DNA of 64,000 nt from positions 8,399 to 72,398 of the forward strand of contig MLAK01000569.1 in the NCBI GenBank assembly GCA_001839685.1, given 5' to 3'. Source of the stretch: Tritrichomonas foetus. Lineage: Eukaryota; Parabasalia; Tritrichomonadida; Tritrichomonadidae. Under the pieces are notes generated by a model. The model was given only the letters and a program-made list of their open reading frames with translations, searched no databases and was not told the origin of the DNA. Positions 1-64,000 of this stretch are shown here, one piece after another; positions within the stretch are counted from its first letter, which is position 1; the number at the start of each line of letters is the position of its first letter. Position numbers and translations under genes: made by a program.

Positions 1-150
1 AATGCAATAACAACATTATTAATGCAACAACAATATAATGAATGCATTGAGAATATAATGAATGCAATGACAACATTATTAATGCAATAACAACATAATG
101 AATGCAATGACAACATAATGAATGTAATGACAACACAATGAATGAATTTA
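1..150. repeat. 20-bp tandem repeat (minisatellite)
   Basis: About seven and a half head-to-tail copies of a 20-bp unit that begins AATGCAATGACAACATAATG run from the window edge and decay near 150. Register is exact, with every copy beginning AATG, and only substitutions separate the copies. The array probably continues to the left of the window. No coding role is evident. Confidence 0.9.
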
Positions 151-821
151 CAACTTACATCATGAATTTACAAAATTTCTTCATTTATATATTCAATAAT
201 TAATTTCTTTATTCATTTATAAACCTTAAAAAGGAAAGAGAAAAATTCAATTTCATTTTTAAAAAATTTGAATACTTTTTTTTTTTTACATTCAATTTCG
301 ATTTTTTTTTTCTATACATAGGAAAAAATACATACAAAAAATTGAAAATAACTCAAAAACCCGAACTTTTTGAGTGCATCTCTCAAATCGTCGGCGGTTA
401 TCCGGGAGTACCGAACAGTTTATGTGTGATAAAGCCAAAAAAGAAACAAATGAATTGATCAAAATATGGAGATAAAATGGCAAAAATAAGACTCAATTTT
501 CAATAATCAATATTTGAGTTACTGTCAGGTTCATCATTATTCATAATTAAACTTGAAGAATCATAGGATTGGCTATCGTTTTTGTAATTGGCAAATTTAA
601 GTTTAAAACATAAATTCTCCGAGATGTAAACATAAAATCAAAAATATTATAGAGGAATATGATAATAAAATATTTATATATTTCATTTTCTAAAAATAAA
701 GTCCAAAAAATAAACAGGTTTTCTATTTTTCTTACAATTCAACACATTTGCTTCAAGAGAATCGTTTTTGTCAAAATTTTCTTAAGTTAACAGGCCAAGT
801 TTCCCTTAACGTTCTCCAAAA
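151..821. other. Intergenic, upstream of beta-helix/RING gene
   Basis: This stretch is AT-rich with homopolymer T runs around 279-312. A 63-codon minus-strand frame at 292-483 has low-complexity, Phe-rich content and no recognisable domain, so I do not call it. No RNA gene or repeat beyond the edge minisatellite is visible. Confidence 0.5.
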
Positions 822-2543
822 ATGCCTGTTGATTTTCTTTCTATTCTCAACGATGAAAATAGTAGAACCAGTGCAACAGGTGAAATAGAATTGATATTTC
901 CAGAGTATTCAATCGACGACGATTTTGAAATCAAAGTTCCATGTAAAATATTCAGCAAATGCCAATCTCTAATTAAATGCGCTCATTTTTCGATAACATC
1001 ACCAGAAGTTTCTATTGATGGCCTTAAGTTTATAACTTCTGTGATGATCAACAATTCCGATAATTTTCAATTACTCAATTCCAAAATCAAGCACGCAAAA
1101 CTTTCAGATGGTGGCTTATACATTGCCAATTCGCATTCTGTTTATCTCAGTCACGTAACAATCTCAAAAACCGAAAATATTCCAGGATTATATATTACCC
1201 AAAATTGCACGATTTCGGCTGACAATTTGCTTATCCATCATTTAGTAGAAACGTTACTTGTTTGTAATACCCATTCTATCCTTTATGTGAAAGATTCTAA
1301 TTTGCATCATACAAGTGCAAATGCTGTTTATGTAAGTGCTGGTTCACACATTGAAATATATAAATGCAAGTTATGGGAAACAGAGTATCCTGCCATTTTC
1401 ATCCAGCAATCCACATGCAGGATCGAAAATAATGAAATTCGATCTGTCAAGCAAAATGGCGTTTCATTAAACACAGTCAAAAAGTTTGTTGTTGCACACA
1501 ATTATATTACAGATGTCAACGGATCAGCAATAGCAGTACTCGATGAATCAAAAGGCTCCACATATCGAAATACAATCACAAAGGTTGGCGGAAATGGAAT
1601 CTACGTATGTGGAAATTCAGAAATTCGCGCTTATAAAAATATAATCACAGATAATCAATTCCCAGGAATTGCAATTCTCATGAAAAGTAATGCTAAATTA
1701 AGTCGAAACAAGATTTCTAAAATTATTTATAGCGGAATTTGTGTTCGTGGTGCAAAGAAAGTTTTAATTCGAAAATGTAATATTGATAATGTACAAGAAT
1801 GCGGAATCTCAATTTCTGATACTGATGATTGTACTGTTCGTAAGAACAAAATTGACAAATGTAAAATTGCTTCAGTTGAAGTGTATAATAGTTCTGATGC
1901 GCTTGTGAAACATAATTACATCACGGAAATTGGAACGGCTGCTTTCCTTGTTTACGCAGGTGGAAGCTTGCGCGCATATAAAAATAAAATTAGACAAGTT
2001 GGTGTTTCTATGGTCAAATTGAGCTATAAAGGTGGTGGAATCTTTCTCGATAATGATATTAAAGATTGCCCCATCCAGAAAAACGGTGATACTGTTTCGT
2101 CTTACTACTTTTCTGGGAATGGCGAATTTCCTTCGGTTACGAATAATCAAACTCTTCTGAAAGAAGGAATGATTTTAGATGAACCTTATGAAGACAAATC
2201 ATCATCAATGTGCATTCGATGTAACGAGCGACCGAGAAATTGTTTTATTCTTGATTGTAGTCATAGAATATTCTGTGAGGAATGCGCAAAGCAAGCTCTT
2301 GATAATAAAGAACTTTGTCCTCTTTGCAGATTCCCAATTGTTAGTACAACTATCGGTTATGAAAGTGGAGATGATGGACTTTGCGTGATTTGCTCAGAAA
2401 ACAAGGCGGATTGCATTATAATGCCATGCGGGCACATGGGATTTTGCCAAGCATGCTTGGGGCAATGGTACCGGAAGAATAAGACATGTCCAACTTGCAG
2501 AGCAGAACCGTCGTTCTATAAGAAAATTATTCAAGATCTATAA
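822..2543 (+). CDS. Right-handed beta-helix protein with two C-terminal RING fingers
   Basis: This 573-residue protein begins at the first ATG of a long open frame. Residues ~60-430 are a chain of ~22-residue degenerate repeats of the type N-x-I/V-x-x-(hydrophobic), with many Asn and Gly turns, as in right-handed parallel beta-helix (PbH1) domains. Two C3HC4-type RING fingers follow, one starting near residue 463 (CIRC...CSHRIFCEEC...CPLC) and one near 521 (CVIC...CGHMGFCQAC...CPTC). All eight metal ligands are visible in both. RINGs recruit ubiquitin E2 enzymes, so I infer an E3 ligase whose beta-helix binds a target; FBXO11 is a distant analogue pairing a beta-helix with ubiquitination. The stop is TAA followed by A. 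The neighbouring gene is convergent. Substrate and location cannot be seen. Confidence 0.85.
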   Translation: MPVDFLSILNDENSRTSATGEIELIFPEYSIDDDFEIKVPCKIFSKCQSLIKCAHFSITSPEVSIDGLKFITSVMINNSDNFQLLNSKIKHAKLSDGGLYIANSHSVYLSHVTISKTENIPGLYITQNCTISADNLLIHHLVETLLVCNTHSILYVKDSNLHHTSANAVYVSAGSHIEIYKCKLWETEYPAIFIQQSTCRIENNEIRSVKQNGVSLNTVKKFVVAHNYITDVNGSAIAVLDESKGSTYRNTITKVGGNGIYVCGNSEIRAYKNIITDNQFPGIAILMKSNAKLSRNKISKIIYSGICVRGAKKVLIRKCNIDNVQECGISISDTDDCTVRKNKIDKCKIASVEVYNSSDALVKHNYITEIGTAAFLVYAGGSLRAYKNKIRQVGVSMVKLSYKGGGIFLDNDIKDCPIQKNGDTVSSYYFSGNGEFPSVTNNQTLLKEGMILDEPYEDKSSSMCIRCNERPRNCFILDCSHRIFCEECAKQALDNKELCPLCRFPIVSTTIGYESGDDGLCVICSENKADCIIMPCGHMGFCQACLGQWYRKNKTCPTCRAEPSFYKKIIQDL

Positions 2544-3103
2544 ATACTGTTAACAAAAAAAATCTAAACTAAATTTAAATTTAACTATTGATTTAATAAG
2601 TTTTATCCATTTGAGATTAATTACCCCAATCATCATATTTCTTTTCATTTTACTTGATTGGTTTGGTGAATGGGGTTCAATTTGAATGTCTTTATAGATA
2701 ATGATGGCGTCTGATGGATATTGGTATGAATATTGTTTAGGAAAAACAAAAAAGATATATTACCTGATTTTTTGGCAAAATACCAATCACAGTGTAGAAT
2801 GAACATCTCACATATTATTGAATCAATTTTAAATTATTAAAGTTAGCGAGTCGATCCAAATGATTTTGGACCATGTACCTTATTGTTTTAAGATAAACCG
2901 TCAAAAACTGGATCTGTGAGAGAACATGAGTCATGAGTTTTCGAAAGGAAGCAATTGATATAACTTTTTACAGGAGGGAATCTATCTGGTAAGAATATGA
3001 ATAATATAAATAACTATTACAAAATAGAAAATTATTCCATTTTATCCGCTTATTTACTACAAAAAAATAAATACAAAAGCTCATTTTCGCTCTTTTGATT
3101 CAG
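2544..3103. other. Intergenic between convergent genes
   Basis: 560 bases between two 3' ends. The sequence is AT-rich and contains only stop-rich frames. I see no RNA gene, repeat or further coding region. Confidence 0.5.
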
Positions 3104-6100
3104 TCATTCTTTCTTTCGCCAGAACGAAATTTTGCTGGTTTCTCCAACAGCAATAGCAATTTTGTTAGACATTTCAACACAGTTAACTTTGAAATCAACA
3201 TCTCGCTCAATTAGTTTAATGGAGTCAGTTTGGGAACTTTGTTTTGATGTTGTGATAAGGGTAATTTTTTCATCAGTAGAAATCAAAGTAAAGGTTTCAA
3301 AGGTGCTTAAACTAGAAATGGGAACACCATGGTTAAAGGAATGTGTGGGTGATGGAAACATGCCTTTAACATCAAATAAAATGGTATAACCATTTTTTGT
3401 TCCCAAAATCAAAACAGAATTTCTCGTGTCTGTTGACAGAGCAGTAATTTTTCCCCATTTTGGATCGCAATCAATAGGTTTGAAGTAATTACCAAAAGTA
3501 TCAAACAGTAAAATATATGATTTCTGTGAGTTATTTTGTGAGCCAGAAGTGCATGAAACTGCAAGCGATGTATCTTTATTTATCCATACAATGTTATTAA
3601 TAGCCATATTTTTATTGTGTATTTTCTTTGAAATTGTTGGACGAGCGACAACTTTTGCTAAGTTAAAAGTAAATATATCAATTGTATTAGCAGTACAAAC
3701 AACAAACTTAGTACCATTAGGTGAAAAATTGGCACATGTAATTTTTTCTTTAGTTGATTGAATTATTTGGTATTCTTTTAATCCATGGTCATAATCATAT
3801 AACAAAATAGATGAAGAAGAAATTGCGAGAAACAAATTGTATGTAGGATGAATAGCAAGGCCTATAATAGAGTCATTATAGTTACTGATACCATTTAAAC
3901 TGCTCGAAGGGTTAACTTCAGATATTTCATCAAAAAGTGGAGGCTCTTCAGGGAAATTTTCTGGAAAAGTAACTCGAACAAGTTTACTATTGTTACCAAG
4001 CATGATAGCTTTGGAATTTCTGTTAATTGGCATTAAATGAAAACTTTTGATGAATAAACAATTAGTTTCAAACTCATAATGTTCTTCAAAGATAGCACTT
4101 CGTGAATCAAATGAGAATGAAAGTTTATTAAGTGAATTGATTTGAATTTCATTTAAAGCCGAATATGAAAATTCATACATATCATCAATAATTGAATTAT
4201 ATGGCGATTCATCAGTAGCTGGCAAAGGCTCAGCAAATGGTGGAGCACCAAGAGAAATTTGATAGAAAGAGATCGTTTTCATGATTGTTTTAAGCCTTTT
4301 AGCCAAAAAACTGTGCATATTAATATCATATTGATCTTTTTTATTGAGAATAGAACAATTTATTTTGAAAATACATCGAAATAGTAGAAAAACTATTAAA
4401 ATATAGCTTCTTTCCATTGACAATTCTGTTGTCAAATGAGATAAAAATCTTTTTAGTACGGTAATTATGGATCCAGGAAAGCGTGGTGAAAGCCAATCCA
4501 TTTCAAAGAGCAATAGTTGTTTTGGCGTCATAATATTTTTATAAATACTCTCTTTTAAATTTAAATTTTTATTAATGGAGTGATTTTCAGAGATTAAATG
4601 CAATAAGAAATCTGGATTGAATGTCCACAAAGCAAGGATTATTGATCCATTGAAAACAGATCTAGCATTTACTTTATTTTGAGCAATAATATTATAACTT
4701 AGCTCAATTTCATCAGTTTTTACATTTATATTGTTTGATAACTTGAATAAATTTTGAATACACATAAGTAAAATATTTGGTTTCGTGGGAATAAACGCCG
4801 AATTATAAAAATTAACTATGCATCTATCAATAAATGAACTTATAGAATTATAAATTAATTCTTTAGATTCTTCATTTAAATAATTGTGAGATTTTTTATA
4901 GTTACAAGATAACAAAAGAAAGTGGCCTAAATCATCATCTTCAACAGAATTTTTACAATTTATTTCGTAGATTCTACTTAAAACTAAAGTTTGATACTTT
5001 TTGTATTTTAAGAAAATATTTTGTTCGGTTCTGTTGTACATGTTAAATTTGTCAAGTTTAGCATCTTCTTTATTGACATCTGATTGATCGAATTCATTAG
5101 TCTCAGAAGAGTCAAATGATTCTTCAAAATCACTAAAATCTTTTTCATTAACTCCACCAAAATCAAATCCTATGAAATCATTCCACTTTTCATCATTATT
5201 GGTTTCAAATTTTGGATGAATTATCGATTCTTCACTCTGCCAATCTTTGGTTTCACTTCTAACATAACAAATTTCAGATTTTTCAACAATTTTGTATAAA
5301 TGTTTTGCTAATGGTGTTAATTTTTCTTCTATAAGGATGTTTTCTAATTTATCAAAGTTATCAAATATATCATTACTTTGTATACGATTGTTTTTTGTTA
5401 CAATATTCCAATAAACATCAAATAAGGATATTCTCATATCTCCAAAATCAGTCCTATTTACTCGATTTCTATCAAATAATAATACAAGTAATGTATTTGC
5501 AACATCTGGGAAAAGACTAGAAATATTTGATTCACGACAAAGGTTCCTCAGTAACATATCAATATAAATTTGCTGAGTATTATCCCATTTGCAATTTTCA
5601 ATAAACCATTTGAAATAAATATTATCATAATCACTATCAGACAATAATCTGATTACTAAGAATAGCAGAACTGGATCTTTAAGCTGGCCCAAAATAACTC
5701 TAAATGCTGTATCATATTCACCTATCAATAAAAACAAAGCAGCTGCAATTCCGAAAAACCCATGACTTAAAGCAGAATAAGCATTTTTCCTTGCACTTTC
5801 TTTTTCTTTTTCTTTTGAAAATTGCTTCTTAAAAAATTCTTTTCTCTTGGTATCACCTATCTGTCCAAAAAGATTAGAAACTATTCCAACTTGCCCCATA
5901 GCAACATAAGGTAAAATTATATGATCAATAATTTTTATTCCATTGGCATCATGTGTCGAAATCTTTTCGTTGTTAATTGATTCGTTATCGAATTGACTTT
6001 GAAGATATCTCCAAATAAATAAAAGTAGAGCTTTTACAAATTTGATTAAAAGCGTGTGAGAATGAATCGCAAACGGAATAAATTGAATGTATGATGAAAT

Positions 6101-8458
6101 ACTTGGATCAGTTATTTTGTCAACAAGAAAATCTATTAAATAATCAATAATTGCATTTTGTGTTAATGAGAAGGAAAGCCATAAAAAATAATATGGTGGC
6201 TGCCTCGTTGCAAAAGGAGTTTTATAGGCCAACAAGAAGCGATTGCCATAAGTATCAATATCAAATTTGTCATTTCTAAGATCATACTCATCATTTTTTT
6301 GTTCTGATTCGATTATTCTGTTTTTTTCTTCTTCATATATTTGGAAAAATTCGGGAGGAAATAAGTTTTGGACATGATTTGCATATTTAAGAACAGTAGG
6401 TAATCTTTTACATTTTAAATTTATAATTTCATTAAAATCTAATTGATAAAATAATGTTGATGCGATATTATTAGTAATAAAATCAGAAATTTTAATATAA
6501 TTAAATGGTGAATAATAGCAAATCTCTTTCTTGGCTTCTGAGCACAACTTGGAGATTATTTTCTTATATTTAGAAAACAAATAAAAAACATGAAAAGATT
6601 TTCCATAAAAAATTGCAGCATTACCATAGGAATTAACATTAATATGAGAAATTTTATTTCGATCATTTTCACTTAGTTTAATCAATGGAGTTGACGAATA
6701 TGAGCAATTATTAAAAATAAAAACTTGAGAAGTTGTATGATAAAAAAGACATCCACCAATATTTGATGGGCGACAATATATCTGGTGAATTCCATTTATT
6801 TGTACCATCGATATTTGTTCAAATTGATTGTTAAAAAATCTAAAGAATCTAATAGTGTTATTATTTTCTAATACTGCAAAATTTAGAAATGAAATTATAC
6901 AAATAGATTTAATATCATCTAATGGATCAGATATAACATTAATTTTTTGAAAAGTTGGATATAAATATATATTGATGTTACAATTAGATTTGGAATTAGG
7001 CTTCGAAGAAGTTATAAGCAAAAAAGAAGACATATAAACCTCAGAAATAGAATATTGTATAATATTTTCATTAAAGCATACCTTTTTCAAACAATTATTT
7101 GATTTCATAATTGAAGATATAGTTATTAAAGAGTTTCTTGTTAATATATACAATATTTTTTCTCTACAAAATGATGTTAAGATATCTTTAAGATTACCAA
7201 TATCTTGAATAATATTGCTCTCGTTTTGAATTCTATTACATGAACTATTTGTTACATCAAATAAATTAAAATGTCCATTTTCGACAAAGAAAATTATATT
7301 ATCATTAATCCATGTTGCAGTCATTGCATTTTCTGATATTATTTTATGTGTGGAAAAAGGATTATACACAGTCCAAGATATTAATAAATTTGATTCATCT
7401 TTTGTTATTATCCAATTTCCTTTTTTGTTGAATTCAGAAAATATCACTGGGGAATTATGATATACAAATGATCTTTTTGAATTCTTAGATATGACAATAA
7501 ATCCATTTTTTGATAACAAAAATGATTCTGTTCCAAGATTAGTCTTATATACTCCAAGAAGTTTATGATTCGATATATTAGACTTTTTGAAAGTATTAGG
7601 GAGTTGATTACGGTGTATATTAATGATTTTCCCATCATCACTAATTTTTAATTTATAAACTTTTGTTTCTTTATCCAAACTCATAAAAACTATTTTTGCG
7701 GGTTTATTTGTCGAATACTGAGTATTTTCAGCAAAGATTGGCGGTGTTCTAACAAAAATTCCCAAAAGTGGAACTTTAACTGCTGTAGTACAACAAAAAT
7801 TAGAATGTGTAGTCTGTTTAAAAATTCGTAAAACATAATCATCAGTGATAGTTAAAAACATTGGCAGAAAGGGATGAAAATCAAAATTTAATATCTTTTT
7901 TGATAATCGAATAACTTGAGTCCTCATAGGAATTGCTGAAAGAACAAATATTGTTAAAACTTTTTTATATTCATGCGATACCAAAAGTGATCCATCATAA
8001 TTAAAATCACAAAATTTTGATTTTTTCAAAAGTTGAGTGGAATGATTTTCAATATCATTTTTTGCTGAATATAGTAATCCTTCTTTTTCTGATGCTATGC
8101 AAATCTTTTGTCTTATTGTATACCAACAACAGGAAATTGCAGGTGATTTAAGATGAATTATTCGATTGGATTTAACAAATTTGGGATTTTGAAATTCCCA
8201 TATAATGGCATACCCTGAAATATCACATGAAAAAATACTAAGTTTTCGATTTTCAAAACTAACTGTACATACTTCCTCTCTATGACCTCTAAGAACAGCA
8301 GTCAAATATTTACCCTCGTTTAAAACAACAACTAGATTTGATGATGCATATGCAACAAGAAGACCAGATTTAACTCCAGAAAGAGAAATACAATTTGGAT
8401 ACTTTGTGTTCACTGGATAACTGAAGCCAATAGTTTCAGTTTCAAAATCGATCATCAC
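3104..8458 (-). CDS. DMXL/Rav1-like WD40 protein (V-ATPase assembly)
   Basis: This 1784-residue protein starts at a tandem ATG ATG. The N-terminal ~600 residues read as WD40 blades. Residues ~640-1000 resemble the RAVE complex subunit Rav1 C-terminal domain shared by yeast Rav1 and animal DMXL proteins: a YGNRFLLAYKTPF segment, then an alpha-helical stretch with FFGIAAALFLLIGEYDTAF and a run on inactive chain regions. An acidic linker (~1100-1160) and further WD40-like blades (~1480-1784) follow, matching the DMXL plan of WD repeats at both ends. In other eukaryotes the family promotes reversible assembly of the vacuolar H+-ATPase. The assignment rests on domain order and motif likeness, not a search. 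The gene is read away from the coiled-coil gene upstream on the same strand. Confidence 0.7.
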   Translation of the reverse strand: MMIDFETETIGFSYPVNTKYPNCISLSGVKSGLLVAYASSNLVVVLNEGKYLTAVLRGHREEVCTVSFENRKLSIFSCDISGYAIIWEFQNPKFVKSNRIIHLKSPAISCCWYTIRQKICIASEKEGLLYSAKNDIENHSTQLLKKSKFCDFNYDGSLLVSHEYKKVLTIFVLSAIPMRTQVIRLSKKILNFDFHPFLPMFLTITDDYVLRIFKQTTHSNFCCTTAVKVPLLGIFVRTPPIFAENTQYSTNKPAKIVFMSLDKETKVYKLKISDDGKIINIHRNQLPNTFKKSNISNHKLLGVYKTNLGTESFLLSKNGFIVISKNSKRSFVYHNSPVIFSEFNKKGNWIITKDESNLLISWTVYNPFSTHKIISENAMTATWINDNIIFFVENGHFNLFDVTNSSCNRIQNESNIIQDIGNLKDILTSFCREKILYILTRNSLITISSIMKSNNCLKKVCFNENIIQYSISEVYMSSFLLITSSKPNSKSNCNINIYLYPTFQKINVISDPLDDIKSICIISFLNFAVLENNNTIRFFRFFNNQFEQISMVQINGIHQIYCRPSNIGGCLFYHTTSQVFIFNNCSYSSTPLIKLSENDRNKISHINVNSYGNAAIFYGKSFHVFYLFSKYKKIISKLCSEAKKEICYYSPFNYIKISDFITNNIASTLFYQLDFNEIINLKCKRLPTVLKYANHVQNLFPPEFFQIYEEEKNRIIESEQKNDEYDLRNDKFDIDTYGNRFLLAYKTPFATRQPPYYFLWLSFSLTQNAIIDYLIDFLVDKITDPSISSYIQFIPFAIHSHTLLIKFVKALLLFIWRYLQSQFDNESINNEKISTHDANGIKIIDHIILPYVAMGQVGIVSNLFGQIGDTKRKEFFKKQFSKEKEKESARKNAYSALSHGFFGIAAALFLLIGEYDTAFRVILGQLKDPVLLFLVIRLLSDSDYDNIYFKWFIENCKWDNTQQIYIDMLLRNLCRESNISSLFPDVANTLLVLLFDRNRVNRTDFGDMRISLFDVYWNIVTKNNRIQSNDIFDNFDKLENILIEEKLTPLAKHLYKIVEKSEICYVRSETKDWQSEESIIHPKFETNNDEKWNDFIGFDFGGVNEKDFSDFEESFDSSETNEFDQSDVNKEDAKLDKFNMYNRTEQNIFLKYKKYQTLVLSRIYEINCKNSVEDDDLGHFLLLSCNYKKSHNYLNEESKELIYNSISSFIDRCIVNFYNSAFIPTKPNILLMCIQNLFKLSNNINVKTDEIELSYNIIAQNKVNARSVFNGSIILALWTFNPDFLLHLISENHSINKNLNLKESIYKNIMTPKQLLLFEMDWLSPRFPGSIITVLKRFLSHLTTELSMERSYILIVFLLFRCIFKINCSILNKKDQYDINMHSFLAKRLKTIMKTISFYQISLGAPPFAEPLPATDESPYNSIIDDMYEFSYSALNEIQINSLNKLSFSFDSRSAIFEEHYEFETNCLFIKSFHLMPINRNSKAIMLGNNSKLVRVTFPENFPEEPPLFDEISEVNPSSSLNGISNYNDSIIGLAIHPTYNLFLAISSSSILLYDYDHGLKEYQIIQSTKEKITCANFSPNGTKFVVCTANTIDIFTFNLAKVVARPTISKKIHNKNMAINNIVWINKDTSLAVSCTSGSQNNSQKSYILLFDTFGNYFKPIDCDPKWGKITALSTDTRNSVLILGTKNGYTILFDVKGMFPSPTHSFNHGVPISSLSTFETFTLISTDEKITLITTSKQSSQTDSIKLIERDVDFKVNCVEMSNKIAIAVGETSKISFWRKKE

Positions 8459-8810
8459 AGGGAAAAAGAAAAGTAGTAATTGATAGAGAGTGGTTAAGGT
8501 TAAATTATGGTCATATTTTTAAAGTAAAAATATCTCTAATTATTTTTATTTTTTGCTTTAGCATATTCAATATAATTGTTTCATAATATATAAATATAAT
8601 ACAATTCCATTTGTAACATTCTATCAGAAAGAGGTCAAATATGCGAATATCATCATTAGGAAAGGATTTCTACTTATTATTTATCGAAAACTATTGTTTT
8701 GCTAGAATGTTATTATGATTCTTATATGTTTTGTAATAAAATAAAGAGAATAAAAAAATCTAATTCAAAATACACACAATATATTTATAAAATCTATAAC
8801 AATAAAAAAA
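8459..8810. other. Short intergenic region
   Basis: 352 AT-rich bases between two same-strand genes. It must hold the promoter of the DMXL/Rav1-like gene (right to left) and the 3' end of the coiled-coil gene. No distinct motif stands out. Confidence 0.45.
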
Positions 8811-10397
8811 CTATAACAATTCTGTAGATTTTCTGAGAATATCAGAGAAATCTTCTGCTTCACTTTGTGCATTTGGCATCCTCTTTAAAAGGTCATCAAG
8901 CTTATCTTCTTCATTATGAAGTGTTTCAACTGTTTGTGAAATTTTGGCTTCAACAACTTTGAGTTGATCTTCAAGTTGAACAACATCAGATTCTCTCTTT
9001 TTAAGAGCTTTTCCTGATTCATCAACAATTTTTTGAAGTTCATCAATTGATAGCCTCATTTCATTAATTCGTTCTGCATTTTCTTCAATTTCCTTTTTAT
9101 GATCTTCATATTTTTGTCTCAAGATTTGAAGTTGTTTATTGTTTGAAGAATTCAAATTTTTATCTCTTTCAGCATTATCTATTCTTCTTTTTAGTTGAGC
9201 AATTCTTGTTTCAAGCTCAGATACTGTTTGTCTTTTTTCTTCATTTAATTCGCCAACTTCATCAATATTTAGTAATAAAAGTTCAATTTCTCGACACTTT
9301 TTATTCAAATCTTCAACTTTTTTCATTTGTTCTTCATATATTTTAGTTTTTTGCTTTCTGGAAATCGCATTTTGTGCAGAAAGCTGATCAATTTCTCTTT
9401 CTTGCTCGTCGATTTCTTTTTGTTTCTTTTGAAGTCTTTGAGAAATTTGATCAACTACATTGTGCATATCAGTAGTTGAAATATTTTGTTGAGCTGATAA
9501 ATTTTTCTCTTTTTTAGGATTTTTATTGGAATAGTTTATATCATTTTGAGGAAATGATGATTTTATATTTTCAACTGATTCTTTTTTCTTATCAAGAATT
9601 GCTTTACGTTTTGAGTTCTCATTTTCCAAAAGTGAAATAGTTGATATTTCTTTTGAAAAATCATCATCTAATAAAATTGGGTTTTTCGCGGAAAATCTTT
9701 TTTCAGTTGTTTCAGCATCTCTTTCAGCATCTTTCACAATTTCTTCTTCATATGATAAAGAATCAATTGGATCTGCCATCATTTGCATTGCTTGGAGTCT
9801 TCTGGTGTCTATCAATCTCTCTTTTTCAGATAAATTCAATTTTTCTTGGAAAAGCATATCTTCTTGTTTTTGGACTTCCTCCAATTCTTGAGATGCTTTT
9901 GCATATTCATTTTTAATCTCAGTGATATGCAAATTCCGTTTTTGTATTGATTCTTTGAGAAGTGTTAACGAGGTGTTCATCTTTGATATGTCAGGACTTG
10001 GCGAGACGTCATACGTTTTCGATAAGGATTCTGCAATTTGATGATAGATTTTCACTAATTCCTTTTTTAAAAAGTCTACTTCTTCCAATTTTTTGTAGTT
10101 TTCCGTTTTTGCCTCATTATTTTGGGCCTCTGCAGCAGCAAAATCAGGCTTTTGGCATTTCAATTCCGTACGGCGATTTGTAGTTGAGACAATTCTTTCA
10201 TTAAATATTGCAATTCGCGATGCATGCTTTCGTTTTTCAATATCGAATTTTAGTGTTTGGTCACGAAGCGATTTCGATATATCTTCTATCTTTTCTTGGT
10301 ATTCTCGAATTTTATTTTCTAGACGGGAATATTCTTCTGAAAAATGTTCAATATGGTTTGATTTTTTAGGAGAGATTGGAGAATCTGCACTGAACAT
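8811..10397 (-). CDS. Coiled-coil protein, unknown function
   Basis: This 528-residue protein begins MFSADSPISPKK. From about residue 15 to 515 it is almost entirely heptad-patterned, rich in Glu, Lys, Gln and Leu with very few Gly, Pro or aromatic residues, and so predicts a long coiled coil. A short less regular stretch (~125-145, containing SPSPDISK) may be a hinge. SP and SPKK sites at the N-terminus are possible phosphorylation sites. Trichomonads have many such proteins in cytoskeletal or basal-body structures, but nothing here identifies the exact family. The start is the first ATG, and the frame is intact to TAG. Confidence 0.8.
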   Translation of the reverse strand: MFSADSPISPKKSNHIEHFSEEYSRLENKIREYQEKIEDISKSLRDQTLKFDIEKRKHASRIAIFNERIVSTTNRRTELKCQKPDFAAAEAQNNEAKTENYKKLEEVDFLKKELVKIYHQIAESLSKTYDVSPSPDISKMNTSLTLLKESIQKRNLHITEIKNEYAKASQELEEVQKQEDMLFQEKLNLSEKERLIDTRRLQAMQMMADPIDSLSYEEEIVKDAERDAETTEKRFSAKNPILLDDDFSKEISTISLLENENSKRKAILDKKKESVENIKSSFPQNDINYSNKNPKKEKNLSAQQNISTTDMHNVVDQISQRLQKKQKEIDEQEREIDQLSAQNAISRKQKTKIYEEQMKKVEDLNKKCREIELLLLNIDEVGELNEEKRQTVSELETRIAQLKRRIDNAERDKNLNSSNNKQLQILRQKYEDHKKEIEENAERINEMRLSIDELQKIVDESGKALKKRESDVVQLEDQLKVVEAKISQTVETLHNEEDKLDDLLKRMPNAQSEAEDFSDILRKSTELL

Positions 10398-12786
10398 TTA
10401 TTATTTTAAACGTACACTTTAGATTATTTATGAATTTTCATATCACTGACAAAAATATTAACTTGACAAAAATATTTTTCAATTATACGATCAATAGAGA
10501 TAGTGATTCAAAATCATCGATTTTACTCTTTAATAAGAATATAAGGAGTGATTACTTCTTCTTGAAGACATGGAATCTTGGTACAATGGAAATCTCAGAG
10601 CTAGCAGTCACAGCAATCGAATACGATTTTGCCCTTAAAGAAATGTGATATTTAATTTTTCATATTGATCAAATTCGAATATGAAGGAGTATACAAGGAG
10701 TTTTTGGCTAAACACAGTTTTTTTTTTTTTTTTTGAATGGAAACAACGAAAAATGATCTTTCTCATCATAACGAAAGAGCAATCATGAAGGAACAATACA
10801 ATTATGATTTTTTTTTGTAAGATGATTGCTGATATTTATTCGTATTATCTGGGTATCTATATAATATTGAAATTATGGACCAATTGTCAGACTAATTTTA
10901 GGGATAGTATTGCATTTCATGAGTCTAATGGAATAAAGGAATGCCATCAAAAAAAGGAAAATAAAAATTGATATGACTGGTGGTTACCATTGCTTACTTA
11001 AGTAATTGGCTTCCTTAAACTATCTTTATGCAAATAATGATTTTCTTATCAATTTTAAAGCTTATATATGATTTGATAAAGATATTTTAAGTTACAATTA
11101 CTTTTGAAATTCTTCTGATGTAGCTTTTGGTTCAATTCAACGTGAAAAATTAGATAATAGAGAAGTTTACAAATATTTTCAAAACTGATCAGTTTCGCTG
11201 GATCAGTCTTCAAAAAATTTTGTGGAAATTGGAATTGGAGGTTTCTTTTGTTGCCGATTCATAAATAAAATAACATATGCATTCCACACAAATGGTATGC
11301 AAAATCTTATTTTTTGGTAAATTATTGCTATCAATCGTGACAAATGGTGTATCTAGAATTAATAACTGGAAAAAAGATTGATATTCATGATTTGATTCAT
11401 ACTAAATTTCCAAAAAATCAAATGATTTCTACATTGTTGCAAGTGATTTATATTTATCTAAAGATATTTAACATAACTTCTTATTTACAATGAAACATCT
11501 TAGAGTCGAATGAACAACACCGAAAAAAGATGGGAAATGAATAGTGAATCATTAATAGTTAACCATATTGTCCCATTTCATTTTTTCTCATCTGTAATAT
11601 AGAGTTAGATATCATTATATTTTCAGATATGTCATAATTTATCATTATTCACTATACACCTGCCTTACGACCAAAAATGAATTTCTGGCCAGAAATTCAA
11701 ATTCACCTTAATAATTGATCAAGCTTGACGAAAACTTTTCCAAGTTGGGTTACAATGCCGAAGTATATCGATAACCAAATTTTTTATACTCATTCTCTAG
11801 ACAAATTTGTTTTATACTTTTTGCTTTATCAGAATACTTTCGTTGATTAAACGAATGTTAAATTTAATAGTGAATAACCAAAAAGCAATTCACATTTTAT
11901 ATTTTGAGTCAAGATATTTTGTTTTTAATTATCTTTGTTCAATTTCACCATTATCTAAGGTCAAATGACCGGTTTTCCTTTATCTCGCGAAAATCATTCC
12001 CAATGGATTCCTCGCGAAAATCATTTCCCCCCTTCTAATTTTCTTAAAAATATTCATGATTATTTATGATCATTTACATGAATTACATTTTGTATGAAAA
12101 ACCATAAAATCATGTCATCAGCTGATTCATTTGAATGTTTCAATATATAAAATTTTAAACGTTCATAATATCGTAAAAATGTATTCTCAACTTTTTCAAT
12201 ATGATAATCCATTCTAAAATTCGTTTATTTGAATTAAACCGCATTGAACGTCTCGAAATTGGGGAAAAGTTAAAAATTTGGACATGAAAGTAGATCAGAA
12301 ATGATGGCCCAAACTTTCATCGAATTTTTCCTTTTTTCCGAAATATGAGAATATTTTCATTGATACAAATTGTTTTTCAAAATTTCCATCATAGACATCA
12401 CATACTGATCATTGTTAATTAAATTCCCACTTTTTGTAGTCATAAAATGGAATAATTCGGGAATAATCAATAAAGATTCTACAATTTTTTAATAGTTTCT
12501 TAAAAAAAGCATATATAACAATTTATTTCATTATATATTTTATGAAAAAACTGAATAGGTTCAGTTTTTAGTCAGAAAAGAAGTGATTGAAAATGCACGG
12601 TACAAATTTTGTAGATGATCAAATAAGCTAATATTGCGACCGATTATTCCTATTAGTATATACGTGATACTTTATACATTATTTTGCAAAAATCAGCGAA
12701 ATGGATCCGTTAATCGAAATAAAAACGACCGTTTGTTTATTTTTGAGGCATCCGTTTTATATTTAAAAAAATTAAATTTTATTCAG
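10398..12786. other. Long intergenic region, no convincing gene
   Basis: 2.4 kb between divergent genes. The 72-codon + frame at 10430-10648 is not protein-like. A 17-bp near-perfect direct repeat (CTCGCGAAAATCATTCC) occurs at 11984-12000 and 12011-12027. The right end carries two Myb-like promoter motifs described separately. Around 11,100-11,320 a short stop-broken frame (for example IGIGGFFCCRFINKIT) might be a relic of a gene, but it is too short to assign. Confidence 0.4.
12636..12736 (-). promoter_or_regulatory. Two ACGGTCG motifs upstream of CC2D2A gene
   Basis: Positions 12636-12647 read, on the minus strand, ATAATCGGTCGC, one mismatch from the motif upstream of eS6 and the 86-residue gene. 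Positions 12724-12736 read ACAAACGGTCGTT on the minus strand, an exact 13-base match to 18481-18493. The AACGG core fits the general Myb-binding consensus. A role in transcription of the gene starting at 12787 is an inference. Confidence 0.5.
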
Positions 12787-15700
12787 ATGGCACTTCTCGC
12801 TCCCGAAGACAGAGTCGATCCAGAAAACTTACAATTATACTCAGCGAATCTCGAAGCTAACAGCGCCAATTATTTCGAACCAGTTAGTAATCTTGAATTA
12901 GGATATGAAAATGAAACGCAAAATTTTCAAGCCGTCAAAGCGTCAGAACTCAAAGACCACCTTCTTCAGATGATTTCTCAGAAAGAAGGAATTACCGGAA
13001 TTGACGATATTACCTCAATTACGACAACAGGAAACTCAATGCCTGAAATTCAGACCGAAAAAGAAAAAGAAGAATCATTAATTGAGCACGCCCAAGCTTT
13101 CCGCGATAAGCAGGTCAACAATACTGAACTTTTAACAAAAGCCAAATCAAAGGCCGAAAAAGGCACCAAAAAGAAAGACGGCGAAACTTACCAATCGATT
13201 ATGGAGCAGGATGGTCTTTATGTGCCAAAAGCCATAAAAATCACAAATAGGAATATTGAAAGAATTACAAACCGTCTTCAATGGAGTGAAGTTGACAGAG
13301 AAAGATTTTTTGATAATGAAGGACATCTCAAAAATGATGCTCCAGCTTTAAGAAAGATTCCCCCTCCATTTAAACAAGATCCAATTTATCCTCCTTATTA
13401 TAATTCAGGGAAATCCCAGCTTCTTCCAGCAACTGTTTGGGGACTTGAGAATTCTGCAACAGCCCGTGACATTCGTGTAGAAGTCAATTCAATCCAATTT
13501 ACTGTTCATCATCTTTCCAGCGATGAAGACGTTCTTGCAATTCGCATGAAACAACTTTATGTGTCATACCTTCATGCTGTTCAGTATCCTCGTTCAAACT
13601 ACTTTGCATCACGAATTAAAGCCTTGAGAAGGGATTTGAAAATTCATCCAGAAAATCGATTGAAAATCCTCGAGGAAATCATTGATTGTCACAAAATGAA
13701 AGACACTGAAGAATTAAGCACAAGAATGAAATTGGAGCAACTTCTTGTAACATGGCATGAACTCAAAGATGTTCGAACAAAGAATGGCTTCAACACAACA
13801 ACACCAGCACTTCGATGGCAATCGAAGAAATTTTCTGAAGAGCAAGCTGCAGAAGAACAGGCCAAATTCGACAAAGCTGCTTTAAAGCGCGCTAAAGAAG
13901 TTGTTGAACTTGCAGCTCTTCGAAACGAAGAAGAAAATGCTGATATTGAACAAACTGTTGAAGAAATTAAACAAAACCATAAAGATATGGGCTTAAGAAT
14001 GCCAGGCGATCCAATTTGGCGACCAGTCATTTATGATATTGAATTATCTCCAGATGATAAACTTTCAGCTGAAGAACACGCACGCCAACATAAAATCGAG
14101 CGAGCAAGAATTTATGTTGCTTTTATGATGGGAACAACTGAAATGAGAAGTAATGATACACTTTTGAATAAACAATTCCTTTCACCAATTGATACAGGTT
14201 GTAAAGCATCAACAATGCGTGTTCCAAATGACGTAAGAATTCATATTTATGAATATGGAGACCAGCATTTGGGCGAAATTGCAACAGTTCCAATTCCAGT
14301 CTTAAACGGTGTTCCTAAAGAGTTTATTAGTTATGAATTCGCTGCTGAATCAAAGACAAAGAGTGGTCTTATTGTTCAAGGATACGTCACTGCACGTGTT
14401 TTCATTGAACCAGACACTGTTGCAACACAAACTGTCCTTCCACAAGTTCGAAGCGTTGCGCCAACTCGTGTCCAAGTTTCAAACAGGTTCATTTCAGTTC
14501 CGAAGTATCTTGAAATTATCGCAAAGCATGATCCTAACGATCCATACATTGCAGCAGCAGTTGGTTCAGTTATGGCTGAAAGTAATGAGCAAACAATCTA
14601 TAATAGATTCGCAATTGATGTTGCAAAAGATTCAACAAAATTCGAATCAATGGCACCTTCAAACTTATGCGAAGTTATTCATAAGAAAGCTTACGATAAA
14701 CTTTATGGAGATAGTGGAAAAGCACCAATCACAGAAGAACCGAAATTACAACTTGCCGACGTTGTAAGAGAAGCACCAACACCAACATTTTCCAATTTCT
14801 TCTCAGCTCTTTGGAAATTCATGACATTCAGAAGAGGAAAAGACAAAGTTCTTGACAGGAGTGCACCAGCACATCGTCTTGAAAGCTATTCCAAAGTCAT
14901 TTTGTGTATTACTGGATTTTCAAACCTTCCACAAGAAGTTACAACTGCAAATGCAAGAATCAAATTTGATGGCGAAGAAGTTGAAACAAAGATGTGGGAT
15001 GTTCGATCACAACAATTTCTTGGAGCTCATAACGACTTTGAACAAAAAGGATGCTGCTCAAGAAAGAAGGTTGATGAAAAGCAACCAATTATTGGAATGT
15101 CATTTACATTCACAATTGCAAAAGGCGATTCTGTTCCACACTTTTCACAAATCGAAGACAAAACAGTCAGAATTGATGTCTTCGATTCTGTTGAAGAAAG
15201 ATTCCTCGCTGCAATCGAAGTTCCACTTCGCTCCGTCTTCGTAAATGGAAAGATTGAAGGAGAATACTCATTATTCTGTGCACCATTCAATCTTGGATAC
15301 ACAAGTGCAGAACAACCAATGCGTATCAAGATGAGTTTGGAACTTACTCCACAACTTCTTCCACCAAACTTTGTCGATCAAAACGCATGCAGTGAAAAAC
15401 CACAAATTTCAAAACGTGCTCAAAAGATCACTGAACACTTCCAAGGAAGCAGAAGAAGAATTGTTCCACTTGCTACAACAATATCAAACAGCACAGTTCT
15501 TGCTTGCAGATTTATTACACCACAAAATCCACCAGAAGGACTACATGAAATTCCAGAACTTCTTAGTTTCGTATCAATACTTCCAACAACCAAGGATTCA
15601 GCAATGCCTGGTGCTGAAAATCAAAAATGGTCCACATCGCAACAATTCCTTAATGATGCAAGAGGAACAAACACAGAACATGCAATTCTTCTTTGTAACT

Positions 15701-16461
15701 TCCTTAAACACCTTGAACAAGATGCTTATGTTATTCTTGGACATGATGCAATTACTGGCTTATGTGCATTCGTTGGAATTAGACAAGGACCCAATAAGAT
15801 GCAAATTCTCGATCCATGTGCTGGAAGAGAAGTTGAAGAAAAGTCATTCTCGACATTACTCGACATTGGAACAGTATTCAACGATAGAAATATTTGGTTC
15901 AATCAACAAAAGATCGGAAAGGTTGAAGGAATTAATTGGAACCTCAACGATAGTGGAAAATGGCTTGCATTCTTCTGTAGAGACTTCCCAAGATGCGAAC
16001 TTACATCACCACAAGAAAGCCAACTCGAATTCGAAGAATCTCCAATTGAACACCTTGAGGCACTTCAAAGACACGTTGAAAGTGTTTTAATGACAACAAC
16101 AGAAAACCTCAGAGGTGAAAGAGCAACAAATTGGGATGATGAATATTCCGAGAAGCTTTCTAGAGTCTTATCTACAGCATCTAAAGGAAATGCAGATAAA
16201 TTAAGAAAGAGACTGTCCGAAGTCACAAAAGGAAAAGGAAAAACTAAGCTCATTGGATCACCATTCTTCATCGCTTACGTTTATGATGAAGATAACATTG
16301 AGAAATTGAGGACAGAAATTGCAGAAGAACTTAAATCTCGCCAAGAGTTCGACTGCAACAAGCGTGGAGTGAAATTCGCATCCGCTGTCCATGTAATTTC
16401 TTATCCAAATGATGTTTATGGAATCTGGTTCCTCCTTGCTGCGATTGTCCCGTCCAAGTGA
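12787..16461 (+). CDS. CC2D2A: CC2D2A-like ciliary transition-zone protein
   Basis: The protein has 1224 residues if read from the first true ATG (MALLAPEDRV); the open frame upstream has no ATG. Residues ~200-300 include the DPIYPPYYNSGKSQLLP segment, and later parts carry charged helices, a C2-like beta region (~640-850) and a C-terminal transglutaminase-like peptidase fold. The last gives the best match to metazoan CC2D2A: a run with TEHAILLCNFL, LDPCAG, DRNIWFN and a WLAFFCRDFP block. CC2D2A is part of the MKS module that anchors the ciliary transition zone to the membrane. In the transglutaminase-like fold the position usually held by the catalytic Cys appears to be Thr/Glu, so it is probably non-enzymatic, as in animals. 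The organism's flagella make this role plausible. Confidence 0.85.
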   Translation: MALLAPEDRVDPENLQLYSANLEANSANYFEPVSNLELGYENETQNFQAVKASELKDHLLQMISQKEGITGIDDITSITTTGNSMPEIQTEKEKEESLIEHAQAFRDKQVNNTELLTKAKSKAEKGTKKKDGETYQSIMEQDGLYVPKAIKITNRNIERITNRLQWSEVDRERFFDNEGHLKNDAPALRKIPPPFKQDPIYPPYYNSGKSQLLPATVWGLENSATARDIRVEVNSIQFTVHHLSSDEDVLAIRMKQLYVSYLHAVQYPRSNYFASRIKALRRDLKIHPENRLKILEEIIDCHKMKDTEELSTRMKLEQLLVTWHELKDVRTKNGFNTTTPALRWQSKKFSEEQAAEEQAKFDKAALKRAKEVVELAALRNEEENADIEQTVEEIKQNHKDMGLRMPGDPIWRPVIYDIELSPDDKLSAEEHARQHKIERARIYVAFMMGTTEMRSNDTLLNKQFLSPIDTGCKASTMRVPNDVRIHIYEYGDQHLGEIATVPIPVLNGVPKEFISYEFAAESKTKSGLIVQGYVTARVFIEPDTVATQTVLPQVRSVAPTRVQVSNRFISVPKYLEIIAKHDPNDPYIAAAVGSVMAESNEQTIYNRFAIDVAKDSTKFESMAPSNLCEVIHKKAYDKLYGDSGKAPITEEPKLQLADVVREAPTPTFSNFFSALWKFMTFRRGKDKVLDRSAPAHRLESYSKVILCITGFSNLPQEVTTANARIKFDGEEVETKMWDVRSQQFLGAHNDFEQKGCCSRKKVDEKQPIIGMSFTFTIAKGDSVPHFSQIEDKTVRIDVFDSVEERFLAAIEVPLRSVFVNGKIEGEYSLFCAPFNLGYTSAEQPMRIKMSLELTPQLLPPNFVDQNACSEKPQISKRAQKITEHFQGSRRRIVPLATTISNSTVLACRFITPQNPPEGLHEIPELLSFVSILPTTKDSAMPGAENQKWSTSQQFLNDARGTNTEHAILLCNFLKHLEQDAYVILGHDAITGLCAFVGIRQGPNKMQILDPCAGREVEEKSFSTLLDIGTVFNDRNIWFNQQKIGKVEGINWNLNDSGKWLAFFCRDFPRCELTSPQESQLEFEESPIEHLEALQRHVESVLMTTTENLRGERATNWDDEYSEKLSRVLSTASKGNADKLRKRLSEVTKGKGKTKLIGSPFFIAYVYDEDNIEKLRTEIAEELKSRQEFDCNKRGVKFASAVHVISYPNDVYGIWFLLAAIVPSK

Positions 16462-16794
16462 GCATACTATCATAACTATAATGATGGATAATACTGTTTT
16501 CAATATTTTATTTATTTTATTTTTGAACATAAAAATAACTTATGATGGATAATTTCTTTCTTATTTTAATTTCTGTCTTTAGCTACCACTTTTACATATT
16601 TTTTCCAAAATTAGATGCATTCTGAGGGAGCAGGCATCGCTATTATGTTATCAAAATTTGATCATATGGTGTGATAGTTAAAGCCAATTAGTATCTCAAT
16701 ATTATTTCAGATACCTTGTTCTAAATTGTAATTCGAAGATTTTCAAAGCTTTTAAATCAAATTTGGTATTTTTAAACGTACTCGAACAAAATAA
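16462..16794. other. Intergenic between two + strand genes
   Basis: 333 AT-rich bases that hold the 3' end of the CC2D2A gene and the promoter of the 121-residue gene. Nothing else is visible. Confidence 0.45.
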
Positions 16795-17160
16795 ATGTTT
16801 ACAATCACAAACAACGGAAGTTCAAGCGATAGCTCAGATATTGATTTGATAAGTTATGGAGAAAGGCCAAAAGTGGAGGTCGTTCCACAATTTGGAAGAA
16901 ATGGCGGATTATCTCATACTCGAATTCAAGCGATTATTCGACAAAAGGAACAATATTTTAATTATAAACGAGAACTTGATGAAAGAATATGGGGAGACAA
17001 GGATTTTCGACCGGGACCTCTTCTCGATAAAATTGCAGATCATATTACAAACAATTTGGTAAAGAAAACGTCATCTTTACTCGAATCAACTTGTGATAGT
17101 TTTATTGATTGTTTAGTTCAATCAGAATTCTTTCCAGATGAGCCTTTCGTTGATGATTAA
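16795..17160 (+). CDS. Small hypothetical protein (121 aa)
   Basis: I do not recognise this protein. It opens with a Ser/Asn-rich, probably disordered stretch (residues 1-20), then has a basic helix with RIQAIIRQKEQYFNYKREL (~42-60), a GPLLDKIADHI segment (~74-85) and an amphipathic C-terminal helix ending in acidic residues. There is no signal peptide or membrane segment. Composition and codon use resemble the neighbouring genes, and the frame runs from the only upstream ATG to TAA, so it is probably real. It follows the CC2D2A gene in the same direction, but that proximity alone does not suggest a ciliary role. Confidence 0.6.
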   Translation: MFTITNNGSSSDSSDIDLISYGERPKVEVVPQFGRNGGLSHTRIQAIIRQKEQYFNYKRELDERIWGDKDFRPGPLLDKIADHITNNLVKKTSSLLESTCDSFIDCLVQSEFFPDEPFVDD

Positions 17161-17769
17161 CTTTGATTTTGCTATGTTTGTATTCTTAATAAAATAAATG
17201 ATTTTCATGTTAAAAAATAACTCTAATTGAATTAATTTCTTTAAAATTGATGAAAAGTTCTATAAAAGTCAAAATGTGATCATCATGAAATTTTATTGGA
17301 AATAAGAATTGAAAATTAAATACAAGAAATATACTCAGGCTTATATCATATTTATAACACGATAGATTTATCAAATTTGTTCATAGAAAGTTGAGATTTG
17401 TGAATGATTTGATGTTGACCACAATTTTCTGATAAAATAAATCTATAAATCAATTAGAAACAAGCATCAAACCTGTTTGTTCAAGCTGATTCATTGATTG
17501 AAATGATAGTCAATTTCTCATTTTTCTATTGTGACAATTTTGGAGATTCGAAGGTGAAATCTTGAATAAGTCTATTGGAAATGATATACTCGAGGCTGGC
17601 ATGCATTTCTGATGTGGTACAAAAAAGCGATCAAAATCAGGTATGGAGGAAATCATCAAAAAAATTGCTATGAAAAAGTGTTTAATAAATAAAATTCTTT
17701 TTCAAGTCAAAAAGCAAAATAAAATTTAGTAAAAGTGCAAGTAAGATTCAATTTTTGCTTTTATGAAAT
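17161..17769. other. Intergenic between convergent genes
   Basis: 609 bases between the 3' ends of the 121-residue gene and the eS6 gene. The sequence is AT-rich without long frames, repeats or recognisable RNA. Confidence 0.45.
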
Positions 17770-18414
17770 TTACTTTTGAGACTGGGCAAGAAGGTTCTTG
17801 TAAGCTTCGGCCTTGCGTTGGCTAGCTTCCTTACGGGCCTTGCGGTCATCGAGCATCTTCTTCTTACGGGCGAGGCGCTTTGGTGTGATTAATCTCTGAA
17901 CTTTTGGTTGTGTGAATTTACCGGCTTTAACTTCACGTTTGATGACAAGTGTTGTTGGGTCGGTTTCCTTTCCCTTTCCGAAGATGGCGCGGAGTGTGTT
18001 GGCACGCTTTGGACCATAACGACGTGGAACGACTTCATCGGTAAGTCCTTTGATTTCTTGGCTTCCCTTTTGTAAGACGACAAGGTGAAGGGCTGAGATT
18101 TCGGATGAAATAATGCATCCACGGACTGTCTTACGCTTACGTTCTCCATCCTTACGTGGGCGATAGCAGGATGTGCCTGCGCGGAGGAGGAGACGAAGAC
18201 GGCGTGGTGTTAAAACACCTTGTTTCATTGGGAAACCTTGTTTATCGAAACCACCACCGATGCGGAAAAGATATCCGGCGAATTGTTCTCCGAGGATTGA
18301 ACCATCGATATCGGAACCAAGGCGGTGATCGTAAAGATTGGCAAGAGCTTGAGCATCATCGATATCAATGCAAACTTGTGTACCGTTTTCTGGGTAAGCG
18401 AGTGTGAGCCTCAT
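17770..18414 (-). CDS. RPS6: 40S ribosomal protein eS6
   Basis: This 214-residue protein is an unmistakable eS6. It opens MRLTLAYPENGTQ, has the conserved RIGGGFDKQGFPMKQGVL block (~52-69), RPRKDGERKRKTVRGCI (~85-101) and the basic tail with RLITPKRLARKKK. It is a component of the small ribosomal subunit. The C-terminus ends KNLLAQSQK and lacks the clustered RRxSS phosphorylation sites of animal S6, so regulation by S6 kinase in the animal manner is unlikely. Base composition is markedly more GC-rich than neighbouring genes, as expected for a highly expressed gene with biased codons. The stop codon on the minus strand is TAA followed by A, and the upstream region has several AACGG motifs. Confidence 0.98.
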   Translation of the reverse strand: MRLTLAYPENGTQVCIDIDDAQALANLYDHRLGSDIDGSILGEQFAGYLFRIGGGFDKQGFPMKQGVLTPRRLRLLLRAGTSCYRPRKDGERKRKTVRGCIISSEISALHLVVLQKGSQEIKGLTDEVVPRRYGPKRANTLRAIFGKGKETDPTTLVIKREVKAGKFTQPKVQRLITPKRLARKKKMLDDRKARKEASQRKAEAYKNLLAQSQK

Positions 18415-18427
18415 TAGTGTAAAGGGC
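18415..18427 (-). promoter_or_regulatory. Possible initiator CCCTTTACACT at eS6 start
   Basis: The bases directly before the eS6 ATG read, on the minus strand, GGCCCTTTACACT. From published work on Trichomonas vaginalis I recall a CCTTT motif (M5) that can act as the initiator close to the start codon. Its use here is an inference from position and sequence only. Confidence 0.4.
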
Positions 18428-18432
18428 CGACC

Positions 18433-18493
18433 ATAACCGTTTCAGTAGAATCGATAAACGGTCGCCAATGATTTTGCACAACAAACGGTCGTT
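18433..18493. promoter_or_regulatory. Cluster of three AAACGGT motifs between divergent genes
   Basis: Three copies of an AAACGGT core lie within 61 bases: on the minus strand at 18436-18442, and on the plus strand at 18454-18465 (ATAAACGGTCGC) and 18481-18493 (ACAAACGGTCGTT). They sit 20-80 bases upstream of the eS6 ATG. The AACGG core fits a Myb-type recognition site, and trichomonad core promoters are known to use Myb-like factors. Confidence 0.6.
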
Positions 18494-18924
18494 GACCATT
18501 AGTCAAAATATAATCAAAAAGTTGATTTTCAACGTCATTTCTATCAAAAAGTGAAATGTTGATTTGAAGTTTATATAACTAAATCAACTTTGTGAATAAA
18601 AGCTTCACTCTCCAGAAAAAATCCATCTTTTCGTCGAAGAAATTTCTAGGTAGCTCAGGTGAAATAAGTTTTTAATGAGTAAATTGGATGAGATTGAACT
18701 TGAGTAATTGAAACGATGTTTTGACAATCATAAAAAAAAGTGACCAAATAATAAGCGGTTTCTAAATGGGGAAAATTTTTTTATCATCTTTGGAAAATGA
18801 ATTTAATATTGAATCAATTAATTTGCTAAAGATATAGTACCAAGTGTATTGAATAATATTGGACAAAAGAGAAACAAAATATTAATTGCATCATGTTGTG
18901 TGAAAGCTTTTAGTTAGAAAATTA
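18494..18924. other. Remainder of eS6/coiled-coil divergent intergenic
   Basis: 431 AT-rich bases between the motif cluster and the motif just before the coiled-coil gene. No gene, RNA or repeat was recognised. Confidence 0.4.
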
Positions 18925-18936
18925 GTAAACGGTTGC
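18925..18936 (+). promoter_or_regulatory. GTAAACGGTTGC motif, 17 nt before coiled-coil gene
   Basis: This is a variant of the ATAAACGGTCGC motif, placed 17 bases before the ATG at 18953. Position close to the start matches the spacing at the 86-residue gene. It is a likely promoter element by inference. Confidence 0.5.
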
Positions 18937-18952
18937 TTAACGTATATATAGA

Positions 18953-21799
18953 ATGAACTCTTCCTTTTCATCATCTTTTTCTGATTCGATAAATTCTAAC
19001 CAGCCTGTTCATTCGAGAAAAATTAATCACGTTCAAAAAGAAAAAGCCGCGCTTTTACAGAAAAACATTGAACTGACAAATCAAATGACAAACCTTCGAA
19101 AGCAATTTGATCAGGCACTCGATGTATCATCCAAAATAGATAATTTTTATTCGGCAAATTCGGAATACGCCAAAGAAATTTCACGATTAAAAGCAGAAAA
19201 AGATGATTTATATCGACGGCTTCAAATCGCACTACAAACAAATCAAGATTTAAATAATAAATTACACAATTTTCATTCTATGGCAAACAATCAATGTTCT
19301 CCAGAAAACTCCGAGTTTTTCAAACAACAAAGAAATCAATTTGAAAATATTATTTCCGATCTTCGCCAAAAATTAGAAAATTCAGAGAAAGAAAACGAAA
19401 GATTAAAACAGAATTGTGAACAAACAAAAATGATGCTCGAAAGCGTTTTTCAAGCGGCTGGCCATCATTTCGATTGTTTAGTTGATTCACCTTCAGCACT
19501 TCTTGAATGTCTTGTTCATGCAAATAGTTCATGTGAAGCAGAAAATATTAAAAAATTAACAAAACATATCTCAAAACTCACCAAAAAATTAAAGAAAAAA
19601 CAATCTTTAATTGAAGATTTACAAAAAGGAAAACAACAAATTTTATTAAGACAAAAACAAACAGTTGATAGTGAAAATGAGTTTAAAATATTTGAATTAA
19701 CAACACAATTAAATGACTTAAAAGAACGATCACAAGCTCAAACGCAACAAGTTGATGAACTTACTCGAAAAAATGCAGCACTTTTAGATGAAATTGCTCA
19801 AAAAAATTCACAACTGAAATTCAACACTTTTCAAGCAGAAGATAAACAAGCACAAGAAAATCAGCATTTATCAGTTCAATTAACAGCTGCACAAACTCAA
19901 CTTGATTCTGTATGTAAAAAAAATAAGCAAACAAAGAAAAAATTATTCGTGATTGCATTTAAAGCAAAGTCACTAGAAAAGAAAGTCAAAGAATTAACAA
20001 ACATGGTTAAATCATTAGAAGACAAGAAAATTGAACTGAAAAATGAAATTCAAAGAAATATTGCTCTTCATACTCAATCTGAATTTAGAATTAAAGACGT
20101 CGAAAACTCTGTTTTAAGGGCGCAAGATGAACTTGCTCTGCAAAAGAAAGAAAATGATAAATTGAAAGATGAAATTGCAGAATTGATTGAAAAATTAAAA
20201 CAAAGTGAAAGAGAATTCAAAGAAGTACGATCTGAAAGAGATCATTTGTCATCCCAAATTACTGGTTTTGAAAATAAACTTCAAAATGCAAAAGATCAAC
20301 TTGAAACTCAAGCACAAACATATGAAAGCAAATTACAAAGTGCAAAAGAAATAAAAGACTCTCTTGAAAAGCAATTGAAAGAAGCATTAAATCCACTTGA
20401 CACTCAGACTTTAGTTCCGCCATCTTTATTAAACTCACCTGATTTTCCGAATGATTTACAAACTCTTCTTGGTGAAATCGGAAGAAATACTGCACTGAAT
20501 TTGACGATAAGAATACAAAGCGCATTTTCTACAATTTCTAAATTTTATCGAACATTAATTGATCAAACTGAACAAAAGTTGACAGAAGAACATCAACAAG
20601 CAAGCTCTTTAAAGACTCAAGTTGATTCACTACTTGATTTCTTAAGACGCTTAATGCCGGAAGTTCGCATTAATTTTGAGCTTTTATTATCTGATGAACA
20701 AACAAGAAATTTCTTAGGAGATGCAATTAGAAACTTAAAAGATATTCAAAGACTTCAACCAATGATTGAAGCTGTCAATGCTGCATTAAATATTCCAAAA
20801 TTTGATGATGCCAAAGATTCAATTGAACAAATGAAAGTTGTGATGAAAAAATTACAAAATCACGTTTTTCGTCAAAAAGAACAAAAGAAGAAATTTATTC
20901 GTTTATCGAAATTAAAAGAAGAAGAATTTGTAAATGAATTACATGCATTAGAAGGTGAAACAAAAGAACTGGAGCAGAAAATTAGAGACTGCGAAGAACA
21001 GAAAAGCCAATTACAAAACCAAATTTTCGAAATTCAACAACAATCAAAACAAAATGAAGACGAGATTACCAAAAATTATGAGAATCGAATTTCTGACCTA
21101 AATTCACAGGTTAATGAATTACAATTACAGATTAAAGAAATTAAAACACTTGAAGAAACAATCAGTAAATTGAATAGACGAAGAGAAATACTCGAAGATG
21201 AAATCAAATTAAGGCATAGTCAAGCTGAAGAAGACGAAAAGAAATTCAAACAAAGAATAAAAACAGAAAAAGATAAATACGATCAAATGACAGAACAAAC
21301 TCGAAAACAAATGGCAGAATTACAAGCCAAGATTCGAGAACTTTCCGAAATGAATTCTCGTGTTGAAGCAACCAATGATATTTTAACAGCAAATAATAAC
21401 GAAATGACATTACGAATTCAAAAACTAGAAACAAGAAATACAGCAATTCAATCTGAATTTGATCGTGACAAAAAATCATTAGAATCTCAATTTACTGCAA
21501 AAATGGTGTTTGCCGAAACTGAATTTAAGTCAAGAATTGAAGAAAAGCAGTTACAAATTGATGTTATTAAGAAGAGGCTAGTTGAATCAATTTCTAGATC
21601 ATTTTCCTCTTATCTTGATGGGCTTCGTGTCGATGAAAATAACTTTGAAGGAGCACTTCAAGTTTTACGAAGAAAACTGGATACAATTTTCCAAAGGGAA
21701 TCAAACATTCGAACTCGATTTCAACTTGATCCAAGACAGCCTTTGGATGAAGCTCTTGCAGCAATTGTTTCAAAAAAGCGGAAAAAGAATATTTATTAG
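18953..21799 (+). CDS. Long coiled-coil protein, unknown function
   Basis: This 948-residue protein starts MNSSFSSSFSDS. After a Ser-rich head (~1-22), nearly the whole length is heptad-patterned and rich in Glu, Lys, Gln and Asn. A break around residues 480-545 contains DTQTLVPPSLLNSPDF and a more globular helical part. A second coiled-coil block (~645-880) and a C-terminal segment (SRSFSSYLDGLRVD, ~875-890, then RTRFQLDPRQPLDEAL) follow; the latter looks like a conserved small module. No motor domain, membrane segment or known domain is visible. It could be a Golgi, centrosomal or flagellar structural protein, but I cannot choose. The terminal KKRKKNIY is basic. Confidence 0.8.
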   Translation: MNSSFSSSFSDSINSNQPVHSRKINHVQKEKAALLQKNIELTNQMTNLRKQFDQALDVSSKIDNFYSANSEYAKEISRLKAEKDDLYRRLQIALQTNQDLNNKLHNFHSMANNQCSPENSEFFKQQRNQFENIISDLRQKLENSEKENERLKQNCEQTKMMLESVFQAAGHHFDCLVDSPSALLECLVHANSSCEAENIKKLTKHISKLTKKLKKKQSLIEDLQKGKQQILLRQKQTVDSENEFKIFELTTQLNDLKERSQAQTQQVDELTRKNAALLDEIAQKNSQLKFNTFQAEDKQAQENQHLSVQLTAAQTQLDSVCKKNKQTKKKLFVIAFKAKSLEKKVKELTNMVKSLEDKKIELKNEIQRNIALHTQSEFRIKDVENSVLRAQDELALQKKENDKLKDEIAELIEKLKQSEREFKEVRSERDHLSSQITGFENKLQNAKDQLETQAQTYESKLQSAKEIKDSLEKQLKEALNPLDTQTLVPPSLLNSPDFPNDLQTLLGEIGRNTALNLTIRIQSAFSTISKFYRTLIDQTEQKLTEEHQQASSLKTQVDSLLDFLRRLMPEVRINFELLLSDEQTRNFLGDAIRNLKDIQRLQPMIEAVNAALNIPKFDDAKDSIEQMKVVMKKLQNHVFRQKEQKKKFIRLSKLKEEEFVNELHALEGETKELEQKIRDCEEQKSQLQNQIFEIQQQSKQNEDEITKNYENRISDLNSQVNELQLQIKEIKTLEETISKLNRRREILEDEIKLRHSQAEEDEKKFKQRIKTEKDKYDQMTEQTRKQMAELQAKIRELSEMNSRVEATNDILTANNNEMTLRIQKLETRNTAIQSEFDRDKKSLESQFTAKMVFAETEFKSRIEEKQLQIDVIKKRLVESISRSFSSYLDGLRVDENNFEGALQVLRRKLDTIFQRESNIRTRFQLDPRQPLDEALAAIVSKKRKKNIY

Positions 21800-22127
21800 T
21801 ATCATTCTTTGACAAAATTGTGTTTTTTATATATTACTTATTATTTTTATAAATATTTATATATAGTTCATTCGTTTTATATATTTTATTTTTATTTTTC
21901 GCTAAAATCAGATTAAGAAATAAAAATCAGATTAAAAAATAAAAATCAGATTAAAAAATAAAAAACAGATTAAGAAATAAAGGTATTTCTTAAGATATGC
22001 ATGATAATTGTGATTAATGAATGATAATTGTGATTAATGAATGATAATTGTGATTAATGTATGATAAAAATAAAGCTAATTGTATTATAGAAATACCTTT
22101 ATTGGACAATTAATAACGAAATGAAAA
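21800..22127. repeat. Two tandem arrays enclosed by a 15-bp inverted repeat
   Basis: Positions 21905-21980 are four 19-bp units (AAATCAGATTAAGAAATAA type). Positions 22001-22060 are three 20-bp units (ATGATAATTGTGATTAATGA). The second array is bracketed by perfect 15-bp inverted arms, AATAAAGGTATTTCT at 21976-21990 and its complement at 22089-22103. The block lies between two convergent 3' ends, so it could be a transcript-end structure or a small foldback element. Confidence 0.8.
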
Positions 22128-22388
22128 TTATTCATTTCCGAATATAGAACGGGTTCCGGGTAATGCTGGCTTCCAGACTGGGCAAATTTCGCGGTACTGG
22201 GAATCTAATGTGATTTTATGAATGTTGTCTATATTTTTAACGTTAGTTTCAAAATAAAATTCCTGCTGAGAAATAGCGGACTGCATGGCTGTTGCGCCGG
22301 TTGGGCACCATGATTGGTACGGTTGACTCTGTTGATGGATGGCTTTTGTGTAGCCTGGTGTTGGATTATCGAAGTCGTCTTCGCTCAT
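22128..22388 (-). CDS. Small hypothetical protein (86 aa)
   Basis: I do not recognise this 86-residue protein. It begins MSEDDFDNPTPGYTKAIHQQ and ends with PALPGTRSIFGNE. It has few charged repeats, two Cys (residues ~28 and ~69), and a PxPGYTKAIHQ...WCPTG pattern that looks like a compact, conserved small protein rather than a random frame. There is no signal peptide or membrane helix. A promoter motif (ATAAACGGTCGC) lies 19 bases upstream of the ATG, the strongest evidence that the gene is expressed. Small proteins of this style are common among axonemal inner-arm and microtubule-inner proteins, but that is only a guess. Confidence 0.6.
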   Translation of the reverse strand: MSEDDFDNPTPGYTKAIHQQSQPYQSWCPTGATAMQSAISQQEFYFETNVKNIDNIHKITLDSQYREICPVWKPALPGTRSIFGNE

Positions 22389-22406
22389 TTATGATAGTAT
22401 CAGCAA

Positions 22407-22418
22407 GCGACCGTTTAT
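22407..22418 (-). promoter_or_regulatory. ATAAACGGTCGC promoter motif before 86-aa gene
   Basis: This is identical over 12 bases to the motif at 18454-18465 upstream of eS6. It ends 19 bases before the ATG of the minus-strand gene starting at 22388. Confidence 0.6.
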
Positions 22419-22653
22419 TAAAGCTCAATCATTGAAAATTTTGAAGTTTTTTTTGAATAGTTTATATCATTAATGATTCACAGCACACCACGAAGGGTGA
22501 TAAGTATATGAAATTCGAAAAAAATTCTTTTATTAAACATTTCACGAAATGACAAAGGCTTTTTATGATAAAGGGCCCCATTTCATCATGCCTCTTCAAA
22601 CAAGAGTCGTTTAAAAGTAAACTTCATTCTTTTTTTTAAACAAAAGAAGAAGG

Positions 22654-22709
<56 letters not shown>

Positions 22710-22833
22710 AAAGAAAAAGAAAAAAGATAAATAAAAATAAAAACTTCGTCAGTTGTTTACACTTAAAACCTTCTTGTATAAAAAAAGTTTTTTCTCTTCA
22801 ATTGCCTTAAAACCAAACTCAAAATTGATCTAA
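22419..22833. other. Intergenic with 54-nt poly(A) tract
   Basis: The region holds an uninterrupted run of 54 A at 22654-22707, followed by A/G-rich sequence to ~22740. On the minus strand this is a poly(T) tract placed upstream of the 86-residue gene and downstream of the Sec5-like gene. No gene or RNA was found. Confidence 0.7.
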
Positions 22834-25800
22834 TTAGTCGTTTTCATCATCACTTTCATTTGAATGCTTCTTCTTCTTCTTTGGTTCACCATCCTTTGTT
22901 GAATGTTTCTTCTTCTTATGATGATGTTCTCCATCTTTTTTGCTTTTACTTTTCTTGCTTGTGCTTGCTTCATCTTTATCATCATCTTCATCTTCAGCTG
23001 CAGCGGCTCTTTTTGCTTTTCTTTCTTCTCTTCTTCTTCTTTTTTCTTCTTTATCTTCAGGGTCGTCTTTCTTTTCCGATCGTCTCTTCTTTCTTTCTTC
23101 TTTGGCTTCATCGTCTTTCTTTTCATCATCGTTTTCTTCCTTCTTCTTTCTTCTCTTTCTTCTTTCTTCCTTTTTCTCATCATCACCATTAGTTTCTTTC
23201 GTCTTCTTTCTGTCTTCTTTCTTTTCAGATGTTTCGTCTTCAAGTTTGCTTTCTCTGTGTTTCTTTCTTTCTTCCTTCTTTGAAGATTCTTCATCTTTCG
23301 ATTCACTACTCTTTCTTTCTTCTTTGTTTCCTTCTTCAACACTATCTTCTTTGCTTTCTCTTCTCTTTCTCTTCTTATCTTTGGATTCTTCATCTTTGGA
23401 TTCATTGGTAACTGGTGGTAATTTAACGTGTGGTGGTTTTTCTTCTTTCTTTGGTTCTTCCTTCTTTGGCTCTTCCTTCTTTGGCTCTTCTTTCTTTGGT
23501 TCTTCCTTCTTTGGTTCTTCCTTCTTTGGTTCTTCCTTCTTCGGTTCTTCCTTCTTTGGTTCTTCCTTCTTCGGTTCTTCCTTCTTTGGTTCTGCTTTCT
23601 TTGGCTCTTCCTTCTTTGGTTCTGCTTTCTTTGGTTCTTCCTTCTTTGGCTCTTCCTTCTTTGGTTCTGCTTTCTTTGGTTCTGCTTTCTTTGGTTCTTC
23701 CTTCTTTGGCTCTTCCTTCTTTGGTTCTGCTTTCTTTGGTTCTGCTTTCTTTGGTGGTGGAGTTGGTTCTGGTTGTTTTTCATCTTCAGAATCAGAGCTT
23801 GATTCAGAACTGGAGTTGCGGCTGATGATGATTTGTGATGGTGCTGGTTTGCTTTCTTCCTTCTGTTCTTCGGGTTTCTTTTCTTCAACTACAGGTGTGG
23901 CTGTTGTCTTTGATTTTGATTCTGGCTCACGAGCCGGAACTCTTGGTGATTTAGATTCAGATGTCGGTTTTTCTTTTTCTTCTGGTTTGGTTTCTGCTGG
24001 TTTCTCAATCTCAACTGAGTCTGAACTTGTCATTGAACTTGGTTCATCATCTGAGTCAGAATCAGAAGATGAAGAAGACTCTTCAACATACTGTGGTTGA
24101 ATTGCAAATACTTCCATTGGCAAATGTAGTGGAGTTTCTTGTTTATCTTCTCGTTCACCGAGTTTATGTTTAGGTTCTTCACTTGATGATTCTTGTTCGA
24201 TCTCTGGTTCTGGTTCAGGTTCAGGTTCCGCGTCTCTCTCTTTCACATAGGCAGGAATAGATAAATCAATTGGGAATGCGCTGCTTGGATTAAGGGCGTG
24301 AAGTTGAAGACGTATTGAATCAAAGAATTCACGTTCAGCTTTAGATTGCTCAGTTCGCAGTGCTCTTGAAATAACTGTACATAATTCAGGAAGAGTTTCT
24401 TCAATTTTCTGCCAAATTGGAGCAGGTTCAGATCCAAAGGCCTTCTTTGTTGCATTGATATTTAATTCAATGCGCGCTCTTCCTGATTGTGAAACAGAAT
24501 CAATGCATGAAATTGCATGTAAAATGCTACTTGCTATGTTTTGAGTGATAGTTGAACGCAATTGTTCAAAAAGTTGTCCCCAATTGCATTTGCATTCAAT
24601 GCATTTATTAATTATACAAATTACCCAACCATCTGGTCGAACTTGTAAGTCTTCAGCATTCCAATCAATGTTTGTGGAAAACATTCCTTGATGAATTGCC
24701 GTATTAAGTTCTATATTCAAATTTCGAATAAGTTTATTAATTAAAAGCTTACTAAGTTCAAGACCAGTTGATGCCAAATCATTTTTAGCTTCTTCTGTTA
24801 ATTTCTCTTTAACAACTTTGTTATATTTCCTAAAAATAAGTTGAATATTGTTCTGTGAAAGCTGTGTAAGTGAATAAATAGCAGGAACAAGATCAATTTT
24901 ATCATTAATTAATGCGTCTTCATGTAAATTATCAAAATAATCATAAATTGGATCTAGAACAATGGATTTATATGTTGCTGAACTGAAAATATCACTATCA
25001 CTTAGCATTTGCAATAAGAAATTGGTCAAATTAGTTCCAGATTCAGGGGCGTTGAGAATATCATTGCATCTATCCTTCAAAAATTTGATATACCATTCTT
25101 GGAGATCATTCATAATGGATTGAGTCATAACGTTGGCTTTTTGGAAAGGCATTGCATTATCTGCCCATAGCAAATGAACTCGTCTAACTGCATTATGAAG
25201 TTCAGAATTGAAAATTACACCAGGTGGAAGTGGGGTTTCTTTGATTTCATTCAGCATAATTTGAATTTCCTTATTAAAGTCTGTGATTAATTGAATTAAT
25301 AATTCATTAATTTGAGCCTGACTTGCTTCATATTGGTTTTGACCATTTTCATTTTTCTCACGATGAATATTTGTTGGATTAGAATAATACTCTTCGAAGA
25401 AGTCGCATAAAACTTTCCAAAACGGTAAAGACTCTTCAAGTGCTGAACAAGAGTCATTAAATGAATGATCTGCAAGACTCTGGCGTACTTTATTATCAAT
25501 TGAATGAAGCATTTTAATAATCGGGTTATTTTGTTGTGATCGTGTAATATCAAGGAGAAGTCTACAATATGATTTATTGAATGTTTTATAAGTCATTTGA
25601 GAAAGCTTTGTTTGAAGTGAATCTTCAACATTACGAAGCGATTTTTCAACGTTTGCAAGAGCTTCAGCGAAAAGTGGAACATTCTTCAAATAAGGGAATT
25701 GATTAGCTTTTTGCATTACTCTTGCAATTTCATCGAACTGAAGATTAGTTCGAAAATTATCGATTTCTGAAGAAAGCTTGAAGATAAATGAATATGTAGA

Positions 25801-26478
25801 AATACGTGAAAGAAGAGCAGATGCATTTTGTGCTTTAACTGACTGTTCACGAATATCACTGAAAAATTCATTCATCTTTTCAATAATTGAGTTGACATCA
25901 TTCAAAAGATTAGAAACATCCTGCTGACCAGGGAATTGTTTTTCTCTGAATTGTTTTTGTGTATTAAGTAAATCTTCATATGCCTTTACATAGTTGTGTA
26001 AGTTGTCAGCAATCTTTCCTCTGATTACTACTTCTGATTCTCCACCACCTTGAAGGTTATCGATGGCTAGTTGGATTTGATCCAATCCTTCATTTCCGAA
26101 AATGGTTTGAACGTATTCTGTTGCTTTGAATTCGCGCTGTCGGAGAAGTCTCATTGATCGATCTGATAAAAAGGCAGCAGGTGGCCCGTGATCTCTTCTG
26201 CCTGCTGTTGGTAATTTTCCAACTTGGCCTACAGTCTGTGTACCACCGAGTGGAGAGTCTGCAATTTGTTGATTAGCATTTTGTAAGATATCAAGTCCAT
26301 CATTATCGTCTAAATTTTGGATAATACGCGTCGGCTGTCCATACATTTTAATAACTTCATCCCATCTGTTGACAGGAATATCATCCCATTTATTTACTGG
26401 ATCATTTGAATCATAACTAGTATCTAGTGCTGACAAATTCACCGAAAAACGAGCTGATTGTATTCCACGATGCGACAT
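22834..26478 (-). CDS. Sec5-like exocyst subunit with long charged repeat tail
   Basis: The protein has 1214 residues. Residues ~120-330 resemble the conserved N-terminal part of Sec5/EXOC2: FKATEYVQTIFGNEGLDQI, then a helical stretch with VVIRGKIADNLHNYVKAYEDL, and later FDEIARVMQKANQF...VPLFAEALANVEKSL. Helical bundles continue to ~750, as in exocyst rods. The exocyst tethers secretory vesicles to the plasma membrane. The C-terminal ~460 residues are not typical of the family: acidic/Ser-rich segments (SSSSDSDSDDE), then about 20 pentapeptides of KKEEP/KKAEP (nt ~23445-23750), then a Lys/Glu/Arg-rich tail with likely nuclear-localisation-like runs. The tail is probably disordered. The assignment to Sec5 rests on motif likeness, and another CATCHR protein is possible. 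Confidence 0.65.
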   Translation of the reverse strand: MSHRGIQSARFSVNLSALDTSYDSNDPVNKWDDIPVNRWDEVIKMYGQPTRIIQNLDDNDGLDILQNANQQIADSPLGGTQTVGQVGKLPTAGRRDHGPPAAFLSDRSMRLLRQREFKATEYVQTIFGNEGLDQIQLAIDNLQGGGESEVVIRGKIADNLHNYVKAYEDLLNTQKQFREKQFPGQQDVSNLLNDVNSIIEKMNEFFSDIREQSVKAQNASALLSRISTYSFIFKLSSEIDNFRTNLQFDEIARVMQKANQFPYLKNVPLFAEALANVEKSLRNVEDSLQTKLSQMTYKTFNKSYCRLLLDITRSQQNNPIIKMLHSIDNKVRQSLADHSFNDSCSALEESLPFWKVLCDFFEEYYSNPTNIHREKNENGQNQYEASQAQINELLIQLITDFNKEIQIMLNEIKETPLPPGVIFNSELHNAVRRVHLLWADNAMPFQKANVMTQSIMNDLQEWYIKFLKDRCNDILNAPESGTNLTNFLLQMLSDSDIFSSATYKSIVLDPIYDYFDNLHEDALINDKIDLVPAIYSLTQLSQNNIQLIFRKYNKVVKEKLTEEAKNDLASTGLELSKLLINKLIRNLNIELNTAIHQGMFSTNIDWNAEDLQVRPDGWVICIINKCIECKCNWGQLFEQLRSTITQNIASSILHAISCIDSVSQSGRARIELNINATKKAFGSEPAPIWQKIEETLPELCTVISRALRTEQSKAEREFFDSIRLQLHALNPSSAFPIDLSIPAYVKERDAEPEPEPEPEIEQESSSEEPKHKLGEREDKQETPLHLPMEVFAIQPQYVEESSSSSDSDSDDEPSSMTSSDSVEIEKPAETKPEEKEKPTSESKSPRVPAREPESKSKTTATPVVEEKKPEEQKEESKPAPSQIIISRNSSSESSSDSEDEKQPEPTPPPKKAEPKKAEPKKEEPKKEEPKKAEPKKAEPKKEEPKKEEPKKAEPKKEEPKKAEPKKEEPKKEEPKKEEPKKEEPKKEEPKKEEPKKEEPKKEEPKKEEPKKEEKPPHVKLPPVTNESKDEESKDKKRKRRESKEDSVEEGNKEERKSSESKDEESSKKEERKKHRESKLEDETSEKKEDRKKTKETNGDDEKKEERRKRRKKKEENDDEKKDDEAKEERKKRRSEKKDDPEDKEEKRRRREERKAKRAAAAEDEDDDKDEASTSKKSKSKKDGEHHHKKKKHSTKDGEPKKKKKHSNESDDEND
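23445..23750 (-). repeat. 15-bp coding tandem repeat (KKEEP/KKAEP)
   Basis: About 20 copies of a 15-bp unit inside the Sec5-like gene encode KKEEP or KKAEP. The order of A and E variants suggests duplication of pairs at the 5' side and recent amplification of pure KKEEP at the 3' side. Long open frames in the other five frames here are artefacts of the repeat. Confidence 0.9.
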
Positions 26479-26750
26479 TTTTTCGAATTTATTCTTTTTC
26501 TTTTATCTATTGAATGACATGTCATATAAAAAATTTCTTTAGAAAATCTCTTTTTAGGAACTTTTTCATTGTGTTTTATGAAAAAGTAGAAACAATCGTA
26601 AAAATCCAATATTGTCGAATATTGATTTGTGAAAAATATTTATTGGCATTCGAAAAAATGCCCAGTTAACTTTTTCAGAGGAACATATAACTTTTCTTAT
26701 TTGCCATTTTTAATATCTCACTTTTATTGTTCCAAAAATCTAATTTATCA

Positions 26751-28145
26751 ATGGACCCAAACACAATCAAATCTGTCTACTTTATAGGAATCGGCGGCAT
26801 AGGGATGTCAGCCATTGCTCGATACTTTTTGAACTGCAAAAAAATTGTTGGCGGTTTCGACAAACTTGAAACCGAAATCACAAAATCGTTAATTCAAGAA
26901 GGTGCTCATATTCATTACGACGATAATGTAGATTCAATACCAGACGTTTTCAAAAACAAAGAGAACACGCTTATCATCTACACGCCAGCAATTCCATCAA
27001 CGCACAGCGAATTCACATATTTCAATAATAATGGATTTGAAATTCAAAAGCGAGCCCAAGTTTTAGGAACCATTACACGTAACTCAAAAGGTATATGTGT
27101 TGCCGGCACACATGGAAAGACAACAACATCAACTTTAACTGCTCATCTTTTTGATCAATCTCATCTCGGCTGCAATGCCTTCGTTGGAGGCATCTCAAAG
27201 AACTTCAACACCAATTTCTTAGTTAATGGAAAAAGTGAATTCACTGTAATTGAAGCAGATGAATATGATCGTTCATTTCACACACTTTCACCTTTGATGA
27301 CGGTTATAACAGCTGTTGATGCTGATCATCTTGATATCTATCATGATTTGCCAACATATATTGAAAGCTTTGAACACTATACTTCGTTGATTGTTGACAA
27401 TGGTGTAATGATAATTCATACCGATTTAAATCATGTCAAACCAAGATGCAAGCCATCAGTAAAAGTATTCACATACAGTACTGACAAAGGAGATTTCCAT
27501 GCAGAAAACATAAGGAAAGATGATAAAGGAGACACTTTTATTGATTGGGTTGGAACAATAGATGGTCAGGAATATCGAATTAAAGATATCAAATTGGGTA
27601 TTTCTGTACCAATTTTAATTGAAAACTCTGTAGCAGCTATTGCACTTGCCCATTTGAATGGTGTCACTGATGATGAAATAAGAGCTGGGATGCTCTCTTT
27701 CAAAGGTGTCCAAAGGAGGTTTGATTTCCAATTAGTAAATGATAAATATGTATTTTTAAATGATTATGGACATCATCCAGTTGAAGTAAGAGAATGCATT
27801 AAATCTATTCGCGAAATGTACAAAGGAAAGAAAATCACAGTTGCATTCCAACCCCACTTGTTCTCGCGAACAAAAGATAGCTACATGGAATTTGCTGAGT
27901 ATTTGGCTTTGGCTGATGAAATTATTTTATTGGATATTTTCCCAGCACGCGAACAGCCAATGGAAGGAGTCACTTCACATCTAATTTTTGACAATATTGA
28001 TCAAAAAGTTCCCAAAATGATGTGTAAGAAAGATGAACTTGTTGACATTCTTCGTAACAAAGAAATAGAAGTCCTCATTTGTCTTGGTGCTGGCGATATT
28101 GACACACTTGCTCCATCAATCGTTGAAATGCTTAATCAAAAATAA
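26751..28145 (+). CDS. murC: UDP-N-acetylmuramate--L-alanine ligase, bacterial type
   Basis: MurC joins L-alanine to UDP-MurNAc with ATP in bacterial peptidoglycan synthesis. This 464-residue protein is full length for the family. The first true ATG is at 26751; the frame upstream has only a TTG. Visible motifs are the nucleotide-sugar Rossmann motif GIGGIGMSA (13-21), the ATP P-loop GTHGKTT (119-125), EADEYDRSF (168-176), DADHLDIY (190-197) and, toward the C-terminus, the YGHHPVE block plus LLDIFPAREQP. All catalytic blocks look intact. The overall pattern resembles Bacteroidales MurC more than other clades, from memory of the family. Flanks are plainly eukaryotic (Sec5-like, CK2 beta) and the base composition is host-like, so it reads as an ancient, ameliorated transfer. 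No other Mur gene is in the window. The stop is TAA followed by AAA. Confidence 0.95.
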   Translation: MDPNTIKSVYFIGIGGIGMSAIARYFLNCKKIVGGFDKLETEITKSLIQEGAHIHYDDNVDSIPDVFKNKENTLIIYTPAIPSTHSEFTYFNNNGFEIQKRAQVLGTITRNSKGICVAGTHGKTTTSTLTAHLFDQSHLGCNAFVGGISKNFNTNFLVNGKSEFTVIEADEYDRSFHTLSPLMTVITAVDADHLDIYHDLPTYIESFEHYTSLIVDNGVMIIHTDLNHVKPRCKPSVKVFTYSTDKGDFHAENIRKDDKGDTFIDWVGTIDGQEYRIKDIKLGISVPILIENSVAAIALAHLNGVTDDEIRAGMLSFKGVQRRFDFQLVNDKYVFLNDYGHHPVEVRECIKSIREMYKGKKITVAFQPHLFSRTKDSYMEFAEYLALADEIILLDIFPAREQPMEGVTSHLIFDNIDQKVPKMMCKKDELVDILRNKEIEVLICLGAGDIDTLAPSIVEMLNQK

Positions 28146-28715
28146 AAATATTTCACAAAACATTTATATCATCATAATATTTATAAAATGATTTCAGAGT
28201 CTCAATTGATTATGTTTTGATACGTTCTTTAGAGTCATTTGGCTGTTTAAGGGCAACCCAATTGAGAAATATGGTGAATTATATAAACAGACATCTCAAT
28301 CAAGTTCACTCTGAACATCAAAATAAAAAAAAAACAGATTAGCACTTTTCAATTACGATTTCTAGATTGTTCTCTTTCTATTTACATGAATAAAATTCCA
28401 ATCTCTTTCATAAAATTATTATGATTTGTTCTTTTTTATTAAAAAAAACCAAAAAAAATGATATTGATGGGAGATTTTATTTATTATTTCATTTATAATA
28501 GAGTGTTATTTTCATATATATCCTTAATCATTTGATTTTTTTTGATCATGTTCAGAATGGGAAAAAGCATCAGAATGAGAAGCTGAGTCAACATTGTTTC
28601 ATCGATCGATCCTGTATAAACTTTTTCTGACATAATTTGTAAACTATATAAAAAGTTCTTTTATAAAAGATTATCCAAACGAATAAGAATAGAAAACTCC
28701 AAAAAAAAAACTTCA
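28146..28715. other. Intergenic, MurC to CK2 beta
   Basis: 570 AT-rich bases. A-runs precede the CK2 beta ATG, and TTCAATGAC spans the start. I see no gene, RNA or repeat. Confidence 0.45.
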
Positions 28716-29288
28716 ATGACTCAAACATGGGTTCAGTGGTTTTTGTCTACACCTCGTGGCAAATATTTTGCACAGATCGACGATGAATATCTTCATAGTA
28801 TTTATAATTATTACGGCCTCAGACAAAAAGTTCCGAATTTTAAATACGCTTTGGATTTGATACAAGGACCTTATATTCCTCCAGAAAATCGACCACCACT
28901 ATGGCCAGAAGACATCGATGATTACGGACTCTGCTTATATGGACTACTTCATGCGAGATATTTATTAACAGCCGAAGGACAAAAAAGAATGTTTGAGAAA
29001 TTCCGAAATAAAGAATTCCCTCATTGTCCCCGAGTTTTTTGCGATGGAATTACAGGACTTCCTTACGGAACGAGTGATGATATTGGCCAATCAGATATCA
29101 AAATTTTTTGTCCAAATTGCAACGATATATATTCATCGAAGGACGAGTCTTACTCAATGATGGACGGAGCTTTCTTTGGACCAAATTGGGTTCATCTTTT
29201 CCTACAGAAATACCCAGATATTATTCCCAAAGATTATCCAAAGAAATATATACCCAGGATTTTCGGAATGAAAATTGCTCCTGCGTAA
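28716..29288 (+). CDS. CSNK2B: Casein kinase 2 regulatory (beta) subunit
   Basis: This 190-residue protein is full length for CK2 beta. It dimerises through a zinc finger and activates and targets the CK2 catalytic subunit. The four zinc Cys are at residues 104, 109, 132 and 135 (CPRVFC ... CPNC), with exactly the family's spacing. Other conserved blocks are LYGLLHARYLLTAEG (~74-88) and GPNWVHLFLQKYP (~155-167). Two features of animal CK2 beta are missing: the N-terminal SSEE autophosphorylation site, and the acidic loop, which here is replaced by a Pro-rich segment (IQGPYIPPENRPPLWP, ~49-64). The acidic loop inhibits basal activity and binds polyamines in animals, so regulation probably differs. 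Confidence 0.95.
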   Translation: MTQTWVQWFLSTPRGKYFAQIDDEYLHSIYNYYGLRQKVPNFKYALDLIQGPYIPPENRPPLWPEDIDDYGLCLYGLLHARYLLTAEGQKRMFEKFRNKEFPHCPRVFCDGITGLPYGTSDDIGQSDIKIFCPNCNDIYSSKDESYSMMDGAFFGPNWVHLFLQKYPDIIPKDYPKKYIPRIFGMKIAPA

Positions 29289-29625
29289 AATGTTATTTTT
29301 AAATTGACGAATTTTTAATAATAAAATATATATTTACCATTTTTGTTGATTTATTTTCCAATCAGCGTTCATAGAGTGAAATGCAAAACTGTTGATCACT
29401 GTTTCTTTTTCGTGTGAATTTATTTCTTATTGTTCCTTTGTTAGAAGGAATGAATAATAGTTAAAAAAATGAAAGATGATTATGGAAATAAAAGAATAAA
29501 GAAGAAATATGAAAGAAGAAACAAGAAATATAAAAGAAGAAACAAGATCACGAAAATATATTTTTATTAATGCCAAATCAATAAATATAAAATAATAATA
29601 TATGTGGATAAAATGTAATCAAAAC
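29289..29625. other. Intergenic between convergent genes
   Basis: 337 bases with purine-rich short repeats of the AGAAGAAACAAGA type (~29500-29545). No gene was found. Confidence 0.45.
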
Positions 29626-32082
29626 TTACATAATATCGGGATCGACCCTCCTCTTTTGAAGATTGATAGCAATAGATGTAATATTATCCATACTATTTGA
29701 TCCAAATGCTGTGTTTCTAATGGTGTAAGCAAACTCATCTGGATCATCAATTTTCGCACCAAGCTGTGCTATATATTCATTAGAAAGTACATCAAAAACA
29801 CCATCACATCCAACAAACAGCCACTTTTCATCATCATGTAAGAAATATGTTGCAATATCTGGATCTGCAGAAAGTGACTCTGCAATTCTTAAATCACCAA
29901 GCGAACGAGCAACAGCTAAAATACTGTTTACACGTCCATTTGTAACACGTCCATTCGATGCATGAATTCTTTCGAATTCACTACGAGATGATGGTTTATG
30001 ATCAGGAGTAGAAAATCGTAGATTTCCTTTGTCGTCTGTAATCAAGACACGTGCATCACCGACGTGTGCAATAATGACTTTATTTCCTTCAATGATTGCG
30101 AATGCCATTGTTGATCCATCATTGTATTTTTTGGCTTCAAGTAATGTTTGAAGCTTCCTAGTTTGTGTTCGAACATGTGGTTCGGTCATTACAAAATCTG
30201 TATCATTAACAAACTTTTTAACCATTAAAGTGCAATACAGTGAAGTATTTGCACCGCCATGTCCATCAAAGACTCCATAAACAGAGTGTCCATGTACTGT
30301 TTTACATTGAATAATAATTGAATCTTCTTGTGTCTCTCTCACACCTCTCATTTCGGCAACTGCTGATGAATTACCAAAATCTAAACGTTTTCCACGTGCA
30401 TATTTGGTTTCATCACTAGTATAAAGAACTTCTCGAATATTTTGTGAAGACTGTGCAATAGCTTTTGTATGGCAAATATCAAGTTGTTGAAGTGCTGGTA
30501 ACTCTTTATCAAAAACTGTGTTTGTTGGATTCTCTGCAACTTTAAAATAAGCTAAATTAGGAAGACTGAATTTAGGAACATCAACAATTTGGTTATGGCA
30601 AATATCGAAATCATATAATTTCGGATAAGATAAAGCAGGCATTGTTGTTAATTTATTATATGAAACATCAATCGAGTAGATTTCATCATTAAGGACAGGA
30701 AATTCAACAAGTTCATTTTGTGATACATATAAGTTTGTAACATTCGGTAGTGGTGGCAATTTTTGAATTTTATTCAAATTTACATCCAATAAAGTAATTC
30801 CTGAATTAGCGATATAATCTGGAATCACTTCAATTTGGTTTCCAGCGAGATGAAGTTCCTTTAAATTCTCAGGAAGTTGTGGAATTTCTTTAATTTGATT
30901 GAATGAAAGATTCAATTTTTTCAGTTTTTTGGCGTTGATGATTTCTTTTGGAATTTCACGAATTTGGTTATGCATTAAATATAACTTTTCAAGACATGGA
31001 AGATCAAAAACTTCTGGTGGAATAACTTCAATGAGGTTATCAACAAGTTCAATTAACACAACTTTTGGACTAACATAATCAAGAACAATTTTTTCAATTT
31101 TATTATGATTCATGTTATAAAATATCACTTGATTTTTCACAATTTGAGGCATAATTTTAAGGTAGTTATTATCAAGGCAGCATTCAGAAAGAAACGGTGT
31201 ATCAGAAGCGGAAAAATTAAGAAGCTTGTTTGAACTTCCATACAACTTTCTGATGACTTTTGGAACCATTGGAACAAAATCGATCTGATTGTTTGAGAAA
31301 TTAAAGAATTTTAAGTTTTCTAATAATGGGAGGTGATGTGGAATACCTTTGATGTTATTGCTCTTAATGCTTAATGTTTCAATAGTAACTGGAACTATAG
31401 GAAATTCAGTCAAAAAGTTATCTGAAACATCAAGGAGTCTCAATTTCGGCGTTGTAACCTCGAAATTTGGAAGTTCTAATAATCTGTTCATTTTCAGGTC
31501 AAGCAGTTCTAAATTTGGAAAGTTGAATGAAGGCGCAATCTTTTCAAGTCCAACACAAACCAATGAAAGTGTTGTCAATGAAACCATTTTGAAATCTAAA
31601 ACCGTCAAATAATTCCAATCAAAATAAAGCTTTTGGAGCTCTTTAGCATCAAGGCAAGGCAATGTATGTAAGTTGTTGTGTGTCACGTTTATAGTTTTGA
31701 TGTGTTTGTTTGTATAATTGAACGTCGATAATTTATTGGCGAATAAGTTTAAAGCTGTTATTTGGGTAATTCCGCCAAATCCTGTTGCTATTGATTCGAT
31801 TTTATTTTCGGATAGATCAAGCGTGGTTAGTTTTGGATAGCCTTTCAATTTTTTGACCATATCTGGAGATATCTCTTTAATAGAGTTATACGTCAGCGCT
31901 AAAGACGTTAAGTGAGGCATACTTTTGGGAAGGATTGGCTCAGAAATGCCCACGTGCTCGAGTTGGACAACTTTCAGCTTATTTGGCGGCAATTTATCTG
32001 GGATTCCTTTGATGGTCTTACCACTTACGATGAATTCTGTTGATGTTGGAGTAATTGCAGGAAGAGATGTATTTCCTCCCAT
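29626..32082 (-). CDS. Leucine-rich repeat - PP2C protein phosphatase
   Basis: The protein has 818 residues. Residues ~30-560 are more than 20 leucine-rich repeats of ~22-23 residues (LxxLxLxxNxI/L type). Residues ~570-815 are a PP2C-type Ser/Thr phosphatase with the metal-binding and catalytic motifs in order: RETQED, VFDGHGG, HVGDAR, DHKPS, ARSLGD, VGCDGVFD and DNIT. Every acidic residue expected for the Mn/Mg site is present, so it should be active. The N-terminus MGGNTS fits an N-myristoylation signal (Gly2, Ser6), which would place it at a membrane. The LRR-PP2C order recalls PHLPP phosphatases and the adenylate-cyclase-associated LRR-PP2C of fungi, without the PH or cyclase domains. Confidence 0.93.
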   Translation of the reverse strand: MGGNTSLPAITPTSTEFIVSGKTIKGIPDKLPPNKLKVVQLEHVGISEPILPKSMPHLTSLALTYNSIKEISPDMVKKLKGYPKLTTLDLSENKIESIATGFGGITQITALNLFANKLSTFNYTNKHIKTINVTHNNLHTLPCLDAKELQKLYFDWNYLTVLDFKMVSLTTLSLVCVGLEKIAPSFNFPNLELLDLKMNRLLELPNFEVTTPKLRLLDVSDNFLTEFPIVPVTIETLSIKSNNIKGIPHHLPLLENLKFFNFSNNQIDFVPMVPKVIRKLYGSSNKLLNFSASDTPFLSECCLDNNYLKIMPQIVKNQVIFYNMNHNKIEKIVLDYVSPKVVLIELVDNLIEVIPPEVFDLPCLEKLYLMHNQIREIPKEIINAKKLKKLNLSFNQIKEIPQLPENLKELHLAGNQIEVIPDYIANSGITLLDVNLNKIQKLPPLPNVTNLYVSQNELVEFPVLNDEIYSIDVSYNKLTTMPALSYPKLYDFDICHNQIVDVPKFSLPNLAYFKVAENPTNTVFDKELPALQQLDICHTKAIAQSSQNIREVLYTSDETKYARGKRLDFGNSSAVAEMRGVRETQEDSIIIQCKTVHGHSVYGVFDGHGGANTSLYCTLMVKKFVNDTDFVMTEPHVRTQTRKLQTLLEAKKYNDGSTMAFAIIEGNKVIIAHVGDARVLITDDKGNLRFSTPDHKPSSRSEFERIHASNGRVTNGRVNSILAVARSLGDLRIAESLSADPDIATYFLHDDEKWLFVGCDGVFDVLSNEYIAQLGAKIDDPDEFAYTIRNTAFGSNSMDNITSIAINLQKRRVDPDIM

Positions 32083-33343
32083 TTATCACAATAATTTGAT
32101 GATAATTAATTGACCTTGTAACTGCTACAAATAACCTTGGCTCCAGTCTTACATTTATTAGCGAACTATTTTGAAAAGTCAAAATGGATTAAAGATTTTC
32201 ATACTAAATAAAATGATTTCATTACTAACATTTCTGATGCAATACTCACTTAAATGTTGTATATTATATCACCGAATATAATCATGTTCAAATGAAAAAT
32301 AAATAAGATATGCCCCAATGGTTAGAAATGGATGGAAAATATATCAAATTGAATTTCATCATTTTCATTCAAAAGAATTGAATCAATAAGAACGTATGTC
32401 ATAAACCTATGTCAAAGTTTACCATTGGGTTTCGCTTAGATATTTAGAATATAAGCATAATTATACTAGGAGATTACTATCACCAAATATAAGTCAATTT
32501 CAAATTACCAATTTTTTGTTTTTTCCTATTTTGCTATTATGATTTTATAAATAAACGGTCTCCATCAAACCATTTAGATTCGTTTTAGGAAGAAAATTAT
32601 AACTAATACATTTTTAATAACAAAAGTAAATCTTATGAAAGTTGTAACTTAGTTAAAACTGAATAGAAACCAATTCACATAAATGGTCATCTCTGTATAC
32701 GGAATTTAACGACCATATAATATCACAAAATCTAAAAAGTTTTTTTTACCAAATCCTTGAAATTTTAGAATTACAAATTTTAATTATATAACAATTAAAT
32801 CATGTAGTTATTTACAATATTTTTATTTACATTTTTGTAGATTGTAATTTGAGATATTATCATTCTATAGAAATAATTTTATGTATTTAAAAATTGAATC
32901 AATTTGATCGAAACTCGCAGAAAAATAAATTTTTAAAATACGTTTTTCTCCATAAGTTTCCATATAAAATGAAGCAATAAATTGATATATGATATATTAT
33001 TATATTTAGTAATCAAATTTAAAAAATGAATTTTTTCATTTAGTGACATACGTTCTAATCAATAGAAGATGGAATTTAATTTTGCTTTGACTACATTTCT
33101 TCATGTGATTAACCAAAATGGAAAAGGACTGAGATTATTTTAAATGGATTCAATTACTGATAAAAAAATATGATAGATTCAAGAAAAGATCGATTCATGA
33201 TATAAAAATTTTATTTTGGTGATTTTTAATATGTGTTTCTATATATATGTAAATTTTAAAATAAGGAATTTTAAAAGTGTTTCTTTCTTTAATACAAAAA
33301 AATGCAAAATTTATGATGCAAATAATTTTTTTTGAGGGGGGAA
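32083..33343. other. Intergenic, no gene seen
   Basis: 1.26 kb of very AT-rich sequence upstream of the LRR-PP2C gene and downstream of the ENY2-like gene. One ATAAACGGTC motif occurs at 32551-32560, about 470 bases from the LRR-PP2C ATG. No frame of note, RNA gene or repeat was recognised. Confidence 0.5.
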
Positions 33344-33682
33344 TCATTTGTCCTGTTTTAAAAGTGATTCGGCAGGTATTTTCTTTCGTGTGAGAACTTC
33401 GTTGATATAATTTTCGACTGTAGGCTGAAGATCGTCTGGTAGCGATTCAATTGCTTGCTCAATTATCATATCTGTTACTATTTCTGGTGTTAATTCTTCG
33501 ATTGATTCGTCCTCCATTTTTTTCCCACTCATTTTTTTCACCTCGTCTCTCCAATTCGAGTCTTCGACTTGGAGGGTGATTAATTGTCGGATTTTGTCGA
33601 CTTCTTTCTCTGATTCTAGAAGGGCCATAACTTTATCTTGATAACGATTTATTTCTTCCTGAGTAAAAGTCGTTTTTTCCAT
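33344..33682 (-). CDS. ENY2/Sus1-like transcription and mRNA export factor
   Basis: The protein has 112 residues from the first true ATG, MEKTTFTQEE; the longer frame upstream starts with TTG. It is all-helical and follows ENY2/Sus1: an N-terminal helix VMALLESEKEVDKIRQLI, then EDSNWRDEVKKM, the segment ELTPEIVTDMII and a long C-terminal helix. ENY2/Sus1 is the small shared subunit of the SAGA deubiquitinase module and the TREX-2 export complex, wrapping around the Sac3/GANP helix or Sgf11. Length is close to the family (~100). The gene is divergent from the SLC35-type gene, with 196 bases between the two starts. The identification is from pattern likeness and moderately secure. Confidence 0.65.
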   Translation of the reverse strand: MEKTTFTQEEINRYQDKVMALLESEKEVDKIRQLITLQVEDSNWRDEVKKMSGKKMEDESIEELTPEIVTDMIIEQAIESLPDDLQPTVENYINEVLTRKKIPAESLLKQDK

Positions 33683-33878
33683 GATACACGAAAATAAAGG
33701 GAAAGCTGTATCAAACTTTTTGTGATGGCATGGAGCCAAGTATGATTAGAAATTATTTTCTACGATTTACAATTTCATAAAGTATTTAAATATTTGTAAA
33801 GTTATGAAAATATCATTGAATTAATATCATACGTTAACTTTTTGAGAGAAGAAAAAAATCCTCAGTGTTCTTTCGAAA

Positions 33879-34913
33879 ATGAGCTGGCTAATTGTTCTCA
33901 TTGGAATTTCTTTTTGCACGGCCACTTCTTTAATCCTTATCAATAAGAAGGTCATGAACAATTATGGCTTCGAATGCCCAACGTTCTTAACATCGTATCA
34001 CTTTTTATTATCTGCGATTTTATTAGAAATCATGGGAAGATTAAAGTTTTTCCAAATTGACACAAAAGTGCCAACACTTGTCCGTTGGACGACTGCTGCC
34101 TATGGTGTTGGATCAATCGTATTTTTAAATATCAACCTCAAAGTAAACTCAATTGGATTTTACCAACTTTCAAAGCTTTGCAACATTCCAATGATGGTTT
34201 TCTACAAACTTATCGTTCACCATCAAAGGACGCCAATTGAATCATTGATTTCATTATCAATTTTATTATGCGGATTATGTCTTTTCACTGTGAATGATGT
34301 CCAATTTAATGTTCCAGGTTCAATTGTTGCCCTGATTGCCATCATTTCAACAACAGTCTTCCAATCAAGGCAAGCATACATGCAAAAGGAATATGAAATC
34401 ACAGGGACACAAATGAATCATATTGTTGCATTTCCTGAATTTATTATCTGTTTATCATCTGCCATGCTCCTTGAAACGCGCGGTCCAAAGAGTATTTTCC
34501 TTCACCAATTTCAAATGAAAGAAGTTTGCTTGATTTTATTAACTGGTGTTTTTGCAGTTTATGGAAATATTATTGGATTTGTTATGATTGGAAAAACTGG
34601 ACCAGTTACATTCCAAGTTATTGGGCATACAAAAACGATTCTTATTTTCATTTTCGGTTTGATGATGTTTCCTCCAACACAAACCGAAACTAATGAGCAA
34701 AAAGTAAAGAAAATTGCTGGATTAGTAACATCAATGATTGGTGTAATAATGTATACTTATTTTGAAATTAAAATCAAAGCAAGGGAACGCATGGAAATTC
34801 CAAAAATCCCTGAAAATATTCTCGTCGAAGATGAAATCAATGTTCATGATGACGGAGTAGTTTTCTTGCCAACTGAAGAAAACGAAAATGAAAATGAAGT
34901 CGAAGGCCAATAA
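33879..34913 (+). CDS. SLC35-type nucleotide-sugar/triose-phosphate transporter
   Basis: This 344-residue protein has about nine or ten hydrophobic helices from residue 4 to ~300 and an acidic cytosolic tail (ENENENEVEG). Family landmarks of the TPT/SLC35 group are LINKKVMNNYGF (~21-32), LTSYHFLLSA (~37-46), a SIGFYQLSKLCNIP segment (~92-105) and GPVTFQVIGHTKTI (~247-260). The last two are the paired Lys-containing substrate-binding motifs of the drug/metabolite superfamily. The arrangement is nearest SLC35E3 and plant UDP-sugar carriers. It probably sits in the Golgi or ER and exchanges a nucleotide sugar. The substrate cannot be told from sequence. Confidence 0.9.
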   Translation: MSWLIVLIGISFCTATSLILINKKVMNNYGFECPTFLTSYHFLLSAILLEIMGRLKFFQIDTKVPTLVRWTTAAYGVGSIVFLNINLKVNSIGFYQLSKLCNIPMMVFYKLIVHHQRTPIESLISLSILLCGLCLFTVNDVQFNVPGSIVALIAIISTTVFQSRQAYMQKEYEITGTQMNHIVAFPEFIICLSSAMLLETRGPKSIFLHQFQMKEVCLILLTGVFAVYGNIIGFVMIGKTGPVTFQVIGHTKTILIFIFGLMMFPPTQTETNEQKVKKIAGLVTSMIGVIMYTYFEIKIKARERMEIPKIPENILVEDEINVHDDGVVFLPTEENENENEVEGQ

Positions 34914-35448
34914 GTCTATCTATTATTTTATACTTGCTATCTGTATAAATATTCGAATATGCCGCTTTTCGCTTTTTGGTTTGATATTTCACTTTTTAGT
35001 TTGATTTTTATTCGATAATGGAAGTATATACATCAAGTATATAATATTATCTAATATGTTAGTTCACTTTCCTCAAAGAGATGGAACTGATAATTATTTG
35101 TAAGTAAATATGAATTTTATTCAGAAACAGCAATAAAGTATTTCTTGCATATATGAGGTGATTATTCTTATTTATCGAAAATAACTGTGCTAACTCAGAG
35201 TGTGATTATCTTGACATTTTTGAACCCACTATTGATACTTAAGAAAATGTTGTGTTAATTATTTGTGTAATGATATATTCGAGATATCTTTTATTATATG
35301 CCAATATTGAATCATAATGATTATACCTTCGAAGATGAAAAAGGGAAAGAAAATCTGCTTCAATATATTTCTGTGTTTAATTGGTCAAATAATACAAATT
35401 TTTTTGATTGGCATTATTGAATTATATTTTAAACGTAAACAAAATTTT
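34914..35448. other. Intergenic and possible 5' extension of HEAT gene
   Basis: 535 AT-rich bases. The HEAT gene frame stays open back to an ATG at 35317, but the added 44 codons read as Ile/Phe/Lys-rich sequence typical of translated intergenic DNA. I see no other feature. Confidence 0.45.
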
Positions 35449-37953
35449 ATGTCTCGTATTTCACCAGAAGAAGCAAAATCCGCAATATCCGCACAATCCT
35501 GGAATGAACAAAGACAATTTATTGAGCATATTGAAGAGCTGCTGATGGACGAAGACGAAGTGATTACCATTGAAGAGATTCAAATTTGTTTCAACGTTTT
35601 GAGCAAATATCTTAGCGATAAGAATAAAGATTGTGTTCAGAGATCAATGAAAATTATCGAAGCGCTTTGCAATTCAATGAAAGAAAACGGAATATCCACG
35701 AATGTATCTACAATTTTCAAGAGTGTTTTTCAATGTTTGAATGACAGCAGGCCAAATATAAGAGAACAATCTACAAAAACTATCAATTCACTTTGTACAA
35801 TTTCAACTTTTTCATTATTCACTAAAAACACCTCTGAATTAGCATTGTCATTTCTGCCTGAAGGCAAATTAAATGTATTGCAAATATTACAAAATCATCA
35901 GGACGAATTAACTTATGAAGAATGGAATCATATTCTCGTTTTTGTAATTCAGTCATATGAAGATAAATCTCAAGCCATTAAATCAAGAGCTCAAGATTTA
36001 ACCAAATGTGAAACATTTATTCAAGTATTAAGACGAAATTTCGACAAATTAAATCCATCACAGAAAAAACTTTTCCAAGGAATGATTGATAAACTTTCAA
36101 AGCCAGCAGAAGATTCTAAAATTGATCATCAAGAAGTTCAATTGCCGAGAAATGTTGATCCTAAACTTCCAGTAATAGATTTAAATACATCTGCATTTTC
36201 TAGGAGACAAAGACAAGGTGAATTTAAAGAAAGTGATGGTTTATTCTTAATTACTGATGTTTCTACTTTCATTCCTTTCATGCACAGACTCTCTTTAGAT
36301 GTTCGTGATGTTTTTGATGATGAAGTTAGTGAAAAGTTACTTTCACAACAAAGTTTGGTGAGAGTTATTGCTGTCGATCATCTCCGTGACATTTTTGATA
36401 GCTCAATCAAGAATTTTGAAAATTCGATTGATATTGTTTTACGATGGTGTGTTATCCAATTTTTGGGCTATCAATTAAATGTTTCACAAGCTTCCTTGCG
36501 TTTACTCACTGATCTATTTGATCGATGCTCAGACAAATTTATTCTGACATCAAAAGAAGTTCATATCATTGTCCCTGTTATACTATGGTGTACAGCTACG
36601 GAAAGCGAAGCTTTTAGTTATTTATTACAGCAAATCCGTCGCTTGAGCAAAGAAAAAGATTTCAATCAGTCATTGTTAATGTCATTATCATTAGATCATT
36701 CAGCTGTTATCACTCATATTTTTGATGAACTTAAAAAATCAACACAACTTGATACAATTGAAGGTCAACTCAAAGAATTATGTGTTGAAGGATGCTACAT
36801 GGTTCGTAATGGTTGCCAAAAGCTTCTGAAAAAACTTGCACCAATGTCCCCTCGTCGTGCACAGTCAGGAAAAGATAATGTATCGAGACTTCAATATTAC
36901 ATTCAACTTATTAAAAGTAATCCTGATGATGTAGATGATAGCCATGCAGTTTTTGGTTTCTTACTTGATTATATTGAACGAAAGCCGACTGATCCACGTG
37001 AAATCAGGTATTTGTTATATTGTATGCATGCATTTCTTTCTGAGCCTTATTTAGTTGATGGAATTAACCAAAATGATTTTGCTACATTAGTTTCTGCTTT
37101 ATGTGAATTTTCACTTGATTGTCCGCTAGATTTTTCTGATGCTTTATTATCAATTGGATTCGTAATTGTTTCGATCCATGCAAACATAACGATCTTTGAA
37201 GCCTTGATTAATTTTATTGGCCAGCATATCAATGACCAAACTAGACGATCATTTGCATTCCAAACCTTTACAATTGGAATTCAATTGATTGCTGTTAGTC
37301 AAGACTCTAGTGATTTACTTCAATTACGAACATTTGCGAAATCAGTCATTGCACAAAACTCCAGCAAAGATGATCTCAGAGCTATTCTTTGCCGAAGTCT
37401 CCTCGCTGAAATTTTCTCATTAGAAAACCAACAAAAGAATGATTTGGATTTATTCAAAAGCTTTGATGACTTCAGTGCGCTTAGACAGCAAAGTAGCACT
37501 AATGTATTATCTGAAGTTGATGTAAATGGACAGAGTGCATCTGTTCTTGTGAGTAGTGATGATTTATCTGATTTCCTAAAAATACTTCAAAGAATTAACA
37601 GGCAAGATTCGCGCACTGAAGGAATTCGTGAATTAATCAACTTCGATGAAAGATTCACAGGAATGAAAATCATTGATACAATCTCGAGTTTGAGTCCATT
37701 ATTAAGAAAAGATATAGAAAATATGAGAAATAGAGGAACAAATTCAAGACCTTCTTCAAGAAACTCATACAGAGGCGAAGAATCTAATGATTTGAATAGA
37801 AGTTTTGGAAACAAATATTCAAGGCCAACTTCAAGATCATCTTCTAGACAACCATCTGTTGGTCATGATACTAATGCACGTAGTAAAACACAATCTGGAA
37901 GACCTTCTTCAAGATCATCTAATAATAGAAACTTTAACAAAAATAATTGGTAA
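35449..37953 (+). CDS. HEAT/TOG-like repeat protein with basic SRPSSR tail
   Basis: The protein has 834 residues from MSRISPEEAK; an ATG at 35317 would add 44. Residues ~1-700 are tandem alpha-helical pairs of HEAT/ARM style, with two blocks: ~1-215, and ~265-680 after a linker with NTSAFSRRQRQ. The blocks resemble TOG arrays of CLASP or TOGARAM proteins, which bind tubulin. The C-terminal ~90 residues are Ser/Arg/Pro-rich with repeated RPSSR/RPTSR units, as in microtubule-binding linkers of CLASP. A microtubule or axonemal role is therefore likely, though family membership is unproven. No SxIP end-binding motif is obvious. The stop is TAA followed by A. Confidence 0.7.
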   Translation: MSRISPEEAKSAISAQSWNEQRQFIEHIEELLMDEDEVITIEEIQICFNVLSKYLSDKNKDCVQRSMKIIEALCNSMKENGISTNVSTIFKSVFQCLNDSRPNIREQSTKTINSLCTISTFSLFTKNTSELALSFLPEGKLNVLQILQNHQDELTYEEWNHILVFVIQSYEDKSQAIKSRAQDLTKCETFIQVLRRNFDKLNPSQKKLFQGMIDKLSKPAEDSKIDHQEVQLPRNVDPKLPVIDLNTSAFSRRQRQGEFKESDGLFLITDVSTFIPFMHRLSLDVRDVFDDEVSEKLLSQQSLVRVIAVDHLRDIFDSSIKNFENSIDIVLRWCVIQFLGYQLNVSQASLRLLTDLFDRCSDKFILTSKEVHIIVPVILWCTATESEAFSYLLQQIRRLSKEKDFNQSLLMSLSLDHSAVITHIFDELKKSTQLDTIEGQLKELCVEGCYMVRNGCQKLLKKLAPMSPRRAQSGKDNVSRLQYYIQLIKSNPDDVDDSHAVFGFLLDYIERKPTDPREIRYLLYCMHAFLSEPYLVDGINQNDFATLVSALCEFSLDCPLDFSDALLSIGFVIVSIHANITIFEALINFIGQHINDQTRRSFAFQTFTIGIQLIAVSQDSSDLLQLRTFAKSVIAQNSSKDDLRAILCRSLLAEIFSLENQQKNDLDLFKSFDDFSALRQQSSTNVLSEVDVNGQSASVLVSSDDLSDFLKILQRINRQDSRTEGIRELINFDERFTGMKIIDTISSLSPLLRKDIENMRNRGTNSRPSSRNSYRGEESNDLNRSFGNKYSRPTSRSSSRQPSVGHDTNARSKTQSGRPSSRSSNNRNFNKNNW

Positions 37954-38273
37954 ATTTTTGTATCTACACTTCCTGAATTGATACGGATACCGCTGAAAAA
38001 TTGGATATATTAATGTTTTTTAAAAAAATCCTACAAAAAACTCGAATTATTTTATTCTTTTTTTCAATTAATCCTAACAAATATTATTTATATTCGAACT
38101 ATGGCAATTTAGAATGTAGAATATGAGATAATTTTTCATATATTCGTGTTATAATCAGCTCTTCTTATCAGGAATATTACTTGTTACTAAATGATGATTT
38201 GAAGCCTTTCAAAAATTCAAAGGTAAAATTTCTTAGGGAATTTGAATAGTTTATATTGAATATTCAATTCTCA
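37954..38273. other. Short intergenic region
   Basis: 320 AT-rich bases between two + strand genes. The ATG of the RCC1 gene lies in TCTCAATGAC, similar to the CTTCAATGAC around the CK2 beta start. No other feature was found. Confidence 0.4.
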
Positions 38274-40820
38274 ATGACTCAGATACTCTCCAGCGCAGGA
38301 TACCATGGGGAAGGGCGTCTTGGTCGAAAAGGAAGTTCGAATCAATTAAATCGTATACCAACAGAAATGCCGTCTTTACTTATGTTTTCATGCGGATGGA
38401 AACACAACATTTTTATTACGACCGAACATCGAGTTTTCGTTTGTGGAGATAACGGAGATGGTCAGCTAGGTCCAGAGCAGCAATCCTGCCTGGTTCCAAC
38501 TGAATCTACGAAATTAAGTATTCTCCATCCAATATGGTCATCATGTGGCGATAAAATAACAGCGTTATTATCAGAAGATGGACGAGTTTATGCGTGCGGT
38601 GTTGGATGGGGCGTTGGTCCTGTCGAATTAACGGCCCCATCAGAAGTTGTATATATCGCATGCGGCGTTTCCACGATTTGCGGAATTGGAGTCAATGGAG
38701 AATTCTATGTATGGTCAAATCATGCAGTTGAGGCTGTTCAACTAGCTTGTGATGCCCAATTTTGTGATTGTGCTGCTGGCAATTTCCAAACTTTTGGTCT
38801 TTCAACAACAGGCGTTTTATACGTTACAGGACGATCAAAATCATGTGGCCAAGGTAGGAAATGGTCATCGACCGAATTAGTACCAGTTTTATCTTTGTCA
38901 GGAATAGTCATTCGAAGAATTTTTGCATACTGTAATCACTCGGTTGCAGTTGATGAAGAAGGAAGGGTTTATGTATGTGGATCAAATAACTATGGGCAAC
39001 TTGGCTTAGGCGATATCCGAAAAGCAAACACTTTTCAACATGTTTCAATTTTTGATGATCACCCAATTATTGCTGCTTCACTTGGTGACACTTTTACTGC
39101 ATTTATTACCGAAAACTTAGAACTATACACCTGTGGTGATGGAGATGAATATCGGTTATGTAATACAACTATAGGAAAAGTGAAAGTCCCGGCACCTGCT
39201 GATGCAGCAATTGGTAAGTCTATTATGTGGATCAGCTGTGGATGCTCACATATGATAATTGCAGAAAATTTGGAAGAGGTCCCACAACATCCTGGACGTC
39301 AGCATTTCGGTTTGGATGGAACTACAAGAAGGAAGAGACGGAAACTTCCATTTAGAAATATTACTGATATGGTTTCATCGATAAACAAACCTGTTTGTAT
39401 CGATGTTTCAGATTTAGGCACAATTTGGACTGGATTTTTGAATGGTGATATTGTTGAATCTAAAGAAAATGGAATTTGTACCGTCGTTGGAACAACATCA
39501 AGAGGTTTGGTCATTAAAAAGAATACAGAAGAAAATGTTTTGGTTGATCTTAAAGATCTAAAGCGAGTTTTCGAAACATTAATAATTAAATCTCGACCAG
39601 GTTGTGAATTTGTTACAATGAAATCACGTGGTGGGTTTTCTTTACCAATTGATGTCAGTCCTAGTTCTTGTGAAGTTTTTGGATTTTGTCCAGGTGATCG
39701 AGTCAAACACCCTTTACTTGGTGAAGCAACTGTTGAAGGTGTTTTTGGAGCATGTCTCTGGTTCAAATTTGATGATGAAACAGGAATTACAACAGCTCTT
39801 GTTTCTGATGTTTCTTATTTACATAAATGGTTGAAAATAATTTCTGGTGGAAATGGAAGACAAGTTGAATACTTAACAATTAACAATCATGTTGTGCCAA
39901 TTGAAAAAAGTCCATGTAATGTCTTAAAAGACTTTAATTTGGAAGTTGGAGATTTGGTTGATTCAGAAAAAGGAATTTGTGAAATTATTGGCTGTTTTCG
40001 TCATTTTGCGATTGTTAGAGACGCAACAACTTATGCAATTTCTGAAGTATTTCCTTCTTCTTTACTTCTTCTTAGACGAGAAAGTTCTACACCTGTAATC
40101 GTTGAAAGATTGGCACTTAATGGATTTTCAGTCGAAATTGATGTTTCATGTAAACCTGATGATTTATTTAAACCGTTTGATCGTGTCATTACCAGTAGAG
40201 GACATGCTACCCTTTGTGGAAAAAATAATGGGAAATGGTGGCTTCAAACTGATGATGCCCTTTCTTTAGGTGGTGGAATTGGATTCACTTCTGATTCGAA
40301 TAGCTTCAAACTAGTTAGAAGGATTTGCAGTGATGCAAATCTAAACGGACTTTCAGTTTCAACTAATGATTTTAAAGATCTCCCTGTTTACCCAGATGAT
40401 GTTGTAATCATTGATAAAGGAAAATATCGAGTTGAAGGAATAAAAAATGGAAAAATTCAGTGTAAATCTTTGGCTGAAGGAAAAATTAAAGATAGAGACT
40501 TTTTACCAGTCGAGCTTGATAATATTTCAATCATTTTCAGAGCAGATTTACCAGCATCACGAATTTATCACTCTAAAACTGGAAATGGTTTGAACTTGTC
40601 TGTTTCAATGCGTGATTTCGTTGGAAGAAGATTTATTGCAGATGATATAATTGAAACGCCATTTGGAGTTGGACTTGTTGTTGGAATAGCAGATTCTAAT
40701 CTTGGCATTCACTTGAATTCTGAACAAGGAGTGAGTTTCTTTACTCCACAGGCAATTTATGACAATTCTTTGTTTAAACTAATCCAAAGAAGAGCAATTG
40801 TATCGATGATGAACAGATGA
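38274..40820 (+). CDS. RCC1-repeat protein with six-copy C-terminal module
   Basis: The protein has 848 residues from the first ATG (MTQILSSAGYHGEGRLGR); the preceding frame offers only TTG. Residues ~1-345 carry RCC1 (beta-propeller) repeats with VFVCGDNGDGQLG, VYVCGSNNYGQLGLGD and LYTCGDGDEYRL. The remaining ~480 residues are six imperfect copies of a ~80-residue unit. Each has a 'LNGFSVEIDVS' strand, a 'GDxV' turn (centred near 388, 470, 553, 631, 703 and 785), then a beta-rich 'GxxxVxG...W/hxhD' part, suggesting small SH3- or Tudor-like barrels. I know no name for this module. RCC1 proteins act as GEFs or scaffolds; the substrate here is unknown. Confidence 0.85.
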   Translation: MTQILSSAGYHGEGRLGRKGSSNQLNRIPTEMPSLLMFSCGWKHNIFITTEHRVFVCGDNGDGQLGPEQQSCLVPTESTKLSILHPIWSSCGDKITALLSEDGRVYACGVGWGVGPVELTAPSEVVYIACGVSTICGIGVNGEFYVWSNHAVEAVQLACDAQFCDCAAGNFQTFGLSTTGVLYVTGRSKSCGQGRKWSSTELVPVLSLSGIVIRRIFAYCNHSVAVDEEGRVYVCGSNNYGQLGLGDIRKANTFQHVSIFDDHPIIAASLGDTFTAFITENLELYTCGDGDEYRLCNTTIGKVKVPAPADAAIGKSIMWISCGCSHMIIAENLEEVPQHPGRQHFGLDGTTRRKRRKLPFRNITDMVSSINKPVCIDVSDLGTIWTGFLNGDIVESKENGICTVVGTTSRGLVIKKNTEENVLVDLKDLKRVFETLIIKSRPGCEFVTMKSRGGFSLPIDVSPSSCEVFGFCPGDRVKHPLLGEATVEGVFGACLWFKFDDETGITTALVSDVSYLHKWLKIISGGNGRQVEYLTINNHVVPIEKSPCNVLKDFNLEVGDLVDSEKGICEIIGCFRHFAIVRDATTYAISEVFPSSLLLLRRESSTPVIVERLALNGFSVEIDVSCKPDDLFKPFDRVITSRGHATLCGKNNGKWWLQTDDALSLGGGIGFTSDSNSFKLVRRICSDANLNGLSVSTNDFKDLPVYPDDVVIIDKGKYRVEGIKNGKIQCKSLAEGKIKDRDFLPVELDNISIIFRADLPASRIYHSKTGNGLNLSVSMRDFVGRRFIADDIIETPFGVGLVVGIADSNLGIHLNSEQGVSFFTPQAIYDNSLFKLIQRRAIVSMMNR

Positions 40821-41151
40821 TTTTGTATGCATTAAATTTAATATAACTATATATAAATGTTTTTGTATGTATTAATTTGTTTTATAATTGTTTATAATTC
40901 TAATTTGCTTTATTCTCTTTATTTTATTGGCTCGGTTTAGTTTGTCTTTGAGATTTGCGATTAGACATTCTGTGATGGAGTTTTGAACTTTTTCTATTAT
41001 TATTTGAACACTTGTTCACAAATGAGACCAAATAGCATGTGAAAAAGTTGGTGTATTTTTTGATCTTTGATTCGCGTCACTTTTTTGATTTCACCTTAAA
41101 TGAACCTGTTTGACCAAAAGAAACATCAAAATCGAAACAAAAAATCAAAAA
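40821..41151. other. Short intergenic region
   Basis: 331 AT-rich bases between two + strand genes, with nothing distinctive. The frame of the downstream gene extends a little upstream of its ATG but only from a TTG. Confidence 0.4.
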
Positions 41152-43959
41152 ATGTTTTTTTATTTTTTATTATGCACGTCTTTGTCAGTAGAAGAAGACA
41201 AATACCGACAGTGTGAACAATCCAAATTCTGTTTCCGAAATCGTGAAGTTGGAAGGCAATACTGGAAAATATTATATAAATCAATTGAATTCCATCCAGA
41301 TTATTTCCAAGCCATTATTCAAGATGACAAATATGACAAACAATTACTGCTCTATGTTTATATTCTTCATTCTAGCATCAGATTTCGAATTGAACCAACA
41401 GAAACTGAATCGTTTACTCGCTATGACACCTCGAAAGATCGAACAATAATTATGCAAAATGAACTAAACTTAACTCGTAAGCTTTCGCATGGACAAAATC
41501 AATCACACGTATTTTTACGATATTTGGATACAACAGTAACAATTCAAATGTCGCCATTTATGGCCACAATTTCAAATAAACGAGGTAAAATTACAACGAT
41601 CAATCCAGATGATACCGCAATTTTCGAACATAATCGCGATCGAAATAAATATCCAAGATTATTCGACGCCAATGATTTTAATGGCTTCATTGATAAAATT
41701 CCAAACGGCCCTACAGCAGTTGCAATGGATTTCTTCTTTCATGGTGATGCTGTCCGTTTAAACGGTCTCCCCGAACACACTTTAAATCTGACACTTCCCT
41801 TCACAATTCATAAATTAAGAAGAAGAGGTGAAATCGAATATCAAGCAATTTCTGATCCAATTCGGCTTTTCAACGTTGACATTAATCGCTATGAAGTCGG
41901 AAATCCAATGTCGATGTATGGCTCCATTCCATTTTTGATGGCCAGAGATGGATCTCGAACAAGTGGTCTCTTTTGGGCAAATCCAAGTGAAACATGGATT
42001 GACATCAGTGAAGAAAAACATGGAGTATCGACTAGATTCCTTTCTGAAGGTGGTTTTATCGATTTTTACGTGTTTTGTGGTGGTTCTTCACCAAATGATG
42101 TACTGCGTCAATACACGCAACTCACTGGACGTCCGCATCTTCCACAATCTTTTGCACTAGGCTTCCACATGAGTCGATGGGGATACAAAACTAGTAATGA
42201 AGTTCGCGAAGTCATTAAAAAACTCGATGAAAACATGTTTCCACATGATTCCATCTTTTTGGATCTTGATCATACTGATGATCGCTTATATTTCACATTT
42301 CATCCGCATAACTTCAAAGATGCTCAAAGATTACAAGATGAAATTGATCCACTAGAAAGAAAGTTAATTGCATTAATTGATCCGCATTTAAGAGTTGATT
42401 ATGGCTATCCAATTTTTGAAAAAGCATTTAATTCAAGATATCTTATTCGTACAAGAATTGATAGTGAATATACTGGTGAATGTTGGCCAGGAGATTCTGC
42501 ATGGGTAGATTTTGTTAATCCATGGGCTAGAGTATGGTGGGAAACTTTATTTGAATTTGAAAGATATGCAGGTAGCACTTTAACTCTTTATGTCTGGAAT
42601 GATATGAATGAACCTTCTGTTTTTAATGTGCCTGATGGAACTTGTCCAAAAGATGTTGTGCATTATAAAGGAATAGAAAATAGAGAAGTTCATAACGTTT
42701 ATGGACAACTAATGATTTCTTCAACTTATGGTGGACTTGTGAAGCGTGATTTTGAAGAAGATGATCGTCCTTTTGTTTTAACAAGATCATTCTTTGCTGG
42801 TTCTCAGAAATATGCATTTGCTTGGACAGGAGACAATACTGCAAGTTGGCAACAACTTCGAGTATCTCTACCAATGATTCTTTCTTTAGGATTATCTGGT
42901 ATGCCTTATGTTGGTGCTGATGTTGGTGGATTCTTTGATTCACCTGAGCAAGCACTTTTGACACGTTGGTACCAAGTTGGCGCATGGCTTTATCCATTCT
43001 TCAGATGCCATTCCCATCATGATACTCAAAGAAGAGAACCTTATCTATTAAGAGGTGGATATCAAGATGCCGCACGTCTTGCAATCCAAGAACGATACAT
43101 GCTTTCACCATATTGGTACACACTTGCACGACATGCAAATTTAAGTGGAACGCCAATTGTAAGACCACTCTTTTGGGAGTTTCCAAATGATAGAAGATTT
43201 GCTGATATTGAAGATAAAGCAATGCTTGGATCATCTTTACTTGTTCTTCCTGTGTTTGAAGAATTCCAAAGAGAAATGATTGTTGATTTACCATTCTGTC
43301 GCTGGTTTGATTTTCGAACACTTCAAGAAAAAACTACAAAAGAAGGGCCAACAAGAATCGAAACGCCAATTACAACAATTCCAGTTCTCATTCGAGGTGG
43401 GTCAATTGTTCCTATTAAAAATTGGAAAAGAAGAACAACATATCTCATGTTTAGAGATCCATTCACATTAATTATTGCATTAGATGAAGAAGGAAAAGCA
43501 TCTGGTGATCTTTATGTTGATGATGGCATGACTTTCAAATTTGGAAAGAAACATTTCATTCACCGAAGATATAATTTCGGTGATAATGTTTTATCATCAC
43601 GTCCTTTCAATGCACAACAAGAAAAAGGAGCATTTTTCGAAGACTATGATGTAAAAATAGAAAAAATACAAATTGCAGGACTCGAAAAAAGACCTGTAAT
43701 GGTTAGAGATGCAAATGATAAAGAATTTGAAACTGAATTTGTAAATGGAGTCTTAACAATTCATCGTGTGAACTTGTTTATCAAAGACAACTGGGCAATT
43801 GGATTCGAGTTTGAAGGTGAACTTCCTCCAGAAATTCCAATTGAAGGTGAAGAAGAAAATGAAGATGAAGATGAAGATGAACCAGGTAATGTGTCAGAAA
43901 GTTCAGCACAAGCTAAAGAAAATGAACCTAACAAAGAGCAGAAAAAAGATGAACTGTAA
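41152..43959 (+). CDS. GANAB: ER alpha-glucosidase II catalytic subunit (GH31)
   Basis: The protein has 935 residues from the ATG at 41152. The N-terminus MFFYFLLCTSLSVEE is a short signal peptide. The GH31 catalytic domain shows FALGFHMSRWGY, IFLDLDHTDDRLYFTF, the nucleophile motif WNDMNEPSVF (Asp484), the acid/base motif GDNTASW (Asp561) and GMPYVGADVGGFF. It trims glucose from N-glycans in ER glycoprotein quality control, feeding the calreticulin cycle. The C-terminal ~60 residues are Glu/Lys-rich and end in KKDEL, an ER-retention signal. In animals the alpha subunit usually relies on its beta subunit for retention, so its own KDEL is notable. The frame is intact, and the stop is TAA followed by A. 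Confidence 0.95.
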   Translation: MFFYFLLCTSLSVEEDKYRQCEQSKFCFRNREVGRQYWKILYKSIEFHPDYFQAIIQDDKYDKQLLLYVYILHSSIRFRIEPTETESFTRYDTSKDRTIIMQNELNLTRKLSHGQNQSHVFLRYLDTTVTIQMSPFMATISNKRGKITTINPDDTAIFEHNRDRNKYPRLFDANDFNGFIDKIPNGPTAVAMDFFFHGDAVRLNGLPEHTLNLTLPFTIHKLRRRGEIEYQAISDPIRLFNVDINRYEVGNPMSMYGSIPFLMARDGSRTSGLFWANPSETWIDISEEKHGVSTRFLSEGGFIDFYVFCGGSSPNDVLRQYTQLTGRPHLPQSFALGFHMSRWGYKTSNEVREVIKKLDENMFPHDSIFLDLDHTDDRLYFTFHPHNFKDAQRLQDEIDPLERKLIALIDPHLRVDYGYPIFEKAFNSRYLIRTRIDSEYTGECWPGDSAWVDFVNPWARVWWETLFEFERYAGSTLTLYVWNDMNEPSVFNVPDGTCPKDVVHYKGIENREVHNVYGQLMISSTYGGLVKRDFEEDDRPFVLTRSFFAGSQKYAFAWTGDNTASWQQLRVSLPMILSLGLSGMPYVGADVGGFFDSPEQALLTRWYQVGAWLYPFFRCHSHHDTQRREPYLLRGGYQDAARLAIQERYMLSPYWYTLARHANLSGTPIVRPLFWEFPNDRRFADIEDKAMLGSSLLVLPVFEEFQREMIVDLPFCRWFDFRTLQEKTTKEGPTRIETPITTIPVLIRGGSIVPIKNWKRRTTYLMFRDPFTLIIALDEEGKASGDLYVDDGMTFKFGKKHFIHRRYNFGDNVLSSRPFNAQQEKGAFFEDYDVKIEKIQIAGLEKRPVMVRDANDKEFETEFVNGVLTIHRVNLFIKDNWAIGFEFEGELPPEIPIEGEEENEDEDEDEPGNVSESSAQAKENEPNKEQKKDEL

Positions 43960-44991
43960 ATTGTTTGTAATAGATTTAATGTATAAATGAAAGAAGGGAA
44001 AGTTTCAGAAAAAAACTATTACTTAAGATTCTAATTGATTTGTATTAAGTTATATATTAATCATAAAATAGATTCTCTCAAGTTATACTTTTCTTTTAAG
44101 ATTTATCTATGTCCTTTATTTATCTTTATTCCTAATATGAATATGAAAGTTCGCTCATATCATTGTCAATGAAAGATACACAGAATAATTGAAGGAAACA
44201 CTTTTTAGAAGGAAATTGCTATATTTAATCCAAAAAACTGATTATTCGATTTTTTTCTGGTATAAATACAATTAAACGAACTTTATGAGTTAATGAGTAT
44301 GCATAAACTTTATCATTTGAGTGAAAAAGAACATCTTTAACACTTATTTCATTGAATTAGATTTTGGTAAAATTTGTACTAAGGAAGCTAGCACTGCTAT
44401 ATGTACTGATGTAGATGAATATTTCTTCACATAAGGATTCAAATTAAGATGAGAAAAAAATTAGCTGATGAAAAGTGATGATATATTTTTCATTGGAAAT
44501 CCTTAATTGAGTGCTTGTAAATCATCATATCCAATAAATTTTATTCTTTCCATCTATGATTAATTTCTTATTGGACAATTTTTAAAAGAACCAATGATGG
44601 AATTCCATTTAAATCATAACGAAGAGATTAAAGAATATTTGGAAAGTTTTGATATAAATATATAGATCGTTTCTAACCCATTCATGAGACAAAACATAAA
44701 TAAATATAATAAACTACGTTTCTTTTTAGTAACAATGTGAAATTATTAGGGTATGGTTGGTTATCTGGTGAAGCAACATACTTTGTGAGTCTGAAGTCAT
44801 TTATCTTCATTTGGGATTTCCACTTGCGAATTGAAAAAGAATACTAACTTCGTTCCGAGTTTAACATTAATTGTTTCGGCATAAAACTTAAGTTTATAAT
44901 ACTATAGTAATGTGATTATTGGTTGACATAATATGGATTTTGTTCTTATTTTAAAAGCATTAAGAATTGAGAAATGAATTGGCATTGATGC
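43960..44991. other. Intergenic between convergent genes
   Basis: 1.03 kb of AT-rich sequence with no frame, repeat or RNA gene that I can support. Confidence 0.5.
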
Positions 44992-46311
44992 TTATCTTTT
45001 ATAAGGTGGTTGTTTATCTGGAAATTTAGTTTTTTGATCATTTTGATTTTTAATAATTTTCTTCATAGCTGTTTCACTTATAGAAAAAAAATTCATAGTT
45101 ACCCCTGTGTTTGTAGATTTCTGCCATATGTTTTCCACAAGTGTAAAATTTTCACCATTCCTATCAAGAATTTCTTCTATATGTTCTTGCTTTTGATTGT
45201 CAATCAAAATTTGATAATATTGTTCATGTTTGTTTCTTAATTCAATAAAATTTGCTAAACTTGGCATGAACGAGCACACATACGACTTTTCTGATGATTT
45301 ATTAAGTTGTAAACTTGATAAAGCGAATCTACAAAGTGAAGACAATAAAAGTGTTTTTCGTGAACGAGTTCCCAAAAAGTTTTCATGATTTGCAGAATCT
45401 TGAAAAACAAGGGATTGTGGGGATTCTTTTATAAGAACATCATTATTTAATTTTGAAATAAAATGTGGAAATTTCTCAAGAGAAAGTCCAGCCAAGAAAA
45501 AATTTAGTTTATTTCCAATCAAATCGAAAAAATAAATCAAAAGTTTACTCAAACTTGTTTCACTTGGATTTTTTAAAATAACAAACAATGAAAAGTGAAC
45601 AAGTTCAGTTGATCCAAACCCACCTTCAAACGGTGAATCAATTTTATGTCCATGGATATAAATCTTTAAGATAAATAATAACTTTTTCAATAAATCATTG
45701 TGATTGTTTTTATAATAGTCCAAATAATTCATTACACGTTTTGTTGAAACAACACCGTTGAAATTACCAATACAAATATCAATTTCAAAACCAAAATAAC
45801 GATCCCGTGCTTTTACAATTGGAACTCTTGCGCTTTTAATCAATTTTCCATCATTTATCATTCGAGCTCTTGTTAATTCATTTAAAATTTGAGTTAAAAT
45901 CGTTAAATCATAATTTGAATCAAAAACTGGACGAGTTCGAAATATCTTTTCGTTTTTATTTTTATCTGTTGACAATTTGTTTGCTTGTTTAGAAATTTTA
46001 TCAATAAAAACAATTAAATCAATATCACTATTTGTTAAAAATGTGTCAGTCGCTGAACTTCCTTGAACAACAACACGTGAATTGGGAATGATGGTTTCGA
46101 TAAAATTAGTATATCGAATAATAGTGGATTTCCTCAAGAAATTTTCAGCTTGTGTTGGAACAAGCCAATTAAATAAATCATTCAACTCACAATCTAATCT
46201 ATCATAAGGATCTTCATCATTGTAAACTTTACCTTCAGGAGTCCATGGGCCAGAGATAAATGATCTTGGAAAAGTATTCATTAGCTTCTCTTTCACATGG
46301 GCATCATTCAT
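44992..46311 (-). CDS. Trf4/PAPD5-type non-canonical poly(A) polymerase
   Basis: The protein has 439 residues. The nucleotidyltransferase signature is clear: GSS at 84-86 followed by the metal-binding pair Asp96 and Asp98 in NSDIDLIVF, with the third carboxylate Asp178 in FEIDICIGN. The PAP-associated region follows, with FILKIYIHGHKIDSPFEGG and GSTELVHFSLF. The order matches yeast Trf4/Trf5 and human PAPD5/7, which oligoadenylate aberrant nuclear RNAs for exosome decay. The short Gly/Ser loop and lack of an RNA-recognition motif fit non-canonical enzymes. The C-terminus is Lys-rich and probably disordered. The frame is intact. Cytosolic relatives (Cid1/TUTases) are the alternative. Confidence 0.85.
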   Translation of the reverse strand: MNDAHVKEKLMNTFPRSFISGPWTPEGKVYNDEDPYDRLDCELNDLFNWLVPTQAENFLRKSTIIRYTNFIETIIPNSRVVVQGSSATDTFLTNSDIDLIVFIDKISKQANKLSTDKNKNEKIFRTRPVFDSNYDLTILTQILNELTRARMINDGKLIKSARVPIVKARDRYFGFEIDICIGNFNGVVSTKRVMNYLDYYKNNHNDLLKKLLFILKIYIHGHKIDSPFEGGFGSTELVHFSLFVILKNPSETSLSKLLIYFFDLIGNKLNFFLAGLSLEKFPHFISKLNNDVLIKESPQSLVFQDSANHENFLGTRSRKTLLLSSLCRFALSSLQLNKSSEKSYVCSFMPSLANFIELRNKHEQYYQILIDNQKQEHIEEILDRNGENFTLVENIWQKSTNTGVTMNFFSISETAMKKIIKNQNDQKTKFPDKQPPYKR

Positions 46312-47870
46312 ACATGAATGATCATAATTTCAAACATAGCTATTGAAAATTTGTGTGAATCACTTGACCAAATATAATGTCACTTTTGAGACGTTTCAAT
46401 TTTGATTCCAGGTATAAAACCTTCTTATCAAATGATCAATCTCAAAGTACATCATGCCAAATCACCAGGTTTGATATTTAATATATGTATGCTTGAATGA
46501 TTTCTCTTCTAAAGAATGTAGATATCTCATTAATAATCATAAATTACTGACATAAAAACATGGAAAAGATGAGAATATGAATGAGTTATTTAATAATGTC
46601 TTGAGCCATTATTTCTCAGGGAATCTTCCTGTTTGAAATCAAATTCACTATTAAATTCCGTTATTCCTATGAATGAAGTTACGAAATTTAAAGTTCTTTC
46701 AATTCTATGTAGCTGAACATGATAATAATATTACTAATAACACATTTGCCCTAAATGCTTCCAAAAAAATCTTTTTCGTTTCCGATATATTTTGGATATG
46801 ATCTTTCAAAGTATGATAGGTATATTATGATTCACTAGGAAATAAAAAAATCGATAATGAGAATGCATCATGTTGTGGTATGGCATTGAGGTCATTGCTG
46901 AAGAAATGAAGGATTAAAATGAGAAGCAAGGGAAACAGAAGAAAGACAAACATTGCTCTAAAAGAAGAGAATTATGATATTTCATTGCAGTACCTGAAAT
47001 GATGAAATAGTTAAAACTCGAGGATCTGTTTCTCATATAGAAACACTTGGTGCTTCAACATACTTTTTTGTTTCTTTAAAAAATGTGTACAGCTAATCAA
47101 GCGATAAACGGTATAGTTATTCATGGGTGTCTTGCCGGAATTGTGATTTGCAATGAAATTGGAGGTACTGGTTTTAAAGGCGTCAATCTTTCTTTGGAAA
47201 AAAAAGACAGCAAGATAATCAATTATTTAAGTGTAATGATTCAGAACAAGAAGTTATATGCCCAAACGAAGGTTAAACAATAGCCTTACTGAAGTAATTG
47301 GGGGAACAAAAAGAATTGAAATAGACACGAAACTGAAATTATTTGTGAAAAATAAGTTTCAATGTTATTTGAATTCATAGGGGTAATCTGAAAATATCAC
47401 ATATTTTAGAGAACCCAATATACACCTAACCAAAAGAATAGAAATTCACCTGTAACCAATTCTGGCGAAAGTTTATCTTCAAAAAATGTGATAATTCGAT
47501 AAATGCTGTTGAAAAGACCATTTAGGTTTTTTCTAATAAAAAAATAATAGCTGCTGAAAAGATTATTAATCTGACTTTTTCACTTTAACATATTTCTAAG
47601 AATCAACAAGCACATAAAAAAGAATTTGATCTGAGTAATTTTTACCCATTCAAAGAAAAAGGGCTACATCTCCCGGAATTATTCATTATAGACGGACTCA
47701 TTGACTATATAACCCGGATTGAGTGGTATGCTTAAGCTAAACAGATAAATTCACGTTGATTGAAATTCCATTGTTATTTTTTCCCTCGCAGTGCTTTTTC
47801 TGAACTCAGTAATAAACGATTGAAGGAGATCAATTCGGACTTGAGTTTATGTCTGTGTTGGGATATTCTT

Positions 47871-47905
<35 letters not shown>

Positions 47906-48009
47906 AGGAAAAGATGTTCTCGATGATGAAAGAACCGCGCTATTGAACCGTTGGATCAGAAAGATAGTGTGAATACTGTAATCAAAAATGCATCTATTCT
48001 ATTTTTGTT
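46312..48009. other. Intergenic, decayed DNA with 32-nt poly(T)
   Basis: 1.7 kb without a convincing gene. An uninterrupted T32 tract lies at 47873-47904. A 66-codon + frame at 47083-47283 (GGTGFKGVNL) has an ATG and a nearby ATAAACGGT motif (47104-47112), but no recognisable fold. It could be a fragment of a dead gene. This marks the switch from conserved genes to repeat-rich sequence. Confidence 0.45.
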
Positions 48010-49220
48010 TCCAGACACTTTATTGGACAATTATCTCAAAAGCTTTATCAACTGATGCCTGATGATGCAACACTTAATAGTTATTCTATTACAGAATATC
48101 ATGAAATTGCACTCACAGAACAAACTCTTAAAGATATCAGCGACATATTGTCAGGAAAAAAACATCATATTAAACAATGCCAATGCAACTGTAATAGCCC
48201 AAGTATGTCGTTCGTTAGACATAGAATGATTTCTTAATCAAATTCACAAATAGCAAAGTATTAACGAAGAATTGAAGAATTACTTCAGAAGAAATAAACG
48301 TTTTAAGCATTTGTTGTCTATTCACAGATGCTTATGCAACATAAATGTTAATAATTATGATGAGAAGTTTGAAGAAATTCGTATCAATGCAGAGTATGTT
48401 GATATATATTTAATGCTTCTCTTATAAGTGATTTCATTATCACACGACCTTTTCATCAAGTATATGTAAATTTTTTAAAAGATTTAGATGTATTTTTGAA
48501 TGAAAATGAAGAAGAACATGTTTCCTCAATTGTTTCAGTCTTTATGTTATAACAATTAGAGTTTGAATTACTTTGATAAATTAAAATAAGAAGAGGAATT
48601 ACGAATTTATCCAAAATTAGCAAGTGAAATCTATGTAACCGATCTTTATAACGAAATAATTTATTAAATAATAGATGACGATGACATTGAACAACCTATG
48701 AGTCTTATAAATCAGCATCCAATCTTGCTTGATTCGAATTATGATTCATTAAATCTTTTAGAATATGCTGTAATGAAAAATTCATGTAATTGTTTTTCTT
48801 TTCTAATGGAAAATATAAATCTTCACACTCCAAGATTATTCATGTATGCAATCAGAAGTTTTAACACAGATATTGTCTAAAAATGTATGAAAATCAAAAA
48901 GCAAAAACTCTGTCCAGTTAAAGAAGTCATCTAATCTCACCAACATGAAATTATGAAATATTTTCCAGATAATTTGACTGCAGAATATGCAAATATAATA
49001 TATTCATGCATTTATTGCTCCAATTATATAGGATTTGAGTATTTCCTTTGTGATCACTGCTATAGTGAGTTTCCCAATGCTCTCCAAGTTATTACACCAC
49101 ACTATATCGAAAAACAGATCATGGAAAATCAGCAATCATTGCTTGATTTATTGTCTCAAGCAAAAGGGGAAATTAAAACTATGAAAATGATAACAATGAT
49201 ATTGGTGATGAAGAAATCAA
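48010..49220 (+). pseudogene. Decayed ankyrin/DUF3447-type gene
   Basis: Broken frames on the + strand line up into one protein-like series: 48055-48237 (LTEQTLKDISDILSG), then ~48600-48880 with NLLEYAVMKNSCNCFSFLM, an ankyrin-like helix pair, then 48953-49225 with HEIMKYFPDNL. The order resembles the N-terminal region of the very large trichomonad ankyrin/DUF3447 family. At least four stops and frameshifts interrupt it (for example TAA near 48236 and 48878), and the ankyrin array is missing. It is a relic of a multicopy family. Confidence 0.55.
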
Positions 49221-49221
49221 T

Positions 49222-50166
49222 ATGAATGATGATTCCATGCAAACAACAAGTTGTTGTGAAAATGAAGGCTTGGAAACGGTTGATTTAAACTATTTGAAAG
49301 AAACAGAAAACACAATCATTCTTGGTGAAAATGTAGCTGAGCAAACTCCAGAAGATCTACAGAGAATCATTATTAATATCAAAAATTACAAGTGTGCCTC
49401 GATTTCTGGGTTCACAACATATATAAGAAATGCACAGCGTCTTATCATTGCCTATATGTTGTTCTTGCAAGAGATCCTGAAGGAATGTACTAATTAGTCG
49501 CTTTTAGTTTTCATAAGGACAAGGCAACTGATGGTTTTTACTCTTTCTTTCATGATATATACACTATAACACGAAAACAATTTCAATTCGCCATCATGTA
49601 TCGATCTCCTGCTCAATTGGCTGGATTTACACGTGCTAATCCTAAAGCTGGATGGTTCTTTTGCCGTATTCATCTCCTGCGAAGTCTCGAACATATGAAT
49701 GAGCTCCCAAAAGGAACTATTGAGTTATTTAGACAATTCTTTTACCATTTAATAAACACAGAAACTTTTGAGCTGAATGTGACAACTAAGCTTAGTGTCA
49801 ATGATCATCATGCGCTAGTAGTACTCATGAAAGAAAAGGAATACTGGTATCCTGATGAAGTGTCAAAAAAAATGGTATCTTTTCTCAATATACAACCAAT
49901 ACAGCCGAAGGATATTTTGGAAATTTGAAAAAAGCTTTGGCGATGGAGTTCCAAGTCTTCCTGATTTGATTGAATACATGATGTTAGATGCAGAGAAGAA
50001 TGTATTCACGAAACATGTTCTACATATCAACATACATGTTGATATGTCCAGCATGCAATACAACATGTATTGCAGGATCAAATGCTTGCCGTGTGATTTT
50101 CATTTTACACAATTTTTCTATTCCAATCTTTTCATAGTATCTTTAGTCCTTTTTACTTTAAAATAG
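49222..50166 (+). pseudogene. Unidentified decayed gene
   Basis: Three + frames look like pieces of one protein: 49222-49497 (DLQRIIINIKNYKCASI), 49500-49928 (PAQLAGFTRANPKAGWFF, then HALVVLMKEKEYWYPDEV) and a shifted continuation ~49915-50020 (FGDGVPSLPDLIEYMML). A stop near 49495 and a frameshift near 49920 break it. I do not recognise the family. A region past its end (50055-50106) recurs inverted at ~55492-55540, so the family is dispersed. Confidence 0.45.
50022..50073. repeat. Two adjacent perfect hairpins
   Basis: Positions 50022-50047 form a perfect 12-bp stem (ACATATCAACAT) with a 2-nt loop. Positions 50055-50073 form an 8-bp stem (GCAATACA) with a 3-nt loop. They lie just past the end of the unidentified pseudogene and could be a transcript-end or foldback structure. 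Confidence 0.85.
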
Positions 50167-50183
50167 AATCAGTAGTTATATTA

Positions 50184-50440
50184 AGTAGTGGAATTGGGTA
50201 CCCACCCAAAAAATGAGAAATTTCGCGTCTCACCTATCGTTCGCTGCGAAATCTGCCAAAAAATTTTGACTAGTACCATTTCGCACTCCTTAATGCATGA
50301 ATGAACTCATTAACGTCCTCATCAATGACAAATCAATGACAAATCAATGACAACATCCCTTTTATCATTAATAACAAATCCATCCCCCGCCTACCCATTT
50401 GTGTTTTCCAATCGCCTGACAAAAATAAAGTTAGTTTTAA
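50184..50440 (+). repeat. Left terminal inverted repeat
   Basis: 257 bases beginning AGTAGTGGAATTGGGTACCC. It contains three direct copies of ATCAATGACAA (~50321-50352). Its complement is the right repeat. Confidence 0.9.
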
Positions 50441-50471
50441 TAATAATTTTTTATTTTTTTCTGTATATAAA

Positions 50472-51164
50472 ATGGTATCCCAAAACACTCCCTTATTAAA
50501 GCTGAAAAAGGCAGATTTTTTAGAGCTCGATGGCTTCGATACACTTTCTCATTTAAGCCAAAAAGATCAAAAAGAAACTTTAACAGATGTAATAATTGAT
50601 TATAACCTTTCAACAAGAGCAACAATTGATGATTATAAACGAGCATACAATGAATCTAAACGTAGGATCCAAAAACAAATAGATGATCAATTATTTAAAT
50701 CACTTAAGAAACAAAAGACTGAAACAAAAAAACGACAACGTAAACAAAACATAAAAGAAACAGCATTAGAAATGCGAAATATGATGAACATACAATACGA
50801 AGGAGTTGAGAAGACACCAACGAGAAAAGAATATGAAAGAAGGATTGAAGAAGTAGATGATCACCAAACATTTAAGAAAGACTTACAGGAATATATTGAA
50901 CTTATGAAACAAACCATTATTTTTAAAGTAGATGTCGGAGATGATGAAGATAAGAGGTTAGCCTTGTGTGAATCAATTCGTATTTGAATTCGTGAAAGAA
51001 TAAATACTAATTTAAATCGTTTGAAAAGAGCATCACCCTTAAATGGAAATCAAAAATGGTTTACAACCTTTGAAAATCAAAATATTGAAAACTCAATAGG
51101 TCATATAGCATGTTACATTTCTTTTGAAGCAAATTGTTTAGATATGAATCCAAAATATAAATAA
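50472..51164 (+). pseudogene. Internal ORF of inverted-repeat element, one in-frame stop
   Basis: The frame opens at ATG 50472 (MVSQNTPLLKLKKADFLELD) and runs 171 codons to TGA at 50985-50987. It then continues in the same frame without a break to TAA at 51162-51164, 230 codons in all. The protein is helical and very Lys/Gln/Glu-rich (LKKQKTETKKRQRKQN), ending with a less charged part (QKWFTTFENQNIENSIGHIA). No transposase, integrase or capsid motif is visible. One point mutation to TGA seems to have split it. It fills most of the space between the inverted repeats, so it belongs to the element. Confidence 0.6.
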
Positions 51165-51205
51165 TGCTGTTAAACAAATTATTAAAAACAATTATTGATA
51201 ACATT

Positions 51206-51462
51206 TTAAAACTAACTTTATTTTTGTCAGGCGATTGGAAAACACAAATGGGTAGGCGGGGGATGGATTTGTTATTAATGATAAAAGGGATGTTGTCATT
51301 GATTTGTCATTGATTTGTCATTGATGAGGACGTTAATGAGTTCATTCATGCATTAAGGAGTGCGAAATGGTACTAGTCAAAATTTTTTGGCAGATTTCGC
51401 AGCGAACGATAGGTGAGACGCGAAATTTCTCATTTTTTGGGTGGGTACCCAATTCCACTACT
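51206..51462 (-). repeat. Right terminal inverted repeat
   Basis: Reverse complement of 50184-50440, with no mismatch that I noticed along most of its length. It ends CCACTACT immediately before GAATC. Confidence 0.9.
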
Positions 51463-51467
51463 GAATC

Positions 51468-51900
51468 TTTCACTGAAGCTCGTATCATCAGCACTTTCTC
51501 GCTGGGAATCACTAATAATTACTAAACCATCACATCTCTCTTCCAGACTTCTGTAATGAACCACATCACAAAGCATTGAGATTCCTTGCGTATGACATCA
51601 AAATGGTCTTACTATTATACCTCATTAGCAAAATCTTATTTCATCGAAAAAGTTTAAAAGTTCTTTCTTCAGTTAATTGAATGCTCCTTCTTGGAAAGTT
51701 TTTTCCATGCTTTGTGGATGAAGGTGTTAACTTACTTCGTAAAGCCAAGTAGCATGCAACAAACCGATCGCAATCATTTTATGAAGGATTGGCACCAAAG
51801 ATATTTTTTATTTCACATATCATAATATGGGAACTTTTTCTATTGTTATGAAAAAGTCGCGCAGTGCAAATACGATTCGCCTAAAAGTGAAATTTTGAAG
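51468..51900 (-). mobile_element. Dispersed repeat, inverted copy A (relic coding)
   Basis: On the minus strand this segment matches 54270-54610 on the plus strand over ~340-390 bases with scattered changes. Both encode ELLNFFD(E/T)IRFC and GIIVRP in the same frame, so the unit derives from a protein-coding repeat, probably transposon- or multicopy-gene-derived. In this copy stops interrupt the frame after IRFC. I do not recognise the family. Confidence 0.75.
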
Positions 51901-51964
51901 GTATACTTACATTTCAAACTTTTTGTTTGTATATGAAATGTGATATGAAATGGAATAACACATT

Positions 51965-53923
51965 ATGAATTATGAAATTGTGTCTTCAGCAGATTTAGTC
52001 TCAAACAATTTATTCAATCAACAAACTTTCTTTTTATCTTCCGAAGATCCCATAACAGACGAGGAGAATCTAATCAAACTCAATAATCAAATCAAGCATA
52101 TGACATTTAACATTGAGCAAAATAGAAGGCGCAGTGAAAGCCTCTCCAAAGATTGCTATACCCTTCTTCGATCAACGGAGTTACTTGCTTTTGATTTTTT
52201 GTTTTCAAATTATTTACTCGGCGATACAGATTCACAGACAATATACACATTTTTTGAGCGGTGTTTTTATCCATCATTTAACATATCATCGAGTCAAGAA
52301 ATCGATTTTAAAAAAGCATCTGATCATATTTCTTATCTCCAAGATATTATTAAAAAATGTGCTCAGTCATTATTTCAAAAAGAAATTAAAATTCCAAACA
52401 TTCCAAAACGAATATCCGAATTTATTTTGTACTTAAAGAACCAAAAAATGAAACTGGAAAGAGAAATCAAACAAAAAAACATTCACCATCAAAACTCACA
52501 AGGAAACAATCCAAACCAACAGAAGAAATCAGATTTAACAGAATTATCAGGCACAACTTTTGAGTATAACGAAGATGTTTTGGACATTTCTACTTTACCA
52601 CTTTCATTTACAAAATGGCTATCAGCTGAACTGAAAGTTAGTTTGACACCTGATGAAGAATCAAAAGAAATTCAAAATCTCATTAAAGACATTGCATTTA
52701 ATCTTGCAGAAATTACTCAATTAAACGAATCAATAAACTCTTTAAAGAAGTCTGTTGTTGATCCAAATCAACTTGACATCCATAGCTGTTCACCTGAAAG
52801 TATAGAAAAATCACCATTTTTTATCGGTGTGAAAAATAATTGTCATTTTTTGATGGCTGCTTTCAATTCAATGAAGTCACAAGAGACTGTAATTCCAGTT
52901 TGTTTTAACGCACTTGAGAAATGCCGTGAAAAACTTTTAATGCTAACAGAGTCATTCAAAAAATCAATAAGTGAAATGCAAAAGCAAATAGATAAAATGA
53001 GAGAAGCAATTCTACAAAGGCAAAAAATGGGAAATTTGTTAATTAAAGATCTTCAGCCATTCATTGATGTTTTATTAATGAAGAAACCACTTCCACAAAT
53101 TCCACCAGAGCCAATTAAATTCTATAATAATTTTGAAAACATTCTTAAAAATGAGATCAAATCAACAAAATCAGATTCAGAACATTCTCGAAAATTAAAT
53201 GAGCAACTTGATATGTTAGCAGAATTAAGAAAAGTTCGTGAAGATTTATCTTATCTTTGTGAAGAAAATGTCAATTTAATCAAGCAAATTGAAGAAAAAG
53301 ATAGCGCAATTTTGAAATTAGATATGGATGTTTGTAAAGCTGAAGAAGAAATTCGATTGCATTCTAAAGAACTTGATCAAATCAGTAAATATGAAGAAGG
53401 ATTAAGAGAAGTTTTAGATTCGCTTAAATTTAATGAAATGGGCGAATGGTGTGACAAACTTGGTGAAATAGGTGGAGCTTTTGCATACGCAGCATCAAAT
53501 CAAAGAAAAATTCTGCAAGATCTTCAAAATTTCATGAATAAAAATGAAAATATAAATGATCAAATTGAATCTAAAAAGAAAGAAATTGAAGAACTTAGTG
53601 CACAAAATTATTCATTATGTATAGAACTCGGTAAAAGAAAACTGGAATTAAATTCTGTTTTAGAAGAACATTTTCGAGAAGAACAAGAACTACAATCAAT
53701 CAATGATTACGTTCCCAATTACATTGATAAAAATAATACAGAAGAAATAGACCAATATAGAAAAATGGTTACTTGCCCTATTTGTAAAGCAAATAGGCGA
53801 GATTCAATTTTAACGTCTTGTGGACATCCAATTTGCAGGTCATGCGTCGAAAAAGCAAGTGGAAAATGCCCTATTTGCTCTTGTAAGTTTTCAGACCATA
53901 ATATAAAGCCTTTTTTTGTTTAA
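51965..53923 (+). CDS. Coiled-coil RING protein, Bre1/RNF20-like E3 ligase
   Basis: The protein has 652 residues, starting MNYEIVSSADLV. Residues ~20-590 are mostly helical with coiled-coil heptads (strongest ~330-590). The C-terminal RING is CPICKANRRDSILTSCGHPIC followed by CVEKASGKCPIC, all eight ligands present, and the protein ends FSDHNIKPFFV. A long coiled coil with a RING at the extreme C-terminus is the plan of Bre1/RNF20/RNF40, which monoubiquitinates histone H2B with Rad6. The RING wording (xDxxLTxCxHxxC) and tail position fit Bre1. The gene is intact although it sits between inverted copies of a decayed repeat. An alternative is another coiled-coil RING ligase. Confidence 0.7.
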   Translation: MNYEIVSSADLVSNNLFNQQTFFLSSEDPITDEENLIKLNNQIKHMTFNIEQNRRRSESLSKDCYTLLRSTELLAFDFLFSNYLLGDTDSQTIYTFFERCFYPSFNISSSQEIDFKKASDHISYLQDIIKKCAQSLFQKEIKIPNIPKRISEFILYLKNQKMKLEREIKQKNIHHQNSQGNNPNQQKKSDLTELSGTTFEYNEDVLDISTLPLSFTKWLSAELKVSLTPDEESKEIQNLIKDIAFNLAEITQLNESINSLKKSVVDPNQLDIHSCSPESIEKSPFFIGVKNNCHFLMAAFNSMKSQETVIPVCFNALEKCREKLLMLTESFKKSISEMQKQIDKMREAILQRQKMGNLLIKDLQPFIDVLLMKKPLPQIPPEPIKFYNNFENILKNEIKSTKSDSEHSRKLNEQLDMLAELRKVREDLSYLCEENVNLIKQIEEKDSAILKLDMDVCKAEEEIRLHSKELDQISKYEEGLREVLDSLKFNEMGEWCDKLGEIGGAFAYAASNQRKILQDLQNFMNKNENINDQIESKKKEIEELSAQNYSLCIELGKRKLELNSVLEEHFREEQELQSINDYVPNYIDKNNTEEIDQYRKMVTCPICKANRRDSILTSCGHPICRSCVEKASGKCPICSCKFSDHNIKPFFV

Positions 53924-53940
53924 TAAACACTTATGTTTTG

Positions 53941-54046
53941 ATTATTACTTACTATTTTAATTATTACTATTATTTTAATTATTACTTGCTATTTTAATTA
54001 TTACTATTATTTTAATTATTTACTTCCTATTTTAATTATTACTTGT
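53941..54046. repeat. AT-rich tandem repeat after Bre1-like gene
   Basis: Imperfect tandem copies of ATTATTACTATTATTTTA-like units (roughly 18-24 bases) begin ~18 bases after the stop codon of the Bre1-like gene. Confidence 0.8.
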
Positions 54047-54259
54047 CCTCCTATATGAAAATTATTCATCTCTAAGGTTTGAGTCCCACATTACAGAGTA
54101 TGGGAAGTGGACTTCTCTCAAAAAGTGACAGCGGTTAGACGTGCCCTGACCCAGTCTATCAAAAAGTTTATTTTCATTTCATAAAATTGGCATTTATTCA
54201 TAATTTTTTAAAAAATTCACTGATTTTGCACCATATTCACGGATTAATTTAAAAATTAT

Positions 54260-54686
54260 TAATATTTGCAATTCCTCCAGGCGAATCGTATTTGCACGGC
54301 GTGACTTTTTCATAACTATAGAAAAAGCTATCGAAATCCGAAATGTGAATTAAAAAATATCTTTGGCGCCAGTTCTTCATAAAATAATTCTGATTCGTTT
54401 GCTGCATGCTTCTTGACTTTATGAAATCAGTTATGGCCTTCATCCACAAGGCATGGAAAGAACTTTCCAAGAAGGAGCATTCAACAAACTGAAGAAAGAA
54501 CTTTTAAACTTTTTCGATACAATAAGATTTTGCGAATTAGGCATAATAGTAAGACCATTAAACCATTTTGGCAACCTTAGGCTTTGTGATGTGGCGCATT
54601 ATATCCATTATTCCTCAGTTTTGGCTGGCAATTCCCACTTTGAATTTTTCTTCAAAGGTATATGCCATTTATGTAAAATTAAATAG
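54260..54686 (+). mobile_element. Dispersed repeat, inverted copy B (relic coding)
   Basis: This plus-strand copy matches the minus-strand segment 51468-51900. The readable part (54453-54686) encodes ELLNFFDTIRFCELGIIVRP and then RLCDVAHYIHYSSVLAGNSH, a strongly protein-like run. Stops and frameshifts occur upstream. It is one half of the inverted pair flanking the Bre1-like gene. Confidence 0.75.
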
Positions 54687-54790
54687 TTTCCATTTATGTA
54701 AAATTAAATAGTTTCCATTTATGTATAATTAAATAGTTTCCATTTATGTATAATTAAATAGTTTCCATTTATGTATAATTAAATAGTTTC
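54666..54790. repeat. 25-bp tandem repeat
   Basis: Five copies of a 25-bp unit (CATTTATGTAAAATTAAATAGTTTC, with A/T change in later copies) and a partial sixth lie at the end of dispersed repeat copy B. Confidence 0.9.
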
Positions 54791-54887
54791 CATTTATGGA
54801 AAATTTTTAAAAATTTTCCATGAAATGTATTAACCGTCAAAATTTGCCAAATGATTCCAATACTACTGTCACTTCATACTTTATTTG

Positions 54888-55274
54888 ATGAGTTATAGAA
54901 GTGAGACAATAAAAAGTGCTCAATATGTTAAAAGACCTCTCTCTACAGGGGGTAACGGAATTTCTAGCATTGGTCATCATGGAATTTGTGTTGAAACAGA
55001 TAAGGGAAACTCATATTTAATTCATCAAGCAGGTCCATTTTCGAATGAAGGTCTTGTTTGCACACCTGCATCAAATATGAGCAATAAATGGTCAGTTGAT
55101 CATGACATCAATGTTAATGGAAATCATACCGTTGGTGACTGTATGAGATATGGAGCAAGTAGGATTGATAATCATCATAATTCTGTTCAATATTGGACAA
55201 GTGGAACATGCATAGGAACAGCTCGTAGAATTGATAACGAATTAAGTGGTGGGGGAACATGCATTCTCATTTGA
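54888..55274 (+). CDS. Small protein with His...Cys pattern, possibly papain-like
   Basis: The protein has 128 residues, starting MSYRSETIKSAQ. The central part reads IGHHGICVETDKG, YLIHQAGPF and later VGDCMRYGASRI. The order His, small beta strands ending in hydrophobic-His, then Cys matches circularly permuted papain-like (LRAT/NlpC-P60-related) folds, where His precedes the Cys nucleophile. This is an inference from spacing; no search was possible. The C-terminus ends GTCILI and carries no membrane helix or signal peptide. The frame is intact although surrounded by decayed repeats. A TCATACTTTATTTG stretch just upstream resembles a trichomonad initiator (TCAYWYYTCATTA type). Multicopy family membership is likely. 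Confidence 0.6.
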   Translation: MSYRSETIKSAQYVKRPLSTGGNGISSIGHHGICVETDKGNSYLIHQAGPFSNEGLVCTPASNMSNKWSVDHDINVNGNHTVGDCMRYGASRIDNHHNSVQYWTSGTCIGTARRIDNELSGGGTCILI

Positions 55275-56709
55275 AATATAAAAAATATTTCAAATTTTTA
55301 AATCTGAAATCTACTATTATTATTACTCTTATTATTATTACTCTTATTATTATTACTCTTATTATTATTACTTCCATTTAATGTATATATACTAACATAT
55401 AAGTCATGTCTTGTATCAGTGTAGATACATGTGAGAATATGCTCATATAACTTGAATTTTGATCATTTGATGATATCAAAAAATGAGAATTACACGGCAA
55501 GCATCTTGTCCTGCAATACATGTTTCAATACATGCAGTACATGTCATCAAGTATTCTAATATGTAGAACATCTTTCCTCAATCACTGCAACGACAGATAT
55601 TGAATGAATAAAAAATGATATTTTGAATTTTGATCATTTAATATTCTTGTAAACAAATATCCTCATTGGAAGCATCTGATCCAACAATTTTAGTTGTATT
55701 ACGATTTAAAAACATAATTAAGTATGATCAAATATTGTGTATGTTTATTAAATTGCTATTGATGAAGATATGTAATCATTAAAAAATGACATTTTCAAAA
55801 ATCATTTTTTTCCCTTATGATCATTTCATCACCATTTCATCATTTCTAATATATCATCCATAATATAAACTCTATCATATCTCAAAAATATGGTATATTT
55901 TTTTTCATGAGTAGATAATCAATTATTTATCAAATTTTGCAAATTCAGCTTAAACCCCCATCGTCACGCATACACTGCACTAGATTCAATTATATAAGAT
56001 TGCATAGATAGTTTTTATGGAATTTCGAATGTTTTTATTTTCCGCCATTTGATCAGCATCTGATCAAAAATTTAAAATACTTTTTAAATATATATATATT
56101 ATTCATTTTGGCTATACAACTAATAATATTAATCACAGCTCTCAAAAACGTCTTTATGAAAAACTTTTTATAGATAATGATAATTTTTATAAAAAAAAAA
56201 GTTCCACTTTTTGAAAATCAAACATAAATATCTTTTTATAGAACTTTTTTTCAGTGTCGCTAATTGTATAAACATGCATCTATATATGCATATATATTAT
56301 AGATTTAAGCATTTAAGAATCCCTCTAAGGTGTGGTTTTGGCAAAAAAGAAAATTGATGAGACACACAAACAGAAACATTTCATGATATCCATTAAACGA
56401 AAATTAAATATAGCTATATATATATAATATACAGATCATACAGAATATATATATAACACTAAATTGAATCAATCAACTAAAAATGTATTTTTATAGATGC
56501 ATTTTTGATCACGCCGTATGAAAAAAGTGCATCAAATATGAAAATGATTCTGTAATTTCACCAATAAACCATATCTTGTGACCAAACTCTAACTATATTT
56601 ATAACTATATCATTTATTTAACATAGCTACACCCGCACTTTAAATCTCCAGTAGGTAGCGAGAAAAAGCTAAAATACTATCATATCACCTCCAAAAAGTA
56701 TTTATTCAA
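55275..56709. other. Intergenic with short tandem repeats
   Basis: Four 15-bp copies of ATTATTATTACTCTT occupy 55316-55375. Positions ~55492-55540 are the inverted copy of 50055-50106. Short TA-rich runs occur near 56088-56100, 56280-56300 and 56415-56455. No gene or RNA was found. Confidence 0.6.
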
Positions 56710-57270
56710 ATGTCGGCTCAATTTTTCGAATTGCATCCACTCATTATTTTTCCACAGTTATTTAGTATAATAGAACAAACCGCAACACCCATGAAATTCC
56801 GCTTTTTATGGATATTCATACAAATTATTGACCAAAATGAAATCGAGAGCGAAATTCCTCTAAAGTTGATAGAAGAGGCCATCCAATATTTGATTAACTG
56901 CGTGAAAGAATGCAATTCAGCAATGAATATTATTGAAATTCTACTTTCAATTATGATTTATTTCATTTCAGACAACTATGACTTATTTTTTTCGCTAACT
57001 TCGAAATTCAGATTGTATAAAAGTTTGGCCGATTTACTACAGAAAGAAAATTCGTTCAAAACAATAGAGCTCTGGTTGATTTTGGTTACATTAATAATGT
57101 CAAATCTTTATGATGGATTTTTGCCAATTCTGCTGTGTTATGAAGTTATTATCAGATTAAAAAAAATAAAATCCGACCTAAACATGGAGCAAGCGAATTT
57201 AATCGATGTAATTTTGGACAAGGCAGATAAAATGGGTTCGATCGAGAAAAGTGATGGGAATGCGAATTGA
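56710..57270 (+). CDS. Hypothetical helical protein (186 aa)
   Basis: I do not recognise this 186-residue protein. It begins MSAQFFELHPLIIFPQLF and is almost all amphipathic or hydrophobic helix, with paired helices (FRFLWIFIQIIDQNEI, LKLIEEAIQYLINCV) that look like ARM/HEAT or DUF repeats rather than membrane spans. No signal peptide stands out. The last ~20 residues are polar. It could be a whole small protein or the surviving 5' part of a longer one. Downstream sequence to the assembly gap has no continuation in frame. Confidence 0.5.
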   Translation: MSAQFFELHPLIIFPQLFSIIEQTATPMKFRFLWIFIQIIDQNEIESEIPLKLIEEAIQYLINCVKECNSAMNIIEILLSIMIYFISDNYDLFFSLTSKFRLYKSLADLLQKENSFKTIELWLILVTLIMSNLYDGFLPILLCYEVIIRLKKIKSDLNMEQANLIDVILDKADKMGSIEKSDGNAN

Positions 57271-58007
57271 ATGCTAACATTAAGAATGAAATGACCGATG
57301 ATTATTTTTTGGTTTCTCTCCAATGTTTGGGTGATTTTACAGTGCTGAGTCCGTTTTTCACTTCAAAAACCGATATGATTGAAAAAGTTCATATATTCAA
57401 ATTTTTAGACTTAACTTTTTGATGGAATGAAAAAATAAGCTTAATTAATTTTTAAAATGACATTTTTAGTTTTTGAAATTTCTTTATTAATTCATTATCA
57501 AATACATTATCTTGCAATGCATAATGCATCATCAACTACACATCTTCCTAATAATATTCTATTAAATATTAATGAAGAATATCTATAACATAAAATAATG
57601 AACTTTTATAAAATGACATTTTTAATTTTGTATTTTGTTCAAATTACGTAAATAAAAATCATGTATCAAAGAGATTATACTGCAATACATAATATATTGC
57701 TGCGTGAATTTACCGTATGTTACCTTCAACTCGACGAAATGAAGTGAAGTGAAATCAAGTTATCGTCGGCCAAATTTACATAGAAATTAAAATGAAAAAG
57801 TAGGAACAAATTGAAACTCTTCGAAGGAACAAAGAAAGAGTGAGAGACTGTGGTTGAGTAAAGCTTTTTTAGGGGTTTCTTCTTATCACATTCTTTTCTT
57901 CGAAAAAGTTTTGATCACGAATCATTTTTTGTGAATTCACAAATTAATATTAAGGTAATGATGATATTCTCTCCCTTCGCTAATGACAAGTTAAAAATGA
58001 ATACAAA
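57271..58007. other. Intergenic, no gene seen
   Basis: 737 AT-rich bases up to the gap. The 15-mer AAAATGACATTTTTA occurs twice (~57456 and ~57611) in related contexts. Nothing else is visible. Confidence 0.4.
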
Positions 58008-58402
58008 NNNNNNNNNNNNNNNNNNNNNNNNNNNNNNNNNNNNNNNNNNNNNNNNNNNNNNNNNNNNNNNNNNNNNNNNNNNNNNNNNNNNNNNNNNNNN
58101 NNNNNNNNNNNNNNNNNNNNNNNNNNNNNNNNNNNNNNNNNNNNNNNNNNNNNNNNNNNNNNNNNNNNNNNNNNNNNNNNNNNNNNNNNNNNNNNNNNNN
58201 NNNNNNNNNNNNNNNNNNNNNNNNNNNNNNNNNNNNNNNNNNNNNNNNNNNNNNNNNNNNNNNNNNNNNNNNNNNNNNNNNNNNNNNNNNNNNNNNNNNN
58301 NNNNNNNNNNNNNNNNNNNNNNNNNNNNNNNNNNNNNNNNNNNNNNNNNNNNNNNNNNNNNNNNNNNNNNNNNNNNNNNNNNNNNNNNNNNNNNNNNNNN
58401 NN
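58008..58402. other. Assembly gap (395 N)
   Basis: A run of 395 undetermined bases. The size is presumably an estimate. Translations crossing it are meaningless. Confidence 0.99.
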
Positions 58403-58500
58403 CGACAGAACCACATTGTCGATCAGAGACAACGACAAAATCACATTGCCGATCAGAGACAGCGACAACGACAACGACAGCGACAGAACCAGATACGTGA
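58403..58500. repeat. 30-bp tandem repeat at gap edge
   Basis: Two clear 30-bp copies (CGACAGAACCACATTGTCGA type) and shorter CGACAA/CGACAG hexamers border the gap. The sequence is much more GC-rich than the surroundings. The gap is likely an unresolved continuation of this array. Confidence 0.8.
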
Positions 58501-58502
58501 AA

Positions 58503-59596
58503 TAGCTGATGTTTAATGATCAATTAGTGCGGCGTCACTCCTTTGTTATCTGTGAAGGAATTTAGAAATCAAACACCAACAGGAAAAATAATCTACGCAC
58601 TTTGAGTCAAGGAAACATCTCCATAATGATTTAAATAAAAGTCGTTGGCTGTTAATAAATCAATTTGCTAGTTGATGGATGCCCTTATCCTTAATGAGTA
58701 GCTTTCTGCTTTTCAAAAAGTTACTCTCAGATACAAACAAAAGGGGTAAACTTCACTGATGATGTATTTACCAAATAGCTGTTAATATAGATAAAAAGCA
58801 AAACAAATCTATCTATCTACCTATATTTGAATCTTGAATTCCTTAGCTCATTAATCACAAATTGTGAAAAGCATAAACTGTTCTTCTAAATCTCCAACTG
58901 AATCTCGAATTTATTAAAAACGCAATCAATATACATAAATGTTGGTAGGTGTAAGAAAACAGGTGAATTTCTTCTTTGAGGGAAATCATCCGATACCCAT
59001 TTTTGATATTTTATACCAATGATACCTGGAATAGCGTTGAAGTGAGTTATATGTATGACTAATAAATGATGGCAGGTGTAAGAAAATAGGAGTGGATTTC
59101 AATTTCTTATTTTTCCAATTTTGAAAAATCTGTTTACAATTTTTTTTTCTGAGCAGTTTAATTTATTCTATGAACGCTTTCATTCAAGATTTCAACCATT
59201 TGAAGCATGTCCAGAGTATATATCCACATATCTATAGATAGAGCAAATACAAATACAATCTATAAGGAGGTTGGTGACCTTTAATAGTAATAGAAAGCAC
59301 CTGGCAAAACTTGTATCTATATCAATCACTTCAACTATCAAAAATAATTCGCGTGTTAGAGAATTCGGTTGTTACGTCTTGAATTCATTTATTTGTTGCT
59401 GCGTGAATTTATTTGTTGCTGTATGATTTTATTAATTTCAATAGTTTAATTTAGCGTAATTGGTACAATCATTTAAACTTTTTCAATGATATCTGATGTG
59501 AATTGATATAGCAGAGTTCGAACTTTCTGAATTCTCACAATATTTCTATGTATTTCATTAATAATTCAATTATGTCGTTTACTTTTAATTTTTTTA
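58503..59596. other. Intergenic with a dispersed ~20-bp direct repeat
   Basis: 1.09 kb. GGTAGGTGTAAGAAAACAGG (58944-58963) recurs with two changes at ~59071-59090 in the same orientation. No gene was found. It lies upstream of the MULE relic and might contain its 5' end, but no inverted terminus was recognised. Confidence 0.45.
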
Positions 59597-61878
59597 ATGA
59601 CAAAGCACTCTTTATATTTGCAATCTCGTCCCTCTATTCTCAATCGATCCTTAATCTCTTGTGACGAACTTAGCTTGTTCTCTCGCAATGTGCAACTTCT
59701 ATCCATTGATGGAAATGATCAATCTTACTTCACCGCGAAAACAGATCCTTTTCGATTCAAGCGTAGTGTTTTTCTTCTTTCCAAATCGAGTACCACCAAT
59801 TTTTCATTTCTAGAATCACTTAGAATTCTCAATTGTTTTAATCAACATTTAATTAGCGATATTCGACATGTGAATGAACGAAATACCAAAAAGAAAAATT
59901 CATCTCATCCTAATCCATATTCTTATTACACAATCACCGATGCATTCAAAAATGAAAACTTCCGAATATATTTGGATCATTCGACAGGGTGCTTCCAAAT
60001 CACTATTTTATGAAATTGCGAGAGCATCATTGTCAACAATTCCAATGGCATATCATTCATATTGCAGCTTACAGAAGAAAATCCTTCGAAATTCAATAAG
60101 ATATCTAGAAAGTTTGGAAAATTTGTTATTCGAAACAAAGAGTTATTCCATTTGGATGAAATAGAATATATTATCGGATGCAAATATCTATATTCTACAT
60201 CAACTCAAAGACTGATTAATTCAGTTCCCAAAAACCTCAACGATGTTTTACAATCTTTGCATGGAAATTTGTTTTTCCGTTTGTTCCAACCTCCACTTGG
60301 AGAACAAGCTTCAGAAAATCATATGGAAGTAGATCAACATCAAAGTGAGTCCTTGTCTGAAAACCGAGAACTTGTGGAGGAGGAAACCACAGTCGATTAG
60401 GGTTTTCTAGATCATGAATCTGAATTCACAGCAGATTCCCAAATCAAGCATGATTTGATTCATACAATCAGAGATCTAATTTCAGGGAAACTCGAATTTG
60501 AATATCCCATAAAGTACATGAATTTTGGGATCCAACAACTTTGTTCTCTAGTTACTTTCAAGCATCGCGATATATAGTTTTAGATACAACATTCCGTGTA
60601 TTGCATCACTATACTATTGTTGTTTGCATGTGAATAATTTACAACGTATCTATCCCTCTCGCTCTTGCTTTATCACCAACTGAGTCCTATAAGTCGTATT
60701 CCTACATTTATGAATGCCTTAGGCGTGTAGGAATAGCAAATCCTGCTATTAAACCGCTTCTTTCTGATATGGGAAGTGGGCTCATCAAATTTGCACGTTT
60801 GTGGAAGATCAATCAATTTTTCTGCCACTTCCACATCAGGCGCTCTTTTGGTGTTAATGAACTAACGCCTCTCTTAGAAGTAATGCTAAACATTGTGTCA
60901 GAAACAGAATTTTTGAAGGAGAAAGAGAAAATTTTGGAATCCATAGAAGAGTTGCGAACTAATTCAAATGATTCTAAGTGTGAAATTCTTATAAAATTAA
61001 TTAACAAAACAAAAACATGGGGCCTATGGCACCGATCGGTTTATGGAATGGCCACATGCTCTAATTTTGCTGAAGGATTTCATCAAATACTTAATAGTAT
61101 TACGGCAGATAACCATCAATTTTTTGTTAAACTTCATCAAGTTATCATAAAAATTGAAAATAAATTTTTCAATGCCACAACGTATCCCCATTATAATACA
61201 AAAGCTGATTTAGTCAGATTTCGGCAGGAAGCGGACAAAGCTTTGGCCACCAAAGATCTTATGCTTGTTGCAAATGTAAATGTTGATCGAAAAATTATTA
61301 AAAGATATACAAAATCTTAATGTAGGGAATTACATTGTAGGTTTATTTCGAAAATTCACGATATTCCAGATTATCCTTGCCCTCATACAATAAAACATTT
61401 TGACGCCAATAATAAGGAGTTGCCCAAAGACAAAATAACAATACCCTATCAAAGAATTGATTTGAAAATTTCACATGAATTTGTTAATTCAATTTGGAAA
61501 TTTTCAAAAACCAAAAAATCTATATATAAATATCACAGGAGTATATATATCGGTTCAACGCTGTTTCACTATTTGGATGTGAAAAGGACTGAGGAATTCA
61601 TCAAAATGTACCAATTCATATGCAACTCCATTATTAGTACCAATAAGTACAATATTAGAAAGAGTGATATACCTATTTTAGTGTCACTTCTAATTGTTGA
61701 GCGAAAAAACTTCAATCCGACAGCAGACATGGTAATGAATATTTTAAGAGATGTTCGTTTGTTTTTGAGTTATGGAAATTTCGAAATTAATTTTTTGCAG
61801 AATGTCATAAACAAGATCAAAGAAATACAATTTTTGAAAGAAAATAAAAATATTCAAGAGAAATTGGAAATGAAATAA
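59597..61878 (+). pseudogene. Decayed MULE (Mutator-like) transposase
   Basis: A long transposase can be followed across broken + frames: 59597-60013, 60062-60400, ~60570-60635, ~60640-61320 and 61420-61878. Marker motifs of the MULE catalytic core appear in order: first Asp in YIVLDTTFRVLHHY (~60573-60614), second Asp in LLSDMGSGLIKFARLW (~60755-60800), third Glu in SNFAEGFHQILN (~61065-61095). A CPHTIKHF zinc-finger-like segment lies near 61380. Stops at ~60012, 60398 (TAG), 60633 (TGA) and 61318, plus frameshifts near 60060 and 60570, inactivate it. Catalytic residues survive, so decay is moderate. Confidence 0.8.
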
Positions 61879-62744
61879 TAACAAAGATATATATAAATAA
61901 AATTTAATAATTAAAAATTTTGTCATTTCGTTCTTAATGTTGAATCATCTTCACCAAAATAAAACAATAAAAAATGATTTAGAATAATTTGTAAATAATT
62001 CTGTCATCTCAATTCTTTGATATAATTTTTTCTCAACATTTTATTTAACATATTCCATCTGCTCAAATCATTTTATTTCATATTCATCAATTTACCAAAT
62101 ATTTTTTTTTGCAAATTGCAAATTCAATTTATCCTTTGACTTATATTTCGTATCAACTCAATTAGTTTCCACAGGAGTTCAGTTTTTCTTGGTATGAGAG
62201 TGGCGGTCTCACAATGCAAACAAAATTCTGATTTCTGTGGAATTTGATCCATTCAATATAAATAGAATAAATTTCTTTTGGAACCAAAAACTCTATACAC
62301 TCCTTTTATTATTACTTGACGAGATGATTTCGTCAACTGTCAAAAAATCTGATTCAGCCTATCCCGTGATTCTGCTTCCACATACTCGAAGCGATGTTTC
62401 GGCCAGTCCACTAAAAGTTTTCTTTTTGCAGCAGTCTCGAGATATAAGATATCGAAAATTTTATGTAAATTCGGAATGGGTAGAAAAGATTGGCCCTAAG
62501 GGAAAACTATGATTGATCCAAGCTACTTTAATCACGTAAGTGGCGGGTACTAGAAAAAAGTAACGAGAACATAATCAACATCGATAATTTCTTTATTCAA
62601 CTTTTTGATAGAAAAGCGCGGGGTTTTCTTGAAAGCCAATCTCAAATAAAAAAAAAGTCAACCTTTAGAAGATTTTTTTTTTTTTTACTTCGAGATATGA
62701 ATTACAAAAGCTAAATCTCCATCAAATCTTTCTCGTTTCGTATT
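61879..62744. other. Intergenic or relic sequence
   Basis: 866 bases downstream of the MULE relic. A + frame at 62237-62512 starts with GTG and lacks a proper ATG until late. Its content (for example VILLPHTRSDVSA) might be a gene fragment, but I cannot place it. No terminal inverted repeat for the MULE was recognised here. Confidence 0.35.
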
Positions 62745-63270
62745 TTATGCGAATATAAGTGATACTAAAAAGGACAAAAAGTTTAAAACGATGGAAATCA
62801 ACAAGCGAAAGGGGAAGTTATTAAATTCACAGCCGATCATAATGGAAGAATCAAATACAATTCTAGAATGGTTTAAAGTTGATCCTGAAGAACTATCTGG
62901 AAATGGTAAATCGTATGCATGAAAATTGGTTTCATTTAATACAAAACAAAAGTTAAATTCAATATTAAAATCAAAATGAATATATTGAGGAAAATTAAAA
63001 GCTTGGCAAATAAATGGATTTAAATCTGATTGACTCAATAAGCAATTGATCTCATAAGTATCTAAGAACAAAATAAGTTTGAAATTGTGATTATCAGAAA
63101 TATTTTTCAAAGTATTATTTATTATATCAGAGTCATTACACAACATAGCAAACTGATAATGCATATTTGTAATCGATAATAAAATGTCATTAAAAGAAAA
63201 GACAAATTTTATTTCGTTTTTAATCTGAATTAGAAAAATAAACTGAATCCCATTAAAAGGGACGAAATAA
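62745..63270 (-). pseudogene. C-terminal fragment of a membrane-anchored protein
   Basis: The minus frame from an ATG at 63164 (139 codons) stays open ~33 codons further upstream without another ATG and with protein-like content (FVPFNGIQFIFLIQ), then hits TGA. It therefore looks like the 3' end of a longer gene. The last ~23 residues (FPFRLLISIVLNFLSFLVSL) form one hydrophobic helix, a likely membrane anchor at the very C-terminus. The body has four Cys and alternating beta-like content. The family is not recognised. Confidence 0.35.
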
Positions 63271-63716
63271 ATTCACACAATTCCTTTTCATCAAATGGTT
63301 AAAAATATAACATGATTAGTGATTGAAAATATGGTTTCGAATGTTTCATCATGCTATACAAACTGGAATCAAAAGGAAAGTGACAAACAACTGGGCTTTA
63401 TCATTTCCATGTACTCCCCGTCTGTTTAAAATTTCATATGCTACGTTATTCCACTTCCATCGATGACAACTCTTGATAAAACTTATAGGAATTACATGAA
63501 TTAATCTAATACATACCGATATATTAAGAGCACAATGTTCTATATTTAAACAGATTTAATACACTTTGGAAAGAACAGAATATGCAAAAATAATTGTGAT
63601 CATTCTTCTCTAGCCTTTTTAATGATACTTATTTGGTTCAACATATAAAAACTGAGAAAGATTATATAATTAACGTCATTGATAAACATAATTCATAAAC
63701 ATAAACACATCAGGCA
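63271..63716. other. Intergenic, no gene seen
   Basis: 446 AT-rich bases with no frame, repeat or RNA that I can support. Confidence 0.4.
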
Positions 63717-63902
63717 ATGAGTATTGTACATGAGAAGAATGTTGGTGAACCATCTGATGTTTTATTATTAGCAAATTTAACTTCTCATGTAATGGATAAA
63801 GATATATCATTCCAGAATAAATATATTGATTATGAGTCATTAGCAAACATCATGCAGAATCATGCAACTAAAAATAATATTCCATTACAATATTTCATGT
63901 AA
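63717..63902 (+). CDS. Short hypothetical frame or gene fragment (61 aa)
   Basis: The frame begins at an ATG within CAGGCAATGAG and ends after 61 codons. Content is fairly balanced (SDVLLLANLTSHVMDKD). It has no recognisable domain. It may be the 5' remnant of a gene broken by TAA at 63900-63902, since more sequence follows to the window edge. The evidence is weak. Confidence 0.25.
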   Translation: MSIVHEKNVGEPSDVLLLANLTSHVMDKDISFQNKYIDYESLANIMQNHATKNNIPLQYFM

Positions 63903-64000
63903 ATGGAGATTATCATGATTGGTCATGTGGTAATAAAAATTATAATTTGATGCATATCATCTCACTTATATAAGAGACACACTGTGTATAACTCATTTTT

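Follow-up and report, generated by a model that had tools for sequence, protein, structure and literature searches.

A stand-alone MurC-family ligase gene of probable Bacteroidales origin in a parabasalid genome

Why would a protist carry a single ligase gene of bacterial cell wall synthesis, and what could its product do there? Bacteroidetes genes in mucosal protists are known, and lateral transfer as such is ordinary. An orphan biosynthetic ligase is not, and neither wall building nor known degradation readily accounts for a lone Mur ligase. The gene lies in a stretch of 64,000 nucleotides (the window), which is part of a 103-kb contig in a 63.7-Mb assembly.

The open reading frame occupies positions 26751–28145 on the forward strand, starts with ATG, ends with TAA and encodes 464 aa (P0001). 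P0001 scored 340.3 bits against the murC profile TIGR01082, whose curated equivalog cut-off is 335.1, and the match covered profile positions 2–447 of 449. The initial annotation of an intact, full-length MurC was thus borne out. The score equals that of two bacterial MurCs. All three Mur ligase Pfam domains were above cut-off, which gives the three-domain Mur ligase fold. By alignment, residues 9–19 form the glycine-rich UDP-binding loop (26775–26807, forward strand, as for the other motifs) and residues 119–125 the P-loop GTHGKTT (27105–27125), with K123 at the position of E. coli K130. The DYGHHP motif covers residues 338–343 (27762–27779), with D338 at the position of E. coli D351 and with Y339 and H341 in the amino-acid pocket (PMC3060825). 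An Mpl-type recycling enzyme was ruled out: Mpl, the murein peptide ligase, is likewise a Mur ligase acting on UDP-MurNAc, but P0001 reached 98.7 bits against TIGR01081, where the cut-off is 388.7. By sequence, we class P0001 as a MurC-family protein, not as a proven functional MurC. Searched with P0001, the whole assembly gave a single match.

MurC is bacterial by descent, as it would be in a chimeric assembly or a piece of bacterial contamination. The surroundings argue against both. Upstream, in divergent orientation, lies a gene for a Sec5-like exocyst subunit of 1214 aa (22834–26478, reverse strand; Pfam PF15469, 4e-15), and downstream one for casein kinase II beta (CK2 beta) of 190 aa (28716–29288, forward strand; Pfam PF01214, 9.4e-58). 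No N stands between the outer ends of these two genes, and the window's sole N run is far from MurC. The position between Sec5-like and CK2 beta genes, as first described, therefore holds. Farther out in the window are genes for ribosomal protein eS6, an LRR-PP2C protein, GH31, RCC1 and a TRF4-like protein. Our Pfam survey covered 17 of the 28 listed window ORFs of at least 150 aa; two of the 17, of 528 and 171 aa, matched no family. Two other stretches of the contig hold eight ORFs of at least 200 aa, five of which were run through Pfam; one matched RCC1, one SacI and one ubiquitin below cut-off, and two matched nothing. A third further stretch was N throughout.

The base composition of MurC had been called host-like, and this was confirmed. 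Its GC content is 0.360 and its GC3 0.292, the latter inside the range of 0.18–0.42 of 16 other measured window ORFs. Its codon usage is host-like as well. The correlation with the neighbours was 0.81, with the 16 other ORFs spanning 0.28 to 0.95; with five Bacteroidota MurCs, hand-picked from 26 genome loci, it was −0.50, −0.42, −0.28, 0.48 and 0.13. The repeats around MurC, which are imperfect and short, do not point to a mobile element, and Rfam and tRNA scans of the window gave no match. Given the continuous sequence to the flanking genes, the host-like GC3 and codons, the protist genes along the window and in two other contig stretches, and no MurA, MurB or Ddl match in the assembly (see below), contamination or chimerism was rejected as extremely improbable.

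The neighbouring genes point to a parabasalid. The best match of eS6 was 5xyi with 328.1 bits, followed by a runner-up with 234.7; we take 5xyi to be the Trichomonas vaginalis small subunit. A CK2 beta tree was built from 66 rows, namely the query and 65 of 72 hits picked by length. The nearest rows, 81, 78 and 76% identical, clustered with the query (SH-aLRT 98). Identity to named parabasalids was at most 52% for T. foetus (beta prime), 46% for T. musculus, 45% for T. vaginalis and 45% for Histomonas, figures that may include paralogues, since T. foetus carries two forms. The host, at first called a trichomonad, is thus a parabasalid distant from these four species, and the word trichomonad fits it only loosely.

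To trace the origin of the gene, we searched for MurC homologues by single sequence and by profile, scoring the best 7,999 candidates in each search, and built two trees. The first tree held 56 rows, made up of 26 genome loci and of 30 of the 120 listed homologues, chosen after near-copies (at least 88%) and rows longer than 500 aa had been removed. The second held 74 rows: 43 of the first 56, with 13 long-branch or redundant loci dropped, and 31 new loci. Of the new loci, 30 were the best from a sample of 393 Bacteroidales genomes, and one is a repeat of locus L016. In both trees P0001 formed one group with two other proteins, P0002 and P0003 (support 100/99 in the first and 100/100 in the second). 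In the second tree this group joined Bacteroides-like MurCs in a 35-row clade (100/99) inside Bacteroidales. It stood beside, not within, the sampled Bacteroides-like rows, which grouped with 93/86. The proposal of a gut bacterium of the Bacteroidales as donor was therefore upheld, and nesting in that order is well supported. These trees support a bacterial origin of MurC by lateral transfer from a Bacteroidales gut-type bacterium. The closest MurC among the 393 Bacteroidales genomes is 59% identical to P0001 and, P0002 and P0003 aside, none of the 120 listed homologues exceeds about 62%, which also speaks against contamination. An old acquisition is the best reading. A scan of viral contigs gave no relative.

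P0002 and P0003 are metagenomic proteins from short assembled contigs. They are 68–69% identical to P0001 by multiple alignment and 63–64% by BLASTP, insertions included. Their TIGR01082 scores, 316.2 and 317.7, are below the cut-off. The three proteins share 25 residues that are rare (at most 5%) in 27 Bacteroides-like rows; nine of these are absent from all 26 genome loci and 16 turn up in some of them. Among the nine is Ala340 to Gly in the amino-acid pocket. P0002 and P0003 also carry insertions. At three of the sites all 177 other rows are free of insertions, and a fourth insertion, the largest, has a parallel in locus L024. Their FYMINK to GARP ratios are 1.79 and 1.65, compared with 1.29–1.38 in three bacterial rows, a composition that fits AT-rich protist relatives. 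No parabasalid name appeared among the 120 MurC rows listed by single sequence or by profile, most of which are nameless. Named parabasalids are present in the same database, as seen with CK2 beta, so the gene probably exists in only a part of the group, either because it was gained late or because other lineages lost it.

To compare residue conservation, we used the 67 columns that are invariant in 53 bacterial MurCs. P0001 keeps 65 of them, P0002 66 and P0003 all 67. The two changes in P0001 are Tyr397 to Phe, also found in P0002, and Asn289 to Leu, found in P0001 alone. By alignment, residue 289 corresponds to Asn293 of E. coli MurC. All 177 other MurCs (151 homologues and 26 loci) have Asn at this position, and so do the close relatives P0002 and P0003. 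Codon 289 is TTA (27615–27617, forward strand) and has no base in common with either Asn codon at any position, which makes a sequencing slip unlikely. The P-loop residues G-T-H-G-K-T are present in 177 of 177 other MurCs and the last T in 175. We take K130, E174, H199, N293, N296, R327 and D351 of E. coli to be the seven invariants of the Mur superfamily, a list that reportedly goes back to Bouhss et al. in 1997. P0001 keeps six of the seven and has L289 in place of N293. The claim that ATP-binding and catalytic motifs are preserved thus holds for those six and fails at residue 289.

The adenine-binding residues of Mpl are Asn205, His323 and Asn327 according to the available part of PMC3060825. 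Judged by the HN..N spacing, Mpl Asn327 would match the retained Asn292 of P0001, so the lost residue would adjoin the listed adenine contacts and not belong to them. The same part of that paper gives the alanine pocket, in H. influenzae numbering, as Tyr346, His348, His376, Arg377 and Arg380. With these positions matched by motif, P0001 has four of the five (Y339, H341, H369 and R373). The Arg377 position is Leu in P0001 and likewise in all 177 other rows compared, so the pocket of P0001 is of the donor type. In the open-licence literature we found no report on the effect of changing Asn293. With Leu at this position, normal MurC activity of P0001 would not be assured.

The loss of one invariant catalytic-site residue could also mean that the gene is a passenger, recently transferred or decaying and without a role, and a lone member of a pathway would fit that. 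We consider this improbable. As described above, P0001 keeps 65 of 67 invariant columns, scores as high as two bacterial MurCs, has host-like codon usage and forms a clade with two relatives at 68% identity.

We searched the assembly for the genes that would surround MurC in a wall pathway, in six frames, so that split genes are seen exon by exon and may be missed, as they may where the assembly is incomplete. In the 63.7 Mb there was no match for MurA (EPSP_synthase profile; the control matched in 14 of 14 genomes), MurB (MurB_C; 10 of 14) or Ddl (Dala_Dala_lig_C; 14 of 14). There was none either for the peptidoglycan hydrolase families NLPC_P60 (control matched in 9 of 14 genomes), GH25 (3 of 14) and Amidase_2 (6 of 14). 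Glyco_hydro_19 (GH19) had no match in the assembly and none in the control genomes. GH19 is present in Histomonas and T. foetus according to the accessible part of PMC12612818; with the control silent, this assembly may yet contain a muramidase. For MurQ there were two matches only, of 27.8 and 23 bits against a cut-off of 302, in frames of 728 and 720 aa, which we took as GlmS-type sugar isomerase domains. Mur_ligase_M was found at three places, MurC and two FolC genes, so that MurD, MurE and MurF had no match in the assembly. The two further genes were considered as wall-pathway ligases and rejected. They are of the folylpolyglutamate synthase type (L002, 1348–2610; L003, 1357–2583), with 278 and 234 bits to TIGR01499.

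The search for MurA, MurB, MurD, MurE and MurF partners thus gave none, and with no match for partner genes in the six-frame searches the cell seems unable to make UDP-MurNAc. Two earlier suggestions lose ground here. Recycling of cell wall precursors is left unsupported, with MurQ far below cut-off and no match for MurA, MurB, Ddl, GH25 or Amidase_2. A link with acquired NlpC/P60 hydrolases was rejected for this assembly on the empty NLPC_P60 search; PMC6299479 also reports none in Tritrichomonas foetus and places their acquisition in the T. vaginalis ancestor after the two lineages split.

We propose that a parabasalid lineage, probably through phagotrophy, took a bacterial murC from a Bacteroides-like gut bacterium into its nuclear genome, where strong selection would have retained it as a stand-alone gene. 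In alignment with bacterial MurCs P0001 has no N-terminal extension, and its first residue is the bacterial start residue, with no leader. A cytosolic location is therefore likely, and the product, presumably expressed, would be a cytosolic Mur ligase without targeting extension. In Mur chemistry, according to the available part of PMC3060825, an ATP-dependent acyl phosphate forms on the carboxylate of UDP-MurNAc and is then attacked by the amino group of the partner. By this family chemistry, the enzyme would use ATP to phosphorylate a UDP-sugar acid at a carboxylate, to which it would then join an amino acid. The likeliest substrate would be UDP-MurNAc of bacterial origin, or a derivative of it, set free when bacteria are digested, and the likeliest partner L-alanine. 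The presumed benefit would lie in capping or trapping the nucleotide sugar instead of wall building. The substrate would come from eaten bacteria and would have to reach the cytosol.

On this reading, a laterally acquired MurC kept as a stand-alone cytosolic ATP-dependent ligase on bacterial UDP-MurNAc, we are evenly divided, and it is the likeliest single one. Against it stand the Leu at a position that is Asn in all 177 other MurCs, the lack of any match for an enzyme making or recycling UDP-MurNAc in the assembly, and the lack of a peptidoglycan hydrolase among the three control-backed families. The substrate of a cytosolic enzyme must, moreover, cross the phagosome membrane.

A change of substrate or nucleotide is somewhat less likely. 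Here the ligase would serve ordinary protist metabolism, with another carboxylate as acceptor of the amino acid or with another nucleotide, and UDP-MurNAc would no longer be its substrate. We regard this as possible but doubtful. Otherwise invariant Asn293 is lost and almost every other invariant residue retained, which points that way, and the new-substrate idea of the initial annotation gains a little from it. No MurA or MurB was found for UDP-MurNAc synthesis, and the 25 shared rare residues, nine of them in none of the 26 loci and Ala340 to Gly among these, fit as well, as do the three insertion sites of P0002 and P0003. However, 16 of the 25 are also present in outgroup loci or in other Bacteroidota, E. 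coli MurC too has Gly at the place of Gly340, and the remaining pocket residues are donor-type. P0002 and P0003 retain Asn293, which means that the clade as a whole does not share the change. Only tentatively, then, may a parabasalid lineage have domesticated a wall ligase as a free-standing amino-acid ligase that uses nucleotide or substrate in an altered way, a shift to which the replacement of Asn293 by Leu would belong.

We give even less weight to a role in serving an endosymbiont. Host-encoded Mur enzymes serve endosymbionts in some insects and in chromatophore-bearing protists, and many parabasalids house Bacteroidales symbionts, the order in which the donor lies. A host might thus make MurC for a bacterium that lost its own murC. 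The donor is Bacteroides-like, however, P0001 has no targeting extension or leader, and neither MurA, MurB, Ddl nor another wall Mur ligase was matched in the assembly, so we consider this reading unlikely.

Host-encoded Mur genes are known from insects that house bacterial symbionts and from algae and plants with plastids, where several pathway genes serve a walled symbiont or plastid. P0001 resembles them as a eukaryotic nuclear Mur ligase, but here there is a single gene. Compared with bacterial MurC (TIGR01082; 1p3d, 2f00), P0001 differs by Leu at E. coli Asn293, and its gene, located in a protist genome, belongs to no mur operon or pathway. Trichomonas has acquired NlpC/P60, GH19, GH25 and NagZ-like GH3, as stated in the accessible parts of PMC6299479 and PMC12612818. 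The likeness is a bacterial cell wall gene taken up by a parabasalid; however, those hydrolases degrade the polymer, whereas MurC is a biosynthetic ligase. PMC12612818 also states that T. gallinae uses GlcNAc, and PMC4967989 that Trepomonas acquired wall-degrading enzymes. The transfers of metabolic genes from Bacteroidetes to mucosal protists in PMC4053834 share the donor group and the habitat. The main text of that paper contains none of the terms murC, peptidoglycan, murein or acetylmuram, and the word MurC occurs in none of the main texts of PMC4053834, PMC12612818, PMC6299479 and PMC4967989. The available part of PMC12483993, on Mixotricha, has no acetylmuram term. Our search of the open-licence literature turned up no paper on a Mur ligase from a parabasalid.

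The earlier interpretation as a whole thus stands in the lateral origin from Bacteroidales and the joining to protist genes, and finds no support in the NlpC/P60 link and the recycling route. Either MurC works on material from bacteria, or it has taken on another function. In the first case, with bacterial UDP-MurNAc as substrate, it would mark an unknown step in the protist handling of bacterial nucleotide sugars. A new substrate would make it a eukaryotic use of the Mur fold, a Mur ligase working outside any wall.

Several other features of the window were observed. The Sec5-like protein (22834–26478, reverse strand) has a long charged C-terminal tail containing KKEEP/KKAEP repeats, for which about 21 tandem 15-bp units code (23440–23755) in a region of strong AT skew. 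At 50180–51466, perfect 261-bp terminal inverted repeats, each with three copies of an 11-bp repeat, bound a 1.3-kb unit; it encloses a 171-aa ORF without Pfam match and is a candidate DNA element. A right-handed beta-helix domain is fused to RING fingers at 822–2543 (forward strand), and leucine-rich repeats are fused to a PP2C phosphatase at 29626–32082 (reverse strand). A CEP76-like protein with a CC2D2A-type C2 domain is encoded at 12634–16461 (forward strand), with a doubtful start, as the listed frame begins at TTG.
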